64,000 nucleotides of DNA from Acidobacteriaceae bacterium (GTDB taxonomy: Bacteria; Acidobacteriota; Terriglobia; Terriglobales; Acidobacteriaceae): assembly GCA_035944135.1 (NCBI GenBank), contig DASZBM010000010.1, positions 124,001 through 188,000 of the forward strand, in the 5' to 3' direction. Each line of letters starts with the position of its first letter. The stretch's first letter is position 1. This document shows, in pieces, positions 1-64,000 of this stretch. The notes under the pieces were generated by a model that was not told the DNA's origin, did no database searches, and worked only from the letters and a program-made list of their open reading frames with translations. The translations under genes and the position numbers were made by a program.

Positions 1-150
1 GACCGGCACTACGATCCGCACTATGGCTACAACGGAGCGTATCCGCGCCATGACGAGCACTTTGATTCGCACCGGGACTTCCATGAGTTCCATGGAACGT
101 ATGAGCGAGACGGCCACGGGCACGAGCGGGAAAGTGAGCGAGGCCACTAA
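1..150 (+). CDS. C-terminal end of a His/Asp/Arg-rich protein (partial)
   Basis: The window opens inside a reading frame (frame 1) that ends at TAA 148-150. The 49 visible residues are very rich in His, Asp, Glu, Arg, Tyr and Gly, with His-x-His pairs near the end. Such tails occur on exported, low-complexity envelope proteins and could bind divalent metal, but no domain is visible and the N-terminus is outside the window. A strong hairpin with a T-run follows 35 bases later and would end its transcript. Function unknown. Confidence 0.6.
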   Translation, partial: DRHYDPHYGYNGAYPRHDEHFDSHRDFHEFHGTYERDGHGHERESERGH

Positions 151-184
151 GGATCGCCGGCAGTAGACAACAGGTACGAGAGTG

Positions 185-216
185 CGGGGTGGCCGAAACG
201 GTCACCCCGTTTTTTT
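185..216 (+). terminator. Rho-independent terminator of the upstream partial gene
   Basis: An 11-bp GC-rich stem (185-195 with 199-209, one G-U pair, AAA loop) is followed directly by seven T on the + strand (210-216). This is a textbook intrinsic terminator for the gene ending at 150. It overlaps the last codon and stop of the convergent glycosyltransferase gene, so the two genes are packed tail to tail. Confidence 0.85.
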
Positions 217-1146
217 GAGTAGAAACCAGGCGGTGGCGAGGTTGGCCTGGGGCTTCGAGATGAAGTAGCCGCGGCGGAGCATGGTGGTGAGGCGGAAGGC
301 GGCGCTGGGACTGGCGTCGCAGCGGAGGAGATCTTCGAGCTGGCGGCGGGTGGCGGCGGGCATGTCTGCGCCGTGAAGCTTGAGGAGGTCGCGGGCCTGA
401 TGGACGCTCTGCTGCCAGCGTTCGCGGCAGCGCTCATGCTGAAGGCGAGCGCGGACTCCAAGGGGCGGAGCGGAGCGCGAGGCGCCGATGACGTTGTTCT
501 GGTGCTGGCGGTAGAGGACGAGCTGCTGGTCGAGGGCCGTGGCGTGGCCGAGGGTGGAGGCGAGCAGGGCGACCCACCAGTCGTGCATGTGCGCGGAGGG
601 CGGCATGGAGCGCGCGAGGTTGGCGAGTGGTGCGTTCAGCAGAGCGGTGCAGCCGGTGACGACGTTCTCCATGAGCAGGCGGCCGAGGCGGTGGATATTG
701 CGCGGGTTGAGATTGCGATGACGCCAGAAGGATGCGGAGATGGGGGCGAGGGTGTCGTCGACGACGCGGAGATCGGAGAAGACGAGGAGAGGGGTGGAGG
801 GGCCGTGCTCGGCTTCGAGCGCGTGCATGGCGGTGAGCTCGAGCTCGAGCTTGTTGGGCAGCCAGACGTCGTCCTGGTCGGCGAAGGCGATGTAGGGAGC
901 GGTGGATGCCTGGAGCAGGGCGAGGAAGTTTTCTTTTGCGCCGCCACCCGGCGTGCCGGCGGGCAGGACGCGGAGGCGGTCGGGGAAGCGGCGGGAGTAG
1001 TCGTCGAGGATTTGCTGGGTGGAGTCGGTCGAGCCGTCGTCGCGGGCGAGGATGGTGACGGTTTCGCCGAGCGACTGGGCGAGGATGGAGTCGATCTGCT
1101 CGCGCAGGAAGCGCTCGCCGTCGAAGGTGGCGAGGAGAACCTGCAC
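202..1146 (-). CDS. Family 2 glycosyltransferase
   Basis: Transfers a sugar from a nucleotide-sugar donor, probably to a cell-surface polysaccharide. The N-terminus has the GT-A start (QVLLATFDGERFL), then ARDDGSTDST (first Asp cluster) and FADQDDVWLPNKLE (the DxD-like metal/nucleotide site). This order is typical of rhamnosyl/galactosyl GT2 enzymes. The start is uncertain: GTG at 1146 places the GT-A strand at the N-terminus and leaves 16 bases after the flippase stop, whereas ATG at 1221 adds 25 residues that overlap the flippase gene and look unstructured. Neither has a clear Shine-Dalgarno. It is the second gene of a flippase-glycosyltransferase pair. Confidence 0.85.
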   Translation of the reverse strand: MQVLLATFDGERFLREQIDSILAQSLGETVTILARDDGSTDSTQQILDDYSRRFPDRLRVLPAGTPGGGAKENFLALLQASTAPYIAFADQDDVWLPNKLELELTAMHALEAEHGPSTPLLVFSDLRVVDDTLAPISASFWRHRNLNPRNIHRLGRLLMENVVTGCTALLNAPLANLARSMPPSAHMHDWWVALLASTLGHATALDQQLVLYRQHQNNVIGASRSAPPLGVRARLQHERCRERWQQSVHQARDLLKLHGADMPAATRRQLEDLLRCDASPSAAFRLTTMLRRGYFISKPQANLATAWFLLKKTG

Positions 1147-1162
1147 CCCGGAGGACAGGAGG

Positions 1163-2527
1163 TCAGCAGGCAGGGGCCACCTCGGTGAGGTAGTCACCGC
1201 GCAGGATGTTGCGGACCTCATAGCCCTGCGGGGCCAGGCCGAAGAGGATGTAGGAGACCAGTGTGCCGATGAGAACGCCGGGAGTGCCGATGAGGCGGAC
1301 GAGGTAGATGGAGAGGGCCAGATTGGCGGCCGCTCCGATGATGCTGTAGGCGGCCTGGAGGCGGATGCGGCTGGTGGCGGAGAGGAGCACGGCCTGGTTG
1401 AGGCCGCAGGCGAGCAGAAGGACCCAGCCGCACATGAGCCAGAGCAGAAGGCTGCTGGGGACGGCGGCGGAGCCGGCCCAGATGCGGATGAGCGGACGGC
1501 CCAGGAGACCGAGGATAAGCGCAGCGGCGCAGACTGCGGTGAGGGTTCCCCGCACGATGCGCGAGTAGGTCTTGCGAATCCAGGTGAGGTCGGCGCGGTG
1601 GTAGGCCTCGGAGAAGGCGGGCCAGAGGGAGGGGATGAGCAGCGTCTGGAACATGGAGGCGTAGCTGCAGAGACGCCAGGTGACGCTGTAGGGGGTGACC
1701 TCGGCGGCGCCGAGGAAGTGGGCGATGACGAGGTTGTCGGAGTTGAAGATGATGAGGCTGTGGATCTGGAGAAGGAAGAAGAGCGCGCCTTCGCCGAAGA
1801 GGTCGCGCGCCATGGAGCGGGTGATGGCGCTGGGCACAGGAGCGATGGCGGGGCGGTGCCAGAAGCAGAGCCAGATGTTCAGGAGCAGAACTCCGAGGAG
1901 CGTGGCTGCGCAGTAGGAGGCGGTGAGCGTGACGAGAGTGCCGTGAAGGAGCACGGTGCCGACGATCGCGACGAGGCCCATGACGCTGGCGATCGCGGCG
2001 AAGTAGTTCGCGAGATGGATCTCCTGATAGCCGCTGAAGACGTTGCGCGCGAGGTTCAGCGGAAGGCTGAGCAGGAAGAATGCGAAGGCGATGGCGACGC
2101 AGGTGCGGGTCATCGCGATGAGGTGGGGGTCGGTGAGGCGGAAGACGGAGCCCCAGTCGATCCAGCGGAAGATGACGGTGCCGGTGAGGGCGAGGATGCA
2201 GGCGATGCCGACGGTGATCCAGAGCGCGGTGGCGAAGTAGCGCTGCGCGAGGGAGTCGTCGCCTTCGGCGTAGGCGCGGGAGATGAAGTTGGTGAGGGTG
2301 TTGGCGATGCCGAGGTCGAGCACGGCGAGCATGACGACGGAGGTGCTGATGGTGACCCAGATGCCGTACTCGAGCTTGCCGAGATAGCGGATGGTGAGGG
2401 GGAGGGTGATGGCGTTGACGACGATGGTGAGGCCCTTGCCGGCGATGGCCGTCGCGCTGCCTTTGAAGATGGAGGAGAGCCGGGCATCAGCCTGCAGTCG
2501 ATGACGGAGGCGAGCGATCAGCGGCAA
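1163..2527 (-). CDS. Polysaccharide flippase, Wzx/PST-like membrane protein
   Basis: A 454-residue polytopic protein with about 12-14 hydrophobic segments. The N-terminal part (residues about 20-80: GKGLTIVVNAITLPLTIRYL, then KLEYGIWVTI, DLGIANTLTN) is the signature of the polysaccharide transporter/oligosaccharide flippase superfamily. It probably moves undecaprenyl-linked oligosaccharide to the periplasmic face of the inner membrane. It lies just upstream of the glycosyltransferase ending at 202 and divergent from a second one starting at 2647, which fits an exopolysaccharide patch. The exact substrate cannot be told from sequence. Confidence 0.9.
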   Translation of the reverse strand: MPLIARLRHRLQADARLSSIFKGSATAIAGKGLTIVVNAITLPLTIRYLGKLEYGIWVTISTSVVMLAVLDLGIANTLTNFISRAYAEGDDSLAQRYFATALWITVGIACILALTGTVIFRWIDWGSVFRLTDPHLIAMTRTCVAIAFAFFLLSLPLNLARNVFSGYQEIHLANYFAAIASVMGLVAIVGTVLLHGTLVTLTASYCAATLLGVLLLNIWLCFWHRPAIAPVPSAITRSMARDLFGEGALFFLLQIHSLIIFNSDNLVIAHFLGAAEVTPYSVTWRLCSYASMFQTLLIPSLWPAFSEAYHRADLTWIRKTYSRIVRGTLTAVCAAALILGLLGRPLIRIWAGSAAVPSSLLLWLMCGWVLLLACGLNQAVLLSATSRIRLQAAYSIIGAAANLALSIYLVRLIGTPGVLIGTLVSYILFGLAPQGYEVRNILRGDYLTEVAPAC

Positions 2528-2646
2528 GACAACTCCAATCCTCCTGGCGAGATGAAGCTTTGCGTGGCGTTGGAAAGCAGGGGCCCGGGCTGGTGCATGA
2601 GTAGATAGTATCGCTCCGGATATCGCTCTGAGGCGGATGACCTAGG

Positions 2647-3567
2647 ATGAAGGTTCGGATGGGTGAGCAGAGTGCAGGTGCGGGAGAGATATCGCCGCAG
2701 CAAGGCGAAGGCATCGCGGCTGTGGTGGTGACGTATGAGCCTGGGCCGGAGCTGATCGGGAATCTCAAGGCGTTGCGGCTGCAGGTGGAGCGGCTGATTG
2801 TAGTGGATAACGGGTCGTCGGCGGAGAGGCGCGAGATTGTTGGTGTGGCAGCCGACACGATGGGGATTGAGCTGATTGAGAACGGGAGAAACTTTGGGAT
2901 TGCTGCGGCGCTGAATCGTGGGGTGCAGAGGGCGATGGAGTGCGGTGCCGAGTGGGTGTTCCTGTTTGATCAGGACTCGCGGGTGACGCCGGGGTTTGTG
3001 GGGGCGATGCTGCGCGCGTATCGCGGGAGCCGGTGGGGCGAGCGGCTGAAGATCCTGACGCCGCAGTACAGAGATGCGGAGACGGGCGCGGTGCTGCCCG
3101 CGGTGCGGGCGAAGGAAGGGATTGCGATTGCGTGGACCTCGGGGAGTCTGTTGCGCGTGGAGACGCTGCGCGAGTTTGGGTTGTTTCGCGAGGAGTTGTT
3201 TATCGATGAGGTGGATCATGAGTACAGCCTGCGGCTGAGGCGCGCGGGGATGGTGCTGGATGAGACGGAGGATGCGACGCTGCTGCATGCGCTGGGGTCG
3301 CCGGCGAGGCATCGGTTATTGGGGAGAGAGTTTTGCGTGACGAACTACTCGCCCGTGCGGAGGTATTACCAGGAGCGGAACAAGGTCTGGATGGCGCGGC
3401 ATTATGGGCGGAGCTTTCCGCGGTTTGTGCTGTCGCGGTTCCGGATGTCGCTCTCGGATGTGTGGAAGATCGTGGCGTTTGAAGAGGACAAGTGGCGGAA
3501 GCTGCGGCACTGCGCGCGCGGGATTGTAGATGGGTTGCGCGGGCGGATGGGAAAGCTGGAGCTTTAG
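2647..3567 (+). CDS. GT2 glycosyltransferase, rhamnosyltransferase-like
   Basis: 306 residues. The fold is GT-A: AAVVVTYEPGPELIGNL at residue about 24, VVDNGSS at about 53, NFGIAAALNRG at about 84, and the metal-binding FLFDQDS at about 104. The order and the DQDS variant are those of dTDP-rhamnosyl transferases. The C-terminal half holds the ERNKVWMARHYG type acceptor region. The ATG at 2647 follows a weak CCTAGG site, and ATG 2659 is an alternative. The stop codon at 3565-3567 touches the stop codon of a broken scpA copy on the other strand, so this gene ends exactly where that remnant begins. Confidence 0.85.
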   Translation: MKVRMGEQSAGAGEISPQQGEGIAAVVVTYEPGPELIGNLKALRLQVERLIVVDNGSSAERREIVGVAADTMGIELIENGRNFGIAAALNRGVQRAMECGAEWVFLFDQDSRVTPGFVGAMLRAYRGSRWGERLKILTPQYRDAETGAVLPAVRAKEGIAIAWTSGSLLRVETLREFGLFREELFIDEVDHEYSLRLRRAGMVLDETEDATLLHALGSPARHRLLGREFCVTNYSPVRRYYQERNKVWMARHYGRSFPRFVLSRFRMSLSDVWKIVAFEEDKWRKLRHCARGIVDGLRGRMGKLEL

Positions 3568-3742
3568 CTCCAGTCGTCGCGGGCGATGCTGTCGTCGGCC
3601 ATGACCTGGTCGAACTGGTCAGCCTTTTTGATGAGGATGTCGCCGAGGGATTCGGTCTGGCGGAGCAGGATGGCTTGCAGGCGGACGAGCTCGAGCAGCG
3701 GGTGTTAGAGAGCAGTTTGCGCAGGCTGATCGGGCGGCCCTC
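3564..3742 (-). pseudogene. scpA: Remnant of the 3' end of scpA (second, frameshifted copy)
   Basis: This stretch aligns with the last ~210 bases of the intact scpA at 4700-5749. From 3564 to 3697 I count about 10 mismatches in 134 bases. Read on the minus strand it still encodes the ScpA tail (LGDILIKKAD, QVMADDSIARDDWS, stop). Upstream it also encodes RPISLRKLLSNTR, matching KPVSLRKLLANTR in the intact gene. Between them a 34-base deletion, not a multiple of three, puts the two halves in different frames. There is no upstream coding part, so the copy is dead. Most mismatches are synonymous, including a Ser AGC/TCG switch. Confidence 0.85.
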
Positions 3743-3859
3743 TTCCGCAACCAAATGGGGTGGCTAGTCGTGCCGAGGGGGAAAAGGCCGTGATGGAAAC
3801 GTCCTTATGGGCGACCAACCACTAATATGCCGAAAGCTTTGGGGGCGTAAACTCGCGCC

Positions 3860-4654
3860 ATGCGCCCCGTGCTCTCTTTTGGGCTTTTGCTGACGGCGTT
3901 CTCTGTTGCCCTTGCCACGCCTTTCGCCGTCGCTCAGAGCAATGCGCCTGCACTACGAGGGCCCGGGCGATTCGCCTTTGAGGTGGCAAGCATCCATCCC
4001 CATCAAGGGCCGCTGCGCACCGTCATGGGCTATACCGCCAGTGGTCCACGCGTGCGCCTCGAAGGCTATAACCTGCGCGGCCTCATCATGGAAGCCTACG
4101 ACCTCAAGAACTTTCAAGTGTCCATGCCCGGCATAGACGAACAAGAGAACACCTACTATGACATCATTGCCACGGCTGCTGACGGCACCTCGCCCACGCA
4201 CGAGGACTTTCGCCAAATGCTGCAAACCCTCCTCGCAGATCGCTTCCAGCTCAAGGCCCACTTCGAGAAAAAGCAGTCTCCCGTCTACGCGCTTGTCGTC
4301 AGCAAAGCCGGCCCGAAGTTCCCCGCAAGCACAGCAGGAGATCACGAAATTAATGGCGTCGACGGCCGCAATCAATTTCTAGAGGCAGACCGCATCGCAA
4401 TGCCCGACCTGGCAAACGCCATATGGAACGGCTTCGTTTCAGATCGCCCCGTCATCGACCGCACTCGTCTGACGGGCACTTACAAACTCCGTATCGAAGC
4501 TACACCTGAATTTCGCATCGAACGTGACCCTCAGCCGGGCGATCTCAGTATCTTCACGGCGGTCCAGGAACAACTCGGCCTCAAACTCGAACCCGCCACC
4601 GCGCAGCTCGATGTCCTTGTTATTAACTCCGTTCAACAGCCGAGCTCGAATTAG
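3860..4654 (+). CDS. Soil-associated TIGR03435-family secreted protein
   Basis: 264 residues with a clear signal peptide (about residues 1-25, ending ...AVAQS) followed by the family hallmark FEVASIHP at about 40-47. The middle has the typical NLRGLIMEAYDL (about 76) and FRQMLQTLLADRFQLK... (about 122) segments, and the end has the LGLKLEPATAQLDVLVI motif. Members are exported proteins of unknown function, often present in many copies in Acidobacteriota and other soil bacteria. The gene sits alone between a broken scpA remnant and the intact scpA, both on the other strand, so it is probably a later insertion. Its codon use is more mixed than that of its G-rich neighbours. Confidence 0.9.
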   Translation: MRPVLSFGLLLTAFSVALATPFAVAQSNAPALRGPGRFAFEVASIHPHQGPLRTVMGYTASGPRVRLEGYNLRGLIMEAYDLKNFQVSMPGIDEQENTYYDIIATAADGTSPTHEDFRQMLQTLLADRFQLKAHFEKKQSPVYALVVSKAGPKFPASTAGDHEINGVDGRNQFLEADRIAMPDLANAIWNGFVSDRPVIDRTRLTGTYKLRIEATPEFRIERDPQPGDLSIFTAVQEQLGLKLEPATAQLDVLVINSVQQPSSN

Positions 4655-4699
4655 TCCGCCGCCGAGTTCTGCCTCCCCATTGCTCCGGCAGTCGGAGCG

Positions 4700-5749
4700 T
4701 TAGCTCCAGTCGTCGCGGGCGATCGAGTCGTCGGCCATTACCTGATCGAAGTTGTCGGCCTTTTTGATGAGGATGTCGCCGAGGGATTCGGTCTGGCGGA
4801 GCAGGATGGCTTGGAGGCGGACAAGCTCGAGCATGGCGAGGAAGGTGCAGATCAATGCGCGCTCGGAGCGGGTGTTCGCGAGCAGTTTGCGCAGGCTGAC
4901 CGGCTTGTCCTCCATGGTGAGGCGGCGCTTCACGTAGTCGATCATCTGGCCGACGGTGACGGTGTCCTCGTCGATGTTGTGGACGGGGCGGTCGCGGAGG
5001 CGCTGCAGGATCTCCTGGAAGACGCGGACGAGGTCGACGGTGTCGGCGGCGATCTCGCGGTCGTCGTCGGTGGACTCGATGCCCTGGTCGTGGAGGAACT
5101 GCTTGAGGCCGGGCTGGGTCCAGGTGGCTTCCTCGAGCATTTGTTTTTGTTGCAGCATCTGGGCGGCGGCTTTGAAGCGCTCGTGCTCGAGCAGGCGCTC
5201 GACGAGCTCGCGGCGCGGGTCTTCGGCGTTGCCGAGATCGCCGAGCTCTTTGGGATCGCGCGGAAGCAGCGTCTTTGACTTGATGTGGATCAGGAGCGAG
5301 GCGGTGTAGACGAACTCGCCGGCGGAGTCGACGTCGGTTTGTTGGAGGTGGCGCGTGTACTCGAGGAACTGCGCGGTAATGCGCGCGATGGGAATGTCGT
5401 AGATGTCGATGTTCTGCTTGCGGATCAGGTCGAGCAGGAGGTCGAAGGGGCCGTCGTAGACCTGGCCGACGGTGACGCTGAAGGGCGATTGGGAGGCCTC
5501 TTCGGGGTCTTTTTTGGGCGCGGGCTTTTTGGGCTCTTCGGGAGCGGGCGTGGGTGGGGATTGGAGGCGGAAGGGCTCGGCGGCGTTCTCCGTGGCGGGA
5601 GATGGTTCGGCGTTCAGCTGTGAGCTGTCAGCTTCGAGCTGCGAGCCTTCTTCGTGCGGCGCCGCTGGGGGTTGCGCTTCAAGATTCGAGTCGCGAGATT
5701 CGAGTTGCGAGTTCTGGAGTTCGCCCGGGTTGAGCTCGTTTTCGGGCAT
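4700..5749 (-). CDS. scpA: Segregation and condensation protein A
   Basis: The kleisin subunit of the SMC-ScpAB condensin that compacts and separates chromosomes. 349 residues. The ScpA core starts at about residue 90 (VGQVYDGPFDLLLDLIRKQ), continues with IYDIPIARITAQFLEY, and ends with the winged-helix tail LRKLLANTR...FLAMLELVRLQ. It is preceded by an unusual ~80-residue Pro/Glu/Ser-rich extension partly built from a 7-residue pattern (SQLEADS, SQLNAEP) encoded by 7-nt repeats. The ATG at 5749 lies 2 bases after the trpS stop, indicating coupled translation. An scpB gene, the usual neighbour, is not seen downstream; a TIGR03435 gene lies there instead. Confidence 0.93.
   Translation of the reverse strand: MPENELNPGELQNSQLESRDSNLEAQPPAAPHEEGSQLEADSSQLNAEPSPATENAAEPFRLQSPPTPAPEEPKKPAPKKDPEEASQSPFSVTVGQVYDGPFDLLLDLIRKQNIDIYDIPIARITAQFLEYTRHLQQTDVDSAGEFVYTASLLIHIKSKTLLPRDPKELGDLGNAEDPRRELVERLLEHERFKAAAQMLQQKQMLEEATWTQPGLKQFLHDQGIESTDDDREIAADTVDLVRVFQEILQRLRDRPVHNIDEDTVTVGQMIDYVKRRLTMEDKPVSLRKLLANTRSERALICTFLAMLELVRLQAILLRQTESLGDILIKKADNFDQVMADDSIARDDWS
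5615..5723. repeat. Two heptanucleotide arrays inside the scpA N-terminal coding region
   Basis: On the + strand, 5615-5649 reads as five consecutive 7-mers close to (C/G)AGCTGT. 5682-5723 reads as six 7-mers close to AGATTCG/AGTTGCG. In the scpA direction the second is CTCGAAT-like. Because 7 is not a multiple of 3, the encoded peptide repeats every seven residues (for example SQLEADS then SQLNAEP). The same 7-nt periodicity recurs at 29.2, 29.4, 43.4, 63.1 and 63.9 kb with other units. Confidence 0.75.
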
Positions 5750-5751
5750 GG

Positions 5752-6933
5752 CTAGCTGAGCCCCATGGCGTGTTCGACTTCGGCGAGCGTCTCGGCGGCG
5801 CGCTTGGTGGCGCGGTCTTTGCCGTTGGCCAGTACGTCTTTGACGACCGAGGGACGGCGCTCGAGATCGCGGCGGTGGTCCTGAATAGGCGCGATGGTTC
5901 GGATGATGGAGTCCGCGCACCAGCTCTTGCACTCGATGCAGCCGATGCCGGCTTTCGTACAGCCATCGTAGACCTTGGCGATGGTCTCGGCGTCGGAAAA
6001 GACCTTGTGGAGGTCGCCGACGGGGCAGAGGTCGGGGTTGCCGGGATCGTCGCGGCGGACGCGCGCGGGGTCGGTGACCATGGTCTTGAGCTTGGCGCGG
6101 AGGTCGGCTTCGGGCTCGGAGAGCGCGATGGTGTTGTTGTAGCTCTTGGACATCTTGCGGCCGTCGAGCCCGGGGAGTTTGGGCGAGGGCGTGAGCAGGA
6201 CGTTGGGCTCGGGCAGGATTTCGCGACGGCCGAAGGGCGAGAGTTTTTTGGTCTGCTGCGCGGCGGTGAAGAGCTGGTGGGGCGTGAAGTCGGTGCGGGT
6301 GGAGTCCTTGGGCTCGCCGGCGATCTTGCGGGCCTTCTCGAGGATGGCGGGCAGCTCCCAGGGCGCGGCTTCGGGGGACATGTAGAAGTCACCGGGGTAG
6401 AGGCCGTTGAAGCGGCGGGCGACCTCGCGGGTGAGCTCGACGTGTGCGACCTGGTCGGCGCCGACGGGGACGAAGTCGGGCTTGTAGAGCAGGATGTCGG
6501 CGGCCTGGAGGAGCGGGTAGCCGAGGAAACCGTAGGTCGAGAGGTCCTTGTCGTTGAGCTGCTGCTGCTGGTCCTTGTAGGAGGGCACGCGCTCGAGCCA
6601 GCCAATAGGCGTGAACATGCCGAAGAGGGTGTTGAGGCGGTCGTGCTCCTTGACGTCGGACTGGCGGAAGATGACGGAGCGGCCGGGGTCGAGGCCGGCG
6701 GCGAGGAAGTCGAGCGCGATCTCGAAGATGTTCTGCTGCACGCGCGAGGGGTCGGCGTAGTCGGTGGTGAGGGCGTGCAGGTCGGCGATGAAGAAGAAGC
6801 AATCGTAGTCGTGCTGGAGGCGCACCCAGTTGTGCAGCGCACCCATGTAGTTGCCAAGGTGGAGGCTGCCGGTGGGGCGCATGCCGGAGAGTACACGGGG
6901 GCGCGGTGCTGTGCGGGAGTGCGAGGAGCTCAT
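5752..6933 (-). CDS. trpS: Tryptophanyl-tRNA synthetase
   Basis: Charges tRNA-Trp with tryptophan; class I synthetase of the cytoplasm. 393 residues. The HIGH-type signature is GSLHLGNYMG at about residues 22-31, and the KMSKS loop is intact (GRKMSKSYNN, about 258-267). The region between carries QAADILLYKPDFVPVGADQ, typical of TrpRS. The middle contains an insertion with four Cys (CTKAGIGCIECKSWC, about 335), as in some long bacterial TrpRS forms. The gene is the second of an apparent operon: site-2-protease homologue (54 bases upstream), trpS, scpA (2 bases downstream). Confidence 0.96.
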   Translation of the reverse strand: MSSSHSRTAPRPRVLSGMRPTGSLHLGNYMGALHNWVRLQHDYDCFFFIADLHALTTDYADPSRVQQNIFEIALDFLAAGLDPGRSVIFRQSDVKEHDRLNTLFGMFTPIGWLERVPSYKDQQQQLNDKDLSTYGFLGYPLLQAADILLYKPDFVPVGADQVAHVELTREVARRFNGLYPGDFYMSPEAAPWELPAILEKARKIAGEPKDSTRTDFTPHQLFTAAQQTKKLSPFGRREILPEPNVLLTPSPKLPGLDGRKMSKSYNNTIALSEPEADLRAKLKTMVTDPARVRRDDPGNPDLCPVGDLHKVFSDAETIAKVYDGCTKAGIGCIECKSWCADSIIRTIAPIQDHRRDLERRPSVVKDVLANGKDRATKRAAETLAEVEHAMGLS

Positions 6934-6987
6934 GAGTTTCTGAAGATTAAGGATATCAGCGCGGAGCAGGCGGGTCTGGATGAGCTC

Positions 6988-7686
6988 TTAGAGGGTGAAG
7001 AGCAGTTGGTTGAAGATGGTCATCAACGGGGCAAAGAGGATCATGATGACGTAGAAGCCGAGGAAGAAGAAGCCGATCATCATCCACATGCTGAGGCTCT
7101 GGTAGGTCTTGGCGGCGTTGTAGGAGAGATAGTGCATCAGGATCTTGCCGCCGTCGAGGAATGGGAGCGGAATGAGATTGAACACGAAGAGCAGCAGGTT
7201 GACGAGGATGCAGAAGTAGAGGAACAGGTAGAGCGGGAAGATCGCGGGGAGGTTGTTCAGCGGCACGGCGAGGTTGCGCATGCCGAGTTCCTTGGCGATC
7301 GTGAGCGAAAGGATGGAGTCCGACTGCGTGTGCCGCAGGATGACGAGAATGAGGAGCGCAACCAGGGCGGCGAGCAGTTGCACGCCGGGGCCGGCGAGGG
7401 TGGCGACCATCTCGTCGCGCGAGGGGCGACGAAAGTTGCGGGGCGTCATGGGTACGGGCTTGCCCCAGCCGAGAACGAGCGGCGACTGAAAGATGAAGAG
7501 CACGGGCCAGATGAGCATGCCGAAGAGGTCGAAGTGTTTGGCGGGGTTGAGGCTGATGCGGCCCATCATGCGGGCGGTGGGGTCGCCGAGACGGTTGGCC
7601 GTCCAAGCCTGGGCGGAGTCGTGAAGCGAGATGGAGAGAACCATCACGACGAGCTCAAAGATGACCAGAGCAATAGTTAAAGGCAT
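6988..7686 (-). CDS. Site-2-protease (M50) family membrane protein with altered zinc motif
   Basis: 232 residues with about five to six membrane segments. It belongs to the M50 family by the later motifs: ARMMGRISLNPAKHFDLFG (about 42-60, the NPxKHxD region) and IPLPFLDGGKIL (the LDGG motif carrying the third zinc-ligand Asp). The first motif, normally HExxH, reads HDSAQ in SISLHDSAQAW (about residues 20-30). The catalytic Glu is Asp and the second His is Gln, verified in the DNA (CAC GAC TCC GCC CAG). Zinc binding and proteolysis are therefore doubtful. First gene of the trpS-scpA operon. ATG 7686 chosen. Confidence 0.88.
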   Translation of the reverse strand: MPLTIALVIFELVVMVLSISLHDSAQAWTANRLGDPTARMMGRISLNPAKHFDLFGMLIWPVLFIFQSPLVLGWGKPVPMTPRNFRRPSRDEMVATLAGPGVQLLAALVALLILVILRHTQSDSILSLTIAKELGMRNLAVPLNNLPAIFPLYLFLYFCILVNLLLFVFNLIPLPFLDGGKILMHYLSYNAAKTYQSLSMWMMIGFFFLGFYVIMILFAPLMTIFNQLLFTL

Positions 7687-7781
7687 CGTCTCCTAGAGTA
7701 CCGGACGGCTTTCGCGTATTTGGGCCCGCGGAGCGGAACTATTTTGTTGTGAGCGAGATTCGCGTGGAGTAGCATCCGCCG

Positions 7782-8660
7782 ATGACTCCTTTACAAGTGT
7801 TTGAGAGCTACGCCGACGCGTGGAATCGTCATGATGCGGATGGGATTGTCGCGCTGTTTGTGGAGGGCGGAACGTACTGCGATCCGACCACGCCCGGACC
7901 GCTGACCGGAGCGGCGATCGGTGAATATGCGCGAGGGCTGTGGAGCGCGTTTCCGGATCTGTCGTTTGAAATGGTGAGTGCGATGGAGGGCGAGGGCGGG
8001 GCGATATCTGCGGAATGGTTGATGCGGGGCGTCAACAGCGGGTCGATGATGGGTTTGCCGCCGACGGGACGCGCGATTGAGGTTAGTGGGGTGGATATTG
8101 CGGCCGTTGCGGATGGGAAGCTGCGCAGCGTGCAGGGGTACTTCGATTCGGCGGCGGTGCCGCGGGCGCTGGGGCTGGATGTGATTGTGCAGCCGCACGC
8201 GATCGGGCCTTTTTCGTTCGGCACCGGGCTGCGCGTGACCAATGGCAGCAAGGCTGTTCCGGGAGCTTTCGGCATCACGTTCATCTCAGCGCGGGACAAA
8301 GAGGATGAGCTTCACATCCGCGAGAGCAGCCGGAAGATTTTGCAGGAACTGCTCGCGATTCCGGGGTTCATCAGCGCGGTGACGACGACGGTTGAGGATC
8401 GGATGATGACGATCACGGCGTGGGAGACGCCGGAGTCGATGAAGCCGCTGATGACAATGGGCGAGCACCGTGCGGCGGTCGGGCGGTACTTTGGGTCGGC
8501 GGATTATGGAGTTGGAGGCATGACGGGAGTGTGGATACCGCATCATCTTGGTGCGCGGCGCGTGCGGTGCCCGGAGTGCGACAAGATGGCGTCGGTAGAA
8601 GTGCCGGATGGAAAGTGCACCTGCGGGACGGTGCTGCCGGAGCCGCTGGCGTATTGGTAA
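7782..8660 (+). CDS. SnoaL/NTF2-like domain joined to an ABM-like domain and a zinc ribbon
   Basis: 292 residues that read as three modules. Residues 1-130 are a SnoaL/ester-cyclase type alpha+beta cone (VFESYADAWNRHDADGIVALF, then GPLTGAAIGEYARGLWSAFPD). Residues about 155-245 resemble an antibiotic-biosynthesis-monooxygenase fold (GITFISARDKE, IPGFISAVTTT, ITAWETPESMK). The last 30 residues hold two CxC/CxxC knuckles (CPECD and CTCG) that would form a zinc ribbon. No substrate can be named; each module often carries small-molecule binding or cofactor-free oxidation. It stands alone on the + strand, convergent with an acyltransferase gene 12 bases away. Confidence 0.75.
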   Translation: MTPLQVFESYADAWNRHDADGIVALFVEGGTYCDPTTPGPLTGAAIGEYARGLWSAFPDLSFEMVSAMEGEGGAISAEWLMRGVNSGSMMGLPPTGRAIEVSGVDIAAVADGKLRSVQGYFDSAAVPRALGLDVIVQPHAIGPFSFGTGLRVTNGSKAVPGAFGITFISARDKEDELHIRESSRKILQELLAIPGFISAVTTTVEDRMMTITAWETPESMKPLMTMGEHRAAVGRYFGSADYGVGGMTGVWIPHHLGARRVRCPECDKMASVEVPDGKCTCGTVLPEPLAYW

Positions 8661-8672
8661 TTGCCGCCGACG

Positions 8673-9413
8673 CTATTTGGTGAGCTTCGGCTTGGCGGGG
8701 ATTCCGAGGGCGACGGTGTGGGCGGGGATGTCGCGGGTGGCGAGGCCGAGGGCGCCGAGCATGGCGTCGGGGCCGACCTTGGTGCCGGCGAGCACGGTGG
8801 CGTGATAGGTGATGCGGGCGCGGGGGCCGATCTCGGTGCGGAGGTTGGAGACGTCGCGCTGGTCGACGAGATCGTGCGTGTGCGAGTAGATGTTGGCGTA
8901 GTCGGAGATGCTGGTGCCGTCGTGGAGGGTGATGCCGCCGCGGTCGTCGAGCAGGACGTGGCGGTGGATCCAGCAGTCGTCGCCGATCTCGAGGTTGTAG
9001 CCGTAGCTGAACTGGACGTGCTGGAAGATGCGGACGCGTGCCCCGAGGCGCGCGAAGATGTGGCGGCCAAGCATGTTGCGGAGGCGCTCGCCGAGCCACT
9101 GGTTGGGGCCGAGGGGCGAGGCGTCGAACTGCAGCCAGAGCCAGATGAGCGGCTTGCGCGGGTAGTAGCGTGCGGGGTCCATGTCGCCGTAGTACTCCGG
9201 CTCGAGGGTGACGTTGCGCGGGTCGAGGGAGGCGCGGGTGATGGTGCTGGTGGCCGACGGCAGGATGTTGCGGAGGGTGTCGCGGACGATTTCGCTGCGG
9301 GCCTCGTAGGTGGTGTCGCGAGTGAAGCTGGAGTCGAGCGAGGCCAGCCACTCGGTGAAGAGGTGCTCGGCGTCGGGGGTGGGGCGGGGGTCGCGATAGT
9401 CGAAGACGGGCAT
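8673..9413 (-). CDS. Hexapeptide-repeat (left-handed beta-helix) acyltransferase
   Basis: 246 residues. The C-terminal half (about 125-240) shows the six-residue repeat of left-handed beta-helix acetyltransferases: LEIGDDCWIHRHVLL, GTSISDYANIYSHTHD, IGPRARITYHATVLAGTKVG, then ALGLATRDIPAHTVALGIPA. The SHTHD loop carries the usual catalytic His. The N-terminal half has no familiar domain but contains a WLWLQFDASPLGPN segment typical of the longer acidobacterial versions. Likely O-acetylates a sugar or a lipid-linked acceptor. It lies 8 bases after the SIMPL gene and is probably the last gene of a three-gene transcript. Confidence 0.85.
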   Translation of the reverse strand: MPVFDYRDPRPTPDAEHLFTEWLASLDSSFTRDTTYEARSEIVRDTLRNILPSATSTITRASLDPRNVTLEPEYYGDMDPARYYPRKPLIWLWLQFDASPLGPNQWLGERLRNMLGRHIFARLGARVRIFQHVQFSYGYNLEIGDDCWIHRHVLLDDRGGITLHDGTSISDYANIYSHTHDLVDQRDVSNLRTEIGPRARITYHATVLAGTKVGPDAMLGALGLATRDIPAHTVALGIPAKPKLTK

Positions 9414-9421
9414 GGGAGAGC

Positions 9422-10138
9422 CTATTCGAGGGCGTAGACGATCTCGACAGTGGCGTCGCGTTCGACGCGCTGAGTTTCGATGGCGAGTGGCTGAGTCCGC
9501 TTCAGTTCCATTGCTGCATTGCCCGCATAGCCGTAGACACGCGGTGTCACGCCACTGCTGACATTGTTGGTGACGAACAGAGGCTTGCCGAGCGTGACGC
9601 CCATGCCTTCTGCCAGGGCGGCCGCGATGGCCCGGGCGCGCTCGCTGGCTTTGCGGATGGCTTCGGTGTCGAGAGGGATATCAGACTTCATGCGCCATGT
9701 GATGTCACCGCTTTGGTTTGCGCCGGCGTTTACTGCCGCATCAAGAATGAGTGCGGCATCTTTGGGGGCAACGCGGACCGCCCAATCCTGAGTGATACTG
9801 AAGCGCATTCCCTTCTTTTCGTAGTCGCTGAGGCGGGACACGCGTTGCGACCGGCTTTGTATCTCGCTCTTCGATGCGCCGGCATCCAACATGGCCTTGA
9901 CAATTGCATTGGAGGTGTCGCCGGCTGCCTTATAAGCGGCTTGAAGGGTCGACGCGTACACGACAAAACCTACATTCAGGTCAGCAATGTCGGGGTCGGC
10001 CTCAGCATGGCCGGGGGCCGACACAGAAAGTGTCCGGTTCTCCTTGCTGATAACCAGCGAGGGACCTTGGGATGTCTGTGCGAATACCGCTGAAGAGAAT
10101 ACCGACAACATTGATACGAGAATTGCCCAGCGTTTCAT
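9422..10138 (-). CDS. SIMPL (DUF541) domain periplasmic protein
   Basis: 238 residues with an N-terminal signal peptide (MKRWAILVSMLSVFSSAVFAQ, cut after about residue 21). The SIMPL/DUF541 pattern follows: ISVSAPGHAEA-like start (LSVSAPGHAEADPD), LNVGFVV, NAIVKAMLDAGASKSEIQS, AINAGANQSGDI-like helix, and ARAIAAALAEGMGVTLGK. Bacterial members (YggE, BP26) are exported oligomers linked to stress tolerance. The start ATG at 10138 is set by a strong AGGAGG seven bases upstream. The ATG shares a base with the stop of the preceding 58-codon gene (TAATG), so translation is likely coupled. Confidence 0.88.
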   Translation of the reverse strand: MKRWAILVSMLSVFSSAVFAQTSQGPSLVISKENRTLSVSAPGHAEADPDIADLNVGFVVYASTLQAAYKAAGDTSNAIVKAMLDAGASKSEIQSRSQRVSRLSDYEKKGMRFSITQDWAVRVAPKDAALILDAAVNAGANQSGDITWRMKSDIPLDTEAIRKASERARAIAAALAEGMGVTLGKPLFVTNNVSSGVTPRVYGYAGNAAMELKRTQPLAIETQRVERDATVEIVYALE

Positions 10139-10314
10139 TAATCCTCCTTGCGTTCGAGAAGGTCGGCGAGGGTCTCTTTGTGTTTGGGCTTGGCGGCGGC
10201 CTTCTGTTTGGGATCCGGCAGCGGGTGCGAGGGCGGCGGGGTGCCGAGGCGTTCGCGGGCGTTGGCCTTGACGGCCTTTGTCGCGGAGAAGACAGATTTT
10301 TTTGCTTTCGCCAT
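10138..10314 (-). CDS. Conserved-looking 58-aa basic protein, coupled to the SIMPL gene
   Basis: A short frame starting at ATG 10314. It encodes 58 residues: a basic start (MAKAKKSVFSATKAVKANAR), a Pro-rich middle (GTPPPSHPLPDPKQK), and a charged amphipathic end (HKETLADLLERKED). Its TAA overlaps the ATG of the SIMPL gene, and the AGGAGG that serves SIMPL lies within its last codons. No signal peptide or membrane segment. The base composition and the stop/start overlap argue that it is real. Function unknown; the basic start could bind nucleic acid. Confidence 0.7.
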   Translation of the reverse strand: MAKAKKSVFSATKAVKANARERLGTPPPSHPLPDPKQKAAAKPKHKETLADLLERKED

Positions 10315-10373
10315 GGCGATGATGGTGCTCCCGAGGCTTCAGCGTATCCCATGCTTGACGGCCCGGGGTCCCT

Positions 10374-10392
10374 GCAAGCGTTTTTCGCTTGC
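10374..10392. other. Perfect hairpin in the divergent spacer 10315-10501
   Basis: GCAAGCG (10374-10380), five T, then CGCTTGC (10386-10392) form a 7-bp perfect stem. It lies between the divergent 58-aa gene (minus) and the zinc-ribbon gene (plus), so it is more likely a regulatory or structural site than a terminator. No clear promoter boxes were identified in this spacer. Confidence 0.4.
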
Positions 10393-10501
10393 TGGGGTGG
10401 TGGCGGATGTAGCATATTGCGCGGGAGTTCCGGCAGGTGCGAGAACGCATCCAACGGAACGCATAGAGGGTACGTATAGAGACGCTCGGAGGTGTGGGGC
10501 A

Positions 10502-10774
10502 ATGGAAGAGCGCGATTTTTTCGATGAGAGGACCGAGCAGCGGAGCCACACGATGACGTGCCCGCACTGCGGGCAATCGGCCGACTACCAGCTGAGCTGG
10601 CTGATCCGCAGCAAGCGGTCGCAACTGCCGCGCGGAGCCGATGACCGCGACCGCGCGCGGTTTGCAAAGGCGCAGAGTTACATGGTCCGGCGGGACGACA
10701 TGGTGGGGTGCAAGAACATCCGGTGCCGCAAGCGGTTCGACGTCACTGGGATTCAGTCGGTGGCGTTCTTGTAA
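10502..10774 (+). CDS. Small two-knuckle zinc-ribbon protein
   Basis: 90 residues. One Cys pair lies at about 20-23 (MTCPHCG) and the second at about 70-75 (CKNIRCRKRFD), giving the spacing of a zinc ribbon. The region between is basic (LIRSKRSQLPRGADDRDRAR). ATG 10502 is supported by GGAGG about ten bases upstream. It does not match a named family I recognise; a regulator or nucleic-acid-binding role is possible. It is followed by a small membrane protein about 100 bases later. Confidence 0.7.
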   Translation: MEERDFFDERTEQRSHTMTCPHCGQSADYQLSWLIRSKRSQLPRGADDRDRARFAKAQSYMVRRDDMVGCKNIRCRKRFDVTGIQSVAFL

Positions 10775-10880
10775 CGGGGTGGGAGAGCCGGTTCGGGCGA
10801 GCTTGTGGTGTAATAAAGAGCGTTAGCGGCCCCCGCATCTTTGGCGGCGCCCCATGAAGTTCCCCGAAGGAGTTGTGAGA

Positions 10881-11165
10881 ATGCCGAACACCGTCCTGCC
10901 CGCAGAAGAGCGCGACCTGACCCCGGCTCAGGTTGACCAACTGGACCGGCGCCGCCGGCGCGGGCAACTGCTGCTGGTGATGGGAACGCAGTTTTTGGTG
11001 ATCGGGCTGCTGGTGACCTTGTGGGCGGGGCAGGATGCGACGTACTCGCCGGGATGGCACCGGCCGATGCTGGGCTGGGACATCCTCCTGTTTGTGCTGG
11101 CGGCGATCTCCTATACGGCGGGAATCCGGCTGCGGCGCGGGCTGAATGAGTTTTTTAGCTATTGA
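10881..11165 (+). CDS. Small two-helix inner-membrane protein
   Basis: 94 residues from ATG 10881, which has AAGGAG eight bases upstream; an ATG at 10854 in the same frame would place that site inside the gene. A charged N-terminal segment (LTPAQVDQLDRRRRRGQ) precedes a first hydrophobic helix (about 35-55) and a second one (about 70-90, WDILLFVLAAISYTAG). The positive-inside rule puts the Arg cluster in the cytoplasm. No family recognised. Confidence 0.7.
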   Translation: MPNTVLPAEERDLTPAQVDQLDRRRRRGQLLLVMGTQFLVIGLLVTLWAGQDATYSPGWHRPMLGWDILLFVLAAISYTAGIRLRRGLNEFFSY

Positions 11166-11196
11166 GAAATAAGCAGAACGATTTTTGGAGTTTCAG

Positions 11197-11225
11197 CGGC
11201 GAGCTTCGGCTCGCCGTTGTGCTTT
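11197..11225 (+). terminator. Hairpin terminator after the small membrane protein
   Basis: CGGCGAGC (11197-11204), a TTCG tetraloop and GCTCGCCG (11209-11216) form an 8-bp perfect stem, followed by a T-rich stretch (TTGTGCTTTT). It separates the gene ending at 11165 from the redox operon that starts at 11287. Confidence 0.7.
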
Positions 11226-11286
11226 TGGCATAGCTGCGCATTGTGTTGTCGGCCTGCTATCGTGACTGCGTTGTGCGGAGGAGTAC

Positions 11287-13281
11287 GTGGTCGTTGAGTT
11301 TGCGGGAGTGGGCGCGCTTGCGTCGGTCGAACTGGCGGAGCCGCTTCATTTCTCGGTCGCAGAGATGATCCTGCTGGTTGTGCTGTGCGGGGCTTCGCTG
11401 GGGATTTTTCTGTGGCGGTTGTGGCCGATCGCAGGAAATGTTCTACGAGCGAAAAAGGATGTCGGATTTTCGCTGGCGCCGGTGGGAAGGCGCGTGTGGG
11501 AGTTCTTCTCAGAAGTGGTGTGCCAGAGCAAAGTAATCAGGCAGCGGCCGCTGCCGGGGCTGGCGCATGCGTTCGTGTTCTGGGGATTCCTCGCGTTCGC
11601 GGTGGTGACGACGAATCATTTGCTGACGGGATTGCGGGTTGGTGTGCTGCAGCACACCGGGATTGCCGGCGAGTTTTATTTCGACTTCGTCGGCGTGTGG
11701 GCACTGCTGGTTGCGGTGTCGATTGCCGGGCTGTTTGTGCGGCGATTTTTCGTGCGGCCACGATGGCTGGGTGAGCATGTCTCGGTTGAGTCAGGTGTGA
11801 TTGCCGGGCTGATCTTTCTGCTGATGGTGAGCTACCTGGCGGCGTTCACGCTGCCCACGGACAGCGCTGCGCTGAAGGCGTGGTGGTGGGTACACACGGT
11901 CACGCTGCTCGCGTTTCTGCCGATCATTCCGGGGACGAAGCATCTGCACCTGGTGCTGAGTCCGTTCACCATCTTTGTGAAGCGCGCGGGCTTCTCGGAT
12001 ATTCCGAAGCTGGATGAGTCCGAGACGGAAGAGGATTTTGGTTTGCTCGCGGGCAAGGACGTGACGCAGTTGATCGCGCTGCAGGCCTACAGCTGCGTGG
12101 AGTGCGGACGATGCACGGAGCATTGTCCGGCGGCAAATACGGGCAAGGTGCTTAATCCGAAGGAGATCGCGCTCGGCGTGCGCGGGTATCTGAACGAGTT
12201 TGGGCCGGCGAGCGACAAGCCGCTGCTGAATGAGTTGCGAGGCGAAGAGGCTAATGCATCGCCGGATAATCCAGCGGCGAATTGGCTGTCGATGGAGGCG
12301 GCGTTTGAATGCACGACCTGCGGGGCGTGCGAGTTTCAGTGTCCCGTGGGTGTGCAACATCTGCCGATCATTGTTGGACTGCGGCGCGGTGCGGTGAACA
12401 CGGGCGCGTGGGAGGACAAGTACGGAACGAAGCTGTTTCTTGCGCTGGAGAAGCAGGGCAATGCGCTCGGGATGTCTGCGATGGAGCGCGACAAGTTTGT
12501 CGAGCGCGAGCAATTACCGATCTTCGACGGAACGCAGGAATACTGCCTGTGGCTGGGATGCATGGGCGGATACGATCCGAAGGGACGCGAGATTGTTGCG
12601 GACTTTGCGCGCGTGATGCGGCACCTGGGCACAAGCTTCGGCGTGCTGAAGAAGGAGAAGTGCACGGGCGATCCGGCGCGAAGGCTGGGCAATGATCTGG
12701 TGTTTGGGTCGCTCGCGGAGCAGGGGCTGAAGGCGTTTGCGCAGGCGAAGGTGCAGAAGATTGTGGCGATCTGCCCGCACTGCGTGCGCACGATTGCGAC
12801 GGACTGGCGCGAGTACGGTGTGGCGCCGGAGATCGAGCATCACTCGGAGTTCATGGCGCGGCATGAACATCTGTTGCCGCAGCAGGATGGCGGAGCGATT
12901 GTGTATCACGATCCGTGCTATCTCGGGCGGTATCGCGATGTGTACGACGAGCCGCGCGCGGTGGTGAAGAAGAGTGGCGAGCTGGTGGAAGCCGAGCGGC
13001 ATCGCGAGCGGAGCTTCTGCTGCGGCGCGGGTGGAGGGCTGGCGTTTCTCGGCGAAGAGCCAGGTGAGCGCGTGAGCAACGTGCGCGCAAAGGAGCTGAT
13101 GGCGACCGGAGCGCAGACGATTGGAACGGCGTGCCCGTTCTGCAACACGATGTTCAGGGATGCAACGGCGGCGGTGGCGAAGGATTCGCAGCCTGCGGTG
13201 CTGGATATCGCGCAGCTCACGGCGCGGTCGCTTGAGCGCGCGAATCCTGCGGCAAAGACAGAGCAGCCGACGATAAGGTAG
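11287..13281 (+). CDS. Membrane FeS oxidoreductase (ETF:menaquinone oxidoreductase, EMO-like)
   Basis: 664 residues. The N-terminal 230 are a membrane cytochrome-b-like (NarI-type) domain with about five to six helices. A ferredoxin-like pair of 4Fe-4S motifs follows at about 268-280 (CVECGRCTEHCP) and 341-353 (CTTCGACEFQCPV). Two Cys-rich CCG/HdrB-like parts come last, with Cys near 421, 496, 543 and CCGAGGG near 577. This order matches the DUF224-type oxidoreductases shown in other bacteria to pass electrons from EtfAB to menaquinone. GTG start at 11287 with GGAGGAG just upstream. It is first in an operon with etfB and etfA. Confidence 0.9.
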   Translation: MVVEFAGVGALASVELAEPLHFSVAEMILLVVLCGASLGIFLWRLWPIAGNVLRAKKDVGFSLAPVGRRVWEFFSEVVCQSKVIRQRPLPGLAHAFVFWGFLAFAVVTTNHLLTGLRVGVLQHTGIAGEFYFDFVGVWALLVAVSIAGLFVRRFFVRPRWLGEHVSVESGVIAGLIFLLMVSYLAAFTLPTDSAALKAWWWVHTVTLLAFLPIIPGTKHLHLVLSPFTIFVKRAGFSDIPKLDESETEEDFGLLAGKDVTQLIALQAYSCVECGRCTEHCPAANTGKVLNPKEIALGVRGYLNEFGPASDKPLLNELRGEEANASPDNPAANWLSMEAAFECTTCGACEFQCPVGVQHLPIIVGLRRGAVNTGAWEDKYGTKLFLALEKQGNALGMSAMERDKFVEREQLPIFDGTQEYCLWLGCMGGYDPKGREIVADFARVMRHLGTSFGVLKKEKCTGDPARRLGNDLVFGSLAEQGLKAFAQAKVQKIVAICPHCVRTIATDWREYGVAPEIEHHSEFMARHEHLLPQQDGGAIVYHDPCYLGRYRDVYDEPRAVVKKSGELVEAERHRERSFCCGAGGGLAFLGEEPGERVSNVRAKELMATGAQTIGTACPFCNTMFRDATAAVAKDSQPAVLDIAQLTARSLERANPAAKTEQPTIR

Positions 13282-13317
13282 CCTCGGTTTGCGCGATGAG
13301 CGCAGCGTGGAGCGTAG

Positions 13318-14097
13318 ATGAAGATTGTTGTGGCGGTGAAGCAGGTGCCTGAGCGCGATGCGCCGGTGCGTGTGGCGGCAGACGGGCGCGGCGTCGACAC
13401 GGGCGATGCGTGGACGATGAACGAGCCGGACGCGTATGCGCTGGAAGAGGCGCTGCAGTTGAAGGAGCGGCTTGGTGAGGGCGAGGTTGTGGTGCTGTCG
13501 GCGGGGCCGGAGCGAGCCGAGTCGACGCTGCGCGAGGCGCTGGCGAAGGGCGCGGACCGCGCGCTGCACATTGTGACGCCGGAGGATGGCGCGGGATCGT
13601 TAGCCGAGCGGGACACGCTGGGCGTGGCGCAGATGCTGGCGGAGGCAGTTCGCGGCGAGTCGCCGGACCTTGTACTGACCGGCTTGCAGTCGGATGATCT
13701 TGGCGCGGGGCAGACGGGTGTTGTGCTGGCGGAGTTGTTGGGACTGCCGCACGTCACGCTGGTGCTCAGCGTAGAAGCAAGCGCGGGAGCGAAGCAGATT
13801 CGCGTGAAGCGCGAGCTGGAGGACGGGTGGTTTCAGCAGATCGAGGTGCCGGTGCCGGCGCTGCTGACGATTCAATCGGGCGGCAACCGGCTGCGCTACG
13901 CGACGCTGATGGGCATCAAGCGCGCGCGGTCGAAAGAGAGCAAGCAGGTAGAGGCTACGGCTGCGGCTGCGCGGCACGATGAGGTGGTTCGCGTCGCGAT
14001 GCCTGAGCGCACGCGGCAGACGGAGATTCTGAGCGGAGCGGCGGACCAGATTGCGGCGAAGCTCGCGGAGCGGTTGAAGGTAGAGGTGGGGATCTGA
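13318..14097 (+). CDS. etfB: Electron transfer flavoprotein, beta subunit
   Basis: 259 residues. The N-terminus MKIVVAVKQVPE and the segments WTMNEPDAYALEEALQLKE, SAGPERAESTLREALAKGAD and ETF-beta signature-like VKRELEDGWFQQIEVPVPALLTI identify EtfB. With EtfA it carries single electrons, via FAD, from acyl-CoA dehydrogenases to a membrane acceptor. That acceptor is most likely the product of the preceding gene. The gene starts 36 bases after that gene and overlaps etfA by one base (stop TGA at 14095-14097, ATG at 14097), so translation is coupled. It lacks an obvious NAD-binding bifurcation feature that I could confirm by eye. Confidence 0.95.
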   Translation: MKIVVAVKQVPERDAPVRVAADGRGVDTGDAWTMNEPDAYALEEALQLKERLGEGEVVVLSAGPERAESTLREALAKGADRALHIVTPEDGAGSLAERDTLGVAQMLAEAVRGESPDLVLTGLQSDDLGAGQTGVVLAELLGLPHVTLVLSVEASAGAKQIRVKRELEDGWFQQIEVPVPALLTIQSGGNRLRYATLMGIKRARSKESKQVEATAAAARHDEVVRVAMPERTRQTEILSGAADQIAAKLAERLKVEVGI

Positions 14098-15080
14098 TGA
14101 GCGTTCTTGTGGTGATGGAGCAGGCGGCGGCTGGAGGGTGGCATCGCATCAGCCGCGAGGCGCTGGCGGCGGCGAAGAGGCTTGCGGTCGAGTTGAAGAT
14201 GCCGGTGGCGGCAGCGGTCCTGGGCGCGCCGGATGCGAACGCGACACTGGCGGCGCAGCTCGCGGGCGAGGGTGTGGCGACGGTATGGAGCGTGGGGCAT
14301 CCGCTGCTCGAGCGCTACACGGCGGATGGATTTGTGGCGGCTTTGCAGCAGTTGATTGCCGAGGCGAAGCCGGCCTTCGTGGTGCTTCCGCATACGTACC
14401 AGGTGCGGGACTACGCGCCCGCGCTGGCGACGCGCATGGGCGAGGTGCTGGTGAGCGATGTGATCGCCATGAATGTGAGCGAGGGTGCAGCGACGTTTAC
14501 GCGGCAGTGGATGGGCGGCAAGCTGAATGCGCAATACCGGCACGTGGGCAGCGGGCCGTGCTTTGTGTCGGTGCAGGCGGGAAGTTTTCGCGCGGACGCG
14601 GCCGATGCTGGAGCGGCCGCGGGTGAGGTGAAACAGTTTTCACCGCAGATTGATGGTTCGCAGATTCGCACCAAGCCAGGGGAGCCGTTCCGTGAGGCGG
14701 CGCGCACGGTCGATCTCGGATCGGCACAGGTGATTGTGAGCGTCGGGCGCGGGATCGGCGAGCAGGACAACCTGAAGATCGTCGAGGAGCTGGCCAGTGC
14801 GCTGGGAGCGGAGCTGGCGGCTTCGCGGCCGATTTGCGATGCGGGGTGGCTGCCGATGGAGCGTCAGGTGGGGAGCTCGGGCCAGACGGTGGCGCCGAAG
14901 GTTTATGTCGCTGTGGGGATCTCGGGCGCGATTCAGCACCTCGTCGGAATGAAGGGCGCGCGAACGGTGATTGCGATCAACAAGGATCCGGATGCGCCGA
15001 TCTTTGAGGTGGCGGACGTCGCAGCGGTAGGGGATCTGTTTGAGATTGTCCCGGCCGTAACCCGCGCGCTGAAGGGGTAA
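14097..15080 (+). CDS. etfA: Electron transfer flavoprotein, alpha subunit
   Basis: 327 residues. The N-terminal half is the nucleotide-fold domain (MSVLVVMEQAAAGGWHRISREAL). The C-terminal half carries the FAD-binding signature: SVGRGIGEQDNLKIVEELA (about 220), SRPICDAGWLP, QVGSSGQTVAPKVYVAVGIS, and GARTVIAINKDPDAPIFEVAD. It binds the electron-carrying FAD of the EtfAB heterodimer. It is the last gene of the operon. A 9-bp inverted repeat about 40 bases downstream (15118-15155) may end the transcript. Confidence 0.96.
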   Translation: MSVLVVMEQAAAGGWHRISREALAAAKRLAVELKMPVAAAVLGAPDANATLAAQLAGEGVATVWSVGHPLLERYTADGFVAALQQLIAEAKPAFVVLPHTYQVRDYAPALATRMGEVLVSDVIAMNVSEGAATFTRQWMGGKLNAQYRHVGSGPCFVSVQAGSFRADAADAGAAAGEVKQFSPQIDGSQIRTKPGEPFREAARTVDLGSAQVIVSVGRGIGEQDNLKIVEELASALGAELAASRPICDAGWLPMERQVGSSGQTVAPKVYVAVGISGAIQHLVGMKGARTVIAINKDPDAPIFEVADVAAVGDLFEIVPAVTRALKG

Positions 15081-15117
15081 GCGGCTGATGTTGGGCACGT
15101 AACGCGATGTAACGGCA

Positions 15118-15155
15118 CGATTTCGGGGCGGCTGCGTCCGTGGGTGCCGAAATCG
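15118..15155. other. Inverted repeat between etfA and the next gene
   Basis: CGATTTCGG (15118-15126) pairs perfectly with CCGAAATCG (15147-15155) across a 20-base loop. No T-run follows, so it is either a weak terminator for the ETF operon or a leader structure for the gene starting at 15174, whose RBS lies only about ten bases beyond the second arm. Just upstream, GTAAC occurs twice (in GTAACGCGATGTAACGG). Confidence 0.45.
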
Positions 15156-15173
15156 CGTCATACTGGAAGTAGC

Positions 15174-15539
15174 GTGCAACGGACGACTCAACGCGGACGT
15201 GATGTCGGGACGCGGCCTTTGTGGCTGCGGATCGCGGCTTTTGTCTGCGTTCTTCTGATCGCTGTCGCGGGCGTGGCGCAGGCTGCGCATATTCACGGCG
15301 ACTGGCTTCCGAACTCGGCGGCGCAGGTTGCGGCGCATTCACCGTCTTCGTCCGGAGTTGGCGAGGATGCCTGCCCGCTGTGCGTAGCGATGCACTCGGC
15401 GCTGCCGGTGACGGGTTTCGGTGCGCTTATCGTTGGCCTGCTTCTGGAGATCAATCTCCTTCTGGCATCGTCGCGTAAGCCCCGCACGCTGTGGTATTTT
15501 GCCGGTTTCAGCCGACCCCCACCCTCTGTCCTTCTCTAG
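15174..15539 (+). CDS. Small membrane protein with His and CxxC motifs, DUF2946-like
   Basis: 121 residues from GTG 15174, which has GGAAG upstream; an in-frame GTG at 15144 is possible. A transmembrane or signal segment (about 15-38, LRIAAFVCVLLIAVAGVAQA) is followed by HIHGDW, a Ser-rich linker and CPLCVAMHSALP. A second hydrophobic helix (GFGALIVGLLLEINLLLA) comes next. The H-x-H and CPLC...H arrangement resembles DUF2946-type proteins that accompany TonB-dependent metal receptors. It precedes just such a receptor at 15699. Metal handling is an inference. Confidence 0.65.
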   Translation: MQRTTQRGRDVGTRPLWLRIAAFVCVLLIAVAGVAQAAHIHGDWLPNSAAQVAAHSPSSSGVGEDACPLCVAMHSALPVTGFGALIVGLLLEINLLLASSRKPRTLWYFAGFSRPPPSVLL

Positions 15540-15698
15540 CGATTCTGCTGTGACGTGAGATGTCCGCTCCGAGTGAGCGAAGCATCGTCGTTGCGGTTTA
15601 GGTTTCCGGCGTCTAACAAAGGGCGCCGGGGCTTCTCGCCGGTTAGTGATGAAAGAGCTGTCCGGCTTCTGCCTGAGATGAGAGACAGAGGTCTTCCC

Positions 15699-18359
15699 AT
15701 GAAGAGATATCGAATTCGGCGTCTGCTGAGCGCATTCGCCGGCATCCTTGCGATTGCTGTCGCCAGTGCGGTGAGTGCGCAGAGCAACTCCGGCACATTG
15801 ACGGGCACCGTCGCCGATCCGACCGGCGCAGTCATTCCGGGCGCCACAGTCACAATCGGAAATTCCGTGAGTGGATATACGCGCACGCAAACGACCGACA
15901 GCGCGGGTCACTTCCAGTTTGTGAACGTGCCGTTCAATCCCTATCAGCTGAGTGTTTCGAGCAGCGGGTTCCAAAATTTCTCAAAGCGTGTCGATGTGAG
16001 CTCGATTGTCGCGCAGACCGTTCCGGTGACGCTGGCGATTGCGAGCTCGTCGACGACTGTGACCGTCGAAGCGCCGGTTGACCTGACCGAGCAGGATCCG
16101 AATGCGCATACGGACATCGACCGCTCAACGATTGCGGAGCTCCCGGTGGAGAGCCTCTCCTCGCAGCTCAGCTCGATCGTCACGCAGCTATCGCCTGGCG
16201 TCGCGGCTGACTCTGATGGGCAGATTCACGGGCTTGGCGATCATGGCGAGGTCTCTTTCTCGGTCGACGGGCAGCCGATCACAGATCAGCAGAGCAAGGT
16301 GTTTTCGAACCAGGTGCCCGCTGCGGCCGTGCAGTCGATGCAGGTCATCGAGGGTGCACCCCCCGCGGAGTACGGCGACAAGACGAGTCTTGTCGTGGTC
16401 GCGACGACGCGTTCGGGGCAAGGCATAACGACGCCGACAGGCGACGTCACGCTGTCGTACGGCAACTTCGGTACGAGCAATCTCGCGGCCAACGTCGCGT
16501 ACGGTGGACAGAACTGGGGCAACTTTATTTCCGCGAGTGGCCTCGAGTCCGGGCGCTTTCTCGATGCTCCTGAGTTCGCCGTTTATCACGATAAGGGCAA
16601 CGAAGAGAATCTGTTCGATCGCGTTGACCTGCAGATGAGTAAAATCAGTTCTCTGCACACGAACCTGCAGTTCACGCGCTCCTGGTTTCAGACGCCGAAC
16701 ACCTATGACACGCAATACGGCTATGTGACGCCCGGCAATTCGCTCGACGGCGTCAATACCGGGCGGACCGACCAGCGGTCGCAGATACAGACCATCGATG
16801 TTGCGCCGACGTACACGCGCACGATCGGCGACACGACTGTGCTCAACTTCGCCCCCTACCTGCGGCGCGATGCATACGACTACTACCCGAGCAATAATTT
16901 GCTGAATGATCTTGGGCCCATCCAGCAGGAGAGCGTGATGCAGCAGCGCTCGCTAATGAATGCAGGCGCGCACACGGACGTCTCTTATGTGAGCGGGGCG
17001 AACAACGTGAAGGTCGGCGCCATGTATCAGCAGACCTTCCTGCGCGAGAACGACACGCTCGGTCTGGTTGATTCAACGTTGAATGCACCGGGAAGCGCCA
17101 ACTACAACCCGGTGCTCACGCCGTATGATTTGACGCGCGGTGGAACGACCTACACTTGGCACGGGCGAACGGATGTGAAGCAGCTCGCGATGTACGGCGA
17201 AGACCAGATCACCGCCGGGCACTGGCTGATCAACGCGGGCATTCGCGGCGACATATACAACGGCCTTGCGATACAGCGCGTCGTCGAGCCGCGTTTGGGC
17301 TTTGCCTATAACCTGCCCAAGGGTGGAACGGTGCTGCGCGCATCGTACGCGCGAACGCAGGAGACACCGTTCAACGAGAACCTCGTGCTTTCGAGCAAAG
17401 GCTGCTACGACCCGGTGCTGAATGCGATCCTCAGCACGCTGGGTCCCTGCAATCCTGCGCCGTTCAACCCCGGCTTCCGCAATGAGTTCCATACCGGCGT
17501 GCAGCAGAGCATTGGGCATCACTTCGTTCTCGATGCCGAATACATCTGGAAGTACACGCATAACGGTTATGACTTCAGCGTGCTTGGCGCGACACCGATC
17601 ACGTTCCCGATCGAATGGCATAACTCGAAGATTCCAGGCTGGACGTTCAGTGGAACGCTGACGCCGGTGAAGGGATTGTCCGCGCGCGTGACGATGTCCT
17701 CAGTGGCTGCGCGGTTCTTCAATCCGCAGATCGGCGGTGTGGGCGCGACCATCGGCGCACCGGGCGGATATCCGTTCCGCATAGATCACGACGAGAAGTT
17801 CAACCAGTCGACCCACTTTGAGTACAAGATGCCCTTTAAGAAGAGCCTCTTCTACTCGTTCAACTGGCGCTTTGACTCCGGCCTGGTGGCGGGATCGGTC
17901 CCTTGCTACGGAACGACTGACCCGAACACGAATTGTGGTCAGTACTCCATGATCGTCAACGGACAGCCCGCGATTAGCCTGAGCAGCCTGACCGCGGATG
18001 AGCAATTCCAGGCGGGGCTGACCTGCAACGGAGTGAAGGCAACGCAGACGACGGCGATCCCGGGCGGCTACTGCCTGGCCTCGCAGCTCACATCGAACCT
18101 TGTGAGGATTCCCGCACCGAACACGGAGAACAACGACCACAATCCACAGCGGATTCAGCCGCGCAATCTCTTCGACATGGAATTAGGCGATGACAACATC
18201 GTCCACTTCGGACCGAACGAACGCTACAAGTTTGGCGCGAAGCTCACAGCGGTCAACCTGACGAACAAGTACGCGCTTTACAACTTCCTCTCGACGTTCT
18301 CGGGAACGCATTACGTGACACCGCGGGATGTAACGGGCGAGCTGGATTTCCGGTTCTAA
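15699..18359 (+). CDS. TonB-dependent receptor with N-terminal carboxypeptidase-regulatory domain
   Basis: 886 residues, an outer-membrane beta-barrel. After a signal peptide (to about residue 27, ...ASAVSAQS) comes a CarboxypepD_reg-like fold (GTLTGTVADPTGAVIPGATV, about 31-50, to about 115). A plug follows (VEAPVDLTEQDPN, AAVQSMQVIEGAPPAEYGDK, about 205-225) and then a long barrel with alternating aromatic strands. The final residues GELDFRF end in Phe, as barrel proteins do. Start ATG 15699 was chosen because it begins the signal peptide. It likely imports a metal complex or other TonB-coupled ligand. The His/Cys protein just upstream suggests metal, but no ligand is proven. Confidence 0.88.
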   Translation: MKRYRIRRLLSAFAGILAIAVASAVSAQSNSGTLTGTVADPTGAVIPGATVTIGNSVSGYTRTQTTDSAGHFQFVNVPFNPYQLSVSSSGFQNFSKRVDVSSIVAQTVPVTLAIASSSTTVTVEAPVDLTEQDPNAHTDIDRSTIAELPVESLSSQLSSIVTQLSPGVAADSDGQIHGLGDHGEVSFSVDGQPITDQQSKVFSNQVPAAAVQSMQVIEGAPPAEYGDKTSLVVVATTRSGQGITTPTGDVTLSYGNFGTSNLAANVAYGGQNWGNFISASGLESGRFLDAPEFAVYHDKGNEENLFDRVDLQMSKISSLHTNLQFTRSWFQTPNTYDTQYGYVTPGNSLDGVNTGRTDQRSQIQTIDVAPTYTRTIGDTTVLNFAPYLRRDAYDYYPSNNLLNDLGPIQQESVMQQRSLMNAGAHTDVSYVSGANNVKVGAMYQQTFLRENDTLGLVDSTLNAPGSANYNPVLTPYDLTRGGTTYTWHGRTDVKQLAMYGEDQITAGHWLINAGIRGDIYNGLAIQRVVEPRLGFAYNLPKGGTVLRASYARTQETPFNENLVLSSKGCYDPVLNAILSTLGPCNPAPFNPGFRNEFHTGVQQSIGHHFVLDAEYIWKYTHNGYDFSVLGATPITFPIEWHNSKIPGWTFSGTLTPVKGLSARVTMSSVAARFFNPQIGGVGATIGAPGGYPFRIDHDEKFNQSTHFEYKMPFKKSLFYSFNWRFDSGLVAGSVPCYGTTDPNTNCGQYSMIVNGQPAISLSSLTADEQFQAGLTCNGVKATQTTAIPGGYCLASQLTSNLVRIPAPNTENNDHNPQRIQPRNLFDMELGDDNIVHFGPNERYKFGAKLTAVNLTNKYALYNFLSTFSGTHYVTPRDVTGELDFRF

Positions 18360-18407
18360 GCATGGGCAGAGGCTGTCAGCAAGAGCGGGTAGGTTAAGAT
18401 CACAGTA

Positions 18408-19400
18408 ATGACAGCCTCTCCCCGCCTGCGCCTGAGAGTGGTGATCCCTGTCTTCAATGACTGGGAGTCGCTGTCTATCCTCATGCGCGCGCTGGACCGG
18501 ATTGCCGCCTCGCTCGACTGCGAGCTGATCGTCTCTGTGATTGATGACGGATCAACACAGCCAGACGATGTTTTCCGGCAGGCTGCGGCGGAGCTGGAAT
18601 TCATTGAACAGCTTGAGCTGGTGCAGCTTGCGGTGAACGTAGGACATCAGCGGGCGATCGCCATTGGCCTCTGCAGGGCGGCGGATAGCGCCGACTCTGA
18701 CGCGGTTCTCGTGATGGACTCTGACGGGGAAGATCCTCCGGAGTCGATTCCGGCGCTGCTGGAGCGGGCGCAGGGGCAACGGGAGTTCTGCATTGTGGCG
18801 CGCCGGCGGCGGCGCTCGGAGAGCCTGGCCTTCAAGGCGTCGTACGTCATCTATCGCTCGGTGTTTCGGCTGGTGACAGGCAAGGAGATACGCTTCGGGA
18901 ATTTCTCGCTGATCTCCTCCGGAAACGTGCGCCGGCTAACGATGATTCCGGATTTGTGGAACAACCTGGCCGCTGCTGTGCTTCGCTCGCGCATCCCACT
19001 TCTGCAGGTGCCGATCGATCGCGGCAAGCGCTATGCCGGCCGCTCGAAGATGAACTTCACCTCATTGATTGTGCATGGGTTCAGCGCGATCAGCGTGTAC
19101 GCAGACACGATCTTCGTGCGCTTGCTATTGATTACCGTGGTGATGACATGCCTCACGGTTCCGGCTGTGGCGCTGGTGTTGTCGCTGAGGTTATTTGTGC
19201 CCGCGCATGCGACTCCCGGATGGGCGACAACTGTGAGCTTCGGTTTGATCATCATTGTTCTGCAGGCGCTCTTCACGACGCTGACGTCGATCCTGGCGCT
19301 GTTGAACAGCCGCGTGCAGCGCCTCATGCTTCCCATCGTGGACTATAAGCCCTACGTGAGAGACGTTGAGGTGCTGATCTCATCGAGGAGCATCGCCTGA
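18408..19400 (+). CDS. GT2 glycosyltransferase with C-terminal membrane helices (DPM1/GtrB-like)
   Basis: 330 residues. The GT-A core has VVIPVFNDWESL (about 10), SVIDDGSTQ (about 43), NVGHQRAIAIGL (about 77) and the metal site VMDSDGEDPPE (about 102). Two hydrophobic helices lie near the C-terminus (about 235-265 and 280-305). This architecture is typical of polyprenyl-phosphate mannosyl/glucosyl transferases, which charge a lipid carrier on the cytoplasmic face. The next gene encodes a polytopic glycosyltransferase that could use that lipid-linked sugar. Its TGA overlaps the possible CTG start of that gene. Confidence 0.88.
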   Translation: MTASPRLRLRVVIPVFNDWESLSILMRALDRIAASLDCELIVSVIDDGSTQPDDVFRQAAAELEFIEQLELVQLAVNVGHQRAIAIGLCRAADSADSDAVLVMDSDGEDPPESIPALLERAQGQREFCIVARRRRRSESLAFKASYVIYRSVFRLVTGKEIRFGNFSLISSGNVRRLTMIPDLWNNLAAAVLRSRIPLLQVPIDRGKRYAGRSKMNFTSLIVHGFSAISVYADTIFVRLLLITVVMTCLTVPAVALVLSLRLFVPAHATPGWATTVSFGLIIIVLQALFTTLTSILALLNSRVQRLMLPIVDYKPYVRDVEVLISSRSIA

Positions 19401-19471
19401 TCACCACCCAAGACAAGCTGCGCCATACCGAGCGTGAGACGCGAGCGCCCGGAGCAAATCGGTGGGACGGT

Positions 19472-21166
19472 TTGTTGTGCAGCCTCGTCGTGCTGGCCGC
19501 GATTCTGATCTCGCGGCCGTTTGTGGAGATGGGGCTGATCGACGACTTCTCCTATGTGAAGACGGCCTTCATCTTTGCGCACACCGGGCACTTCGTATTC
19601 AACGGCTGGGCGACTGCGATGCTGGGCGCGCAGATCGTTTGGGCCGCTCCGTTCATAAAGCTGCTCGGCGATAGCTTCTTCGCTACGAGGGTGTCAACGG
19701 TCGTTCTGGCCACGTTATGCGTGTGGGTCACGCATGCCGTATTTCGGCGCGTGGGACTTGAGCGCGGGCCCGCAGCGCTGGGTGCGCTGACGCTTGGATT
19801 GTCGCCTCTGTTTGTGCCAATGGCCGTAAGCTTCATGACGGACATCAGCGGGCTCATCGCAATCGTTGCCTGCATTTACTGCTGTTTGCGGGCGATGGAA
19901 TCGAGCAACACAAGAGCTGTGCTCTCGTGGCTGGTGTTGGCTGAGATCGTCGGTCTGCTCGGTGGAACGACGCGGCAGATCGCATGGGTGACGGTCCTGG
20001 CGATGGTGCCGTCCGCCGCATGGATCCTGCGCAGACGGCGTGGCGTGTTGTTGTTGGGAGTGGCGCTTTGGCTGGTGAGCGTTGCGTTCATCGGCGCGTG
20101 CATGTGGTGGTTCAAGCACCAGCCGTTCAATGTTCCGGAGCTCCTGATTCAGCACCGGCTTCGCTGGCGGGATGCTCGTGAGCTGGCAGGCACGCTGCTC
20201 GCAGCGCTGCTGTGCCTCTGCCTCGTGTTGATGCCTGCGCTTGCCGCGGGATCGGTTGCGCTGAGGCGGATGAAGTGGTGGCAGTTGGCGCTTCTGCTTG
20301 CGGGTTCCATCGTCGCCGTTTTAGTCTGCCGCTTTATTACGTACCATCTCACCGAGAAGGGTCTTCTGCCCTGGACCGGAGACATCATAGACAAGCTCGA
20401 TGTGTTCGATTCTCCGAACGCCTGGCTGCTCGGTGTCGCGCCGACCACGCTTGGCGTAACAGGTAGAGCGATCGGCTCGGCGATCGTACTTTTCACGACG
20501 GCCCTTTTTGTTGTCGCGCTCTACAAAACAAGGGGAAGCGTACGCAGTGGTGCCGCGCATCGGCACTCGTGGCGGGACCTGATTACGCTGTTTGCGCCGT
20601 TCACGGCCGCGTATCTTGCGCTTCTCATTCCGCGTGGAATCTGGGCCATGGTTATCGACCGGTATTTGCTGCCGTTGATCGTGATTGCACTGATTTTCCT
20701 GCTGAGGCTCTACCAGGAGCGTGTCTCATCCACGTTGCCTTGGACCAGCTGGGTTGTTCTGTTCATCCTTGGCGCGTTTACGGTTCTCGGAACACACGAC
20801 TGGATCGCCAGCCATCGGGCGAGATTGCAGGCGGTTCAACAACTCGAGCGCGCAGGGATACCGCGGTCAAAGATCGAAGCCGGATATGAGTTCGACGGGA
20901 TGACGCAGATTGACTTGCGCGGCGTGGTGATCGATCCTCGAGTGCACTATCCGCCATCGGTGGACACGCGGCCCTATCGGCCGGCTGGCGTGCCTCCACA
21001 ATGCAAGGCCCTGTTCAATCCACACACACCTGCTGTGCACCCGGAGCTGTTTCTCGCCTACGAACAGGTTCCGTGCCTTGGGCCGTCGAGGTTCGATGCG
21101 GTTTCGTATCGCGGGTGGATGCCGCCGTTCCATCGCGAGATTCTGATTCTGCAGCGCGTCCAGTAA
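19472..21166 (+). CDS. Polytopic glycosyltransferase, GT39/ArnT-like membrane protein
   Basis: About 564 residues with some ten to twelve hydrophobic segments. After the first helix comes an acidic pair, GLIDDFSYVKTA, in the position of the catalytic Asp of GT-C lipid-linked-sugar transferases. The C-terminal ~100 residues are a soluble periplasmic tail. The start is unclear: TTG 19472 begins inside the first helix, while the frame stays open back past 19397. There, CTG follows a GAGGAG by six bases and overlaps the previous stop (CTGA). A non-ATG upstream start is therefore possible and would give a normal charged N-terminus. Acceptor unknown. Confidence 0.75.
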   Translation: MLCSLVVLAAILISRPFVEMGLIDDFSYVKTAFIFAHTGHFVFNGWATAMLGAQIVWAAPFIKLLGDSFFATRVSTVVLATLCVWVTHAVFRRVGLERGPAALGALTLGLSPLFVPMAVSFMTDISGLIAIVACIYCCLRAMESSNTRAVLSWLVLAEIVGLLGGTTRQIAWVTVLAMVPSAAWILRRRRGVLLLGVALWLVSVAFIGACMWWFKHQPFNVPELLIQHRLRWRDARELAGTLLAALLCLCLVLMPALAAGSVALRRMKWWQLALLLAGSIVAVLVCRFITYHLTEKGLLPWTGDIIDKLDVFDSPNAWLLGVAPTTLGVTGRAIGSAIVLFTTALFVVALYKTRGSVRSGAAHRHSWRDLITLFAPFTAAYLALLIPRGIWAMVIDRYLLPLIVIALIFLLRLYQERVSSTLPWTSWVVLFILGAFTVLGTHDWIASHRARLQAVQQLERAGIPRSKIEAGYEFDGMTQIDLRGVVIDPRVHYPPSVDTRPYRPAGVPPQCKALFNPHTPAVHPELFLAYEQVPCLGPSRFDAVSYRGWMPPFHREILILQRVQ

Positions 21167-21172
21167 CTGCGT

Positions 21173-22705
21173 CTATTTGCGCTTCCAGCGGACTCCATCC
21201 TTTGAGTCCTCGAGGATGATGCCTTTCTCTAGGAGCTCATTGCGGATCGCATCGGCACGCGCAAAATTGCGTTGCCGCTTGGCCTGCGTGCGCTCGTCGA
21301 CGAGAGCCTGGATCTGCTCCTCTGTCAGGCTTCCGCCGCCGAACTGGGAAATGACCGCAGGGTCCGCTTCACTGAGCCGACCTTCTGCCTCAGCCCATGC
21401 CAGCGCCTTGCGGGTGAGTTCTGCGTCGCGGTCTTCGAGCACGGCAAAGATGGCATCGAACTTCGCCATAATCGCGAGCGTAGCCTGCGCGTCGGCAGCC
21501 GTGAGCCTGTTCTGATCAGCGGCCGCGTTCACCGCGCGAAGAACATCGAAGATCGCCGCGCGCGCCTCGGCCGTATTCAGATCGTTGGCAAGTGCGGCGA
21601 GAAACTTTTCGTCGCCAAGCCGAATAGCGTCGGCGGTTTGCGCGTCGCCGGTAGCGTCGGGCCAGTGGCCATCGCGTATGCGCGCGTGGAACGTCCGCAG
21701 GCGTTCAATAGCATTTGTCGATTCACGCAGGCCGTCAAAGGTGAAGTTGAGCTGGTGACGGTACGGCACGCTGAGCAGGAGGAAACGAATCGCCGACGCG
21801 CGATAGCCCTTCAGCAGAAGGTCGCGAAGCGTGTAGAAGTTGCCTTCCGACTTCGACATCTTGCGGCCTTCCACGAGGAGAAAGCGCACGTGAAACCAGT
21901 GCCGCGCGAAGCACTTGTGTGTCGCAGACTCACTCTGTGCGATCTCATTCTCGTGGTGCGGGAACATGAGGTCTTCGCCACCGGCGTGCAGGTCGAACGA
22001 GTCGCCGAGAAACTTCATCGCCATGGCGGAGCACTCGATGTGCCAGCCCGGCCGGCCATCGCCGAGCGACGTCTGCCACGAGGTCTCGCCGGGTTTCGTC
22101 GCCTTCCACAGAGCGAAATCGCGCGCCGCGTCCTTGTCGTATTCGTCGACATCAACCCGAGCGCCGTCTTCGATGCCTTCGAAGTCCTTCTTCGAGAGCT
22201 TGCCGTACTCCGGAAAACGCGCGATGCGGAAATACCACGAACCGTCCTCAGCGCGATAAGCGATGTCCTCGGCGGCCAGGCGCTCGATGAGCGCGACCAT
22301 GTCGTCGATGTTTTCAGTAGCGCGGGCAATTCCTTCGGGCCGCTCAACGCCAAGCGCTTCCATGTCCTCGAAGAACGCCTTCTCAAACTTGGCTGTGTAC
22401 TCGCCAATCGGCATTTGCGCGGCGGCAGCATTGCGGATGATCTTGTCGTCAACATCCGTGACGTTCATGATGTGACGCAGCTTCAGCCCGAACAGGCGCG
22501 CGACGCGGCGCAGAACATCCACGTGCACGAACGTGCGAAAGTTGCCGATGTGACCGTAGTCATAGACCGTCGGGCCGCAGCAATAGAAGCGGAATGCATC
22601 GCCATCAGCGGCGTAGAGAGGCTCGACCTGTCCGGAGAGAGTGTTGAAAAGTTGAAGGGCCACGCGCAAATCGGGTGCCTCGGGATGCTGCTTGCTGTCT
22701 CGCAC
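21173..22705 (-). CDS. cysS: Cysteinyl-tRNA synthetase
   Basis: Charges tRNA-Cys; class I, zinc-dependent. 510 residues from GTG 22705 (AAAGAGG upstream); a GTG at 22663 is an alternative. Motifs: YCCGPTVYDYGHIGN (about 41-55, first zinc Cys plus HIGH), NVTDVDDKI, GWHIECSAM with a further zinc Cys, GGEDLMFPHHENE (zinc His), and the KMSKS loop (RKMSKSEGN, about 281-289). The C-terminal anticodon-binding helix bundle and the RNFARADAIRNEL segment are present. Its start lies 64 bases after the tsaD stop, so both may be transcribed together. Confidence 0.95.
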   Translation of the reverse strand: MRDSKQHPEAPDLRVALQLFNTLSGQVEPLYAADGDAFRFYCCGPTVYDYGHIGNFRTFVHVDVLRRVARLFGLKLRHIMNVTDVDDKIIRNAAAAQMPIGEYTAKFEKAFFEDMEALGVERPEGIARATENIDDMVALIERLAAEDIAYRAEDGSWYFRIARFPEYGKLSKKDFEGIEDGARVDVDEYDKDAARDFALWKATKPGETSWQTSLGDGRPGWHIECSAMAMKFLGDSFDLHAGGEDLMFPHHENEIAQSESATHKCFARHWFHVRFLLVEGRKMSKSEGNFYTLRDLLLKGYRASAIRFLLLSVPYRHQLNFTFDGLRESTNAIERLRTFHARIRDGHWPDATGDAQTADAIRLGDEKFLAALANDLNTAEARAAIFDVLRAVNAAADQNRLTAADAQATLAIMAKFDAIFAVLEDRDAELTRKALAWAEAEGRLSEADPAVISQFGGGSLTEEQIQALVDERTQAKRQRNFARADAIRNELLEKGIILEDSKDGVRWKRK

Positions 22706-22769
22706 CCGAAGGCCTCTTTCGATGTAAGTTGCTCTAACGATTCTAGCTGAGCGCGTGCCAGAACGCGTC

Positions 22770-23966
22770 TCAACCCAGGCGAAGCTGCGGCGTGGGCTCC
22801 AGTGTGTCCTCTGCGAACTGCCCGGCGAGCAGCTTGGGCCATGCCGCGGCAGCAATCATCGCGGCGTTGTCGGTGGATAGCGCAATGGAAGGAAACTCCA
22901 CGGGCAGCGAGATTCGCGCCGCTGCTTCCGTTAGCCGGCGGCGCAACTCGCGGTTCGCGGCGACGCCTCCGCTCACGATCAGCGCACGCGCGCCAAAGTG
23001 CTCGGCAGCAGCCATCGTCGTCCGGGTCAGATAGCCCGTCACACTCGACTGGAAACTGGCGATCAAATCAAGTGTTTGCGCATCAAGATGCTCTAGCGCC
23101 TTGTTGCGGGCCTGCTCATTGCCTGGCTTGGCAGTGAAGATGCCCGCCGCGCGCAGGTTGCTCTCGCGCTTTGCGATGCGCGGACGCATCTCCTGCAACT
23201 CCACATAACGCCGCACAGCAGTCTTTATCCCGCTGAAGGAAAGATCGAACCGCCGGACATCGGTGTGGGGAGAAACGATTTCTCGTGCCAGCTTCACCGC
23301 AGTTCGCCCGCTCGATTTCTGCTTGATCTGCGCGAACGAGAACGGGACCGCTGTGGGATCGCCGTGCGCCGACAGCGCATCCATCCACGGGCCGCCTGGA
23401 TACGGCAGGCCGAGCAGCTTCGCGACCTTGTCATAGGCTTCGCCCGCTGCATCGTCGAGCGTCTTCCCCACATTGCGATACTTCCAGGTTCCATCGTGCG
23501 TGCGATCAGCCAGGTACAGGTGCGTGTGTCCGCCGGAGACAACGAGCGCGAGCAGCGGCGCCGCCGCCGACAAGGATTCTTCAGCCTGCATCAGCACGGC
23601 GTGAATATGCCCTTCGAGATGGTTCACTCCAATCAGCGGACGATCGGCCGCCAGCGAGACGGCTTTCGCAAACGTTATGCCGACCAGCAGTGCGCCTGCG
23701 AGTCCCGGGCCTTCGGTTACTGCAACTGCATCAAGCTGCTCATAACCAACACCCGCGCGGTGCATCGCCTCGCGCACAACGGGAACGATGGCGCGCAGGT
23801 GTTCGCGGCTCGCCAGCTCAGGAACCACGCCGCCATAGTCGGCATGCACAAGCTGCGAGGCGACAACATTCGCGAGCGCCTCACGGCCATTGCGCACAAC
23901 GGCCGCGGAGGTCTCATCGCATGAGCTTTCGATTCCGAGAATCAGACCGTCACGCACCCTTTCCAT
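22770..23966 (-). CDS. tsaD: tRNA N6-threonylcarbamoyladenosine transferase TsaD
   Basis: Transfers the threonylcarbamoyl group to A37 of ANN-decoding tRNAs, with TsaB and TsaE. Motifs: LGIESSCDETSAAVV at about 9-23, SREHLRAIVPVV, the metal site NHLEGHIHA with His at about 116 and 120, SGGHTHLYL, and the C-terminal ALIVSGGVAANRELR. At 398 residues it is longer than the usual ~340. The extra ~45-50 residues sit after SFSGIKTAVRRYV, a polar stretch ending KALEHLDAQT. ATG 23966 was chosen because the family motif starts eight residues later. It is divergent from cca with a 74-base shared spacer. Confidence 0.95.
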   Translation of the reverse strand: MERVRDGLILGIESSCDETSAAVVRNGREALANVVASQLVHADYGGVVPELASREHLRAIVPVVREAMHRAGVGYEQLDAVAVTEGPGLAGALLVGITFAKAVSLAADRPLIGVNHLEGHIHAVLMQAEESLSAAAPLLALVVSGGHTHLYLADRTHDGTWKYRNVGKTLDDAAGEAYDKVAKLLGLPYPGGPWMDALSAHGDPTAVPFSFAQIKQKSSGRTAVKLAREIVSPHTDVRRFDLSFSGIKTAVRRYVELQEMRPRIAKRESNLRAAGIFTAKPGNEQARNKALEHLDAQTLDLIASFQSSVTGYLTRTTMAAAEHFGARALIVSGGVAANRELRRRLTEAAARISLPVEFPSIALSTDNAAMIAAAAWPKLLAGQFAEDTLEPTPQLRLG

Positions 23967-24040
23967 CGTACAAGCGCCCGCGGCTACGACAGATCGCCGG
24001 CGGCGGTGATACGTTGGCTCAGGACGCGCATCCAAAGCAC

Positions 24041-25447
24041 ATGGCTCGCCTCAACATCCCGGAGTACCGCGCCGCGCTCGCGATTGCGCAGCGGCTGCGC
24101 GAGCTCGGCTATGCGGCGTACTTTGCCGGCGGTTGCGTGCGCGATCTTCTGCTGGATCGAACTCCGCAGGACTTCGATGTCGCGACCTCAGCGACTCCGG
24201 AGGTCGTGCAGGCGACGTTCCCGCGAACCGAGTCTGTCGGCGCGCACTTCGGCGTGATCCTGGTCATCGACGAGCTGGACGGGAAGCGCACCGCGACTGA
24301 AGTTGCAACCTTCCGCAGCGACGGCGCGTACTCGGATGGCCGGCGCCCCGACGCAGTTCGGTTCTCCACCGATCCTGCGGAAGATGTGCAGCGCCGCGAC
24401 TTCACGATCAATGGTTTGCTGCTCGATTCGGTGGCGTTTGAGCGCGGCGATTCGCTGGCTGATTGCATCTTCGATGTTGTCGGCGGTCAGGAAGATCTCA
24501 GGGCCGGCATCATCCGCGCAATCCGCGAACCATCGTTACGTTTCGCTGAGGACAAGCTGCGCATGCTGCGCGCTGTACGTTTCGCCGCAAGATTGCACTT
24601 CACCATCGAACCGCGCACATTCAGCGCGATTCAACAGCAGGCGGATTCGATTCATCAGGTCTCGTGTGAGCGCATCCGCGATGAACTGACGAAGATCCTT
24701 ACAGAAGGTGCGGCGCGGCGCGGGTTTGAACTACTGGATGAAACTGGCTTGCTGGAGCATGTGTTGCCGGAAGTTACGCGGCTCAAGGGCGTGGAGCAAC
24801 CGCCGCAGTACCATCCTGAAGGCGATGTCTGGGTGCACACGCTGATGCTGCTCGAGCACCTGCCGGCGGGTGCAAGCTGCACGTTGGCATGGGGCATGCT
24901 GCTGCACGATATCGGCAAGCCTGCCACGTTTACTCCGCCCGATCCAGCGCGGCCAGGAGATCGCATCCGCTTCAACGGGCACGTGGATGTCGGCGTCGCC
25001 ATCGCGCGAAAGATTCTCACGCGAATGCGCTTCTCGAATGAAGAGTGTGCGCAGATCCTTGCGCTCATCAAGCACCATATGCAGTTTGGTGATGTGCAGA
25101 AGATGAAGCAGTCCACACTGAAGCGGTTTCTTCGGCTGCCGCGATTTGATGAGCACCTCGCACTGCATTATGCGGACGTGATGAGCTCGCATGGATTGCT
25201 CGGGATGTATGACTACGCGAAGGAGAATTATGAGCAGCTTGGTGAGGATGAGATTCGGCCACGCCTACTGCTAACCGGCGAGGATCTGATCGCTGCGGGG
25301 TACAGTCCAGGGCCGAAGTTTCGCGAGATGCTGACGACCGCCGAGGATGCACAGCTTGAGCGTTCAGTCAGGACGCGGGAGGAAGCGCTGCAGCTAATTC
25401 GCGAACGGTACGGTGTGCCGCAAATCGCAGAGCAGCTGAGATCTTGA
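24041..25447 (+). CDS. cca: CCA tRNA nucleotidyltransferase with HD domain
   Basis: Adds or repairs the 3' CCA of tRNA. 468 residues. The class II nucleotidyltransferase head has GGCVRDLLLDRTPQDFDVATS (about 28-48) with the catalytic DFD. RRDFTINGLLLD follows at about 120, and the FAEDKLRMLRAVRFA helix at about 168. An HD domain follows (VWVHTLMLLEHL about 265, LLHDIGKPATF about 287), which gives phosphohydrolase activity in some long forms. The ATG 24041 is the family start. Its TGA overlaps the ATG of the amine oxidase gene by one base (TGATG). Confidence 0.93.
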   Translation: MARLNIPEYRAALAIAQRLRELGYAAYFAGGCVRDLLLDRTPQDFDVATSATPEVVQATFPRTESVGAHFGVILVIDELDGKRTATEVATFRSDGAYSDGRRPDAVRFSTDPAEDVQRRDFTINGLLLDSVAFERGDSLADCIFDVVGGQEDLRAGIIRAIREPSLRFAEDKLRMLRAVRFAARLHFTIEPRTFSAIQQQADSIHQVSCERIRDELTKILTEGAARRGFELLDETGLLEHVLPEVTRLKGVEQPPQYHPEGDVWVHTLMLLEHLPAGASCTLAWGMLLHDIGKPATFTPPDPARPGDRIRFNGHVDVGVAIARKILTRMRFSNEECAQILALIKHHMQFGDVQKMKQSTLKRFLRLPRFDEHLALHYADVMSSHGLLGMYDYAKENYEQLGEDEIRPRLLLTGEDLIAAGYSPGPKFREMLTTAEDAQLERSVRTREEALQLIRERYGVPQIAEQLRS

Positions 25448-26790
25448 TGAGTACGGAAACAGGCGGAGAATCTTCTCGGGAAATGGTCGACGTGTTGGTT
25501 ATTGGCGCGGGCATGGCGGGGCTTGCTGCGGCGCGAGAGCTGGCGGAGCGTGGGCTGCGCACTTTGGTGCTTGAGGCGAGAGATCGCGTTGGCGGTCGCA
25601 TTTATTCGTTGCAGACGAGCGAAGGCGTTGTGGAACTTGGCGCGGAGTTTGTGCACGGCCGCGACGAGAAGCTCTGGGCACTGATCGACGAGGCTGGAGC
25701 GGAGACGGTAGAGCGCGATGGCGCGATGCTGCGCGAGGATGCCGATGGCCAACTCGTCAAAGAGGACGACGCAGCAGCGGGCGAGTCTGACTGGCTGGCT
25801 GAGCTTGCTCATCTTCCGGACGACATGAGCTTCGCCGACTGGCTTGCGTCCAGCGATGTGCCGAAGGAGCAACACCGAGCACTGCTCGGATATGTGGAGG
25901 GGTTCAACGCGGCAGATGCCAACCGGATCAGTGCGCGCTCGTTGGGTTTACAGCAGAGGGCCGAGGACAGCATTGAGGCCGACCGCGTGTGGCACCTGCG
26001 CGGAGGCTATTCGCAGCTCACGACGTATCTCGCGAATCGTGTGCGCTCTGCGGGCGCGCAACTGCAGTTGAACTGTGTTGTCCAATCCGTTCGATGGAGT
26101 GCCGGCGAGGTTGTCGTCAAGACGAGCACTGGTGAATATCGCGCACGGCGATGCATTGTGACGCTTCCGCTCGGCGTCCTGCAGATTGCAAACCGTGAAG
26201 CTGGTGTTCGCTTCGATCCTGAGCCTCGAGCGATAGCGGAGGCACGGCGGCTTGCGATGGGTTCGGCGGAGCGGTTCACGATGGTCTTTCGGGAGCGCTG
26301 GTGGGAACAATCCAAGCGCGTGAATGAAAAGGCGCTCAGCGCGATGAGTTTTCTGTTCACCTATCGGCGTTCGCCGCCGGTGTGGTGGACGCGCCACCCG
26401 GAGCCGGAAGCGCTCGCTGCGTTGACAGGATGGGCGGGCGGACCGCGCGCGGCCGAACTCGTCGGCCGCAGTGAAGAGGGGCTTGGAGAACAGGCGTGCC
26501 GTGACCTGGCGCAGGTCTTCGAGCTGCCCGAGAAGCTGCTTCGGGATGCTCTCGTCGCGACGCACAGGAACGACTGGCAGCTCGATCCATTTTCGCGCGG
26601 AGCCTACACATACATTCCCGTGAACGCGATCGATGGTCCGCTCAGGATGACCGAACCGGAACACGACACACTGTTCTTTGCCGGCGAGCACACCGACACA
26701 ACCGGCAATTGGGGCACTGTGCATGCGGCTTTGCGCACGGGGCTCCGCGCGGCAGAGCAGGTTTTCAGCTCATTCACATCTTCGCGCTAG
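25447..26790 (+). CDS. Flavin-containing amine oxidase
   Basis: 447 residues. The Rossmann dinucleotide fold starts at about residue 17 (VLVIGAGMAGLAAARELAER), followed by LEARDRVGGRI, the amine-oxidase second motif, and VELGAEFVHG. The C-terminal FAD motif LFFAGEHTDTTGNWGTVHAAL closes the protein. These are typical of polyamine/monoamine oxidases and related flavoproteins. The substrate is not evident. No signal peptide is seen, so it is probably cytoplasmic. The ATG overlaps the cca stop by one base, and an alpha/beta hydrolase gene follows 61 bases later. Confidence 0.9.
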   Translation: MSTETGGESSREMVDVLVIGAGMAGLAAARELAERGLRTLVLEARDRVGGRIYSLQTSEGVVELGAEFVHGRDEKLWALIDEAGAETVERDGAMLREDADGQLVKEDDAAAGESDWLAELAHLPDDMSFADWLASSDVPKEQHRALLGYVEGFNAADANRISARSLGLQQRAEDSIEADRVWHLRGGYSQLTTYLANRVRSAGAQLQLNCVVQSVRWSAGEVVVKTSTGEYRARRCIVTLPLGVLQIANREAGVRFDPEPRAIAEARRLAMGSAERFTMVFRERWWEQSKRVNEKALSAMSFLFTYRRSPPVWWTRHPEPEALAALTGWAGGPRAAELVGRSEEGLGEQACRDLAQVFELPEKLLRDALVATHRNDWQLDPFSRGAYTYIPVNAIDGPLRMTEPEHDTLFFAGEHTDTTGNWGTVHAALRTGLRAAEQVFSSFTSSR

Positions 26791-26851
26791 ACTCATTCTT
26801 GCGTCTCTCCGCCGGGCTCCTGAATCCAAAGGCGCAAAGGAGAACACCCGC

Positions 26852-27688
26852 ATGGCGTTTCTTACCGTTGGAAAAGAGAACAGCGCAGACATTCGGCTTT
26901 ACTACGAGGACCACGGCTCGGGCCGTCCTGTCGTTCTGATTCATGGCTGGCCCCTGAGCGGTGCTTCCTGGGAGCGGCAAGTGGCCGCGCTGCTGGGCGC
27001 TGGGCAATATCGCGTCATCACATATGACCGGCGAGGGTTCGGCAGGAGCTCGCAGCCGGCAGAGGGCTACGACTACAACACGTTGGCGAAGGACACGTAT
27101 GAGCTCCTCGAAAAGCTCGATTTGAAGGACGCGACGATTGTGGGCTTCTCGATGGGCGGTGGTGAGGTCGCGCGTTACATGGGCGACTACAACGAAGGGC
27201 GCGTAACCAAAGCTGTCTTCGCCTCATCGATCGCGCCCGCGCTGCGCAAGAGCGGGAGCAATCCCGAGGGCGTCGATCCGGCGATCTTTGAGGACATCAA
27301 GCGGAAGATCGAGAAGGATCGGTTCGTGCTTCTCGAGTGGTTCGTCGAGAACTTCTTCAATGCGGACAAGCTCACGGACCGCGTCTCGAAACCGGCGATC
27401 CAGGCGAACTTCAACGTCGCTGCAAGCGCTTCATACCAGGCCACACTGAACTGCGTGGATGCGTGGCTGGAGGATTTCCGCGACGACATCAAAGAGATCA
27501 AGGTGCCGACGCTTGTGATTCACGGAGACTCGGACAGGATTCTACCGATTGAAGCGACAGGTGCGCGTACGGCGAAGATGATTCCAGGCGCGAAGCTGCA
27601 CGTGATCAAGGACGGCCCGCATGGATGCAACTGGACCCACGCGGCCGAGTTCAATGAGGCCCTGCTCACGTTTCTCGAAGGCAAGTAA
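26852..27688 (+). CDS. Alpha/beta hydrolase of the non-heme chloroperoxidase group
   Basis: 278 residues. Oxyanion-hole region HGWPLSG at about 31, nucleophile elbow GFSMGGG at about 97-103 (Ser99), acid GDSDRILP at about 224, and catalytic His in DGPHGCNW at about 255. The pattern YDRRGFGRSSQPAEGYDYNT is that of cofactor-free haloperoxidase/esterase enzymes. The true reaction is probably ester or lactone hydrolysis. ATG 26852 follows AAAGGAG by ten bases. A bidirectional hairpin follows the stop. Confidence 0.9.
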   Translation: MAFLTVGKENSADIRLYYEDHGSGRPVVLIHGWPLSGASWERQVAALLGAGQYRVITYDRRGFGRSSQPAEGYDYNTLAKDTYELLEKLDLKDATIVGFSMGGGEVARYMGDYNEGRVTKAVFASSIAPALRKSGSNPEGVDPAIFEDIKRKIEKDRFVLLEWFVENFFNADKLTDRVSKPAIQANFNVAASASYQATLNCVDAWLEDFRDDIKEIKVPTLVIHGDSDRILPIEATGARTAKMIPGAKLHVIKDGPHGCNWTHAAEFNEALLTFLEGK

Positions 27689-27704
27689 GGAGCAACTGGA
27701 AAAG

Positions 27705-27730
27705 AGAAGCCCGGCGAATGCCGGGCTTCT
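27705..27730. terminator. Bidirectional hairpin terminator
   Basis: AGAAGCCCGGC (27705-27715), a GAAT loop and GCCGGGCTTCT (27720-27730) form an 11-bp perfect stem. It lies between the convergent hydrolase (ends 27688) and YIP1 (ends 27753) genes. On the minus strand it is followed by CTTTTCC, on the plus strand by GTGCTTTG, so it fits both genes. Confidence 0.75.
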
Positions 27731-27752
27731 GTGCTTTGAACTGCGCGTGACC

Positions 27753-28499
27753 TCAGCCTGTAATTGCCGCAATAGCCGTCTGACCCAGCACATACAGCGC
27801 CCACCAGCCGAATACGATAATCGCGGCGGAGCTGCGCTTAATGCCGGCAACGATCGAGATGCCGATCGTGAGGAGGATGGCGGCCCAGATGGCGAAGATG
27901 TCGACGGAGGAGAGCAGGGTGATGAGCCACTGCGGAGAGCTGCCGCCCTGCAGGTAGTAGCCGACGTTGGTGCCGACGGTGTTCTTGATATTGAAGGAGT
28001 CGCTCTGCATGCCGGCGAACAGCGTAATGATGGTCAGGATGGATATGAAAATCAGCGGCAGTGTGCCGTAGAACCATACCGCGAGCATCTGCTTGTAGTT
28101 TGTCCTGCCGCCGAAGGCGAAGTTTGCGGTGGCGAGGAAAATGCCGGAGACGATGAGGCCCACGACGATAAGAATCAGCGGCGCAAGGTACATGAACCGA
28201 AACTGCATCTCGATGCTGGAACGGATGCGGGCGGCTTGGTCGGGCGGGGCGTTAGCCAGGCGGTCCGCGAGGGACGCGTTGGTGTGAATGATGGAATCAA
28301 CCAGACCCGCGAGCCCGATCTTGTGTAGCACCGTGTACGCAAACAGAAAGCTCAGGATGCACACGATGATGAATGGCAGCCACCAGCTCGCGTTGCGCCG
28401 GATGTCGGTAAACGTTTTTGTAGGCGCGATGAAGGCGTCGATGAAGCGTGCGCCTTGGGACAGCGGCTTACCTTCGGACGCGACGGCTACATGCTCCAT
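27753..28499 (-). CDS. YIP1-family membrane protein
   Basis: 248 residues with five to six hydrophobic helices. The N-terminal cytoplasmic part (LSQGARFIDAFIAPTKTFTDI) leads into the first helix (SWWLPFIIVCILSFLFAY). The arrangement and the IAPTKTF(T/A)DI motif before it mark the bacterial YIP1 domain. Its role is unknown; bacterial YIP1 proteins are inner-membrane proteins of unassigned function. ATG 28499 follows AGGAG. No operon partner is visible. Confidence 0.85.
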   Translation of the reverse strand: MEHVAVASEGKPLSQGARFIDAFIAPTKTFTDIRRNASWWLPFIIVCILSFLFAYTVLHKIGLAGLVDSIIHTNASLADRLANAPPDQAARIRSSIEMQFRFMYLAPLILIVVGLIVSGIFLATANFAFGGRTNYKQMLAVWFYGTLPLIFISILTIITLFAGMQSDSFNIKNTVGTNVGYYLQGGSSPQWLITLLSSVDIFAIWAAILLTIGISIVAGIKRSSAAIIVFGWWALYVLGQTAIAAITG

Positions 28500-28768
28500 A
28501 GGAGTCTCCTGGATGTGTGGAAGGCTGAAGGAAGTTTAGCGCTTCCAGGAGGTCGCGGACGTGAAAACTGGTGGCAAGAGGGGTACCCCTCTCTCCCCCC
28601 GTTTATTGCGCAAATTCTTGATGCGATGGAACTTAGGGGCGGACCTCTAAATCGCTGTGACGCGCAAAATCCCTGTTTTCAGTTACTTGCGAATTGATGT
28701 GTCCGCAAAATCCTGAGAACAGGGGAGTTATCTCCGCTAGGGGATGCACTCTTAAATAGGGTCTCGGG
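28500..28768. repeat. Gene-free spacer with a palindromic repeat element (28563-28770)
   Basis: No gene is seen. From about 28575 the sequence has a GGGGTACCCC palindrome, a C-run, and CGCAAAATCC(C)TG twice. Arms CCCTGTTTTCAG and CTGAGAACAGGG match as an inverted repeat with one mismatch across a loop of about 35 bases. The layout resembles interspersed intergenic elements I recall from acidobacterial genomes; other copies were not available here. It lies between the divergent-to-upstream YIP1 start and the DUF1641 stop. Confidence 0.4.
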
Positions 28769-29224
28769 TCAGGGTTCGCGGGTGGCGGCACCCAGGGCGG
28801 CGAGGATATCGAGGCCGTAGGCGAGGCCGCGGCGGGTGTCCTCGGCGCGGAACTGGCGGAAGAGGCTGAGAAGGCTGGGCGGCTTCTCCTGCACGCGAGG
28901 AGGGTTGCGGTCGAGCGCGCGGGAGAGCTTGTAGAGCATCTCCGGGTCGATGGAGGCGATGATTCGGCCGAGGGCGATGAGGTTACGGGCGACGTTGATG
29001 CCATCGGGCGAGTTGGCGGCTTCGGCGAGCTTGCCGGCGATGATGTCGCGGCCGCCGATGACGCCTTGCGCGAGGTCGAGGATGCCCTTCTGGTGCGAGG
29101 CTTCGAGGAGGTCCCAGGCGGCGAGCAGCGCCTCGGCGTGATCGCGCGGTGCGTTCTCGATGCGGCTCATGAGCTCTTTTTGCGGATCAACCGGTTCGGG
29201 CTTGAAGGTGATCTGGTGTGCCAT
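28769..29224 (-). CDS. DUF1641 protein linked to formate dehydrogenase
   Basis: 151 residues, cytoplasmic, mostly helical. The region HAEALLAAWDLLEASHQKGI, DLAQGVIGGRDIIAGKLAEAAN, and VARNLIALGRIIASIDPE matches the DUF1641 pattern (as in B. subtilis YrhD). That gene also lies beside a formate dehydrogenase alpha-subunit gene. It probably assembles with or matures the neighbouring enzyme. It is 222 bases downstream of that gene on the same strand, with heptamer repeats and a palindromic repeat in the spacer. Confidence 0.85.
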   Translation of the reverse strand: MAHQITFKPEPVDPQKELMSRIENAPRDHAEALLAAWDLLEASHQKGILDLAQGVIGGRDIIAGKLAEAANSPDGINVARNLIALGRIIASIDPEMLYKLSRALDRNPPRVQEKPPSLLSLFRQFRAEDTRRGLAYGLDILAALGAATREP

Positions 29225-29240
29225 GGGGAAGTCCTTTGGA

Positions 29241-29282
29241 AGTTAGCGATTGAGGGGTTAGGGGTTAGGGGTGAGCGATAGT
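29241..29282. repeat. Heptanucleotide array GGGTTAG
   Basis: Six consecutive 7-mers; the core is GGGTTAG twice (29255-29268) followed by GGGTGAG, with decayed units on both sides. It starts 17 bases upstream of the DUF1641 start codon. It is the inverted partner of the CTCACCC/CTAACTC array at 29421-29448 (TTAGGGGTGAG pairs with CTCACCCCTAA). Confidence 0.75.
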
Positions 29283-29334
29283 GAGGTTCGTGGTGGAAAA
29301 GGGTTGAGCGTTCCTGGGAGTACCGGCATACTCG

Positions 29335-29375
29335 GGGTCCTTCGACTACGCGCTTCGCGCTCCGCTCAGGATGAC
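29335..29375. repeat. REP-like dispersed palindromic element
   Basis: The stretch begins GGGTCCTTCGACTACGCG and ends GCTCAGGATGACA, with GCGC-TTC-GCGC in its centre. The form GTCCTTCGAC...CTCAGGATGACA is a widespread interspersed repeat. A related end (TGTCATCC...) recurs at 63941. It lies between the two facing heptamer arrays of the DUF1641-formate dehydrogenase spacer. Confidence 0.6.
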
Positions 29376-29420
29376 AGCTGGCTTGAGGAGCGAGGAGAGT
29401 AGAGGCCAGCGTTTCGATCC

Positions 29421-29446
29421 CTCACTCCTCACCCCTAACTCCTCAC

Positions 29447-29448
<2 letters not shown>
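29421..29448. repeat. Heptanucleotide array CTCACTC/CTAACTC
   Basis: Four consecutive 7-mers (CTCACTC, CTCACCC, CTAACTC, CTCACTC). The last one contains part of the stop codon (29447-29449) of the formate dehydrogenase gene. Inverted partner of the array at 29241-29282. Confidence 0.75.
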
Positions 29449-32512
<3,064 letters not shown>

Positions 32513-32573
32513 GTTGGCTAGGATGCGCTGGGTTGTTGGGCTGGTTGCGGTATTTGGCGGGGGTTGCGAGTCG

Positions 32574-33488
32574 ATGAAAACGAGTCTGGTGAGGATCGGG
32601 ATTTCGGGCTGGCGGTATGCGGGATGGCGCGGCGTGTTTTATCCGCCGAAGCTGCCGCAGCGGCGCGAGTTGGAGTTTGCAGCGACGAAGTTTCCAAGTG
32701 TGGAGATCAACGGGACGTTTTATTCGCTGCAAAAACCTGGGTATTTTCGCGACTGGAGCGCGGCGACGCCGGATGATTTTGTGTTCGCGGTAAAAGGGTC
32801 GCGCTACCTGACCCACATGCTGAAGCTGCGCAATGCCGAGCAGCCGCTGGCGAATTTCTTTGCGAGCGGATTGCTGGAACTGGGGAAGAAGCTGGGGCCG
32901 ATTTTGTGGCAGTTTCCGCCGCAGTTACGGTTTGAGGCTGGGCGGTTCAGAGATTTTTTTGATTTGCTGCCAAGGACGCATGGAGCGGCGGCCGTGCTGG
33001 CGCGCGGACATGACGAGCGGCTGGAGGGTCGGGCGAGCGTGGAGGTGACTGCGGGGGTGAAAAAGGGCACGCCGATTCGTCATGCGATTGAGATTCGGGA
33101 TGAGAGCTTTGCGTGTGAGGAGTTTGTAAAGCTGCTGCGCGAGCATGATGTGGCGCTGGTGGTCGCGGATACGGTGGAGTGGCCGCTGCTGTTTGATGTG
33201 ACGGCGGATTTTGTTTATGTACGGCTGCACGGGTCGGAGGAGCTGTACGCCAGCGGGTACGAGGACGCGGCGCTGGATGAGTGGGCGGATCGGGTGGTAG
33301 CGTGGGCGACGGTTGGCACGGCGCAGGGACGCAGGGCGTGCGAGACAGAGGCGGAGGCGTGTGCGCGGGATGTTTATGTGTACTTCGACAATGATGCGAA
33401 GGTACGGGCGCCGTTTGATGCGATGGGATTGCAGAAGAAGGTGGCGGAGCGACTCAAGTCCCTGGAGGACGGTGGACCCCACCCATGA
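32574..33488 (+). CDS. DUF72 family protein
   Basis: 304 residues from ATG 32574. Hallmarks are IGISGWRYAGWRGVFYPP at about 7-24 and FPSVEINGTFYSLQ (EINxTFY) at about 45. FVFAVKGSRYLTHMLKL, LGPILWQFPPQL at about 108 and the terminal VYVYFDNDAKVRAPFDA complete the pattern. DUF72 has a TIM-barrel fold; its reaction is unproven. The gene is divergent from formate dehydrogenase with a 61-base spacer, so the two share a promoter region. It is convergent with fabF. Confidence 0.9.
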   Translation: MKTSLVRIGISGWRYAGWRGVFYPPKLPQRRELEFAATKFPSVEINGTFYSLQKPGYFRDWSAATPDDFVFAVKGSRYLTHMLKLRNAEQPLANFFASGLLELGKKLGPILWQFPPQLRFEAGRFRDFFDLLPRTHGAAAVLARGHDERLEGRASVEVTAGVKKGTPIRHAIEIRDESFACEEFVKLLREHDVALVVADTVEWPLLFDVTADFVYVRLHGSEELYASGYEDAALDEWADRVVAWATVGTAQGRRACETEAEACARDVYVYFDNDAKVRAPFDAMGLQKKVAERLKSLEDGGPHP

Positions 33489-33551
33489 CGACTGCGTCGT
33501 CATGAATGGGGCACCCGGCTAAAGCCCCCTATTCCTCTTTATGAGCTAAGA

Positions 33552-33575
33552 AACCCGAGGCTAAAGCCTCGGGTT
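33552..33575. terminator. Bidirectional hairpin of the 'aaagcc' repeat type
   Basis: AACCCGAGGC (33552-33561), TAAA and GCCTCGGGTT (33566-33575) form a 10-bp perfect stem between the convergent DUF72 and fabF genes. A related half (CGGCTAAAGCCCC) lies about 40 bases before it. A cognate TTTAGCCCCTGAGGG appears at 58.4 kb, so this is probably an interspersed repeat used as a terminator. No long T-run. Confidence 0.55.
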
Positions 33576-33594
33576 ACCTAGAAGCGAAGACGAT

Positions 33595-34851
<1,257 letters not shown>

Positions 34852-34867
34852 TACTTTCCTTGGGGGC

Positions 34868-34912
34868 GTAGCGGTCTTTGCCGGGCCATCTAAAGATGGC
34901 CCCTTCCGCTAC
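34868..34912 (-). promoter_or_regulatory. Nested hairpin between acpP and fabF
   Basis: An inner stem GGGCCATCT / AGATGGCCC (34883-34891 with 34894-34902, AA loop) is perfect. An outer stem GTAGCGG / CCGCTAC (34868-34874 with 34906-34912) encloses it. There is no T-run, so it would let transcripts pass but could slow or process them. That would yield more acpP than fabF product, as the cell needs. Confidence 0.6.
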
Positions 34913-34915
34913 GTC

Positions 34916-35158
34916 TTACTTTTCTTTCTGGTGCTTTTCGATGTAGTCCGTGGCGTCCTTGACGGTCTTGATCTTTTCCGCGTCCTCATCCGGAATCTGG
35001 ATGTCGAAGGCCTCTTCGAACTGCATTACCAGTTCGACCACGTCGAGCGAATCGGCGCCCAGGTCTTCCTGAAAGCTGGCGCCGGGGGTCACTTCAGCCT
35101 CGTCCACCTGAAGCTGCTCGACAATAATTTGTTTCACCTTCTCATCAACTGCTGCCAT
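34916..35158 (-). CDS. acpP: Acyl carrier protein
   Basis: Carries acyl chains on 4'-phosphopantetheine during fatty-acid synthesis. 80 residues, strongly acidic. The modified Ser is residue 37 in [12 protein letters not shown]. The four-helix pattern is complete, from [13 protein letters not shown] to [18 protein letters not shown] 35158 has AGGAGAT about eleven bases upstream. First gene of an acpP-fabF unit. Confidence 0.97.
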
Positions 35159-35708
35159 TGTTCCAATCTCCTATGGATTCCTTCTGAGTCACGGGGAACG
35201 TGTGTCCTGAAACTAGCGTCCGCTCAAGTTGCCTCAGTGTGCAAGGATACTTAGGCTCCCTCTACGTGTAAAGAACAGCACGGTTTTCGGTCTTCTGGAG
35301 CGGACGTCGAGATTGATCGGGGCCCAGAGCTCCCAGCGCCCGTTGCAATCTCTGATGCAGGTTCGTGGCCCTTTCCGTTGCAATGACTGCAACCTTCTGT
35401 TCGTGACGCCTGCGACCTCCGGCTATTACACACACCACCCGCGAGTGTTACGCCTACCACCTACTAAGGTCATGTGGCCCGTGCAGGGCACGTGACCTGA
35501 CACGTTCCGTGGGCGGGCCCGTCTTGTCGTGGGATAGCGGGCGGTTGGGCGCGAAAGCAGAATGCTCTCTATCAGCACGGAGGCAGGGCATCTAACCGGG
35601 TTCCCTGCCGCGCAATCTTCTACTTGTTTCGACCGTTCGCGCCTAGCATGGGGGCCACCAAAATTCGGGCCCCCTGCTCGGTCGCCAATCACTGAGGAGG
35701 TCAATCCC
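35159..35708. other. Gene-free spacer between acpP and the 35709 gene
   Basis: 550 bases. It holds the acpP RBS and presumably its promoter. There is a weak plus-strand frame (35229-35495) with one CxxC that lacks an RBS. It also has a 27-base motif shared with 42569-42593, and an inverted repeat GGGGGCC / GGCCCCC around 35649-35673. No RNA gene was recognised. Confidence 0.5.
35599..35625. repeat. Copy 1 of a GGTTCCC...ATCTTCTACTT motif
   Basis: GGTTCCCTG, CGCG and ATCTTCTACTT occur in the same order and spacing (two single-base indels) at 42569-42593. Both copies lie in spacers with no gene close by on the + strand. On the minus strand they lie upstream of acpP and of the MerR gene respectively. 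Confidence 0.45.
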
Positions 35709-35909
35709 TTGAGTAATAGAGTCTGCAAGCATTGCGGCTCGGGTCATCTTCGCCGTTTGAACCGCAGGGGCTGGACCCAGATGCGCCTGCTGCCCGCCTT
35801 CGGCATGTTTCCGTGGGAGTGCACGATGTGCCGGACCCGGACCTTCTGCCGGGACGACGGCCACGCCCGACGGCTGGAGCACGCGGCGTCGTTCAACCAG
35901 CCGTTCTAA
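35709..35909 (+). CDS. Small zinc-ribbon protein, TTG start
   Basis: 66 residues from TTG 35709, which is placed by a strong GAGGAGG about eight bases upstream. The Cys pairs are CKHCG (about 7) and CTMCR (about 40), and a third Cys follows in TFCRD. The region between is basic (HLRRLNRRGWTQMRLL). It would form a zinc ribbon, perhaps with nucleic-acid contact. Unlike the zinc-ribbon protein at 10502 it has no long charged insert. No named family recognised. Confidence 0.65.
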   Translation: MSNRVCKHCGSGHLRRLNRRGWTQMRLLPAFGMFPWECTMCRTRTFCRDDGHARRLEHAASFNQPF

Positions 35910-35992
35910 GCGCCCCGTTCCCGGGTCGCGGATCGCTTCACAGGGGCGACCGTCAGCCCCTTCATTCCCCAATTTCAGAATCCGGCTGAGAT

Positions 35993-37495
35993 TTATTCAT
36001 CGTCTTCGGCTGCCAGCAAGGGCAGGACACCGTGCAGTGCTGCGGCGTGGCCAGGAAGCGATCCGTCTGCCTCGGTGCCGACATCGCGCAGCGTGCGGTT
36101 GATAGCACGCGTCCGCACGCCCAGCTTCTGGATGGTGTTCTGAACTGTGCCAACCTGTTTTTCCATGGAGTCCATCAGGCCTTCGAAGGTCTTGAACTCC
36201 TTCTGCGCGCGTGAGAGGACGTTCCAGACCTCGTTGCCCTTCTTCTGCAGGTTCAGCATGCTGAAGCCGAGCTTGAAGCTGGTGAGCAGCGCGTAGAGGT
36301 TCGAGGGGCCGGCGACCATAACACGGCATTGCTGGTGCAGCTCGGCCTGCAAGCCGTCGCGGCGAAGCACCTCGGCGTAGAGGCCTTCGGTGGGAAGGAA
36401 CATGATGGCGTAGGGCGTCGTGACGGGTTCGTTGATGTACTTCGAGCAGATGCGCTTGCCTTCGGTTCGGATGGCGGAGTCAAACGCGCGGCGTGCCTGC
36501 TCGATGGCGGCCTGGTCGCCTAGCTCGTAGGCGCTCTCGAGCCGCTCCCAATCCTCGCGCGGGAACTTCGCGTCGATGGGCAGGAGAACGTCGTCGCCAG
36601 CCGGGCCGGGGAACTTGACGGCATACTCGACGACCTCCTGCGTGTTTTCCTTCACTCGCGCGTTCTTGACGTACTGGCCCGAAGCGAGGACCTGCTCGAG
36701 CAGATTGCCGAGCTGCACTTCGGCAAAGCCGCCGCGCGATTTTACGTTGGAGAACATGCGGTTCAGGTCGCTAACCCCGGCGGAGAGCGTGTTCATCTCG
36801 CCCAGACCAGTGTGGACCTTGGCGAGCTGGTCGGTCACCTGGCCGAAGCTTTCCGTGAGGCGGGAATGCAATGTTTTCTGCAGCTTCTCGTCGACGACAT
36901 TGCGCATCTCTTCGAGCTTCTTTTCGTTCGAGTCGCGCAGAAGTTCGAGTCGCTGCTGCACGCTCTCGCGCAATTTCTCCTGCTCACTGGCCTGGGTCGC
37001 TCTTAGATCTGCCAGGCTTCTGTCGAGGGCATCACGGTTGTCACCGTGCTGCTGCGCCATGTCGGTGGCGAAGCCCATGAAGCGCTGGGTCAGGCCGCCG
37101 AGTTGCGCCTCGACGGACTGGCGAAGGGTTTCGGAGGCGCGGGTGTTGTCCTGGCGGAAGCTGTCGAGGCCGCTGCGCAGTGCCTCGCCGAGTGCGTTCA
37201 CGTTTCCGAGGACTTCGGTGCGGAGCGCGGCGGCGGAGCGTTCGGCGGCTTCGCGGCCTGCCTGTGCCTCGGAGGATGTGTCGGTGCGGACCTGTGCGAG
37301 GCTGCTGCGGAGGTGTTCGTCGAGCGTCGCGAGCCGTGTCTCAAGCCGGGCGAAGTGCGTGGGCAGCTCGGAGGCGAGCGCTGCCAGCCGCGGGTCTTCG
37401 ATTGCCGGCTCGCTGCCTGCCTGCCGGCGGCGCAGCACGACGAAGAGGATGGCGATCAGGAGCAGCAGTTCGACGGCGAGCAATGCGAGCGTCAT
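35993..37495 (-). CDS. rmuC: DNA recombination protein RmuC
   Basis: 500 residues from ATG 37495 (GAAGGAAA upstream). An N-terminal membrane helix (TLALLAVELLLLIAILFVVL, about 2-21) anchors the protein. A long coiled coil follows (about 35-270), then the RmuC nuclease-like core: GGFAEVQLGNLLEQVL (about 275), DVLLPIDAKFPREDWERLE (about 325), IAFLPTEG-like AIMFLPTEGLYAEVLR (about 390). RmuC limits inverted-repeat recombination and is predicted to act on DNA. It is divergent from the DsbA-like gene with a 127-base spacer. Confidence 0.93.
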   Translation of the reverse strand: MTLALLAVELLLLIAILFVVLRRRQAGSEPAIEDPRLAALASELPTHFARLETRLATLDEHLRSSLAQVRTDTSSEAQAGREAAERSAAALRTEVLGNVNALGEALRSGLDSFRQDNTRASETLRQSVEAQLGGLTQRFMGFATDMAQQHGDNRDALDRSLADLRATQASEQEKLRESVQQRLELLRDSNEKKLEEMRNVVDEKLQKTLHSRLTESFGQVTDQLAKVHTGLGEMNTLSAGVSDLNRMFSNVKSRGGFAEVQLGNLLEQVLASGQYVKNARVKENTQEVVEYAVKFPGPAGDDVLLPIDAKFPREDWERLESAYELGDQAAIEQARRAFDSAIRTEGKRICSKYINEPVTTPYAIMFLPTEGLYAEVLRRDGLQAELHQQCRVMVAGPSNLYALLTSFKLGFSMLNLQKKGNEVWNVLSRAQKEFKTFEGLMDSMEKQVGTVQNTIQKLGVRTRAINRTLRDVGTEADGSLPGHAAALHGVLPLLAAEDDE

Positions 37496-37622
37496 TTCGA
37501 TTTTCCTTCGCTTCAGAGCATAGCACCCGGGTTGGCGGGAAAAGGCGGCCGAATTGGCGCGGGGCGAGGCTTGATGATTCAATGGAGAGAGAGCAACACT
37601 TTGCTCCAGAAGGTCCTCTAGA

Positions 37623-38309
37623 GTGCGTTCTTTCGGTCTTCGCCGCCTCCTCGCCATTGCAATGTTTGGCTCGTTCGTCTCGGCTGGTTTCGCCGCGGCG
37701 CAGATTTCGATGCCGCCCAACGAGGTGAGCCATTTCATCGACACCTCGATGCTGAAGCCGCCCGCCGGCGTGAAGCTTGCCGTCATCGAGTGGGAAGACC
37801 TGGAGTGCCCGGCTTGCGCGCACGCGTTTCCGTTTGTGCACGCCGCGGTGAACCAGTACCACATTCCGCTGGTGGAGTATGACTTCCTGATTCCGGGTCA
37901 CATCTGGAGCCACCAGGCGGCGCTGTATTCGCGCTACATGAAAGACAAGATTTCGCCGCAATTGGCGGAGGACTATCGCCGGCAGGTGTTCGCGGCGCAG
38001 TACCGCATCGCGTCGCAGGACGACCTCCTCAACTTCACGAAGCAGTTCATGAGCCAGCATGGGAAGCAGCTGCCGTTTGTCGTGGATCCGACGGGGCAGT
38101 TGGAGCGCGAGGTGGAAACTGAGGTCGATCTCGGCAAAAAGCTGGGGCTGGTGGAGACGCCGACGATCGTGATCGTTACGCCGCATCGCTGGATCCAGGT
38201 GAAGGATGTTTCGCAGCTGGATGCGGCGATCGATATGGCGAAGCAGTGGGTGGCAGAGCCGACGGCGGCTTCGGCGCGTCGGCCTTCTGCGACGACGCAT
38301 CATCAGTAA
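37623..38309 (+). CDS. DsbA-like thioredoxin-fold periplasmic oxidoreductase
   Basis: 228 residues with a signal peptide (to about residue 27, ...AGFAAAQI). The active site is CPAC at residues 62-65 (EWEDLECPACAHAF). The helical insertion (about 110-165) and the cis-Pro loop VETPTIVI near 177 follow as in DsbA/DsbG-like proteins. It probably makes or repairs disulfides in exported proteins. GTG 37623 was used as start with an AAGG nearby. A terminator follows its stop, shared with the convergent radical SAM gene. Confidence 0.87.
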   Translation: MRSFGLRRLLAIAMFGSFVSAGFAAAQISMPPNEVSHFIDTSMLKPPAGVKLAVIEWEDLECPACAHAFPFVHAAVNQYHIPLVEYDFLIPGHIWSHQAALYSRYMKDKISPQLAEDYRRQVFAAQYRIASQDDLLNFTKQFMSQHGKQLPFVVDPTGQLEREVETEVDLGKKLGLVETPTIVIVTPHRWIQVKDVSQLDAAIDMAKQWVAEPTAASARRPSATTHHQ

Positions 38310-38332
38310 GCTCCGCAAGGAGACAACAAAGC

Positions 38333-38356
38333 AAAGGCCGCCAGAGGGCGGCCTTT
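38333..38356. terminator. Bidirectional hairpin terminator
   Basis: AAAGGCCGCC (38333-38342), AGAG and GGCGGCCTTT (38347-38356) form a 10-bp perfect stem with A-run on one side and T-run on the other. It serves both the DsbA-like gene (ends 38309) and the convergent radical SAM gene (ends 38375). Confidence 0.85.
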
Positions 38357-38374
38357 CTGCTGGTGCCTGGATGG

Positions 38375-39439
38375 CTATTGAATCTGGACGAGGTCTGAAG
38401 CGCCGGCGCCGGGCGTTGTGCTCTCGTGCTGCGGGGCGCGCCAGTGGTCGATGTAGCTGACCTGGTGCACGCAGGAGATGGTGCAGTTGGGAGCGCAGCT
38501 TTTTTCGGTGAGGAACTCGCGCTTGACGTCCTCGGTGGTGTAGTCGGCGATGGGGGTCGCGGGATAGCCGCGCTGCTGGCTGCAATAGTGCACCAAGCCG
38601 TTTTCGCAAACGTAGAGGTAGCGCGAGCCTGCACGGCAGCGCCAGTCGTTCGGCTGGCCGTTGGCGATGGCTTCCTGAAAGTGGTTGAAGCGCGAGTAGC
38701 TGCGGCGGGTGAGCCGGCGGACTTCGTCCCAGACTTTGCGCTCGCGTGCGCCGAGGGGCTTCAGTTGGCCGGTGCCGTCGTGAATGATGCCGATGGTGGA
38801 GCTGAAGCCGAGTTCGAGAGCGCGCTTTGAGACGGTGAGTGCGTCCTCGGGGTGCTCGATGCCGCCGCCGACGACGGAGTTGATGTTCACGTGGAAGTCG
38901 GCGTGTTCGGCGAGCATGCGCAGCTTCGCGTCGAGCACTTTGAGGGACTTCTTCGAGACCTCGTCGGGCATGACGTTGTCGATGGAGATCTGCATGTGAT
39001 CGAGGCCGGCTTTGTTGAGCCGATGGATGCGGTCAGGCATCAGCAGATAGCCGTTGGTGATCATGCCGGCGATGGCGCCGGTGTCGCGAATGGCGCGGAT
39101 GACGTCGTCGAGCTCGGGGTGCAGCAGTGGCTCGCCGCCGGAGATGGTGATGACGGAGGTGCCGAGGCGGCCGAGCTCGCCGATGCGGCGGCGCATCTCG
39201 TCGATGTCGACCGGCTTCGAGAAATCGTCGAATTCGTTGCAGTAGGTGCAGGCCAGATTGCAGCGGCGCATGGGCACGATGTGCGCCATGTAGGGATGCG
39301 CGGTGTCGGCCAGAGCAGAGCCGATGGACTTGAGCTCGCGCAGGCGGCGCGACGCAGCGATGAGCCGCCGCTGCGCGGTCATACGCCGTCGCGGGGATCT
39401 GGTCCCGGAGCTGCTCTTCTGTGAGGTTTGTGCACTCAT
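38375..39439 (-). CDS. Radical SAM enzyme with SPASM-like Cys-rich tail
   Basis: 354 residues. The SAM-binding FeS Cys are 60, 64 and 67 (RRCNLACTYC). The GGEP motif (ITISGGEPLLHPE) lies near 96. The SPASM-type C-terminus carries several more Cys (WRCRAGSRYLYVCENG, HYCSQQRGY, SCAPNCTISCVH) for extra clusters. This is the layout of enzymes that modify peptides or small molecules. The ~35-residue basic N-terminal extension is odd. Downstream, toward 38.3 kb, no peptide substrate is evident. It is divergent from iscX with a 93-base spacer. Confidence 0.88.
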   Translation of the reverse strand: MSAQTSQKSSSGTRSPRRRMTAQRRLIAASRRLRELKSIGSALADTAHPYMAHIVPMRRCNLACTYCNEFDDFSKPVDIDEMRRRIGELGRLGTSVITISGGEPLLHPELDDVIRAIRDTGAIAGMITNGYLLMPDRIHRLNKAGLDHMQISIDNVMPDEVSKKSLKVLDAKLRMLAEHADFHVNINSVVGGGIEHPEDALTVSKRALELGFSSTIGIIHDGTGQLKPLGARERKVWDEVRRLTRRSYSRFNHFQEAIANGQPNDWRCRAGSRYLYVCENGLVHYCSQQRGYPATPIADYTTEDVKREFLTEKSCAPNCTISCVHQVSYIDHWRAPQHESTTPGAGASDLVQIQ

Positions 39440-39532
39440 GCCTGCTTCTATTCTACCGTGGATGGCTGGTCAGGAGGGTCGGCGGAGGCGCTTGCTCGAA
39501 TAGACTGAAAGCTCACACAAAGGAGCTATACG

Positions 39533-39754
39533 ATGCCGCGTGAGATTGAATGGAGCGACACACTCGAGATTGCGATTCAACTGCAGGAGCGATTCCCCGA
39601 AGTGGATCCGTTCACGGTGCGGTTTACGGACATGCACAAATGGATCACGGAGTTGCCTGGCTTTGTAGGAGATCCTCAAAAATCGAATGAAGGCTTGCTG
39701 GAAGCCATTCAAATGCGATGGCATGAAGAGTATGAGGACGCGAAAGAGGGATGA
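39533..39754 (+). CDS. iscX: Fe-S cluster assembly protein IscX
   Basis: 73 residues, acidic. It matches IscX along its length: a start ISWSDT-like (EIEWSDTLEIAIQLQERFP), the core TVRFTDMHKWITELPGF at about 28-44, and DPQKSNEGLLEAIQMRW at the end. IscX binds IscS and iron and tunes cluster assembly. Here it stands without other isc genes. GGAGC lies just before the ATG. Confidence 0.92.
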   Translation: MPREIEWSDTLEIAIQLQERFPEVDPFTVRFTDMHKWITELPGFVGDPQKSNEGLLEAIQMRWHEEYEDAKEG

Positions 39755-39817
39755 TTTCGCGCGAATCGATACCACGCCAGTCCTTCGGTCGCCGTCTAAG
39801 GCACGAGGAGGAATCCT

Positions 39818-40129
39818 ATGAAGTTCGAACGTGCAGCGATTTTTGCAGTAGCGCTCGCGATTAGCGCGACCCCGGTGTTTGCGCAGGAAGCGACGCAGCA
39901 GCAGACGACGACGCAGACAACGACAACCACCAGCGCCACGGCGTCGGGCCCCGTTGTAGACCGACCGATGACGCATCATCAGCTGAAGAAGGATGAGAAG
40001 GCTGATAAGGAACAGGCGAAGGCTGACAAGGCCGAGGCGAAGGCGGCGAACAGCAAGAAGGTTCGCAAGGCTAACGACAAGCAGTACGACGCCGACAAGG
40101 CAGCTGCAAAGGCCGACAGCCCTTACTAG
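39818..40129 (+). CDS. Small exported Lys/Ala/Asp-rich protein
   Basis: 103 residues with a signal peptide (about 1-22, cut after VFAQ). Then a Thr/Gln-rich linker (TQQQTTTQTTTTTSATAS), followed by a highly charged helix of repeated KAD/KAE units (about 60-100). The charged part would form an extended periplasmic helix. RBS GAGGAGG before the ATG is strong. No named family. It ends 33 bases before a terminator. Confidence 0.75.
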   Translation: MKFERAAIFAVALAISATPVFAQEATQQQTTTQTTTTTSATASGPVVDRPMTHHQLKKDEKADKEQAKADKAEAKAANSKKVRKANDKQYDADKAAAKADSPY

Positions 40130-40161
40130 ATTGATGCACTGCTGAACAATTTTTGAAGTCG

Positions 40162-40199
40162 AACGCCGCGCTCGGAGCCTTGCTCTGGCGCGGCGTTTC
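40162..40199. terminator. Hairpin terminator between the exported protein and murJ
   Basis: AACGCCGCGC (40162-40171) pairs with GCGCGGCGTT (40188-40197) across a 16-base loop, followed by TTCAG. The genes on either side are convergent (ends 40129 and 40203), so it can serve both. Its minus-strand side is AACGCCGCGC then CATTTTTGAA-like T/A-rich sequence. Confidence 0.7.
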
Positions 40200-40202
40200 A
40201 GT

Positions 40203-41852
40203 TCAAACGGTTTGCGCTTTGCGGCGGAGTATCTGGTCAGGCAGGCGGGAGCCGGTGAGGCGAAGGACGGCGAAGCAGAGCAGCGCCCACACCGCAGTCC
40301 CTATCGCAATGATGAGGAGATCGCCAGCGTGCGTGGACACTCGCGGCATGACGCGGACAAGGCCACCGGCGGCGAGAAGAGCAAGGATGGCAGCCGCGAG
40401 AGACCGGCCCAACTCGCGAAACTCGAGATGCTGAAAATTCACCAGCCGTTTGTGGTGCAGGAGCCAGGCGAGGGTTGCGGTCTGCACGAGGATGCCAAGA
40501 TCGGAGGCGAGCGCAAGGCCTTCCAGACCGAGCGCGCGAAAGAGGCTCCAGTACATCGGCACTGAGAGCACGGTAATGACGGTGCCGGTAATTGCAGGCG
40601 TGCGCGTGTCGCTGGCGGCGTAAAACGAGCGCGCATAGATTCCCTGCACGGCCCAGATGGCAAGGGTGACGGAGAGGATGATGAACAGCCGTGTCGTCTC
40701 CGCAGCGTCGGTGCGATGGAATTTTCCGCCGCGGAAGAGATCGAGCAGCCAGGGCGCCAGCGCGATCATCCATGCCGAAACGAGCATGCCCACCGCGAAG
40801 AGTCGCGACACCGAACGGCTGACTGAATGCGAGAAATCGTGAGCGCGTCCCTGCTGATAGAGCGAGGCGAAGAACGGAAGCGATGCTGCGCCGGCCGCGG
40901 GGCCGATGACATTGAAGGGCGCGTTGAAGAGGTCCTTCGCGTTGCCGATGAGGGTGATGCCGCCTTCGCGCAGGGAACCGAAGTAGTTGAGGAAGTAGCC
41001 GTCAAACATAACCAGCGAGACGCCGATCATGAGAGGAAGTGTCAGCTTGAACCATTCGACAAACGCGGGGTCCCTGAAGCCGATGACGGGGCGATACCGG
41101 AAGCCGGTGCGTACGGCGCCAAGGGTGTTCAGCAGGAGAGCGCCAACGATGACACCGGCCAGCACGCCCACCGCAAGCGAGTAGATACCGATCTGCTTGT
41201 GAAGGAACAGGGCGCCCAGGATGATGCCGCCGTTGTAGATCAGCGGAACTCCGGCCTGGTAGATGAAGATCTTTCGCACCTGCAGGCGCGCGCTCATACA
41301 GCTGCCGATGAAAAAGAACAACTGCGCGGGCAGAATGATGCGGGTCATCGAGGTGCAGAGGGCTGAGCGTAATTCGTCGTGGCGAAAGCCTTTGTTGGCG
41401 AACCACACGTAGTAAGGTGCGATCACCTCTCCGAGCAGCACGCCGGCGCAGAGCACGAGAAGCATCGTGGTCATCACGACGGAGAGCGCACGGTCAGCCC
41501 CCTCTTCGTCGTCGCTGACGAGATAGCGGTTGAGCACGGTGATGAGTGAAATCGCGACGGCTCCGCCGGTAAGGAAATAGGAGAGCAGGTCCGGCAACTT
41601 GAATGCCGCGCGATAGGCATCCTGCGCAGGGCCGGCGCCAAACAGATAGTTGACGTATTTGATTCTGATGAGCGCGAGCACGCCGGATAGGAGCGAGCTC
41701 AACATCAGCAGCATGGCTGCTGAACCGACGGTGTGACCGTGCGAGCTGCGAAACAGATTCAGACGCGAGTGGCGACGCGGCGGCGTCTCGGCAGGAAGCG
41801 ACGCAGAAGATGAGATTTCAGTCGGGGGAGTAGGTGGTTGCAACGGGCTCAT
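40203..41852 (-). CDS. murJ: Lipid II flippase MurJ (MviN family)
   Basis: 549 residues, about 14 membrane helices. The first helix region has [24 protein letters not shown] and [32 protein letters not shown] follows, as in MurJ. It flips lipid II for peptidoglycan synthesis across the inner membrane. ATG 41852 overlaps the stop of the MerR gene (ATGA), so the two are translated together. The ~30-residue N-terminal tail before the first helix is Pro/Ser-rich and cytoplasmic. Confidence 0.94.
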
Positions 41853-42472
41853 TCAATGGGGAACAGGTCACGTTGGCGGCGCTCCACGGGCTCAACGGGC
41901 TCAACGATTCTGGGTTCGCGCTTTGGAGCCAGCTTGGATTCGGGCTTCGGCCGGGAGTCTGTCACAAGCCGCGGACGCAAAGGCTTGGGCCGCATCGCGG
42001 GAGCTTCGGTGTTTGCCGCGGGCGAGCCCAGCAATGCAAGAAGCTGCTGCATCTCTTTGCGGAGCGCCCGCAGGCGCGCCTCGATGGGGGCCTTTTCAGT
42101 GTTTGGGCCGATTGCCGGGGCTTCCACGGGAACCAGCGCGGGAGTTGAGGCAGCGATGGGAACAGGCTCAAACGGCGTCACCGCTTCGCGCGGCTTTATT
42201 TCATTCTTGAAGACCTGCCGCGCGCCTGGAATCGTGTAACCCTGGTCGTAGAGGAGGCTCTTGATGCGCAGGGCCATCTCGACGTCGCGCTTGCGATACA
42301 GCCGTTGGCCCGTGCCGCCTTTATTGGGCTTGAGCTGCGGGAACTCCGTCTCCCAGAAGCGCAGTACATACGCGGGGACTTCGCACAGCCGCGCGACATC
42401 GCCGATCCGGAAGTAGAGCTTGTCGGGGATCTCAGGCGCTACGGTCTTGCGAATTGGCTGATGGGTTCCCAT
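41849..42472 (-). CDS. MerR-family transcriptional regulator
   Basis: 207 residues from ATG 42472 (a GTG at 42502 would add ten residues). The HTH-MerR domain is at about 14-85: [30 protein letters not shown], then [30 protein letters not shown]. The C-terminal half is a Pro/Ala-rich linker with a short helix ([18 protein letters not shown]) and no Cys, so it does not sense metal like classical MerR. This type resembles the HTH regulators near envelope genes. It is coupled to murJ by a 4-base overlap (ATGA), so it may autoregulate that unit. Confidence 0.88.
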
Positions 42473-42568
42473 GCAATCGCGGCGACACCACCGGGTAACC
42501 ACTTTCTGGCGTCCCGGTCTTGACCCAAAGTATAGGTCGCTGGAGGGCCAAGGGCCAGTAGTTTTCGC

Positions 42569-42593
42569 GGTTCCCCTGCGCGATCTTCTACTT
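42569..42593. repeat. Copy 2 of the GGTTCCC...ATCTTCTACTT motif
   Basis: GGTTCCC, CGCG and ATCTTCTACTT match the copy at 35599-35625 with two single-base indels. It lies in the spacer between the MerR start (minus strand, 42472) and the trpF stop (42647). Confidence 0.45.
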
Positions 42594-42646
42594 ACGGGGG
42601 AGGCGACCGGGAACCACAGGAGTAAACACCGGGTTAAAGCTCTCCT

Positions 42647-43399
42647 TTAGGTTTTTGCCGGTTTCTTGCCGCCTTTCGGCGTCAGGGGTGTCCATGGCTC
42701 AGTCCACCCGGCGGAGCCCCGCGCGGCGGAGATAAATTGCCGCAGCCTGAGCGGATCTTTACGGCCCGGTGAAAGTTCGACACCGCTGGCGACATCCACG
42801 CCCCAGGGCTTCAGCACCTCAATCGCGGAGGCGACGTTGCGGGAGTGCAAGCCGCCCGCGACGATCAACGGCGGCAGATCCGCACCGGAAGCGGCCGCCG
42901 CGGTGTTGCAGGCGAGGCGAATCTCCTGCGCGGCAAGCTCCCAATCGAACGCCATGCCGAGACCACCGGATTGGCCTCGGCGCGCGGCATCGACGAGCAC
43001 GGCCCGAAGACCCGGCGTCGTGAGCGTGCGCGCGAGCGTCGCAGAGAATCCGGCGTTGTCGCCCGAATAGACGTTGAAGGGAACTGTCTGGATCAACTGC
43101 ACGTGGCCCTCGAAGGCCTCGTTCAGTTTGGCGATGAGCTCGGGGTTCAGTTCGCTGTGGAGTTGCGCGGCCTGCAGGCCGGCCTCACGGACGGCGCGGA
43201 TGATCTCGTCGGCGTCCGTTGTCGCGAAGACGCCAACGGTGAGCACGCTGCCAGGAAGATGCGGCGTGATTTCGGCGACCTGAGAGGCAATCATGCGCCG
43301 GCGGCTGGGCGCGAAGACGAAGCCGACCGCATCGGCGCCCAACTCGGCGGCGAGTTGAGCGTCCTGCAGGTTCGTGTTGGCGCAGATCTTGATGAACAT
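42647..43399 (-). CDS. trpF: Phosphoribosylanthranilate isomerase
   Basis: Tryptophan pathway; isomerises phosphoribosylanthranilate to CdRP. 250 residues, TIM barrel. N-terminus FIKICANTNLQDAQLAAELGADAVGF (catalytic Cys in KICAN), then LVGVFA-like LTVGVFA, QLIQTVPF-like core, VLVDAA, and the phosphate loop GGLHSRNVASAIEV with PWGVDVASGVE near 210. It has a C-terminal tail beyond the barrel. ATG 43399 has no clear Shine-Dalgarno; the spacer before it is made of 7-mers. It lies 84 bases downstream of trpC. Confidence 0.94.
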   Translation of the reverse strand: MFIKICANTNLQDAQLAAELGADAVGFVFAPSRRRMIASQVAEITPHLPGSVLTVGVFATTDADEIIRAVREAGLQAAQLHSELNPELIAKLNEAFEGHVQLIQTVPFNVYSGDNAGFSATLARTLTTPGLRAVLVDAARRGQSGGLGMAFDWELAAQEIRLACNTAAAASGADLPPLIVAGGLHSRNVASAIEVLKPWGVDVASGVELSPGRKDPLRLRQFISAARGSAGWTEPWTPLTPKGGKKPAKT

Positions 43400-43406
43400 A
43401 AGGGAA

Positions 43407-43505
43407 GTGAAGAGTGAGTAGTGAATAGTGAAGAAAGCCAAAGCGGTTACAACGACGAAGATGAACGCGGCTATGTTCAGGTCTTATTCACTATTCACTA
43501 ATTTC
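43407..43505. repeat. Facing heptamer arrays in the trpC-trpF spacer
   Basis: 43407-43434 is four 7-mers of the GTGAATA type. 43485-43505 is three of the inverse type (TATTCAC twice, then a decayed unit). The second array includes the last codons and stop of trpC (VNSE*, stop at 43484-43486), and the first lies 8 bases before the trpF start codon. The two arrays are inverted complements and could fold on each other across 50 bases. Confidence 0.75.
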
Positions 43506-44299
43506 TTCAGCGCTTCTCCGGGTCGCGGCTGGCGCATGAGGGATTCGCCGATGAGGAAGGCTTCGTAGCCGGCGGCGCGGAGGCGCTGCATGTCCTCGCG
43601 TGTGTGGATGCCGCTCTCCGCCACACGCACTGCGGATTGTGGGAGTCGGGCGGCGAGCTCGCACGCGCGATCGAGTGAGACCTCAAAGGTGCGCAGATCG
43701 CGGCTGTTGACGCCGACGCATTCGCAGTCGAGCGCAAGCGCGCGGTCGAGCTCTTCGGCATCGTGAACCTCGCAGAGGACGTCCAGTTCGTAACGGAGGG
43801 CTTCATCGCGCAGCGTGCGCAGCTCGGAGTCTGTGAGCGCGGCAACGATCAGGAGAATCGCGTCGGCGTTGTTTGCGCGGGCTTCCACGATCTGGAATGG
43901 ATCGACCATGAAGTCCTTGCGCAGGCATGGGATCGACGCGGCTGCCGAGGCAAGGCGCAGATTCTCGAGCGATCCCTGGAAGAACTTTTCGTCGGTCAAC
44001 ACCGAGAGGACTGCGGCTCCGGCCTGTTCCATCTCTTTCGCTAGTGCAGCGGGGTCGAACTCGGCACGAATCAGGCCTTTCGACGGTGACGCTTTCTTTA
44101 GCTCCGCGATGATGGCAGGACTGGTCTGCGCCTTGGAACGCAGCGCACGTGCGAACCCGCGCGGCTGATGCTCGGCTGCGGCACGCTCCATGGCGCGCAT
44201 GTCCGTCGCGGCCTTACGCTCGGCGACAACTTCGCGCGTATGCGTCAGGATCTCCGGCAAATACATCGTGCGTGCGGCGGCGAGACTCATCTCTTCCAT
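43484..44299 (-). CDS. trpC: Indole-3-glycerol phosphate synthase
   Basis: Closes the indole ring in tryptophan synthesis. 271 residues. Motifs: PAIIAELKKASPSKGLI (catalytic Lys of the first loop, about 62), VLTDEKFFQGSLENLR, CLRKDFMVDPFQI (about 125), and the C-terminal VGVNSRDLRTFEV then RVAESGIHTREDM. The last four residues VNSE and the stop are written by the 7-nt repeat. It is divergent from the HAD gene with a 26-base gap. Confidence 0.95.
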   Translation of the reverse strand: MEEMSLAAARTMYLPEILTHTREVVAERKAATDMRAMERAAAEHQPRGFARALRSKAQTSPAIIAELKKASPSKGLIRAEFDPAALAKEMEQAGAAVLSVLTDEKFFQGSLENLRLASAAASIPCLRKDFMVDPFQIVEARANNADAILLIVAALTDSELRTLRDEALRYELDVLCEVHDAEELDRALALDCECVGVNSRDLRTFEVSLDRACELAARLPQSAVRVAESGIHTREDMQRLRAAGYEAFLIGESLMRQPRPGEALKKLVNSE

Positions 44300-44325
44300 G
44301 CTACGGCAAGCGCGAAAGGGCTACG

Positions 44326-44958
44326 ATGGAAGCAATGGCTGAAGTGAAGACATCGACCGAGCGTCTGCCGATTCCTGATCGTGCGTTTGGCGCTTATTTG
44401 TTTGATCTGGATGGAACGATTGCGGACTCGATGCCCGTGCACCTGATCACGTGGCAGCAGGCGGTGCGCGAGCACGGCGGCGAATTTCCGGAAGAACTTT
44501 TCTGGGCGTGGGGCGGGATTCCGCTGCCGCGCACGGTGGAGATGCTGAACGAGCGTTTTGGCTATCACATGTCTCCGCCGGAGGTCGTGCACCGCAAGGA
44601 GCAGCTGTACCTGGAGATGATCGACAGGGTGCGGCCGATTGCGTCCGTGGCGGCGCACATCACGGAGCAGCACGGGAAGATTCCGATGGCTGTTGTGTCG
44701 GGCTCGCCGTGCCTGACGATTACGCGCACGCTGGAGGCGCTGCACCTGGACAAGTGCTTCGACGCCGTGGTGGGCGCGGAGGACTACACGCATGGCAAGC
44801 CCGATCCTGAGCCGTTCCTCACGGCGGCGCGCATGCTGAATGTCGCGCCGGCAGATTGCCTTGTCTTCGAGGATGCGGATTTGGGGATCAAGGCGGCGGA
44901 GGCCGCGGGAATGACGTGGGTGCGTGTGCCGGTGCATCCGCTCGCGGTGAGTGTGTAG
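44326..44958 (+). CDS. HAD-family phosphatase, beta-phosphoglucomutase-like
   Basis: 210 residues. HAD motif I is FDLDGTIADS at about 26-35 (nucleophile Asp27, acid/base Asp29), motif II VVSGSPC near 126, and motif III/IV KPDPEPF and FEDADLGIKAAEAAG near 185. A cap domain between 40 and 110 makes it the subclass of small-sugar-phosphate phosphatases or phosphomutases. ATG 44326 has GAAAGGG five bases upstream; a second ATG at 44335 is possible. The physiological substrate cannot be told. Confidence 0.88.
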   Translation: MEAMAEVKTSTERLPIPDRAFGAYLFDLDGTIADSMPVHLITWQQAVREHGGEFPEELFWAWGGIPLPRTVEMLNERFGYHMSPPEVVHRKEQLYLEMIDRVRPIASVAAHITEQHGKIPMAVVSGSPCLTITRTLEALHLDKCFDAVVGAEDYTHGKPDPEPFLTAARMLNVAPADCLVFEDADLGIKAAEAAGMTWVRVPVHPLAVSV

Positions 44959-44964
44959 CGCCAG

Positions 44965-45621
44965 CTATCTCAGAGCGGCTTTTGGTTGCGCGAGCACGAG
45001 GCCGCGAGGCGTCGGCAGCAGCAGTACGGAGATCAGGCCTTCGCGCTCGAGCTTCTTCGCTGCGTCGCGAACGGTCTTCAGGTGTGAGCTCGCATCGTGA
45101 ATCACGATGAGACCGTTGGGATTCATCTGCGGGAGAAAGCGCTTTACTTCCGCCTCGCGCAGATCGGGGTCGGAGTCCGAGAACAGCAGATCGATGGTGC
45201 CGTCGACGTGCATCTCAAGCGAGCTCTCGTTGCGGAGGTCGATGTACTTTGCGAGGGGGCTTGTCGCAAAGCGTTCCTTGGCACGCGCAAAGACGACGGG
45301 GTCGTACTCGCAACTGATGATCTTGCCTGCGGGTGAACCGCTGCTTGCGTTGCGATCGAGGCCGCGTGCGATCCACTCTGTCGAAACGCCGAGGAAGCTT
45401 CCGGTCTCGACGATGAGCTGCGGCTTCAGCGTGGTGACCAGCGTGGCGAGCAGCTCCAGCACTTCGAGCTCGGCGGTCATGGAGTCAAACATCGACCACT
45501 GCTCGGGGTGCGGGCACTCCGGCGTGGCGCGGTGATATTCGGGCTGCAGCACGCCGCCTGCGCGGTCGTGCTGCAGCATCACCTTGTGCTCCTGCTTCAG
45601 CTTTTTGCGGAACAGGCCCAT
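44965..45621 (-). CDS. Class I SAM-dependent methyltransferase
   Basis: 218 residues. The SAM site is LIVETGSFLGVSTEWIARGL at about 70-89, followed by IISCEYDPVVFARAKERF and DLLFSDSDPDLR, where the acidic loop may bind the acceptor. The C-terminal strand LIVIHDASS is typical. It belongs to the Methyltransf_24/CmcI-like group. It starts 2 bases after the aconitase stop and is the second gene of that unit. Acceptor unknown. Confidence 0.85.
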   Translation of the reverse strand: MGLFRKKLKQEHKVMLQHDRAGGVLQPEYHRATPECPHPEQWSMFDSMTAELEVLELLATLVTTLKPQLIVETGSFLGVSTEWIARGLDRNASSGSPAGKIISCEYDPVVFARAKERFATSPLAKYIDLRNESSLEMHVDGTIDLLFSDSDPDLREAEVKRFLPQMNPNGLIVIHDASSHLKTVRDAAKKLEREGLISVLLLPTPRGLVLAQPKAALR

Positions 45622-45623
45622 TG

Positions 45624-48515
45624 CTACGCCTTGCCCGCAAGCTGCCGCAGCACGTACTGCAGAATGCCGCCGTGCTGGTAGTAGAGGATCTCCTGCGGCG
45701 TGTCGATGCGGATGCGCGCCTCGAAGGTCTTCTTCTTACCGTCGGGCGACGTGGCGACGACGGTAACAGTGCGGCCGTTCTCGAATTTCTGGTCGAGCCG
45801 CTCCTTGAAGCCCACGATGTCGTAGGTTTCCTCGCCGTTCAGCCCAAGCGAATCGGCATTCTTGCCCGCTTCAAATTCGAGCGGCAGGATACCCATGCCA
45901 ACAAGATTGCTCCGGTGAATGCGCTCGTAGCTCTCCGCGATGACAAAGCGGATGCCGAGCAGCCGCGGTCCCTTCGCCGCCCAGTCGCGCGACGAGCCTG
46001 AACCGTACTCCTTGCCCGCGATGATGCACAGCGGCGTGCCGCGCTCAGCATATTTAACCGAAGCATCGTAGATGCTCATGCCTTCGCCCGCAGGTAGCAG
46101 GCGTGTCACGCCGCCCTCAGTTCCCGGCGCCAGTTTGTTACGCAGGCGAACGTTGGCAAAGGTTCCGCGCACCATCACCTCGTGATTGCCGCGGCGCGAT
46201 CCGTACGAGTTGAACTCGAACGGCTTCACGCCGTGCTCGGTGAGGTACTTGCCTGCAGGGCCGTTCAGCTTGATCGATCCGGCGGGAGAGATGTGGTCGG
46301 TTGTGACAGAATCGCCGAGCCACGCCAGCACGCGCGCGCCCTTGATGTTCTCGACAGCAGCTGGCGTGGCCGGCATGCCGTCGAAGTACGGCGCCTTGCG
46401 GATGTAGGTCGAGTCCTGCTCCCATCCGTAGGTGTCGCCGCTGGGAAACTTCAGGTTCTGCCAGTTGGCATCGCCGTCGCTCACCGTGCTGTATTGCTGG
46501 CGGAACATCTCGGAGTCGATCGATGCCGCGACGGCGTCGGAGACTTCCTTCTGGCTCGGCCAGATGTCGCGCAAAAACACTTCCTTGCCATTCGAGCCCT
46601 TGCCCAGCGGCTCTGTGTCGAAGTTGTGCTCGATGTGCCCGGCGAGCGCATACGCGACGACCAGGGGCGGCGACATCAGGTAGTTCGCACGCACCTCCGG
46701 CGAGATGCGGCCCTCGAAGTTGCGATTGCCGCTGAGCACGCTGACAGCCACGAGGCCGTGCTCCTCAATCGACTTCGAGACATCCTCAGGCAGCGGGCCG
46801 GAGTTGCCGATGCAGGTCGTGCAGCCGTAGCCGACAACCTGGAAGCGCAGCTTGTCGAGGTACGGCAGCAGGCCGGCGCGCGTGTAGTAGTCGGTGACGA
46901 CACGCGAGCCCGGCGCGAGCGAGGTCTTCACCCATGGCGGCGTGCTCAGCCCTGCCTCAACAGCCTTCTTCGCGAGCAGACCCGCCGCGACCATCACGTA
47001 CGGATTCGACGTGTTGGTGCAGCTTGTAATGGCCGCAATCACAATCGAGCCGTTGCTCATGTATTTGTCAGGATCCACGCCGAAACGCGCACGCACCGTG
47101 TGCTCTTCGGGCGTCGCGGTCTGCTGCTGACCTCCCATCGGCTTCTCGTGCGACGTCGCCGTCACGGTGACGCTCACCGGAACCTCCGGCGTCGGTGAAC
47201 CGACGGAGCTCGCGAGATTTCCGTCAGCACTGGTGTGGCCGCCTTCGCCCTCCCAGCGCACCATCTGGCGCACCTCGTTCTTGTTCGCGTTCGGTCCGAG
47301 CAGGCTCGGCAGCACCTTCGCGAAGCTCTCCGGCGTTTCGCGCAACAGCACGCGATCCTGCGGACGCTTCGGTCCGGCGACGCTCGGCTCTACTGTGCTG
47401 AGGTCGAGCGACAGCGTGCCGGAGTACACGGCTTCGGGCGCGTCCGGTGTGTGGAAGAGGCCCTGCGCCTTGTAGTACGCCTCGGTCAGCGCGATGTGCT
47501 CTTCAGTGCGCCCCGTGAGGCGCAGATAGTTCAGTGTCTCGGCGTCCACCGGGAAGATGCCGCAGGTCGCGCCATACTCCGGCGCCATGTTCGCGATGGT
47601 CGCGCGATCGGCGAGCGGAAGCTGGCTGATGCCAGAGCCGTAGAACTCGACGAACTTGCTCACAACGCCGAACTTGCGCAGCATCTCCGTCACGGTGAGC
47701 ACGAGATCTGTAGCAGTGGTGCCTTCGCGCAGCTTGCCGGTCAGCTTGAATCCGACGACCTGCGGAACGAGCATGCTCACCGGCTGTCCAAGCATTGCGG
47801 CCTCGGCTTCAATGCCGCCCACGCCCCATCCCAGCACGCCCAGTCCGTTGATCATCGTCGTGTGCGAGTCCGTGCCAACGAGAGTGTCCGGGTACGCGAT
47901 CGTCTGGCCGTTCTCTTCTTTCGTGAAGACCACGCGCGCGAGGTACTCGAGGTTCACCTGGTGGCAGATGCCCATGCCGGGCGGCACGGCGGAGAAGTTG
48001 TCGAACGCGGTCTGTCCCCACTTGAGGAAGGCATAGCGCTCGCGGTTGCGCTGAAACTCGAGCGCCGCGTTTAGATCGTAGGCCTTCGCGCTTCCGTACT
48101 CGTCCACCTGCACGGAGTGGTCGATGACCAGCTCTGCCGGAACGAGCGGATTGATCTTCTGCGCATCGCCGCCAAGCACCTTCATCGCATCGCGCATCGC
48201 CGCGAGGTCAACGATGGCGGGCACGCCGGTGAAGTCCTGCATCAGCACGCGCGCGGGCATAAAGGCGATCTCGCGCGAGGGCTCAGCCTTGGCGTCCCAG
48301 TTGGCGAGGAAGCGAATGTCGTCGGCCGTCACGGTCACGCCGTCTTCGCGGCGCAGGAGGTTTTCGAGCAGGATGCGCAGCGAGTACGGTAGCCGCTCCA
48401 GCTTCGCGCCGGTGGACGCAAGCGCGGCCAGGCGGAAGTAACGCACAGTCTTGCTGCCGGACTTCAATTCGGCGGCTGCGTGAAAGCTGTCAGGATGAGC
48501 GTTTGAGGTAGCCAT
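45624..48515 (-). CDS. acnA: Aconitate hydratase
   Basis: TCA-cycle enzyme that interconverts citrate and isocitrate; it carries a 4Fe-4S cluster. The three cluster Cys are at about 499 (ITSCTNTSNP), 565 and 568 (GCTTCIGNSG). The N-terminal aconitase A domain has GTDSHTTMINGLGVLGWGVG, and the C-terminal swivel is GSSRDWAAKG. At 963 residues it is longer than the usual ~890. An inserted polar linker before the first Cys (about 420-470, GEGGHTSADG...VTATSHEKPMGG) accounts for this. ATG 48515 follows AAGGAG by nine bases. Confidence 0.96.
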   Translation of the reverse strand: MATSNAHPDSFHAAAELKSGSKTVRYFRLAALASTGAKLERLPYSLRILLENLLRREDGVTVTADDIRFLANWDAKAEPSREIAFMPARVLMQDFTGVPAIVDLAAMRDAMKVLGGDAQKINPLVPAELVIDHSVQVDEYGSAKAYDLNAALEFQRNRERYAFLKWGQTAFDNFSAVPPGMGICHQVNLEYLARVVFTKEENGQTIAYPDTLVGTDSHTTMINGLGVLGWGVGGIEAEAAMLGQPVSMLVPQVVGFKLTGKLREGTTATDLVLTVTEMLRKFGVVSKFVEFYGSGISQLPLADRATIANMAPEYGATCGIFPVDAETLNYLRLTGRTEEHIALTEAYYKAQGLFHTPDAPEAVYSGTLSLDLSTVEPSVAGPKRPQDRVLLRETPESFAKVLPSLLGPNANKNEVRQMVRWEGEGGHTSADGNLASSVGSPTPEVPVSVTVTATSHEKPMGGQQQTATPEEHTVRARFGVDPDKYMSNGSIVIAAITSCTNTSNPYVMVAAGLLAKKAVEAGLSTPPWVKTSLAPGSRVVTDYYTRAGLLPYLDKLRFQVVGYGCTTCIGNSGPLPEDVSKSIEEHGLVAVSVLSGNRNFEGRISPEVRANYLMSPPLVVAYALAGHIEHNFDTEPLGKGSNGKEVFLRDIWPSQKEVSDAVAASIDSEMFRQQYSTVSDGDANWQNLKFPSGDTYGWEQDSTYIRKAPYFDGMPATPAAVENIKGARVLAWLGDSVTTDHISPAGSIKLNGPAGKYLTEHGVKPFEFNSYGSRRGNHEVMVRGTFANVRLRNKLAPGTEGGVTRLLPAGEGMSIYDASVKYAERGTPLCIIAGKEYGSGSSRDWAAKGPRLLGIRFVIAESYERIHRSNLVGMGILPLEFEAGKNADSLGLNGEETYDIVGFKERLDQKFENGRTVTVVATSPDGKKKTFEARIRIDTPQEILYYQHGGILQYVLRQLAGKA

Positions 48516-48946
48516 GTCTGAATCTCCTTGAAGCTCCTTTGAAGGAGCGCCGCCTTGTCTGGCATCGGCCAGCGAGGGCAGTGGATGAGGCCCGCATCGA
48601 CGCGCGGCTCAAGCGAGCGCGACAGCGAGGATGACAGGCGAACAATTCTGGATGATAGCGAGTCCGGAAGGGAAAGGCGCGCGCGGCGTTTAGCAGGTCG
48701 AACGCCCGCGATCGTGACGGCCACGACGGAAGCGCTTGAGAGGGGAGCGCGACATGCCCACAGTGTAGCTCTTTTGCCACATTGGCCGCATCCGCCAAAC
48801 CCTTTGGCTGGCCGTACATACCAAGATGAGCCGGGCCCGCGGCTGACCCCGGCAGAGAACGCCGCATCTTATACAAAGTTGATGGGTTTGTACCTATCGT
48901 AGGGGCGTGCTCCAGGAATTTCAGGAGAGCCGCCAGGAGCCAAGGG
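48516..48946. other. Gene-free spacer between acnA and the YXWGXW lipoprotein gene
   Basis: 431 bases with the aconitase RBS and, on the other side, the promoter region of the 48947 gene. A perfect GCTCCTT/AAGGAGC palindrome lies near 48534-48549. No ORF with a convincing RBS and no RNA gene were recognised. TTATACAAAG near 48870 resembles a -10 element for the + gene. Confidence 0.45.
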
Positions 48947-50596
48947 ATGCAAGTCACAGCCACCACCATTCGTCGTGCCTTAGGCGCGATCGCTTTCTCG
49001 GGCACACTGGCGCTAGCCGCCGGATGCCACAGCAGCCAGGCCAACGCCGGGCCGGATCCAGCCGCGGCCAATATGGCGCCGGCCAACGGCCAGACGCAGG
49101 TTCTTGGACAAAACGCCGCCTACACGCCGGAGCAGCAGGGTGAGTCTTATCCGCAGCAGCCCGGCTACCCGCAGCAGGCGCCCGCTCCGATCGAGCAGGG
49201 CTATCCGCAGCAGGGTTACGCTCCGCAGGCCGGCTACCCCGATCAGGAGCTCGCCGGCGAAGAGGCGCTCGAAGACACCACGCAGCCGCCTCCGCCGCTG
49301 CCCGATTACGATCAGCCGCCGGCTCCCGGGCCTGACTACATATGGACGCCGGGTTATTGGTCATGGGGACAAGAGGGCTACTACTGGGTGCCGGGCGCCT
49401 GGGTTGAGCCGCCCTATTATGGCGCGCTTTGGACTCCGCCCTACTGGGGCTGGTACGGCGGCCGCTATCGCTTCCACCACGGCTACTGGGGACGTCACGT
49501 CGGCTACTACGGCGGCATCGATTATGGCTTCGGCTACATCGGGATCGGCTACTTCGGCGGCTACTGGAACAACGACCACTTCTACTACAACACTGCTGTG
49601 ACTCGCGTCGGCGGTGGGATTCGAAACGTCTACCAGCGGCCGGTGGTCTATAACAATGTCCGCTACGGCGTTCAGCCGGCGAACCGCGTGAGCTACAACG
49701 GCGGCCGCGGCGGTATCAGCGTGCAGCCTCGACCGACCGAGGTCGCGGCGATGCGTGAAGCCCACACCGCGCCATTGGCCGCGCAGAATCAGGTTCGCGT
49801 TGAGGCCTCGCAGAACCGCGCGCAGTTCTACAACCAGAACCACGGCCGGCCCGCGATGGCCTCAGCGCAGCATGGCTTTGCGAACACACGCGGCATTGCT
49901 CCAGCGCCTCGCGTGGCGGAGCCTGCCGGTCCTGCTCCGGGCGCTCGTCCGGGTCAGCCCAACGGCGCCTACATGAACGACCGTGGTGTGAACGGTGCAC
50001 GGCCGCAGCCCTACAACGAAGCGCCCCGTGTCGACAACCGCGCGGTGCAACCGCAGCCGAATGGCGCCGCGCCGCGCTACGACAACCGAGCGCAGCCTCA
50101 GCCGCAACCGAATGCCGGTAACCCGCGTTTTGACAATCGTGCGCAACCGCAGCCGAATGCGGCAGCGCCACGCTATGACAACCGCGCACAACCTCAGCCG
50201 CAACCGCGTGTAGAAAACCGGCCGCAGCCACAACCGCAGCCGAATACGAACCCGCGGTTCGAGCATCAACCCTCGCCGCAGCCGCAGCCGCGGATGGAGA
50301 ACCGTCCGCAACCGCAGCCGCAGCAACGTCCGCAGCCTCAGCCACAACCGCAACAGCGGATGGAGAACCGTCCACAGCCGCAACCTCAGGCACGCCCGCA
50401 GCCGCAACCGCAGGCGCGCATGCAGCCGCAGCCGCGCCCAATGCCTCAGCCGCAGCAGCACGTTGAGAACCGGCCGGCGCCAGCGCCAGCACCGCGTCCG
50501 CAGGCACCACCGCCGCAGGCTCATCCTGCGCCGCCACCTCAGCAGCATGGAAATCCCGCCCCCGCAAACCGCGGCGACGAGCACGGCCATCGCTAA
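48947..50596 (+). CDS. YXWGXW-repeat lipoprotein with a Pro/Gln-rich tail
   Basis: 549 residues. Lipobox LALAAGC puts the lipidated Cys at about 27. The middle (about 115-200) holds the YXWGXW-type segments (YIWTPGYWSWGQEGYYWVPGAW, GWYGGRYRFHHGYWG). The tail from about 330 is a long Pro-Gln array with decayed RVENRPQPQPQ / YDNRAQPQPQ units of about 12-16 residues. Such proteins are outer-membrane lipoproteins with extended, hydrophilic surface arms. The ATG follows CCAAGGG. The tail length is likely variable because the DNA repeats are near-identical. Confidence 0.85.
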   Translation: MQVTATTIRRALGAIAFSGTLALAAGCHSSQANAGPDPAAANMAPANGQTQVLGQNAAYTPEQQGESYPQQPGYPQQAPAPIEQGYPQQGYAPQAGYPDQELAGEEALEDTTQPPPPLPDYDQPPAPGPDYIWTPGYWSWGQEGYYWVPGAWVEPPYYGALWTPPYWGWYGGRYRFHHGYWGRHVGYYGGIDYGFGYIGIGYFGGYWNNDHFYYNTAVTRVGGGIRNVYQRPVVYNNVRYGVQPANRVSYNGGRGGISVQPRPTEVAAMREAHTAPLAAQNQVRVEASQNRAQFYNQNHGRPAMASAQHGFANTRGIAPAPRVAEPAGPAPGARPGQPNGAYMNDRGVNGARPQPYNEAPRVDNRAVQPQPNGAAPRYDNRAQPQPQPNAGNPRFDNRAQPQPNAAAPRYDNRAQPQPQPRVENRPQPQPQPNTNPRFEHQPSPQPQPRMENRPQPQPQQRPQPQPQPQQRMENRPQPQPQARPQPQPQARMQPQPRPMPQPQQHVENRPAPAPAPRPQAPPPQAHPAPPPQQHGNPAPANRGDEHGHR

Positions 50597-50613
50597 CCAA
50601 TAGCCATGAAACC

Positions 50614-50656
50614 AAAAGTGCCCGGTTCGCTTTCGGCGTGCCGGGCACCTTTTGTT
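50614..50656. terminator. Hairpin terminator between convergent genes
   Basis: AAAAGTGCCCGG (50614-50625) pairs with CCGGGCACCTTTT (50641-50653) with a one-base bulge and a 15-base loop. T-run TTTTGTTTT follows. It is placed between the YXWGXW gene (ends 50596) and the gene ending at 50657 on the minus strand. Confidence 0.8.
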
Positions 50657-51193
50657 TTAGTAGTTCAGTAGCGTTAATTCGTCCAGGCTTGCAGCTTCAA
50701 ACAACGTCTGGCCCATCCAGTGCACGCGAATATCTCGCGAGGTTACGCGGCCGATCGCTTCCGCTGTAAACCTTCCGCCACGCTCCACGAAGTTGGCCAA
50801 CGGAAGATGGGCTTTGGGTCGCGCGCTCACCAGAACACGCGAGGGTCCTTCGCCCAACAGCGCCTCGCGAGCCGTTGCTCCCTCGCTCTCACTCAGCTCG
50901 GCGTGGAATCCGTAGCCGTACCCAGCGCATCCGCACAGCAACGCCGCCCACACGCCGCCCTCGCCAACGGATTGCGTTGCTGTCAGAAAGTTCTTCTCTG
51001 CAAGCCGCTGCAATGTGGATAGCAGCGCGTCCTGAGCGTCTTCTGCAGCGATCCGCAACGGCTGCAGCAGCACGATCACATCGTCGATGTGCTGAAATCC
51101 CGCGGGCAGGCTCTCGAGCGCAGCATTCGGTCTGTTCTCACACCGACTCGCCACTTCGCGCAGCTGCCGCACCAAATCACCGTCGACAGCCAC
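50657..51193 (-). CDS. PurL C-terminal/AIR-synthase-like orphan protein
   Basis: 178 residues. The C-terminal half reads as the last module of FGAM synthase PurL/AIR synthase: SVGEGGVWAALLCGCAGYG (compare HDVSDGGLAVALAE) and ALLGEGPSRVLVS (LFGESxSRxVVS). AEAIGRVTSRDIRVHW (VIGxVTGDRL) follows in order. An N-terminal helix (DAQDALLSTLQRLAEKNFL) matches the helix before that module. The ATP-binding and amidotransferase parts are missing, so it is not a full synthase. It starts 2 bases after dut ends. The likeness is by pattern, not a search. Confidence 0.55.
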   Translation of the reverse strand: MAVDGDLVRQLREVASRCENRPNAALESLPAGFQHIDDVIVLLQPLRIAAEDAQDALLSTLQRLAEKNFLTATQSVGEGGVWAALLCGCAGYGYGFHAELSESEGATAREALLGEGPSRVLVSARPKAHLPLANFVERGGRFTAEAIGRVTSRDIRVHWMGQTLFEAASLDELTLLNY

Positions 51194-51195
51194 AA

Positions 51196-51657
51196 CTATG
51201 CTCCGGTAGACCCGAAGCCGCCTTGTCCACGCGGCGTCTCCGCAAGCATGTCCGTCTCTTCAAAGCTCGCCTGGATGCGTTCCACCACGCGCAGCTGCGC
51301 AATTCTGTGCCCGGGCGCAATCATCTGCTCCTCCGGCGACAGGTTCGTGATGATGACCTTCAGCTCGCCGCGATAGCCCGGATCGATCACGCCGGCAAGC
51401 GTCGTGACACCGCGCAGCGCCAACCCGGAGCGGTCTTCCACCAGCGCGCCGTGTGACGATGGCAGCTCCAGCGCGAGTCCGGTGCGCACGGCAACCGTGC
51501 TGCCTGGCTCGCCGATCGGGGCTAGCGTGGCGGCCTCTGCCGCGAATAAATCTGCGGCCAGATCCCCGTAGGGTCCGGTGTGCGCATATCGAGGCAGTTG
51601 CGCTGCCGGCAGCAGACGCTGCACAAGAATCCTGGGCGATGCCTTCGAATCGTTCAT
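51196..51657 (-). CDS. dut: dUTP diphosphatase
   Basis: Hydrolyses dUTP to dUMP and pyrophosphate, keeping uracil out of DNA. 153 residues, trimeric type. The five motifs are visible: I GDLAADLFA (about 31), II EDRSGLALRG (about 73), III GVIDPGYRGELKV (about 88), IV GHRIAQL (about 115), V RGQGGFGSTG (about 143-152). Motif II has D instead of the common P before RSG. The next gene starts 2 bases downstream. Confidence 0.94.
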   Translation of the reverse strand: MNDSKASPRILVQRLLPAAQLPRYAHTGPYGDLAADLFAAEAATLAPIGEPGSTVAVRTGLALELPSSHGALVEDRSGLALRGVTTLAGVIDPGYRGELKVIITNLSPEEQMIAPGHRIAQLRVVERIQASFEETDMLAETPRGQGGFGSTGA

Positions 51658-51674
51658 CCCTGCCAGTCTCTCAT

Positions 51675-53015
51675 CTACGAGATTCGCTTTCGCGGCTCAG
51701 TCGAGCGGAAGAGGTACACGGCAAGCACCGTAATCAGTGGCTCCAGCGGATGCCGGAAGCGCGCCTGCACCGTGACGAAGTAGTACGGCAGCGGAAGCAA
51801 CACAAACATCCATCCCATCAGCGCCGCGCCGGGCACGCGCCGCCGCAGTGCGAGCGCCAGACCCATCAATCCCGCCAGGCTCAGGAAGCTGTAGTTCACG
51901 CGCCGCCCGATCTCCTGCATCATTTTGTTCTCGGGCGGGTGCGGAATGTTCGACCAGAAGAAGATGAAACGGTCGTCAGCATACTTCCAGAACTGCTTCG
52001 GATTTTCACGGATGAGCTCTACGGCCTGCTGCTTTCGCATCGCCGAGTAGCGCAGTTCGCCCATCTGCACGTACTGCCTGAACTTCGGCGCGCCCGGCCA
52101 CATCGGCAGCGTCGGTCCCCACGGGAACCCGTCGTGCGAGGGAAGCACGGATTCATACAGCTCCGCGCCGAAGTTCGAGCGTGTCGCAACGAACCTGCCG
52201 AAGACTCGCTCATTGCGGATCCACCACGGGCTCATCACCGCAGCGAACACGATGCCCGCGAGCACCGGCCCAGCGATGACCTGCCGGATATGCAGAGACT
52301 TCAACTTCGGCCAGATGATCCACAGTCCGGCAGCAGGCAATCCGATTAGGATCGACGCGTTCGAGAGCGCCACCAGCGCCCACAGCGCACCGAACGCAGC
52401 CCACCTGCCGAGCTGCCCCGCGCCATCGCGCTCCGCGTCTTCGCTGGTCAGGCCAGTTCCGCGCAGCCGCAGCGCGAGCACGATCGTCCAGGCAAAAATC
52501 CCTGTCGAGAGCGACGTCTCCCAAAACCAGTGCACGGCATACTGCAGTGCCGCTGGGTACACTGCCCACAACCACCCTGCCCACAGCGCAACCGGAGCCG
52601 CCTTCGTCGACGCTCTGCGCGCGATTCCATACGCATCGAAGCACCGCGCCGCAATCTCATACACCGCGGGAGCGATCAGCGCTGAGAACACGCTGTCAAC
52701 GGTCAGAACGAAGAATGCCGCCGCATTCGTGTACACGCCGAACAGCTTGAACGCGAGCGCCAGCAGCAGCGGATAGATGGGCGGCAGCCACGCCGTCGGC
52801 CCACTGACGCCGTTGAACGGATTCGCGTAACCATGCCCTTCGACCAGCGATTTCGCGATGCGTCCGGCCTCGAATCCAAAGTCGAAGTGGTCGTTGATGA
52901 GGCGGACGCGATAGGTATGCCCGATCGCGATGCACGCGACGCGCAGCGCAAATGCTAACCAGAAAAGGCTGCGAGGCGCACGAAACAAGCTTGGTTTAGT
53001 GGACGTTGTCGACAC
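51675..53015 (-). CDS. Polytopic GT39-like glycosyltransferase
   Basis: 446 residues, about ten to eleven hydrophobic helices. The first loop after helix 1 has INDHFDFGFEAGRIAKSLVEGHG, an acidic/His-bearing segment in the position of the catalytic Asp of GT-C lipid-sugar transferases. The next helix starts TAWLPPIYPLLLALAFKLFG, typical of the ArnT/GT39 group. It would attach a lipid-linked sugar to an exported acceptor. It lies 17 bases upstream of dut in the same direction and is probably co-transcribed. Confidence 0.82.
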   Translation of the reverse strand: MSTTSTKPSLFRAPRSLFWLAFALRVACIAIGHTYRVRLINDHFDFGFEAGRIAKSLVEGHGYANPFNGVSGPTAWLPPIYPLLLALAFKLFGVYTNAAAFFVLTVDSVFSALIAPAVYEIAARCFDAYGIARRASTKAAPVALWAGWLWAVYPAALQYAVHWFWETSLSTGIFAWTIVLALRLRGTGLTSEDAERDGAGQLGRWAAFGALWALVALSNASILIGLPAAGLWIIWPKLKSLHIRQVIAGPVLAGIVFAAVMSPWWIRNERVFGRFVATRSNFGAELYESVLPSHDGFPWGPTLPMWPGAPKFRQYVQMGELRYSAMRKQQAVELIRENPKQFWKYADDRFIFFWSNIPHPPENKMMQEIGRRVNYSFLSLAGLMGLALALRRRVPGAALMGWMFVLLPLPYYFVTVQARFRHPLEPLITVLAVYLFRSTEPRKRIS

Positions 53016-53065
53016 GAGAAAGGATCAGAACGCTTTCTCAGTCTATCCTTGCGACCCGCTGCGCC

Positions 53066-53665
53066 TCAGGCGGCGGCCGGCTGGCCGCGCAGCCGCGCCA
53101 CGACTCTGCGCGCACCGCGGAGAAGGAATCGCATCAGGATGATGGCCGCCAGGAGTGCCGCCACGACAATCGCTGCGCCGGCGTACGGATGCACGGTTGC
53201 GATCCACGTGATTCCTCCCGCGGCAACATCTTCTGACGCGCTCAGCACGGCGTTTGAAAGCGGCTCGGGCGTCGCCGAGACCGCTACCCGCGCCGAAGTC
53301 TTCGCCGTGTGAGCCACACCCGCAATCGCCGCCGCAGCCACGGTTACCAGAGCGTGCTCCGCCGGCGACAGTTGATTTGCCGCCTGGTAGGCAAGAATCG
53401 CCGCCGCCGGCACGCGAATGAAGGTGTGAACAGCGTTCCAGACCAGGTCGAAATAGGGAATCTTGTCGGCGACCGCCTCGATCGCGCTGAGGCCGATCGC
53501 GAGCGCAATCACCCAGGTGTGATCCAGCATCGACAGACCTGCGGGCAGTTGCAGCGCGTGGAAGCGAGCCAGCAGGCCGAGAACCGCGATCGTTACGTAC
53601 AGGTTCAACCCAGCCGCGAAGCTGACAGCCACAAGCAACGCGGTAAGTCTGCCCGGATCGAACAT
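53066..53665 (-). CDS. DUF4126 inner-membrane protein
   Basis: 199 residues with four to five helices. The N-terminal AGLNLYVTIAVLGLLARF and the later IEAVADKIPYFDLVWNAVHTFIRVPAAAILA (with VADKIPxxDxxWDxxHTFIRP-like core) match DUF4126. Function is unknown. ATG 53665 is followed by a hydrophobic helix. It is divergent from the TonB-dependent receptor at 53809. Confidence 0.83.
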   Translation of the reverse strand: MFDPGRLTALLVAVSFAAGLNLYVTIAVLGLLARFHALQLPAGLSMLDHTWVIALAIGLSAIEAVADKIPYFDLVWNAVHTFIRVPAAAILAYQAANQLSPAEHALVTVAAAAIAGVAHTAKTSARVAVSATPEPLSNAVLSASEDVAAGGITWIATVHPYAGAAIVVAALLAAIILMRFLLRGARRVVARLRGQPAAA

Positions 53666-53808
53666 CGCGTTCTCCCGCGTGAGGATTGTAGCTGCACGAT
53701 CGGGTCTTCTGCCGTACTGCTGGTGTTATTCCGCAGGTCGCGGCCGCTCCGCTAACCTCGAAACACGCTCCGTTTCTCCTCTCGCTGACCGTCCGCGGCT
53801 CAACGGGT

Positions 53809-56800
53809 TTGTTCCTTTCGCGCTTCAGCAGCTCCGGCGTCTTCCGGAGCAGGGTCCGTTTGCCGCTGGTCCGTTTCACCCTCGCACTCGCTTTCTTCAC
53901 GGGCTCTCCGTTGTTCGCTCAGAGTCCCATCGATGGCGCATTGCGTGGACGCATCCTCACGCCACCCGGGACACCCGACGTAGCCGTCAGCATGCTGATC
54001 CAGCGCGACGACAGCTCGTGGCGGCAGAGGATCTCTTCCGCGCGCGACGGTTCCTTCACTTTCCTGGACCTGCCGCCCGGCGACTACACACTCGCTGCGG
54101 GTCAGTGCGCTGCGCAGCCCGTCTCCATCTCGCCCGGCGCGATCACGGAAGCGACCATCGACCTCGCCTCGTGCGCTCCTCCGCAACCGCAAGTCCCACC
54201 AACTGCCGCGCTCCTCACATTGGACGCGCTCGAGCTCTCCGAACTTGATTCCGCCGCGCATGACGCGACTCTCGCCGGCGCCCCGGCAGACGAGACCACT
54301 GGCGACGAACCCGCCACGCCCGCAGCCGCGCGTGAGACAGCGGAGCTCGGTTCCGCCGGCCCAAGCGTCAGCGGCCTGTCGCCGACTGCAAATTCCACGC
54401 TGCTCGACGGCCTCTCCACCATGCAGAACTTCCGCTCCGGTCCGCGTGGCTCAGCCGCCGGAGGCCCCCGCACCTCGGCCACCTTCAACGAGTCCGCCAC
54501 ACGTTCGTTCCAGCTCCAGCCGCACTCCTTTTCCGCGCAGTATGGCGGCGCCGGCGGCGTCATCGCCGTCACGTCGCGCGGTCAGGCCGAGCGTTTCCAC
54601 GGCACGGCATTCGCTCTCACGCGCCAGAGCGTCTTCGCCGCAACCAATCCCTTCTCGATCGTCACGCACTATAACGACGGCGCGGTCACATCGGAGCTGC
54701 TCAAACCCGCAGACAGCCTCGCGCAGTTTGGCGCGGCCGTCGGACTTCCACTCTCTCGCGTTCCTTCGCCATGGTTGCGTCACGCCTCGCTGTACACCTC
54801 GCTGGAGATCCAACTTCGCTCCGGCCAAATCGTCTCTACTCCCGCGACGGCAAACTTCTATGCGCTCACGCCGGAACAGCTCGCGCTTCTCGCGAACCGC
54901 GGCGTCTCTCCCGCTGCTGCGAACACCGCGCTCAATTTCCTCGATAGCCTCAGCGGCGCGCAGCAGCGCAACGCCAGCCGCTTCCTGAGCTTCGCGCGCC
55001 TCGACATTGTGCTCACGCCGAGGCAGCAGCTCACGTTCGGCTACATCGGCAACCGCTTCGACTCGCCGACCGGCTCCGGCACCGGCGCCTCCGAAGGTGT
55101 GGTTCCGCGCGGCCGCGCCAGCCTCGCCACCAGCACGCTGCACGTCGATGCCGTTACGAGCCGCTGGCTCTATCGCGTGTCGCCGCTCTCGACGAACGAA
55201 CTCCGCGGCCAGTTCGCGCGCGACCTCGAATATGAAACCCCGCACGCGCCGCTCCCGCAGGAGCCCGCCATCAGCGCCGGCGGTTTCGCTCCGCAGGTTT
55301 CCATCGCGCCCAACGGATTCAGCTACGGTACGCCATCCAGCGTCGGCCGCACCGCGTATCCAGACGAACGCCGCCTGCAACTCGCCGACACGTTCTCACT
55401 TGCTCACGGCCGCCACCTGCTTGTCGCTGGCGCCGACTGGAGCCGCATCACCGACATCATCGCCGGATCGACGAATGCCGCCGGCACCTTCCTCTACGAC
55501 AGCGGTACCACCAACGGCCGCGATGGCGGCCTCGCCGACTGGATCACCGACTACACCTTCAACGTCCACGCGTATCCCAACGGCGCCTGCCCGAGCATCA
55601 CCGCCGCAGTCCACTACTTCTGCTTCCGCAGCTTCACGCAGAACTTCAGCGCCGCATCCTCGCAATTCGTTACGCACGAATTTGCCCTCTTCGGCGAAGA
55701 CGCTCTTCGTCTCCCGCACTCACTTTCCCTCACCGTCGGCGCGCGCTACGACTACACTCTCCTTCCTCCACCGCAAAATCCAAACCCCCAACTGGACCAG
55801 ATCATAAGCACCTTTGGCTCGGCCATCGGCGGTGCCACTTCTGTCATTCCCGAAGACCGCAACAACCTCGGTCCGAGATTTTCGCTCGCCTGGGCACCAC
55901 GGCGCGGCCGCATCCTCGTCGCACGTCTTGGCTACGGCGTGTTCTACGGCCGCATCGCCGGAGCCACCGTCAACGCCGCACTCACCGATACCGCACTCAC
56001 CAACACGACCCGCCGCATCCGCATCACGCCGTCCACCATCACCGAATGCCCGCAAGTTGCCAACCAGGGCTTCGGCTATCCCTGCGCCTACACCGCGGAG
56101 CCTCCGTCTGCCGTTGCGCAGACGACCTCCGCGCTCATCTTCTCCAACCGCTTCCGTCTCCCGGCCGTGCAGCGCGCGACGCTCTCGCTTGAACACGGCA
56201 CCCGCCACATCCAATTCCGCGCCGGTTACGCCATGGCCATTGCCACGCAGCTTCCGCAGACCATCGACCTCAACATCACGCCCTCGCCAACAATCAAGCA
56301 GTTCATTCTCCAGGGAGGCGATACCTACCCCGGCCTCTTCTCCGGCCAGACCTTCACCGTTCCGCTTTACACCACTCGGCGCACAACCGCCTTCGGTCCC
56401 GTCACCGCACTTGTCTCCAACGCGAACGCCACCTATCACTCCTTCAACGCCGAAGGCCGCCTGCACCTGCGCTCTGCACAATTCCGCGGCAGCTACACCT
56501 TCGCCCGCGCCATCGACTACGGCCCTCAGCTCTCCGCAACGCCCCGCGAAAACGGCCAGTTCGACCCCTTCACCGATGCCTACGATAAAGGCCTCTCCAG
56601 CCTCGACATCCGCCATCGCTTTGCCGGCGATCTTCTCCTCCGCTCTTCGCTGCACCACGGACCGGAGTCCTTCCGCCGCACGCTTTCCGGCTGGCAGCTC
56701 GCGACCATTGCTGCCGTCGGCAGCGGCGCTCCGTACAGCTATGGCATCTTCGGCGGCACGGCGCTCTCCGGTGGCCGCGACTCCATCAACGGCTCCGGCG

Positions 56801-57150
56801 GAGCCACGTATCTCCCCACCCTCGGCCGCAACACTCTGCGCCTGCCCATGCGCAGTCACCTCGATCTCCGCGCCGGCCGCGGGTTCACGTTCCACGAGCA
56901 CATCCGGCTCAACGCCTTTGCCCAAGCGTTCAACCTCCTGAACACCCAAAGCCTCTCGCGCGTCGAAACCCGTGCCTTTCTCGTCGGCACGCCTGCAACC
57001 ACCGGCGCCCCCACGCCGCTGATCTTTCAGAACGCCCCAACCGTCGCGGCCGAGGGCATCACGACTCCGCCATTCGGCAGTCCAACCTCTTCAACCGCTG
57101 GAGTTAGCCGCGAGCGCCAGCTCGAAATAGGACTACGACTTGAGTTCTAA
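53809..57150 (+). CDS. Large TonB-dependent receptor with carboxypeptidase-regulatory fold
   Basis: 1113 residues, outer membrane. A signal peptide (to about 38, ...GSPLFAQS) is followed by a regulatory fold (LRGRILTPPGTPD, ...FTFLDLPPGDYTLAAG) and a Pro/Ala-rich linker. A plug (SATFNESATRSFQLQPHSFSAQYGGAGGVIAV, about 222) and a long barrel complete it; it ends in ...IGLRLEF with a terminal Phe. This is the acidobacterial Oar-like type. TTG 53809 is used as start; the first residues are weakly supported and an internal GTG could serve. Codons end mostly in C, unlike genes of the first half of the window. Confidence 0.86.
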   Translation: MFLSRFSSSGVFRSRVRLPLVRFTLALAFFTGSPLFAQSPIDGALRGRILTPPGTPDVAVSMLIQRDDSSWRQRISSARDGSFTFLDLPPGDYTLAAGQCAAQPVSISPGAITEATIDLASCAPPQPQVPPTAALLTLDALELSELDSAAHDATLAGAPADETTGDEPATPAAARETAELGSAGPSVSGLSPTANSTLLDGLSTMQNFRSGPRGSAAGGPRTSATFNESATRSFQLQPHSFSAQYGGAGGVIAVTSRGQAERFHGTAFALTRQSVFAATNPFSIVTHYNDGAVTSELLKPADSLAQFGAAVGLPLSRVPSPWLRHASLYTSLEIQLRSGQIVSTPATANFYALTPEQLALLANRGVSPAAANTALNFLDSLSGAQQRNASRFLSFARLDIVLTPRQQLTFGYIGNRFDSPTGSGTGASEGVVPRGRASLATSTLHVDAVTSRWLYRVSPLSTNELRGQFARDLEYETPHAPLPQEPAISAGGFAPQVSIAPNGFSYGTPSSVGRTAYPDERRLQLADTFSLAHGRHLLVAGADWSRITDIIAGSTNAAGTFLYDSGTTNGRDGGLADWITDYTFNVHAYPNGACPSITAAVHYFCFRSFTQNFSAASSQFVTHEFALFGEDALRLPHSLSLTVGARYDYTLLPPPQNPNPQLDQIISTFGSAIGGATSVIPEDRNNLGPRFSLAWAPRRGRILVARLGYGVFYGRIAGATVNAALTDTALTNTTRRIRITPSTITECPQVANQGFGYPCAYTAEPPSAVAQTTSALIFSNRFRLPAVQRATLSLEHGTRHIQFRAGYAMAIATQLPQTIDLNITPSPTIKQFILQGGDTYPGLFSGQTFTVPLYTTRRTTAFGPVTALVSNANATYHSFNAEGRLHLRSAQFRGSYTFARAIDYGPQLSATPRENGQFDPFTDAYDKGLSSLDIRHRFAGDLLLRSSLHHGPESFRRTLSGWQLATIAAVGSGAPYSYGIFGGTALSGGRDSINGSGGATYLPTLGRNTLRLPMRSHLDLRAGRGFTFHEHIRLNAFAQAFNLLNTQSLSRVETRAFLVGTPATTGAPTPLIFQNAPTVAAEGITTPPFGSPTSSTAGVSRERQLEIGLRLEF

Positions 57151-57225
57151 CCTCATTACGCGACGAACCGGCATCTTTCCGCATCCAACCCGTAGTATTC
57201 GTACGTTTCGGGAGTCTAAAGGGCT

Positions 57226-58209
57226 ATGAGCCTGCTTGCCGCAGTGCAGAATCACGGGTATGCGGCGACGGCGCTCATTCTGCTGCTGTCGTCATGCGGC
57301 CTTCCGCTGCCCCTTTCCATCGTGCTCCTCACCGCCGGAGCCGCCGCCAGCGCCGGTTCGCTGAACCTCGGTCTGGTCATCCTGTGCGCCGCCTCCGCCG
57401 CGCTCCTCGGCGACACCATCATGTATTTCGGCGGCCGATTTACAGGTTGGTGGCTCCTCGCCGGCCTCTGCCGTGTCAGCCTCAATCCGGAGACCTGCAT
57501 CTTCGGCTCCGCGCGCTCGTTTTATCGCCGCGGGCCGCGCACCCTGCTGTTCGCCAAGTTTGTCCCGGGTCTCGGCACGGTTGCCGCTCCGCTGGCCGGC
57601 AGCCTCAACATGCGCCTCACCCGCTTCCTCAAGCTCGACGCCTGTGGCGTGCTCTTCTACACCACCGCATGGAGCACCGTCGGCTTCCTCTGCGCGCCAT
57701 TTCTCCGCGACATCGTCCGCTGGGTTGTTCGGGTCGGGCATCTCACCGCAGCCACTCTCAGCGGCGTGGTCGTGCTGTATATCCTCTGGCTGCTCGGCAG
57801 CTCTTTGCGCGACAACCGCTTCAGCAACATCGAGCGCGTCGCCGCCGACCAGCTCTACGACCGCCTGAAAGCGGCGACGCACGATAAGCTCCTCGTGATT
57901 GCCGATGTTCGTTCGCACGGCTATTACGATCCCTCCGCGCAACGCATCAAGAACTCCATCCGCGTCGAGCCCAACCGCCTCCGCGAAGAGCTCGAGGCCC
58001 TGCGCGAGTTCATGGCGCCGGAGTGCGAGATCTATCTCTACTGCTCCTGCGCCCGCGACGCCACCAGCGTTCGCGTCGCGCGCGAGCTCGAAAAAGAGAA
58101 CTGCTCCACCAAAGTGATCGCCGGCGGACTGAAGGCATGGATCAAAGCTGGTGGTCCGCTGGAACCAGTACCGCCCACCGACGTCGAGCATCTACCGAAA
58201 TTCAACTAA
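57226..58209 (+). CDS. DedA/VTT-family membrane protein fused to a rhodanese domain
   Basis: 327 residues. Residues 1-190 are the DedA (VTT) membrane part: SSCGLPLPLSIVLLTAGAAA, GDTIMYFGGRFTG and FAKFVPGLGTVAAPLAG (the conserved F...RFxPG...PxxAG motif). Residues about 210-315 are a rhodanese-like domain with LVIADVRSHGYYDPSAQRI and the active loop YLYCSCARDATS (Cys273). Such fusions link a lipid-transport membrane module to a sulfur-transfer or redox loop; the substrate is unknown. ATG 57226 gives the DedA start. Confidence 0.88.
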   Translation: MSLLAAVQNHGYAATALILLLSSCGLPLPLSIVLLTAGAAASAGSLNLGLVILCAASAALLGDTIMYFGGRFTGWWLLAGLCRVSLNPETCIFGSARSFYRRGPRTLLFAKFVPGLGTVAAPLAGSLNMRLTRFLKLDACGVLFYTTAWSTVGFLCAPFLRDIVRWVVRVGHLTAATLSGVVVLYILWLLGSSLRDNRFSNIERVAADQLYDRLKAATHDKLLVIADVRSHGYYDPSAQRIKNSIRVEPNRLREELEALREFMAPECEIYLYCSCARDATSVRVARELEKENCSTKVIAGGLKAWIKAGGPLEPVPPTDVEHLPKFN

Positions 58210-58277
58210 GTCTCGGCCCACGCTCGATGCTAGGCTCACGCCTCATGCCCGCAGGACCCTCATGCTCCACTGAAATC

Positions 58278-58462
58278 CCACATGAGCGAAAGCGCTTCGT
58301 TAAGGGCGCGGCTTCAGCGCACATGAAGCGGGTGCAGCAGCCCACATGAACCGAGTGCGTTTAGTGAAGGGGCACGGCTTCAGCCGTGCCATAGTCAGCA
58401 CCCAGCAAGAGGGCTTTAGCCCCTGAGGGAACGCCAGGGAATGCAATACATTGACGTCAATG
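58278..58462. repeat. Tandem dispersed repeat and a 14-bp palindrome
   Basis: Two decayed copies of one unit (58278-58320 and 58341-58390), each beginning CCCACATGA and ending CGGCTTCAGC, are followed by GGGCTTTAGCCCCTGAGGG (58411-58429). A perfect palindrome CATTGACGTCAATG lies at 58449-58462, 8 bases before the stop of the convergent flavoprotein gene. No gene is seen in 58210-58469. The TTTAGCCCC piece echoes the hairpin at 33.55 kb. Confidence 0.55.
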
Positions 58463-58469
58463 CAATTCG

Positions 58470-59780
58470 TCACGATACCGATTTCGCCATCGCGCGTATT
58501 CCTGCCAGCAGCTTCGCATAGGGCAATCCATCCGCATACGTCTTCAGCATCAACTGCTGCAGCAGCCTCTTGCGCACCACGCGAAACCCCCGCCCCGGCT
58601 CCCGATAAAAGCTCTTCGCCGCATCGCTTGAGAACGCCAGCATCGCCTGCAGCTCCTTCAGCCGCTCTGCATACTCCGCGCTCAGTGAAGCACCGTCTGC
58701 ATCTTCACACTTCATCACAGCGGCTGCCGCTGCCTGCCCGCTCACAATCGCCGAATGAATCCCCTCGCCGGTCAACGGGTCCACCAATCCCGCCGCATCT
58801 CCTGCCAGCAACACCCGCCCGCGCGGCACATACGTGTGTCCGCCCAGCCCCAGATGCTGCCCCGACACATGTGCCTGCACCTCGCTCAGTTCCACGCCGA
58901 GCTTCTGCCGTGTATAGTTCTCCAGCAATCCCCGCGTCACATTCTCATAGTTCATTGCATCGGCATTTTCAGCTCGATCCTTGGGCACAAACCCGCCGAC
59001 ACCCACATTGATGTGATCGCCTTTCGGAAACAGCCAACCATAGCCGCCCGCAATCGGAGCAAAATCAAACACGAGGTCATGCGGTGCATCTCCGGCGGGC
59101 AACTCGCGCGGCAGCACCTCAAAAGGCACCGTCGCCTCCATCGCAAATCCTCGCGCGTACCAGGCAGGTTCGTTCGGCAACTCCGTAGTCCTGCTCTCAA
59201 TCCAGGCCCCATTGCGCAACTCATAGCCCAACTCATCCCGCTGCGCATCCAGCCCCGCCGCCAGCCTCCGCATCTGCCCGTTCGATCCATCCGCACCAAT
59301 CAGCACCGGAGCGCGCAGTGTCGCTGTGGTTCCGTCGCCCGTCGCAACTTCAATCTCAACCCGCTCCCGCGATTCGCGCACCGCAACAATCGCATCGATC
59401 TTTCTCATCTCGGCGCCGGCAGCCAGCGTCTGCTGCAGGCAGAACGCGTCAAACTTCTCGCGCACCGCCATCGCGCAGATCGCGTTGCGCGTGCGCAGCC
59501 GCACCTCGCAGCTCTTGTCCGCAACACGAACGCCCTCATGAAACTGCGGCCCTGCCTCCTGCAGCACCACCTCGCGGCACACCCGCTCCACCACTGGATC
59601 TACGGAATACCGCAGCGCCCGCAGCGTCTTCCGCGTCAGCCCGCACGCGCACGCCTTGTGCCTCGGAAACGTCCGGCGGTCGAGCATCAGCACACGCTTG
59701 CCCGCGCGCGCCAGGTCATATGCCGCGGCACATCCAGCCGGCCCCGCACCGGCAATCAAAACGTCATAGTCGAAGGACAT
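58470..59780 (-). CDS. FAD-dependent oxidoreductase, geranylgeranyl-reductase-like
   Basis: 436 residues. The dinucleotide fold begins at the N-terminus (YDVLIAGAGPAGCAAAYDLARAG), with DRRTFPRHKACACGLTRK (the PxxKxCGG-like motif) at about 36. The second motif LIGADGSNGQMR lies near 163, and the FAD-tail GRVLLAGDAAGLVDPLTGEGIHSA near 310. This is the pattern of geranylgeranyl reductase-type flavoproteins that act on isoprenoid or other lipid chains. The first codons are GTG ATG; the ATG at 59780 was used. No partner in an operon is evident. Confidence 0.88.
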   Translation of the reverse strand: MSFDYDVLIAGAGPAGCAAAYDLARAGKRVLMLDRRTFPRHKACACGLTRKTLRALRYSVDPVVERVCREVVLQEAGPQFHEGVRVADKSCEVRLRTRNAICAMAVREKFDAFCLQQTLAAGAEMRKIDAIVAVRESRERVEIEVATGDGTTATLRAPVLIGADGSNGQMRRLAAGLDAQRDELGYELRNGAWIESRTTELPNEPAWYARGFAMEATVPFEVLPRELPAGDAPHDLVFDFAPIAGGYGWLFPKGDHINVGVGGFVPKDRAENADAMNYENVTRGLLENYTRQKLGVELSEVQAHVSGQHLGLGGHTYVPRGRVLLAGDAAGLVDPLTGEGIHSAIVSGQAAAAAVMKCEDADGASLSAEYAERLKELQAMLAFSSDAAKSFYREPGRGFRVVRKRLLQQLMLKTYADGLPYAKLLAGIRAMAKSVS

Positions 59781-59837
59781 CACAGGAATTTTACGTGGAA
59801 CAGAGCCCGGCGATTCGTCTGTTACGCAACGGACGGC

Positions 59838-61067
59838 TCACCATCCCAGCTTTGCGGCGGCTGCGGTTCGTCTGAGGCGATCGTTCTCCGCGAACCCCTT
59901 TTGAAGCTCCTGCCGAGCCTCGGGCGTGTCCTCGAAGACACCGCACCACGGCGTGATGAAGTGAAAACGGTCTTCGGCCTCTTCGGCGATCATGATGTAT
60001 CGCTTGCCCGGTTGAAAGTGTTCTCCCGCTTCGGAAGGTTCGTTCTCGTCGTAAACCTTCGGCTCGGCTTTGACGATGGCTCCATCCGGCCAGATTGCCT
60101 TGCCTTTCAAGGTCGAGCGGATCTGCACGGTCGCGGTCTCGTGCTCATCGGTCCGGTCGCCTGCGGGGTAAACGTAAACGTCTTTCTTCGTTCCTCTCGA
60201 AAGCACATCCACAACCGCGACCTTGTCGGCATCGCGGCCGACGGCATACAGCGGAACATCGCACGCTTTAACCGAGGCCGGCTTTTCAGGAGTTTTCACT
60301 CCGCCCTCGGTCCACGGATAGAAATGCCACTCTCGCGCGATTGGCAGAACATCGGGCAGATTAACGCAGGGATGCACAAGACGCGTCAGGCACGAGAGGT
60401 TGTACGCCGTTAGTTCACGAAGCGTAGAAGGAGCAAGATATGGCGTAAACGTCACCTCAGCTAACACGCATCCCTCGCACGCTCCCGGCCGACCGGCCTT
60501 GTAGTCGGGATGGCGCGCCAGTTGCTCTTCGTCTCCCATCACCGGCCTTGGTCCGTTCTCCTGGTCCAGGTTGGATCCCAGAGAATCATTTGCCCGGGCG
60601 ACTAGGAACATCACATAGCCCGGATCATCTTCCCCCTTACGCGGGGCGACATCGACAACCAGTTCAATGCTGTTTCGCCAGATAGCTCCGTCCTGCACAA
60701 GAAACGAGACCACCATCGCATCGTATGGGCGGGCAAGCCGCTCATACCCGCGTTCCGCCGAAATGGGCAGTCTCTTCATCCACCGCAAACCATCGTTCTC
60801 CAGCGTGATCCTGTACGCGCACTCCATCGCGGTACACGTGCCGTCGTAATGTCCCCACGCACCCCAGCGCCGCATCAGCACCTGTGCGTCCGCCCACTTG
60901 CTCCGGTGCAGCCGGATCGACTGAAAATCCGCAAGCAATCGCTCCGAGCGATGCCGAAACACATACTCCTGTGCCCGTATCAACCCGAACGCGAGCACAA
61001 CCAATACGGCAACCGAAGCCAGCGAGATCCACAAAATCCGCAACACAATCCGGCCCGCACGGCGCAT
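59838..61067 (-). CDS. Membrane-anchored protein of unknown function
   Basis: 409 residues. A single N-terminal helix (about 8-30, LRILWISLASVAVLVVLAFGL) anchors a large, probably periplasmic, domain that is rich in Trp, Tyr and paired Cys (CTAMEC about 78-83, CEGC, CVNL, CGVF). No catalytic pattern was recognised. It starts 8 bases after the LLM gene and is probably co-transcribed with it. Conservation would have to be checked. Confidence 0.7.
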   Translation of the reverse strand: MRRAGRIVLRILWISLASVAVLVVLAFGLIRAQEYVFRHRSERLLADFQSIRLHRSKWADAQVLMRRWGAWGHYDGTCTAMECAYRITLENDGLRWMKRLPISAERGYERLARPYDAMVVSFLVQDGAIWRNSIELVVDVAPRKGEDDPGYVMFLVARANDSLGSNLDQENGPRPVMGDEEQLARHPDYKAGRPGACEGCVLAEVTFTPYLAPSTLRELTAYNLSCLTRLVHPCVNLPDVLPIAREWHFYPWTEGGVKTPEKPASVKACDVPLYAVGRDADKVAVVDVLSRGTKKDVYVYPAGDRTDEHETATVQIRSTLKGKAIWPDGAIVKAEPKVYDENEPSEAGEHFQPGKRYIMIAEEAEDRFHFITPWCGVFEDTPEARQELQKGFAENDRLRRTAAAAKLGW

Positions 61068-61075
61068 GCGGAACG

Positions 61076-62161
61076 TTATACACGCTGAACGACAGCCTCA
61101 GAAGCATTCGCGACCAATCCCATCGCCTCGGCCAGCAGCGCATAGCTCCGCTTCCTTGCCTCATGCGAGTGCGTAATCGTGTTCACGATCAGCTCCCCGA
61201 TCTCCAACTCCCGCGCAATGCCTGTGAGCTCCTCCGCCACGCGCTCCGGTGTCCCGACCACATATCTTGGAAACTCCGATTCCGGCTGATCCAGCGACCC
61301 AATGCTGAACGACAGCAGCGGATTCGGCACCGCCGGTCCAGCCTCGAGCTCCCGCAGCGCATCTTCCGGTGCCGCCACCGGCCTGCGGTCATCCTGCCTG
61401 ATTCGTCGCTGCAGCAGCCGCACCGACGCATGCAAATGCTCTGCCTCTTCCTGCGTGGGGGCGCAAATCGCCCCAATCGCAATCGTCGCCTCGGGCTCGC
61501 TCCGGTCTGGCCCAGGCACAAAGTTCCGCTGGTAATAGTCGATCGCCTGCCGCGTTCCCTGCGCCGAAAAGAAGTGTGCAAACGCATACGGCAGACCCTC
61601 CTGCGCCGCCGCCACCGCCGACCACATGCTCGACCCCAGCAGCCACACGTCCGGCGCTCCCTCGCTCGCCGGAGCCACCCGCAGCCGCGCAAACGCGTGC
61701 CCTGCCGGAAACCGCTCCGGATGCAGAAACGCCCGCAGCTCCGCCAGCTGTTGCGGAAAGTCATCCACCATCGGCCCCTGCCGCGTCCGTCGCAGCGCAT
61801 GCATCTCCAACTGACCGCCACCCGGCGCCCGCCCGATCCCCAGATCGATCCTGCCCGGAAACATCGCCTCCAGCGTGCGAAACACCTCCGCCACCTTATA
61901 CGGCGAATAGTGCGGCAGCATCACGCCGCCCGACCCCACACGGATCCTCTCCGTCGCCCCCGCCGCGCGCGCCACCAGGATCTCCGGCGCCGTACACGCC
62001 AGCAGATCCATCGCATGGTGTTCCGAGTACCACAGCCGCGTGTATCCCAGCGCATCCACATGCCGCGCCAAATCCAGCGAATTCTCCAGCGCCTGCCCCG
62101 GCGTCGCTCCCGCCGGCACCGGCGACTGGTCCAGCACCGACAGCCGTATCCCTGCGCTCAT
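61076..62161 (-). CDS. LLM-class flavin-dependent oxidoreductase
   Basis: 361 residues from ATG 62161. TIM barrel of the luciferase-like monooxygenases: [19 protein letters not shown] at the start (the LDxSP(V/I) form of group 1), [15 protein letters not shown] at about 40, [44 protein letters not shown] at about 75-118. It uses reduced flavin with an unknown substrate. An in-frame ATG farther upstream (62242) is less likely because it would overlap the divergent ATPase gene. It leads a unit with the membrane-anchored protein. Confidence 0.9.
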
Positions 62162-62229
62162 GCCGATTGGATGTCGCCACCCCACCCCACGCTCCACGCC
62201 CGGACCCCACATCCGATATCCTCGCCTCA

Positions 62230-63078
62230 GTGACTTCTGCACCCTCCCCGGCCCCGCTGCTCGCCGCGCGCGATCTCCGCATCGCCTTCTCCGGCCGCGA
62301 AGCCGTCCACGGCATCTCCTTCGACATCGCGCCAGGCGAAACCCTCGGCCTCGTCGGCGAATCCGGCTCCGGCAAATCCGCGACCTCGCTCGCGCTGCTT
62401 CGCCTCCTCCCGCCCACCGCCACCATCACCGGCAACCTCCAACTCACCGCAGCAGACAACAACCCAGAAGACCTCCTCACCCTCAGCGAAGGTCACATGC
62501 GCGCACACCGCGGCCGCTCCATCGCGATGATCTTTCAGGAGCCCATGACCGCGCTTAATCCGGTCATGCGCGTCGGCCGCCAGATCGCCGAAGCCGTCCT
62601 CGCGCACCACCCACGCATCCCTCGCGCCGAACTCAACCAACGCGTCCTCGCCGCGCTCCACGAGGTCGCGCTCCCCGACCCAGAGCGCCGCCTCCGCGAC
62701 TACCCGCATCAGTTCTCCGGCGGCCAGCGCCAGCGCATCATGATCGCCATGGCGCTCATCAATCGCCCGCGCCTCCTCATCGCCGACGAGCCCACCACCG
62801 CACTCGACGTCACCGTGCAGGCGCAGATCATCGCACTCCTCAAGCGCCTCCGCGCCGAGCACGGCCTCTCCATGCTCTTCATCTCGCACGACCTCGCCGT
62901 CGTCGGCCAGATCGCCGACCGCATCCTCGTCATGCGCCACGGCCGCATCGTCGAGCACGGTCCCACCCAACAGGTCCTCACCGCACCCCAGCACGACTAC
63001 ACACGCCAGCTCCTCGCCTCCGTCCCCTCCATGCGCACACCACGAGACGAGCCTTTAGCTACACTCTCAAGAGCCTGA
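62230..63078 (+). CDS. ABC transporter ATP-binding protein, OppD/DppD-like
   Basis: 282 residues from GTG 62230. Walker [11 protein letters not shown] at about 43, Q-loop [10 protein letters not shown] near 104 (the QEPMTALNP form of peptide transporters), signature FSGGQRQRI near 160, Walker [13 protein letters not shown] near 180, H-loop ISHDLAVV near 215. It would energise peptide or nickel uptake, but no permease or binding-protein gene lies beside it in the window. The gene ends just before a 7-mer array and a metallophosphoesterase. Confidence 0.9.
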
Positions 63079-63091
63079 CAAGCCGCCCTTC

Positions 63092-63119
63092 TTAACTCCT
63101 CACCCCTAACCCCTAACTC
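63092..63119. repeat. Heptanucleotide array CTAACCC upstream of the phosphoesterase
   Basis: Four 7-mers (TTAACTC, CTCACCC, CTAACCC, CTAACTC) end three bases before the ATG at 63123. The array fills the place where an RBS would be expected, and no Shine-Dalgarno is seen. Same family as 29.2/29.4 kb. Confidence 0.75.
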
Positions 63120-63122
63120 CTT

Positions 63123-63872
63123 ATGCGCGCTCTCGTCGTCTCCGACATCCACGGCAACCTCCAGGCTCTCCAGGCCGTGCTCGCCGCGGCCGGTTCATTC
63201 GACGAGCTCTGGAATCTCGGCGACACCGTTGGCTACGGCGCCAATCCCAACGAGGTCATCGACACCATCCGCCCGCTCGCGCGCATCAACGTGCGCGGCA
63301 ATCACGATCGCGTCTGCTGCGGCCTCACCAGCTCGCAAGGCTTCAACCCCATCGCCGCCGAAGCCGCCGCCTGGACCCACCGTAATCTCACGCCCGCAAA
63401 TCTCGCGTGGCTGCGCGCCATGCCGCAGGGCCCCGTCCTCGCCTCGGAGCGCGCGCTCTGCGCCCACGGATCTCCGCTCAACGAAGACCACTACATCATC
63501 TCCATGCGCGACGCCTGGTCGCCTCTGCAGCGAATGTCTACCGAGATCACCTTCTTCGGCCACACCCACGTGCAGGGAGCCTTCTCGCAACACGCTCCCG
63601 AGTGGCAGGAGATTCGCCCCATCTACAACACGCAGAGCGAACCGGAGCAGTTCTCGATCGACGTTCCCGTGGGCTCACGTCACCTCATCAACCCAGGCTC
63701 CGTCGGCCAGCCTCGCGACGCCGACTGGCGCGCCGGCTTCGCCATCTACGACACCGCCGCCGATCGCGTCACCTTCTTCCGCATCCCCTACGACGTCGCC
63801 GGCGCGCAACAAGCCATCCGCAACGCGCACCTGCCGGAACGCCTCGCCTCCCGTCTCAGGGCGGGCAGGTAG
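63123..63872 (+). CDS. Calcineurin-like metallophosphoesterase
   Basis: 249 residues. All metal motifs are present: VVSDIHGNLQAL (Asp8, His10), LGDTVGYGANP near 32, VRGNHDRV near 59, and FFGHTHVQGAF near 141. The family removes phosphate from small molecules or acts on nucleic acids. ATG 63123 lies directly behind a CTAACCC heptamer array and the stop lies in front of a GTGAATA array. No Shine-Dalgarno; initiation may be helped by upstream translation. Confidence 0.93.
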   Translation: MRALVVSDIHGNLQALQAVLAAAGSFDELWNLGDTVGYGANPNEVIDTIRPLARINVRGNHDRVCCGLTSSQGFNPIAAEAAAWTHRNLTPANLAWLRAMPQGPVLASERALCAHGSPLNEDHYIISMRDAWSPLQRMSTEITFFGHTHVQGAFSQHAPEWQEIRPIYNTQSEPEQFSIDVPVGSRHLINPGSVGQPRDADWRAGFAIYDTAADRVTFFRIPYDVAGAQQAIRNAHLPERLASRLRAGR

Positions 63873-63892
63873 TGAATAGTGAGTAGCGAATA
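63872..63892. repeat. Heptanucleotide array GTGAATA after the phosphoesterase
   Basis: Three 7-mers (GTGAATA, GTGAGTA, GCGAATA), the first sharing its G with the stop TAG of the phosphoesterase gene. Same unit as at 43407-43434 in the trp spacer. Confidence 0.7.
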
Positions 63893-63911
63893 AAAGAAGC
63901 ACTACATCGCC

Positions 63912-63990
63912 GCTGTTGCTTTTGCCGTTGCCTTTCTTTCTGTCATCCCCGAAGGGGATCTGCTGTTGCCGTTGCCTTTGCTGTTGCCTT
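63912..63990. repeat. Composite hexanucleotide repeat around a small palindrome
   Basis: Two blocks with a 6-nt period (GCTGTT, GCCGTT, GCCTTT units: 63912-63935 and 63962-63991) flank ATCCCC-GAA-GGGGAT (63945-63959). The block starts TGTCATCC like the end of the REP-like element at 29.3 kb. It continues to the window edge. Confidence 0.65.
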
Positions 63991-64000
63991 AACTCGCAAC

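Follow-up and report, generated by a model that had tools for sequence, protein, structure and literature searches.

Heptanucleotide short tandem repeats are known in heterocystous cyanobacteria as the STRR families. In the parts drawn on here, Rehm et al. (2015, PMC4692102) describe GGGAATC and GGGGA(C/T)T heptamers of Xanthomonas and Nostoc as mostly intergenic tandem repeats, found either no more than 50 bp from a stop codon, on the coding strand, or ahead of an open reading frame, on the non-coding strand. Inverted pairs number 70 in Xcc and 75 in Xac, with only a few in Nostoc, and the heptamers are presented as G-quadruplex-forming, with an unknown role. The excerpts used from Kaasalainen et al. 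(2015, PMC4476775) concern Class I/II repeats in the P6b stem-loop of the Nostoc trnL (UAA) intron, and those from MacGregor (2015, PMC4679880) concern TAACTGA direct repeats of Beggiatoaceae, cyanobacteria and Bacteroidetes. The locus analysed here, in an acidobacterial genome, belongs to a large class of intercistronic stem-loops in which each arm consists of tandem copies of a 7-nt word. A literature search that included PMC4060949 and mostly covered papers outside subscription turned up no paper describing such arrays in Acidobacteria.

As far as the consulted sections of these papers go, each system shares part of the arrangement. The Xanthomonas and Nostoc heptamers have the 7-nt tandem period, intergenic site, stop and start placement and inverted pairs. 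They differ in that the present arrays, from another phylum, use many words per genome, most of them not G-quadruplex-capable, and in that the words here differ between species at one junction and combine a constant core with variable positions. The P6b stem likewise has arms of complementary 7-nt repeats, with the repeat class swapped and the structure kept; it is a single locus in a group I intron, whereas the present class occupies many intercistronic sites. TAACTGA repeats are also 7-nt arrays that lie in intergenic DNA next to genes and have an AACT core, but as one exact word, mostly forward before start codons and with one inverted repeat reported. Exact TAACTGA direct repeats just before start codons do not describe the present arrays, which differ in words and positions. 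The preliminary description had likened the arrays to the heptameric repeats of cyanobacteria, and this comparison is supported; the point in common with the STRR families is the heptanucleotide tandem repeat.

The window is the whole 64-kb stretch of DNA that was analysed, and its features are listed in Table 1. The spacer of interest covers 222 bp from the upstream stop codon (29447-29449, reverse strand) to the DUF1641 start (29224). Its flanking genes were assigned from Pfam matches to molybdopterin oxidoreductase and Fe-S domains upstream and to DUF1641 downstream. On the transcribed strand, a purine-rich array opens in the stop codon, sharing 2 bases with it, and its pyrimidine-rich complement stops about 29 nt short of the next start codon. 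TRF reported unit AGGGGTT at 29253-29272 (2.9 copies, 100%) and unit CCTCACT at 29420-29448 (4.1 copies, 81%). A unit model read on the C-rich strand, YTMACYM, placed four units at 29421-29448 on the forward strand and three at 29255-29275 on the reverse strand. A strict identity test at lags 4 to 14 found no array in the window because the units differ at one or two positions. Within the inverted-repeat arms, pairing is tighter between 29257-29275 and 29428-29446 (19 nt, 89%). The predicted fold of the spacer RNA has the arrays paired, and as a whole is only moderately better than shuffles (z -2.38; 3/200 shuffles as good). The preliminary description was therefore right that the two arrays are inverted complements across the spacer, that they could fold the mRNA and that a REP-like element lies between them.

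Table 1. Positions of genes, heptamer arrays and associated elements in the 64-kb window
Feature	Position	Strand	Details
Formate dehydrogenase-like molybdopterin oxidoreductase, 1021 aa	29447..32512	-	Upstream gene; Pfam
DUF1641 protein, 151 aa	28769..29224	-	Downstream gene; Pfam
Left heptamer array AGGGGTTAGGGGTTAGGGGTGAG	29253..29275	Purine/G-rich strand on +	TRF, unit model; about 29 nt upstream of DUF1641 start
Right heptamer array	29420..29448	Purine/G-rich strand on -	TRF, unit model
Inverted-repeat left arm	29248..29279		32 nt, 84% complementary to 29417-29448, 137 nt between
Inverted-repeat right arm	29417..29448		Partner of 29248-29279
REP-like hairpin GTCCTTCGACTACGCGCTTCGCGCTCCGCTCAGGATGAC (GTCCTTCGAC..CAGGATGAC)	29337..29375		In loop between window arrays
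Second pair, left array AGTGAAGAGTGAGTAGTGAATAGTGAA	43406..43432	+	TRF, period test; between two - genes
Second pair, right array (TTCACTATTCACTA on +)	43485..43500	-	Overlaps 3' end of gene 43484-44299 (-)
Single array (TTAACTCCTCACCCCTAACCCCTAACTC on +)	63090..63121	-	Fills 44-bp spacer between two + genes; no inverted partner found
Array at stop codon	63870..63892	+	TRF, unit model, genome pattern search; partner just past window end, contig C10:188047-188074 (window 64047-64074)

Two further features of the window are separate observations. Long imperfect tandem repeats at 50047-50460, within a predicted gene (48947-50596), are probably a low-complexity protein segment. A 21-nt Rfam match to a plant-virus pseudoknot at 47914-47934, inside a predicted gene, barely exceeds the gathering score; it is the lone match at that threshold and probably due to chance.

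Across the 4.43-Mb genome, three successive YTMACYM units gave 86 matches and the backward pattern gave 0. The matches fall into three word groups (TTCACTA/CTCACTA, CTAACCA/CTAACTA and CTAACCC/CTCACTC) and form 54 clusters, of which 52 were analysed; two on contig C10 (361827 and 399196) were left out. Strict lag-7 thresholds gave few arrays, and looser scoring against shuffles was used instead. A word-free test of this kind on 400 kb of the same genome (G000; 71 kb noncoding) gave 11, 11 and 7 arrays at periods 7, 14 and 21, against 0.0, 0.0 and 0.4 in shuffles and 0-4 arrays at each remaining period from 4 to 20; these densities are not genome averages, since the stretches were chosen with the match list known and hold 0/86 matches. 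The test added CAGTTTT, AGCTATG and AACTCGC to the words of this genome.

Genes for the position test were called with a simple codon-based caller. All 52 arrays lie outside predicted genes, apart from edge overlaps of up to 25 nt, and 46 have a gene edge no more than 60 nt away. The purine strand points from gene to spacer in 39 of these 46 (binomial p 2e-6): it is sense after a stop in 26 and antisense before a start in 13, with 7 reversed. The same polarity appears in the sections of PMC4692102 considered here, where the G-rich strand is sense after stops and antisense before starts. By spacer type, 38 arrays are codirectional, 11 convergent and 3 divergent, and the 242 sample spacers of at least 20 nt comprise 148, 41 and 53, respectively. 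The divergent share (3/52 against 53/242) indicates that divergent spacers are avoided. An inverted partner was found in the direction in which the purine strand points for 22/52 arrays and in the opposite direction for 1/52, where a partner had to lie within 500 bp and score better than the best of 30 shuffles, and both arms of a pair were counted if each had three units. For 30/52 arrays, no partner within 500 bp was detected. The earlier proposal of heptamer arrays placed at gene ends and in opposed pairs is upheld by these counts.

Hairpin anatomy was examined in 287 distinct spacers (40-350 nt) from loci fetched for four proteins. A strong hairpin occurred in 59; hairpin loci had been picked for arrays in at least one species, and the related species are not independent. 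In the typical layout, a purine/G-rich array runs from the upstream stop and a C-rich array stops just short of the next gene, around a loop that is short, holds leader sequence or contains an inserted REP-like element. Period 7 is confined to the arms and absent from the loops. Arm self-match in the 59 congener hairpins was 0.57-0.58 at lag 7 and 0.63-0.64 at lag 14, against 0.22-0.31 at other lags from 4 to 15; the lag-7 value was 0.27 in 18 loops and 0.29 in 228 hairpin-free spacers. Heptamer-type hairpins accounted for 34 of the 58 with arms long enough. Their 5' arms are purine-rich (31/34), contain more G than C (33/34) and have AG fixed at one phase (29/34, against a shuffle mean of 1.3). 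Within-array mismatches cluster in particular phases (62 arms; z 16.6; 0/2000 shuffles), so part of the heptamer unit is constant and the rest variable. Unit-by-unit arm pairing in 31 hairpins scored 822 against 753.9 (sd 8.7) when permuted (0/1000), a value inflated by the choice of arms for pairing. All 34 lie in codirectional spacers, which is unremarkable because 265/287 spacers in that set are codirectional. In unselected samples, strong hairpins of any kind occurred in 3/173 spacers of G000 and in 30/126 of the congener G002, where arms scored 0.30-0.33 at lag 7. Samples of G006 and G017 had no excess of period-7 hairpins. A permissive Rfam search with the rplY-pth stem matched microRNA hairpin models only.

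Other kinds of hairpin and repeat were considered against this set. G-quadruplex elements, as proposed for the GGGNATC repeats of Xanthomonas and Nostoc, would suit G-rich words such as GGGATTA and GGGTTAG and a position rule that is also the one reported in the available text of PMC4692102. They are highly improbable as the general explanation: four G3 tracts in an arm occur in 6/34 heptamer hairpins and no G3 tract at all in 16/34, so a quadruplex-capable GGGNATC or GGGGA(C/T)T word does not describe the class, and TAGTGAA, AAGTGNN and TAGAGNN words occupy equivalent positions. In the window pair, the left array has three G-tracts and the right array two. Ordinary intrinsic terminators are extremely improbable. 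The hairpins do follow stop codons, and a terminator-like hairpin is seen by eye in some loops (L013, L015), but a run of at least five Ts after the stem was found on either strand in 0/34 heptamer hairpins, and several stand between codirectional genes, such as rplY-pth. Both were rejected as general explanations. Purine arms often show TAG or TGA every 7 nt by eye, as if supplying stops in all frames; this reading was dropped because these arrays are also found in antisense orientation ahead of start codons.

Strict words of the YTMACYM pattern were found in 6/41 genomes, including the genome of the window. A reading that limits the feature to those six was dropped, as the control pattern itself matched other heptamer words in congeners, and word-free period and pairing tests replaced the strict pattern. 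Six congeners, chosen for having control-pattern matches, carry heptamer arrays of other words. At the rplY-pth junction, opposed heptamer arrays were seen by eye in 16/26 congeners, in differing words that include GGTTAGT, ACAGTAG, AGTGAAT, TAGAGNN, AAGTGNN, CAGTTNT and AGCTCCTGGCTTCT; none were seen by eye in the remaining 10/26. Arrays at the prs-rplY, rpiA and zwf junctions differ in word among the species that have them and are missing from other species; rpiA and zwf were selected for a hairpin in G002 or G022. At the window junction, spacers in 23 scored congeners measure 9-111 nt, some with short arrays of other words, and by eye none has an opposed pair like that of the window; in this comparison the start codons set by the script for G018 and G017 are uncertain, and the G008 upstream gene is provisional. 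The pair is thus not needed at that junction. Octamer arrays, with GCGAGTCA and GACTCGCT units, occupy similar positions in the formate dehydrogenase-DUF1641 spacer of L118 (G017) and in L005. In L016, period-6 purine-rich units (AAAGAC, GGGCAA) lie beside an intergenic REP-like hairpin.

Five-unit [AC]ACTNNN arrays were found in 87/200 Terriglobia genomes and 45/82 genera, counts that have no clean null because the backward control was contaminated by other heptamers; it has matches in many of the 200 genomes and in some outnumbers the pattern (G094: pattern 4, control 62). Four loci taken from that search lie after a stop (L344, L345), before a start (L346) and away from called genes (L347). 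These counts suggest that the heptamer trait is widespread in the class Terriglobia. About 15 kb of noncoding DNA each from G017, G006 and G001 gave 1, 0 and 0 period-7 arrays and no excess; G016 stretches were too short and were left out. A 7-nt class in an acidobacterial setting, as put forward at the outset, holds. The arrays are neither rare, nor randomly placed, nor absent in relatives, which mostly use other words.

Turnover was followed between two close genomes, G002 and G022, which are 93.7-94.1% identical over 174 kb aligned. They share 89 orthologous spacers, four with heptamer hairpins. The identity of these four is 0.58-0.68, against a median of 0.93 in 61 other spacers of similar length, of which 2 fall below 0.78. 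By hairpin score, the stem is present in both genomes at 3/4 sites. At the fourth, gnd-zwf (80366), the G022 stem, of AGAGGAT units, passes the score, and G002 falls below it with a stem that is irregular by eye. At rplY-pth, the core is AGAG in one genome and AGTG in the other, and the flanks and loop can still be aligned by eye. The AGGG core is constant at prs-rplY and tkt-rpiA, where most of the variable bases have changed. Three further sites were chosen from array matches. Two keep an AAGTG core and differ in unit number or a few substitutions, and the third has a hairpin in G010 and none in G002 or G022. Turnover thus extends from a handful of substitutions up to fully reworded arrays, and includes gain and loss. 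The word often differs between species while the stem-loop stays, so shape rather than sequence may be what is kept.

The pth-rpsF spacer has a lag-7 stretch that lacks an inverted partner and is identical in G002 and G022, so some lag-7 stretches do not turn over. In the pth-rpsF spacers of L137-L162, a leader (AATCTTCCACACCG ... CGGTGCGGGGCAGAACCCCGCAGAAAGAAG) precedes rpsF and is well conserved across the genus by eye. It resembles a ribosomal leader of the S6:S18 type; Rfam gave no match to it in L137, L143 or L149.

A neutral by-product, with slippage arrays piling up in tolerant spacers and pairing as a mutational echo that has no function, is possible but doubtful. It would accommodate arrays gained or lost between species at the same junction, the single state of 30/52 arrays and the mixed functions of adjoining genes. 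It sits poorly with the strong position and polarity rule, with a constant core beside variable positions, and with the persistence of the stem despite sequence change, both at three of the four scored G002/G022 sites and, by eye, at two more that were picked because one genome had an array. A different view, that the inverted pairing is itself secondary, would draw on the constant core with its variable remainder, the single phase of AG in most 5' arms and the placement of arrays beside starts and stops. It is unlikely, given that words vary among sites of one genome and among species at one site and that the purine strand is sense after stops and antisense before starts.

The preliminary description had further suggested that the array pair marks insertion of a composite element. 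We judged the REP-like hairpin of the window to be separate from the arrays. At one orthologous site, G022, G002 and G010 all have arrays, and a REP-like element lies in the loop of G022 and G002 and not of G010. A REP motif stands between the arms of 4/22 paired arrays in the genome, two of the four being the window's own pair. At prs-rplY, the 5' arm lies at the prs stop and the 3' arm, where present, inside the loop of the rplY leader hairpin. Scored separately in 25 of 26 species (one left out), both arms occur in 5/25, the 5' arm only in 3/25, the 3' arm only in 2/25 and neither in 15/25 (Fisher p 0.017). Array and REP thus do not move as one unit in the manner of a REP/BIME or MITE, and the suggestion is not supported. 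A composite, MITE-like array-REP-array transposable unit inserted between genes would account for the length of the window spacer relative to its 23 scored congeners and for the same words at dozens of sites in one genome. It is nevertheless quite unlikely in view of the REP-less site, the few REP-bearing pairs and arms at two separate points in partly one-armed species, and was rejected as a general explanation.

The rplY leader is of interest in its own right. A 27-nt hairpin (GGGAGCGAGGCTCAACCTCGTGCCCGA) lies just upstream of rplY (ribosomal protein L25) in prs-rplY loci such as L137 and L149. Of 25 congeners tried, 23 were matched; the hairpin is letter-identical in 14/23 and one base off in 1/23, and in other congeners a heptamer arm opens it. 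No Rfam family matched it, and it is possibly an L25 leader. Several spacers of both G002 and G022, for example at 57444 and 64894 in stretch 1, contain long inverted repeats whose arms resemble TTTGCTTTTCTGGTTGTCATTCCGAGCG. This REP/MITE-like family is separate from the heptamer hairpins.

The explanation we favour, with about even confidence, is that these are intercistronic hairpins grown by 7-nt duplication and arm-to-arm template-switch copying, and tolerated or kept for their shape; slippage, template switching and any function are what we infer. In this scheme, an array would grow beside a gene edge by slippage in 7-nt steps. Template switching during replication would then copy it, as the reverse complement, to a nearby point across the spacer, giving the facing arm, and later switching would preserve the match between arms as words drift, expand or give way to others. 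Template switching can create and maintain stems according to the portion of PMC8794818 considered here. The stem would be tolerated or kept as a hairpin of the intercistronic mRNA, or as a cruciform, with shape rather than sequence mattering, and could perhaps form an exonuclease or ribosome boundary between cistrons. Against this explanation, phase-clustered variation is not predicted by plain slippage with random mutation, most arrays have no detected partner, and heptamer hairpins are sparse in unselected samples. The missing pair in the 23 scored congeners at the window junction, the G002 stem below the score at gnd-zwf and the unchanged pth-rpsF spacer also count against it.

Slippage alone leaves the constant core unexplained, which leaves room for more novel readings. 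One is a dedicated Terriglobia process that would place heptamers built to a fixed grammar, with a constant core (AG in the purine arm) and two or three free positions, in both arms and replace them more quickly than the rest of the genome diverges. Complementarity would be enforced, by an enzyme that copies a template or by template switching with a strong bias, and arm sequence would be disposable. We consider such a process improbable.

The positions and inverted pairing of the Xanthomonas and Nostoc heptamers recur here with mostly non-quadruplex words. As these words differ between close species at one junction and the stem is usually kept, the stem and the 7-nt step appear to be what is shared. 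The class offers many parallel loci for the long-standing question of how RNA stems arise and stay paired, and such loci could separate slippage with template switching from compensatory selection.
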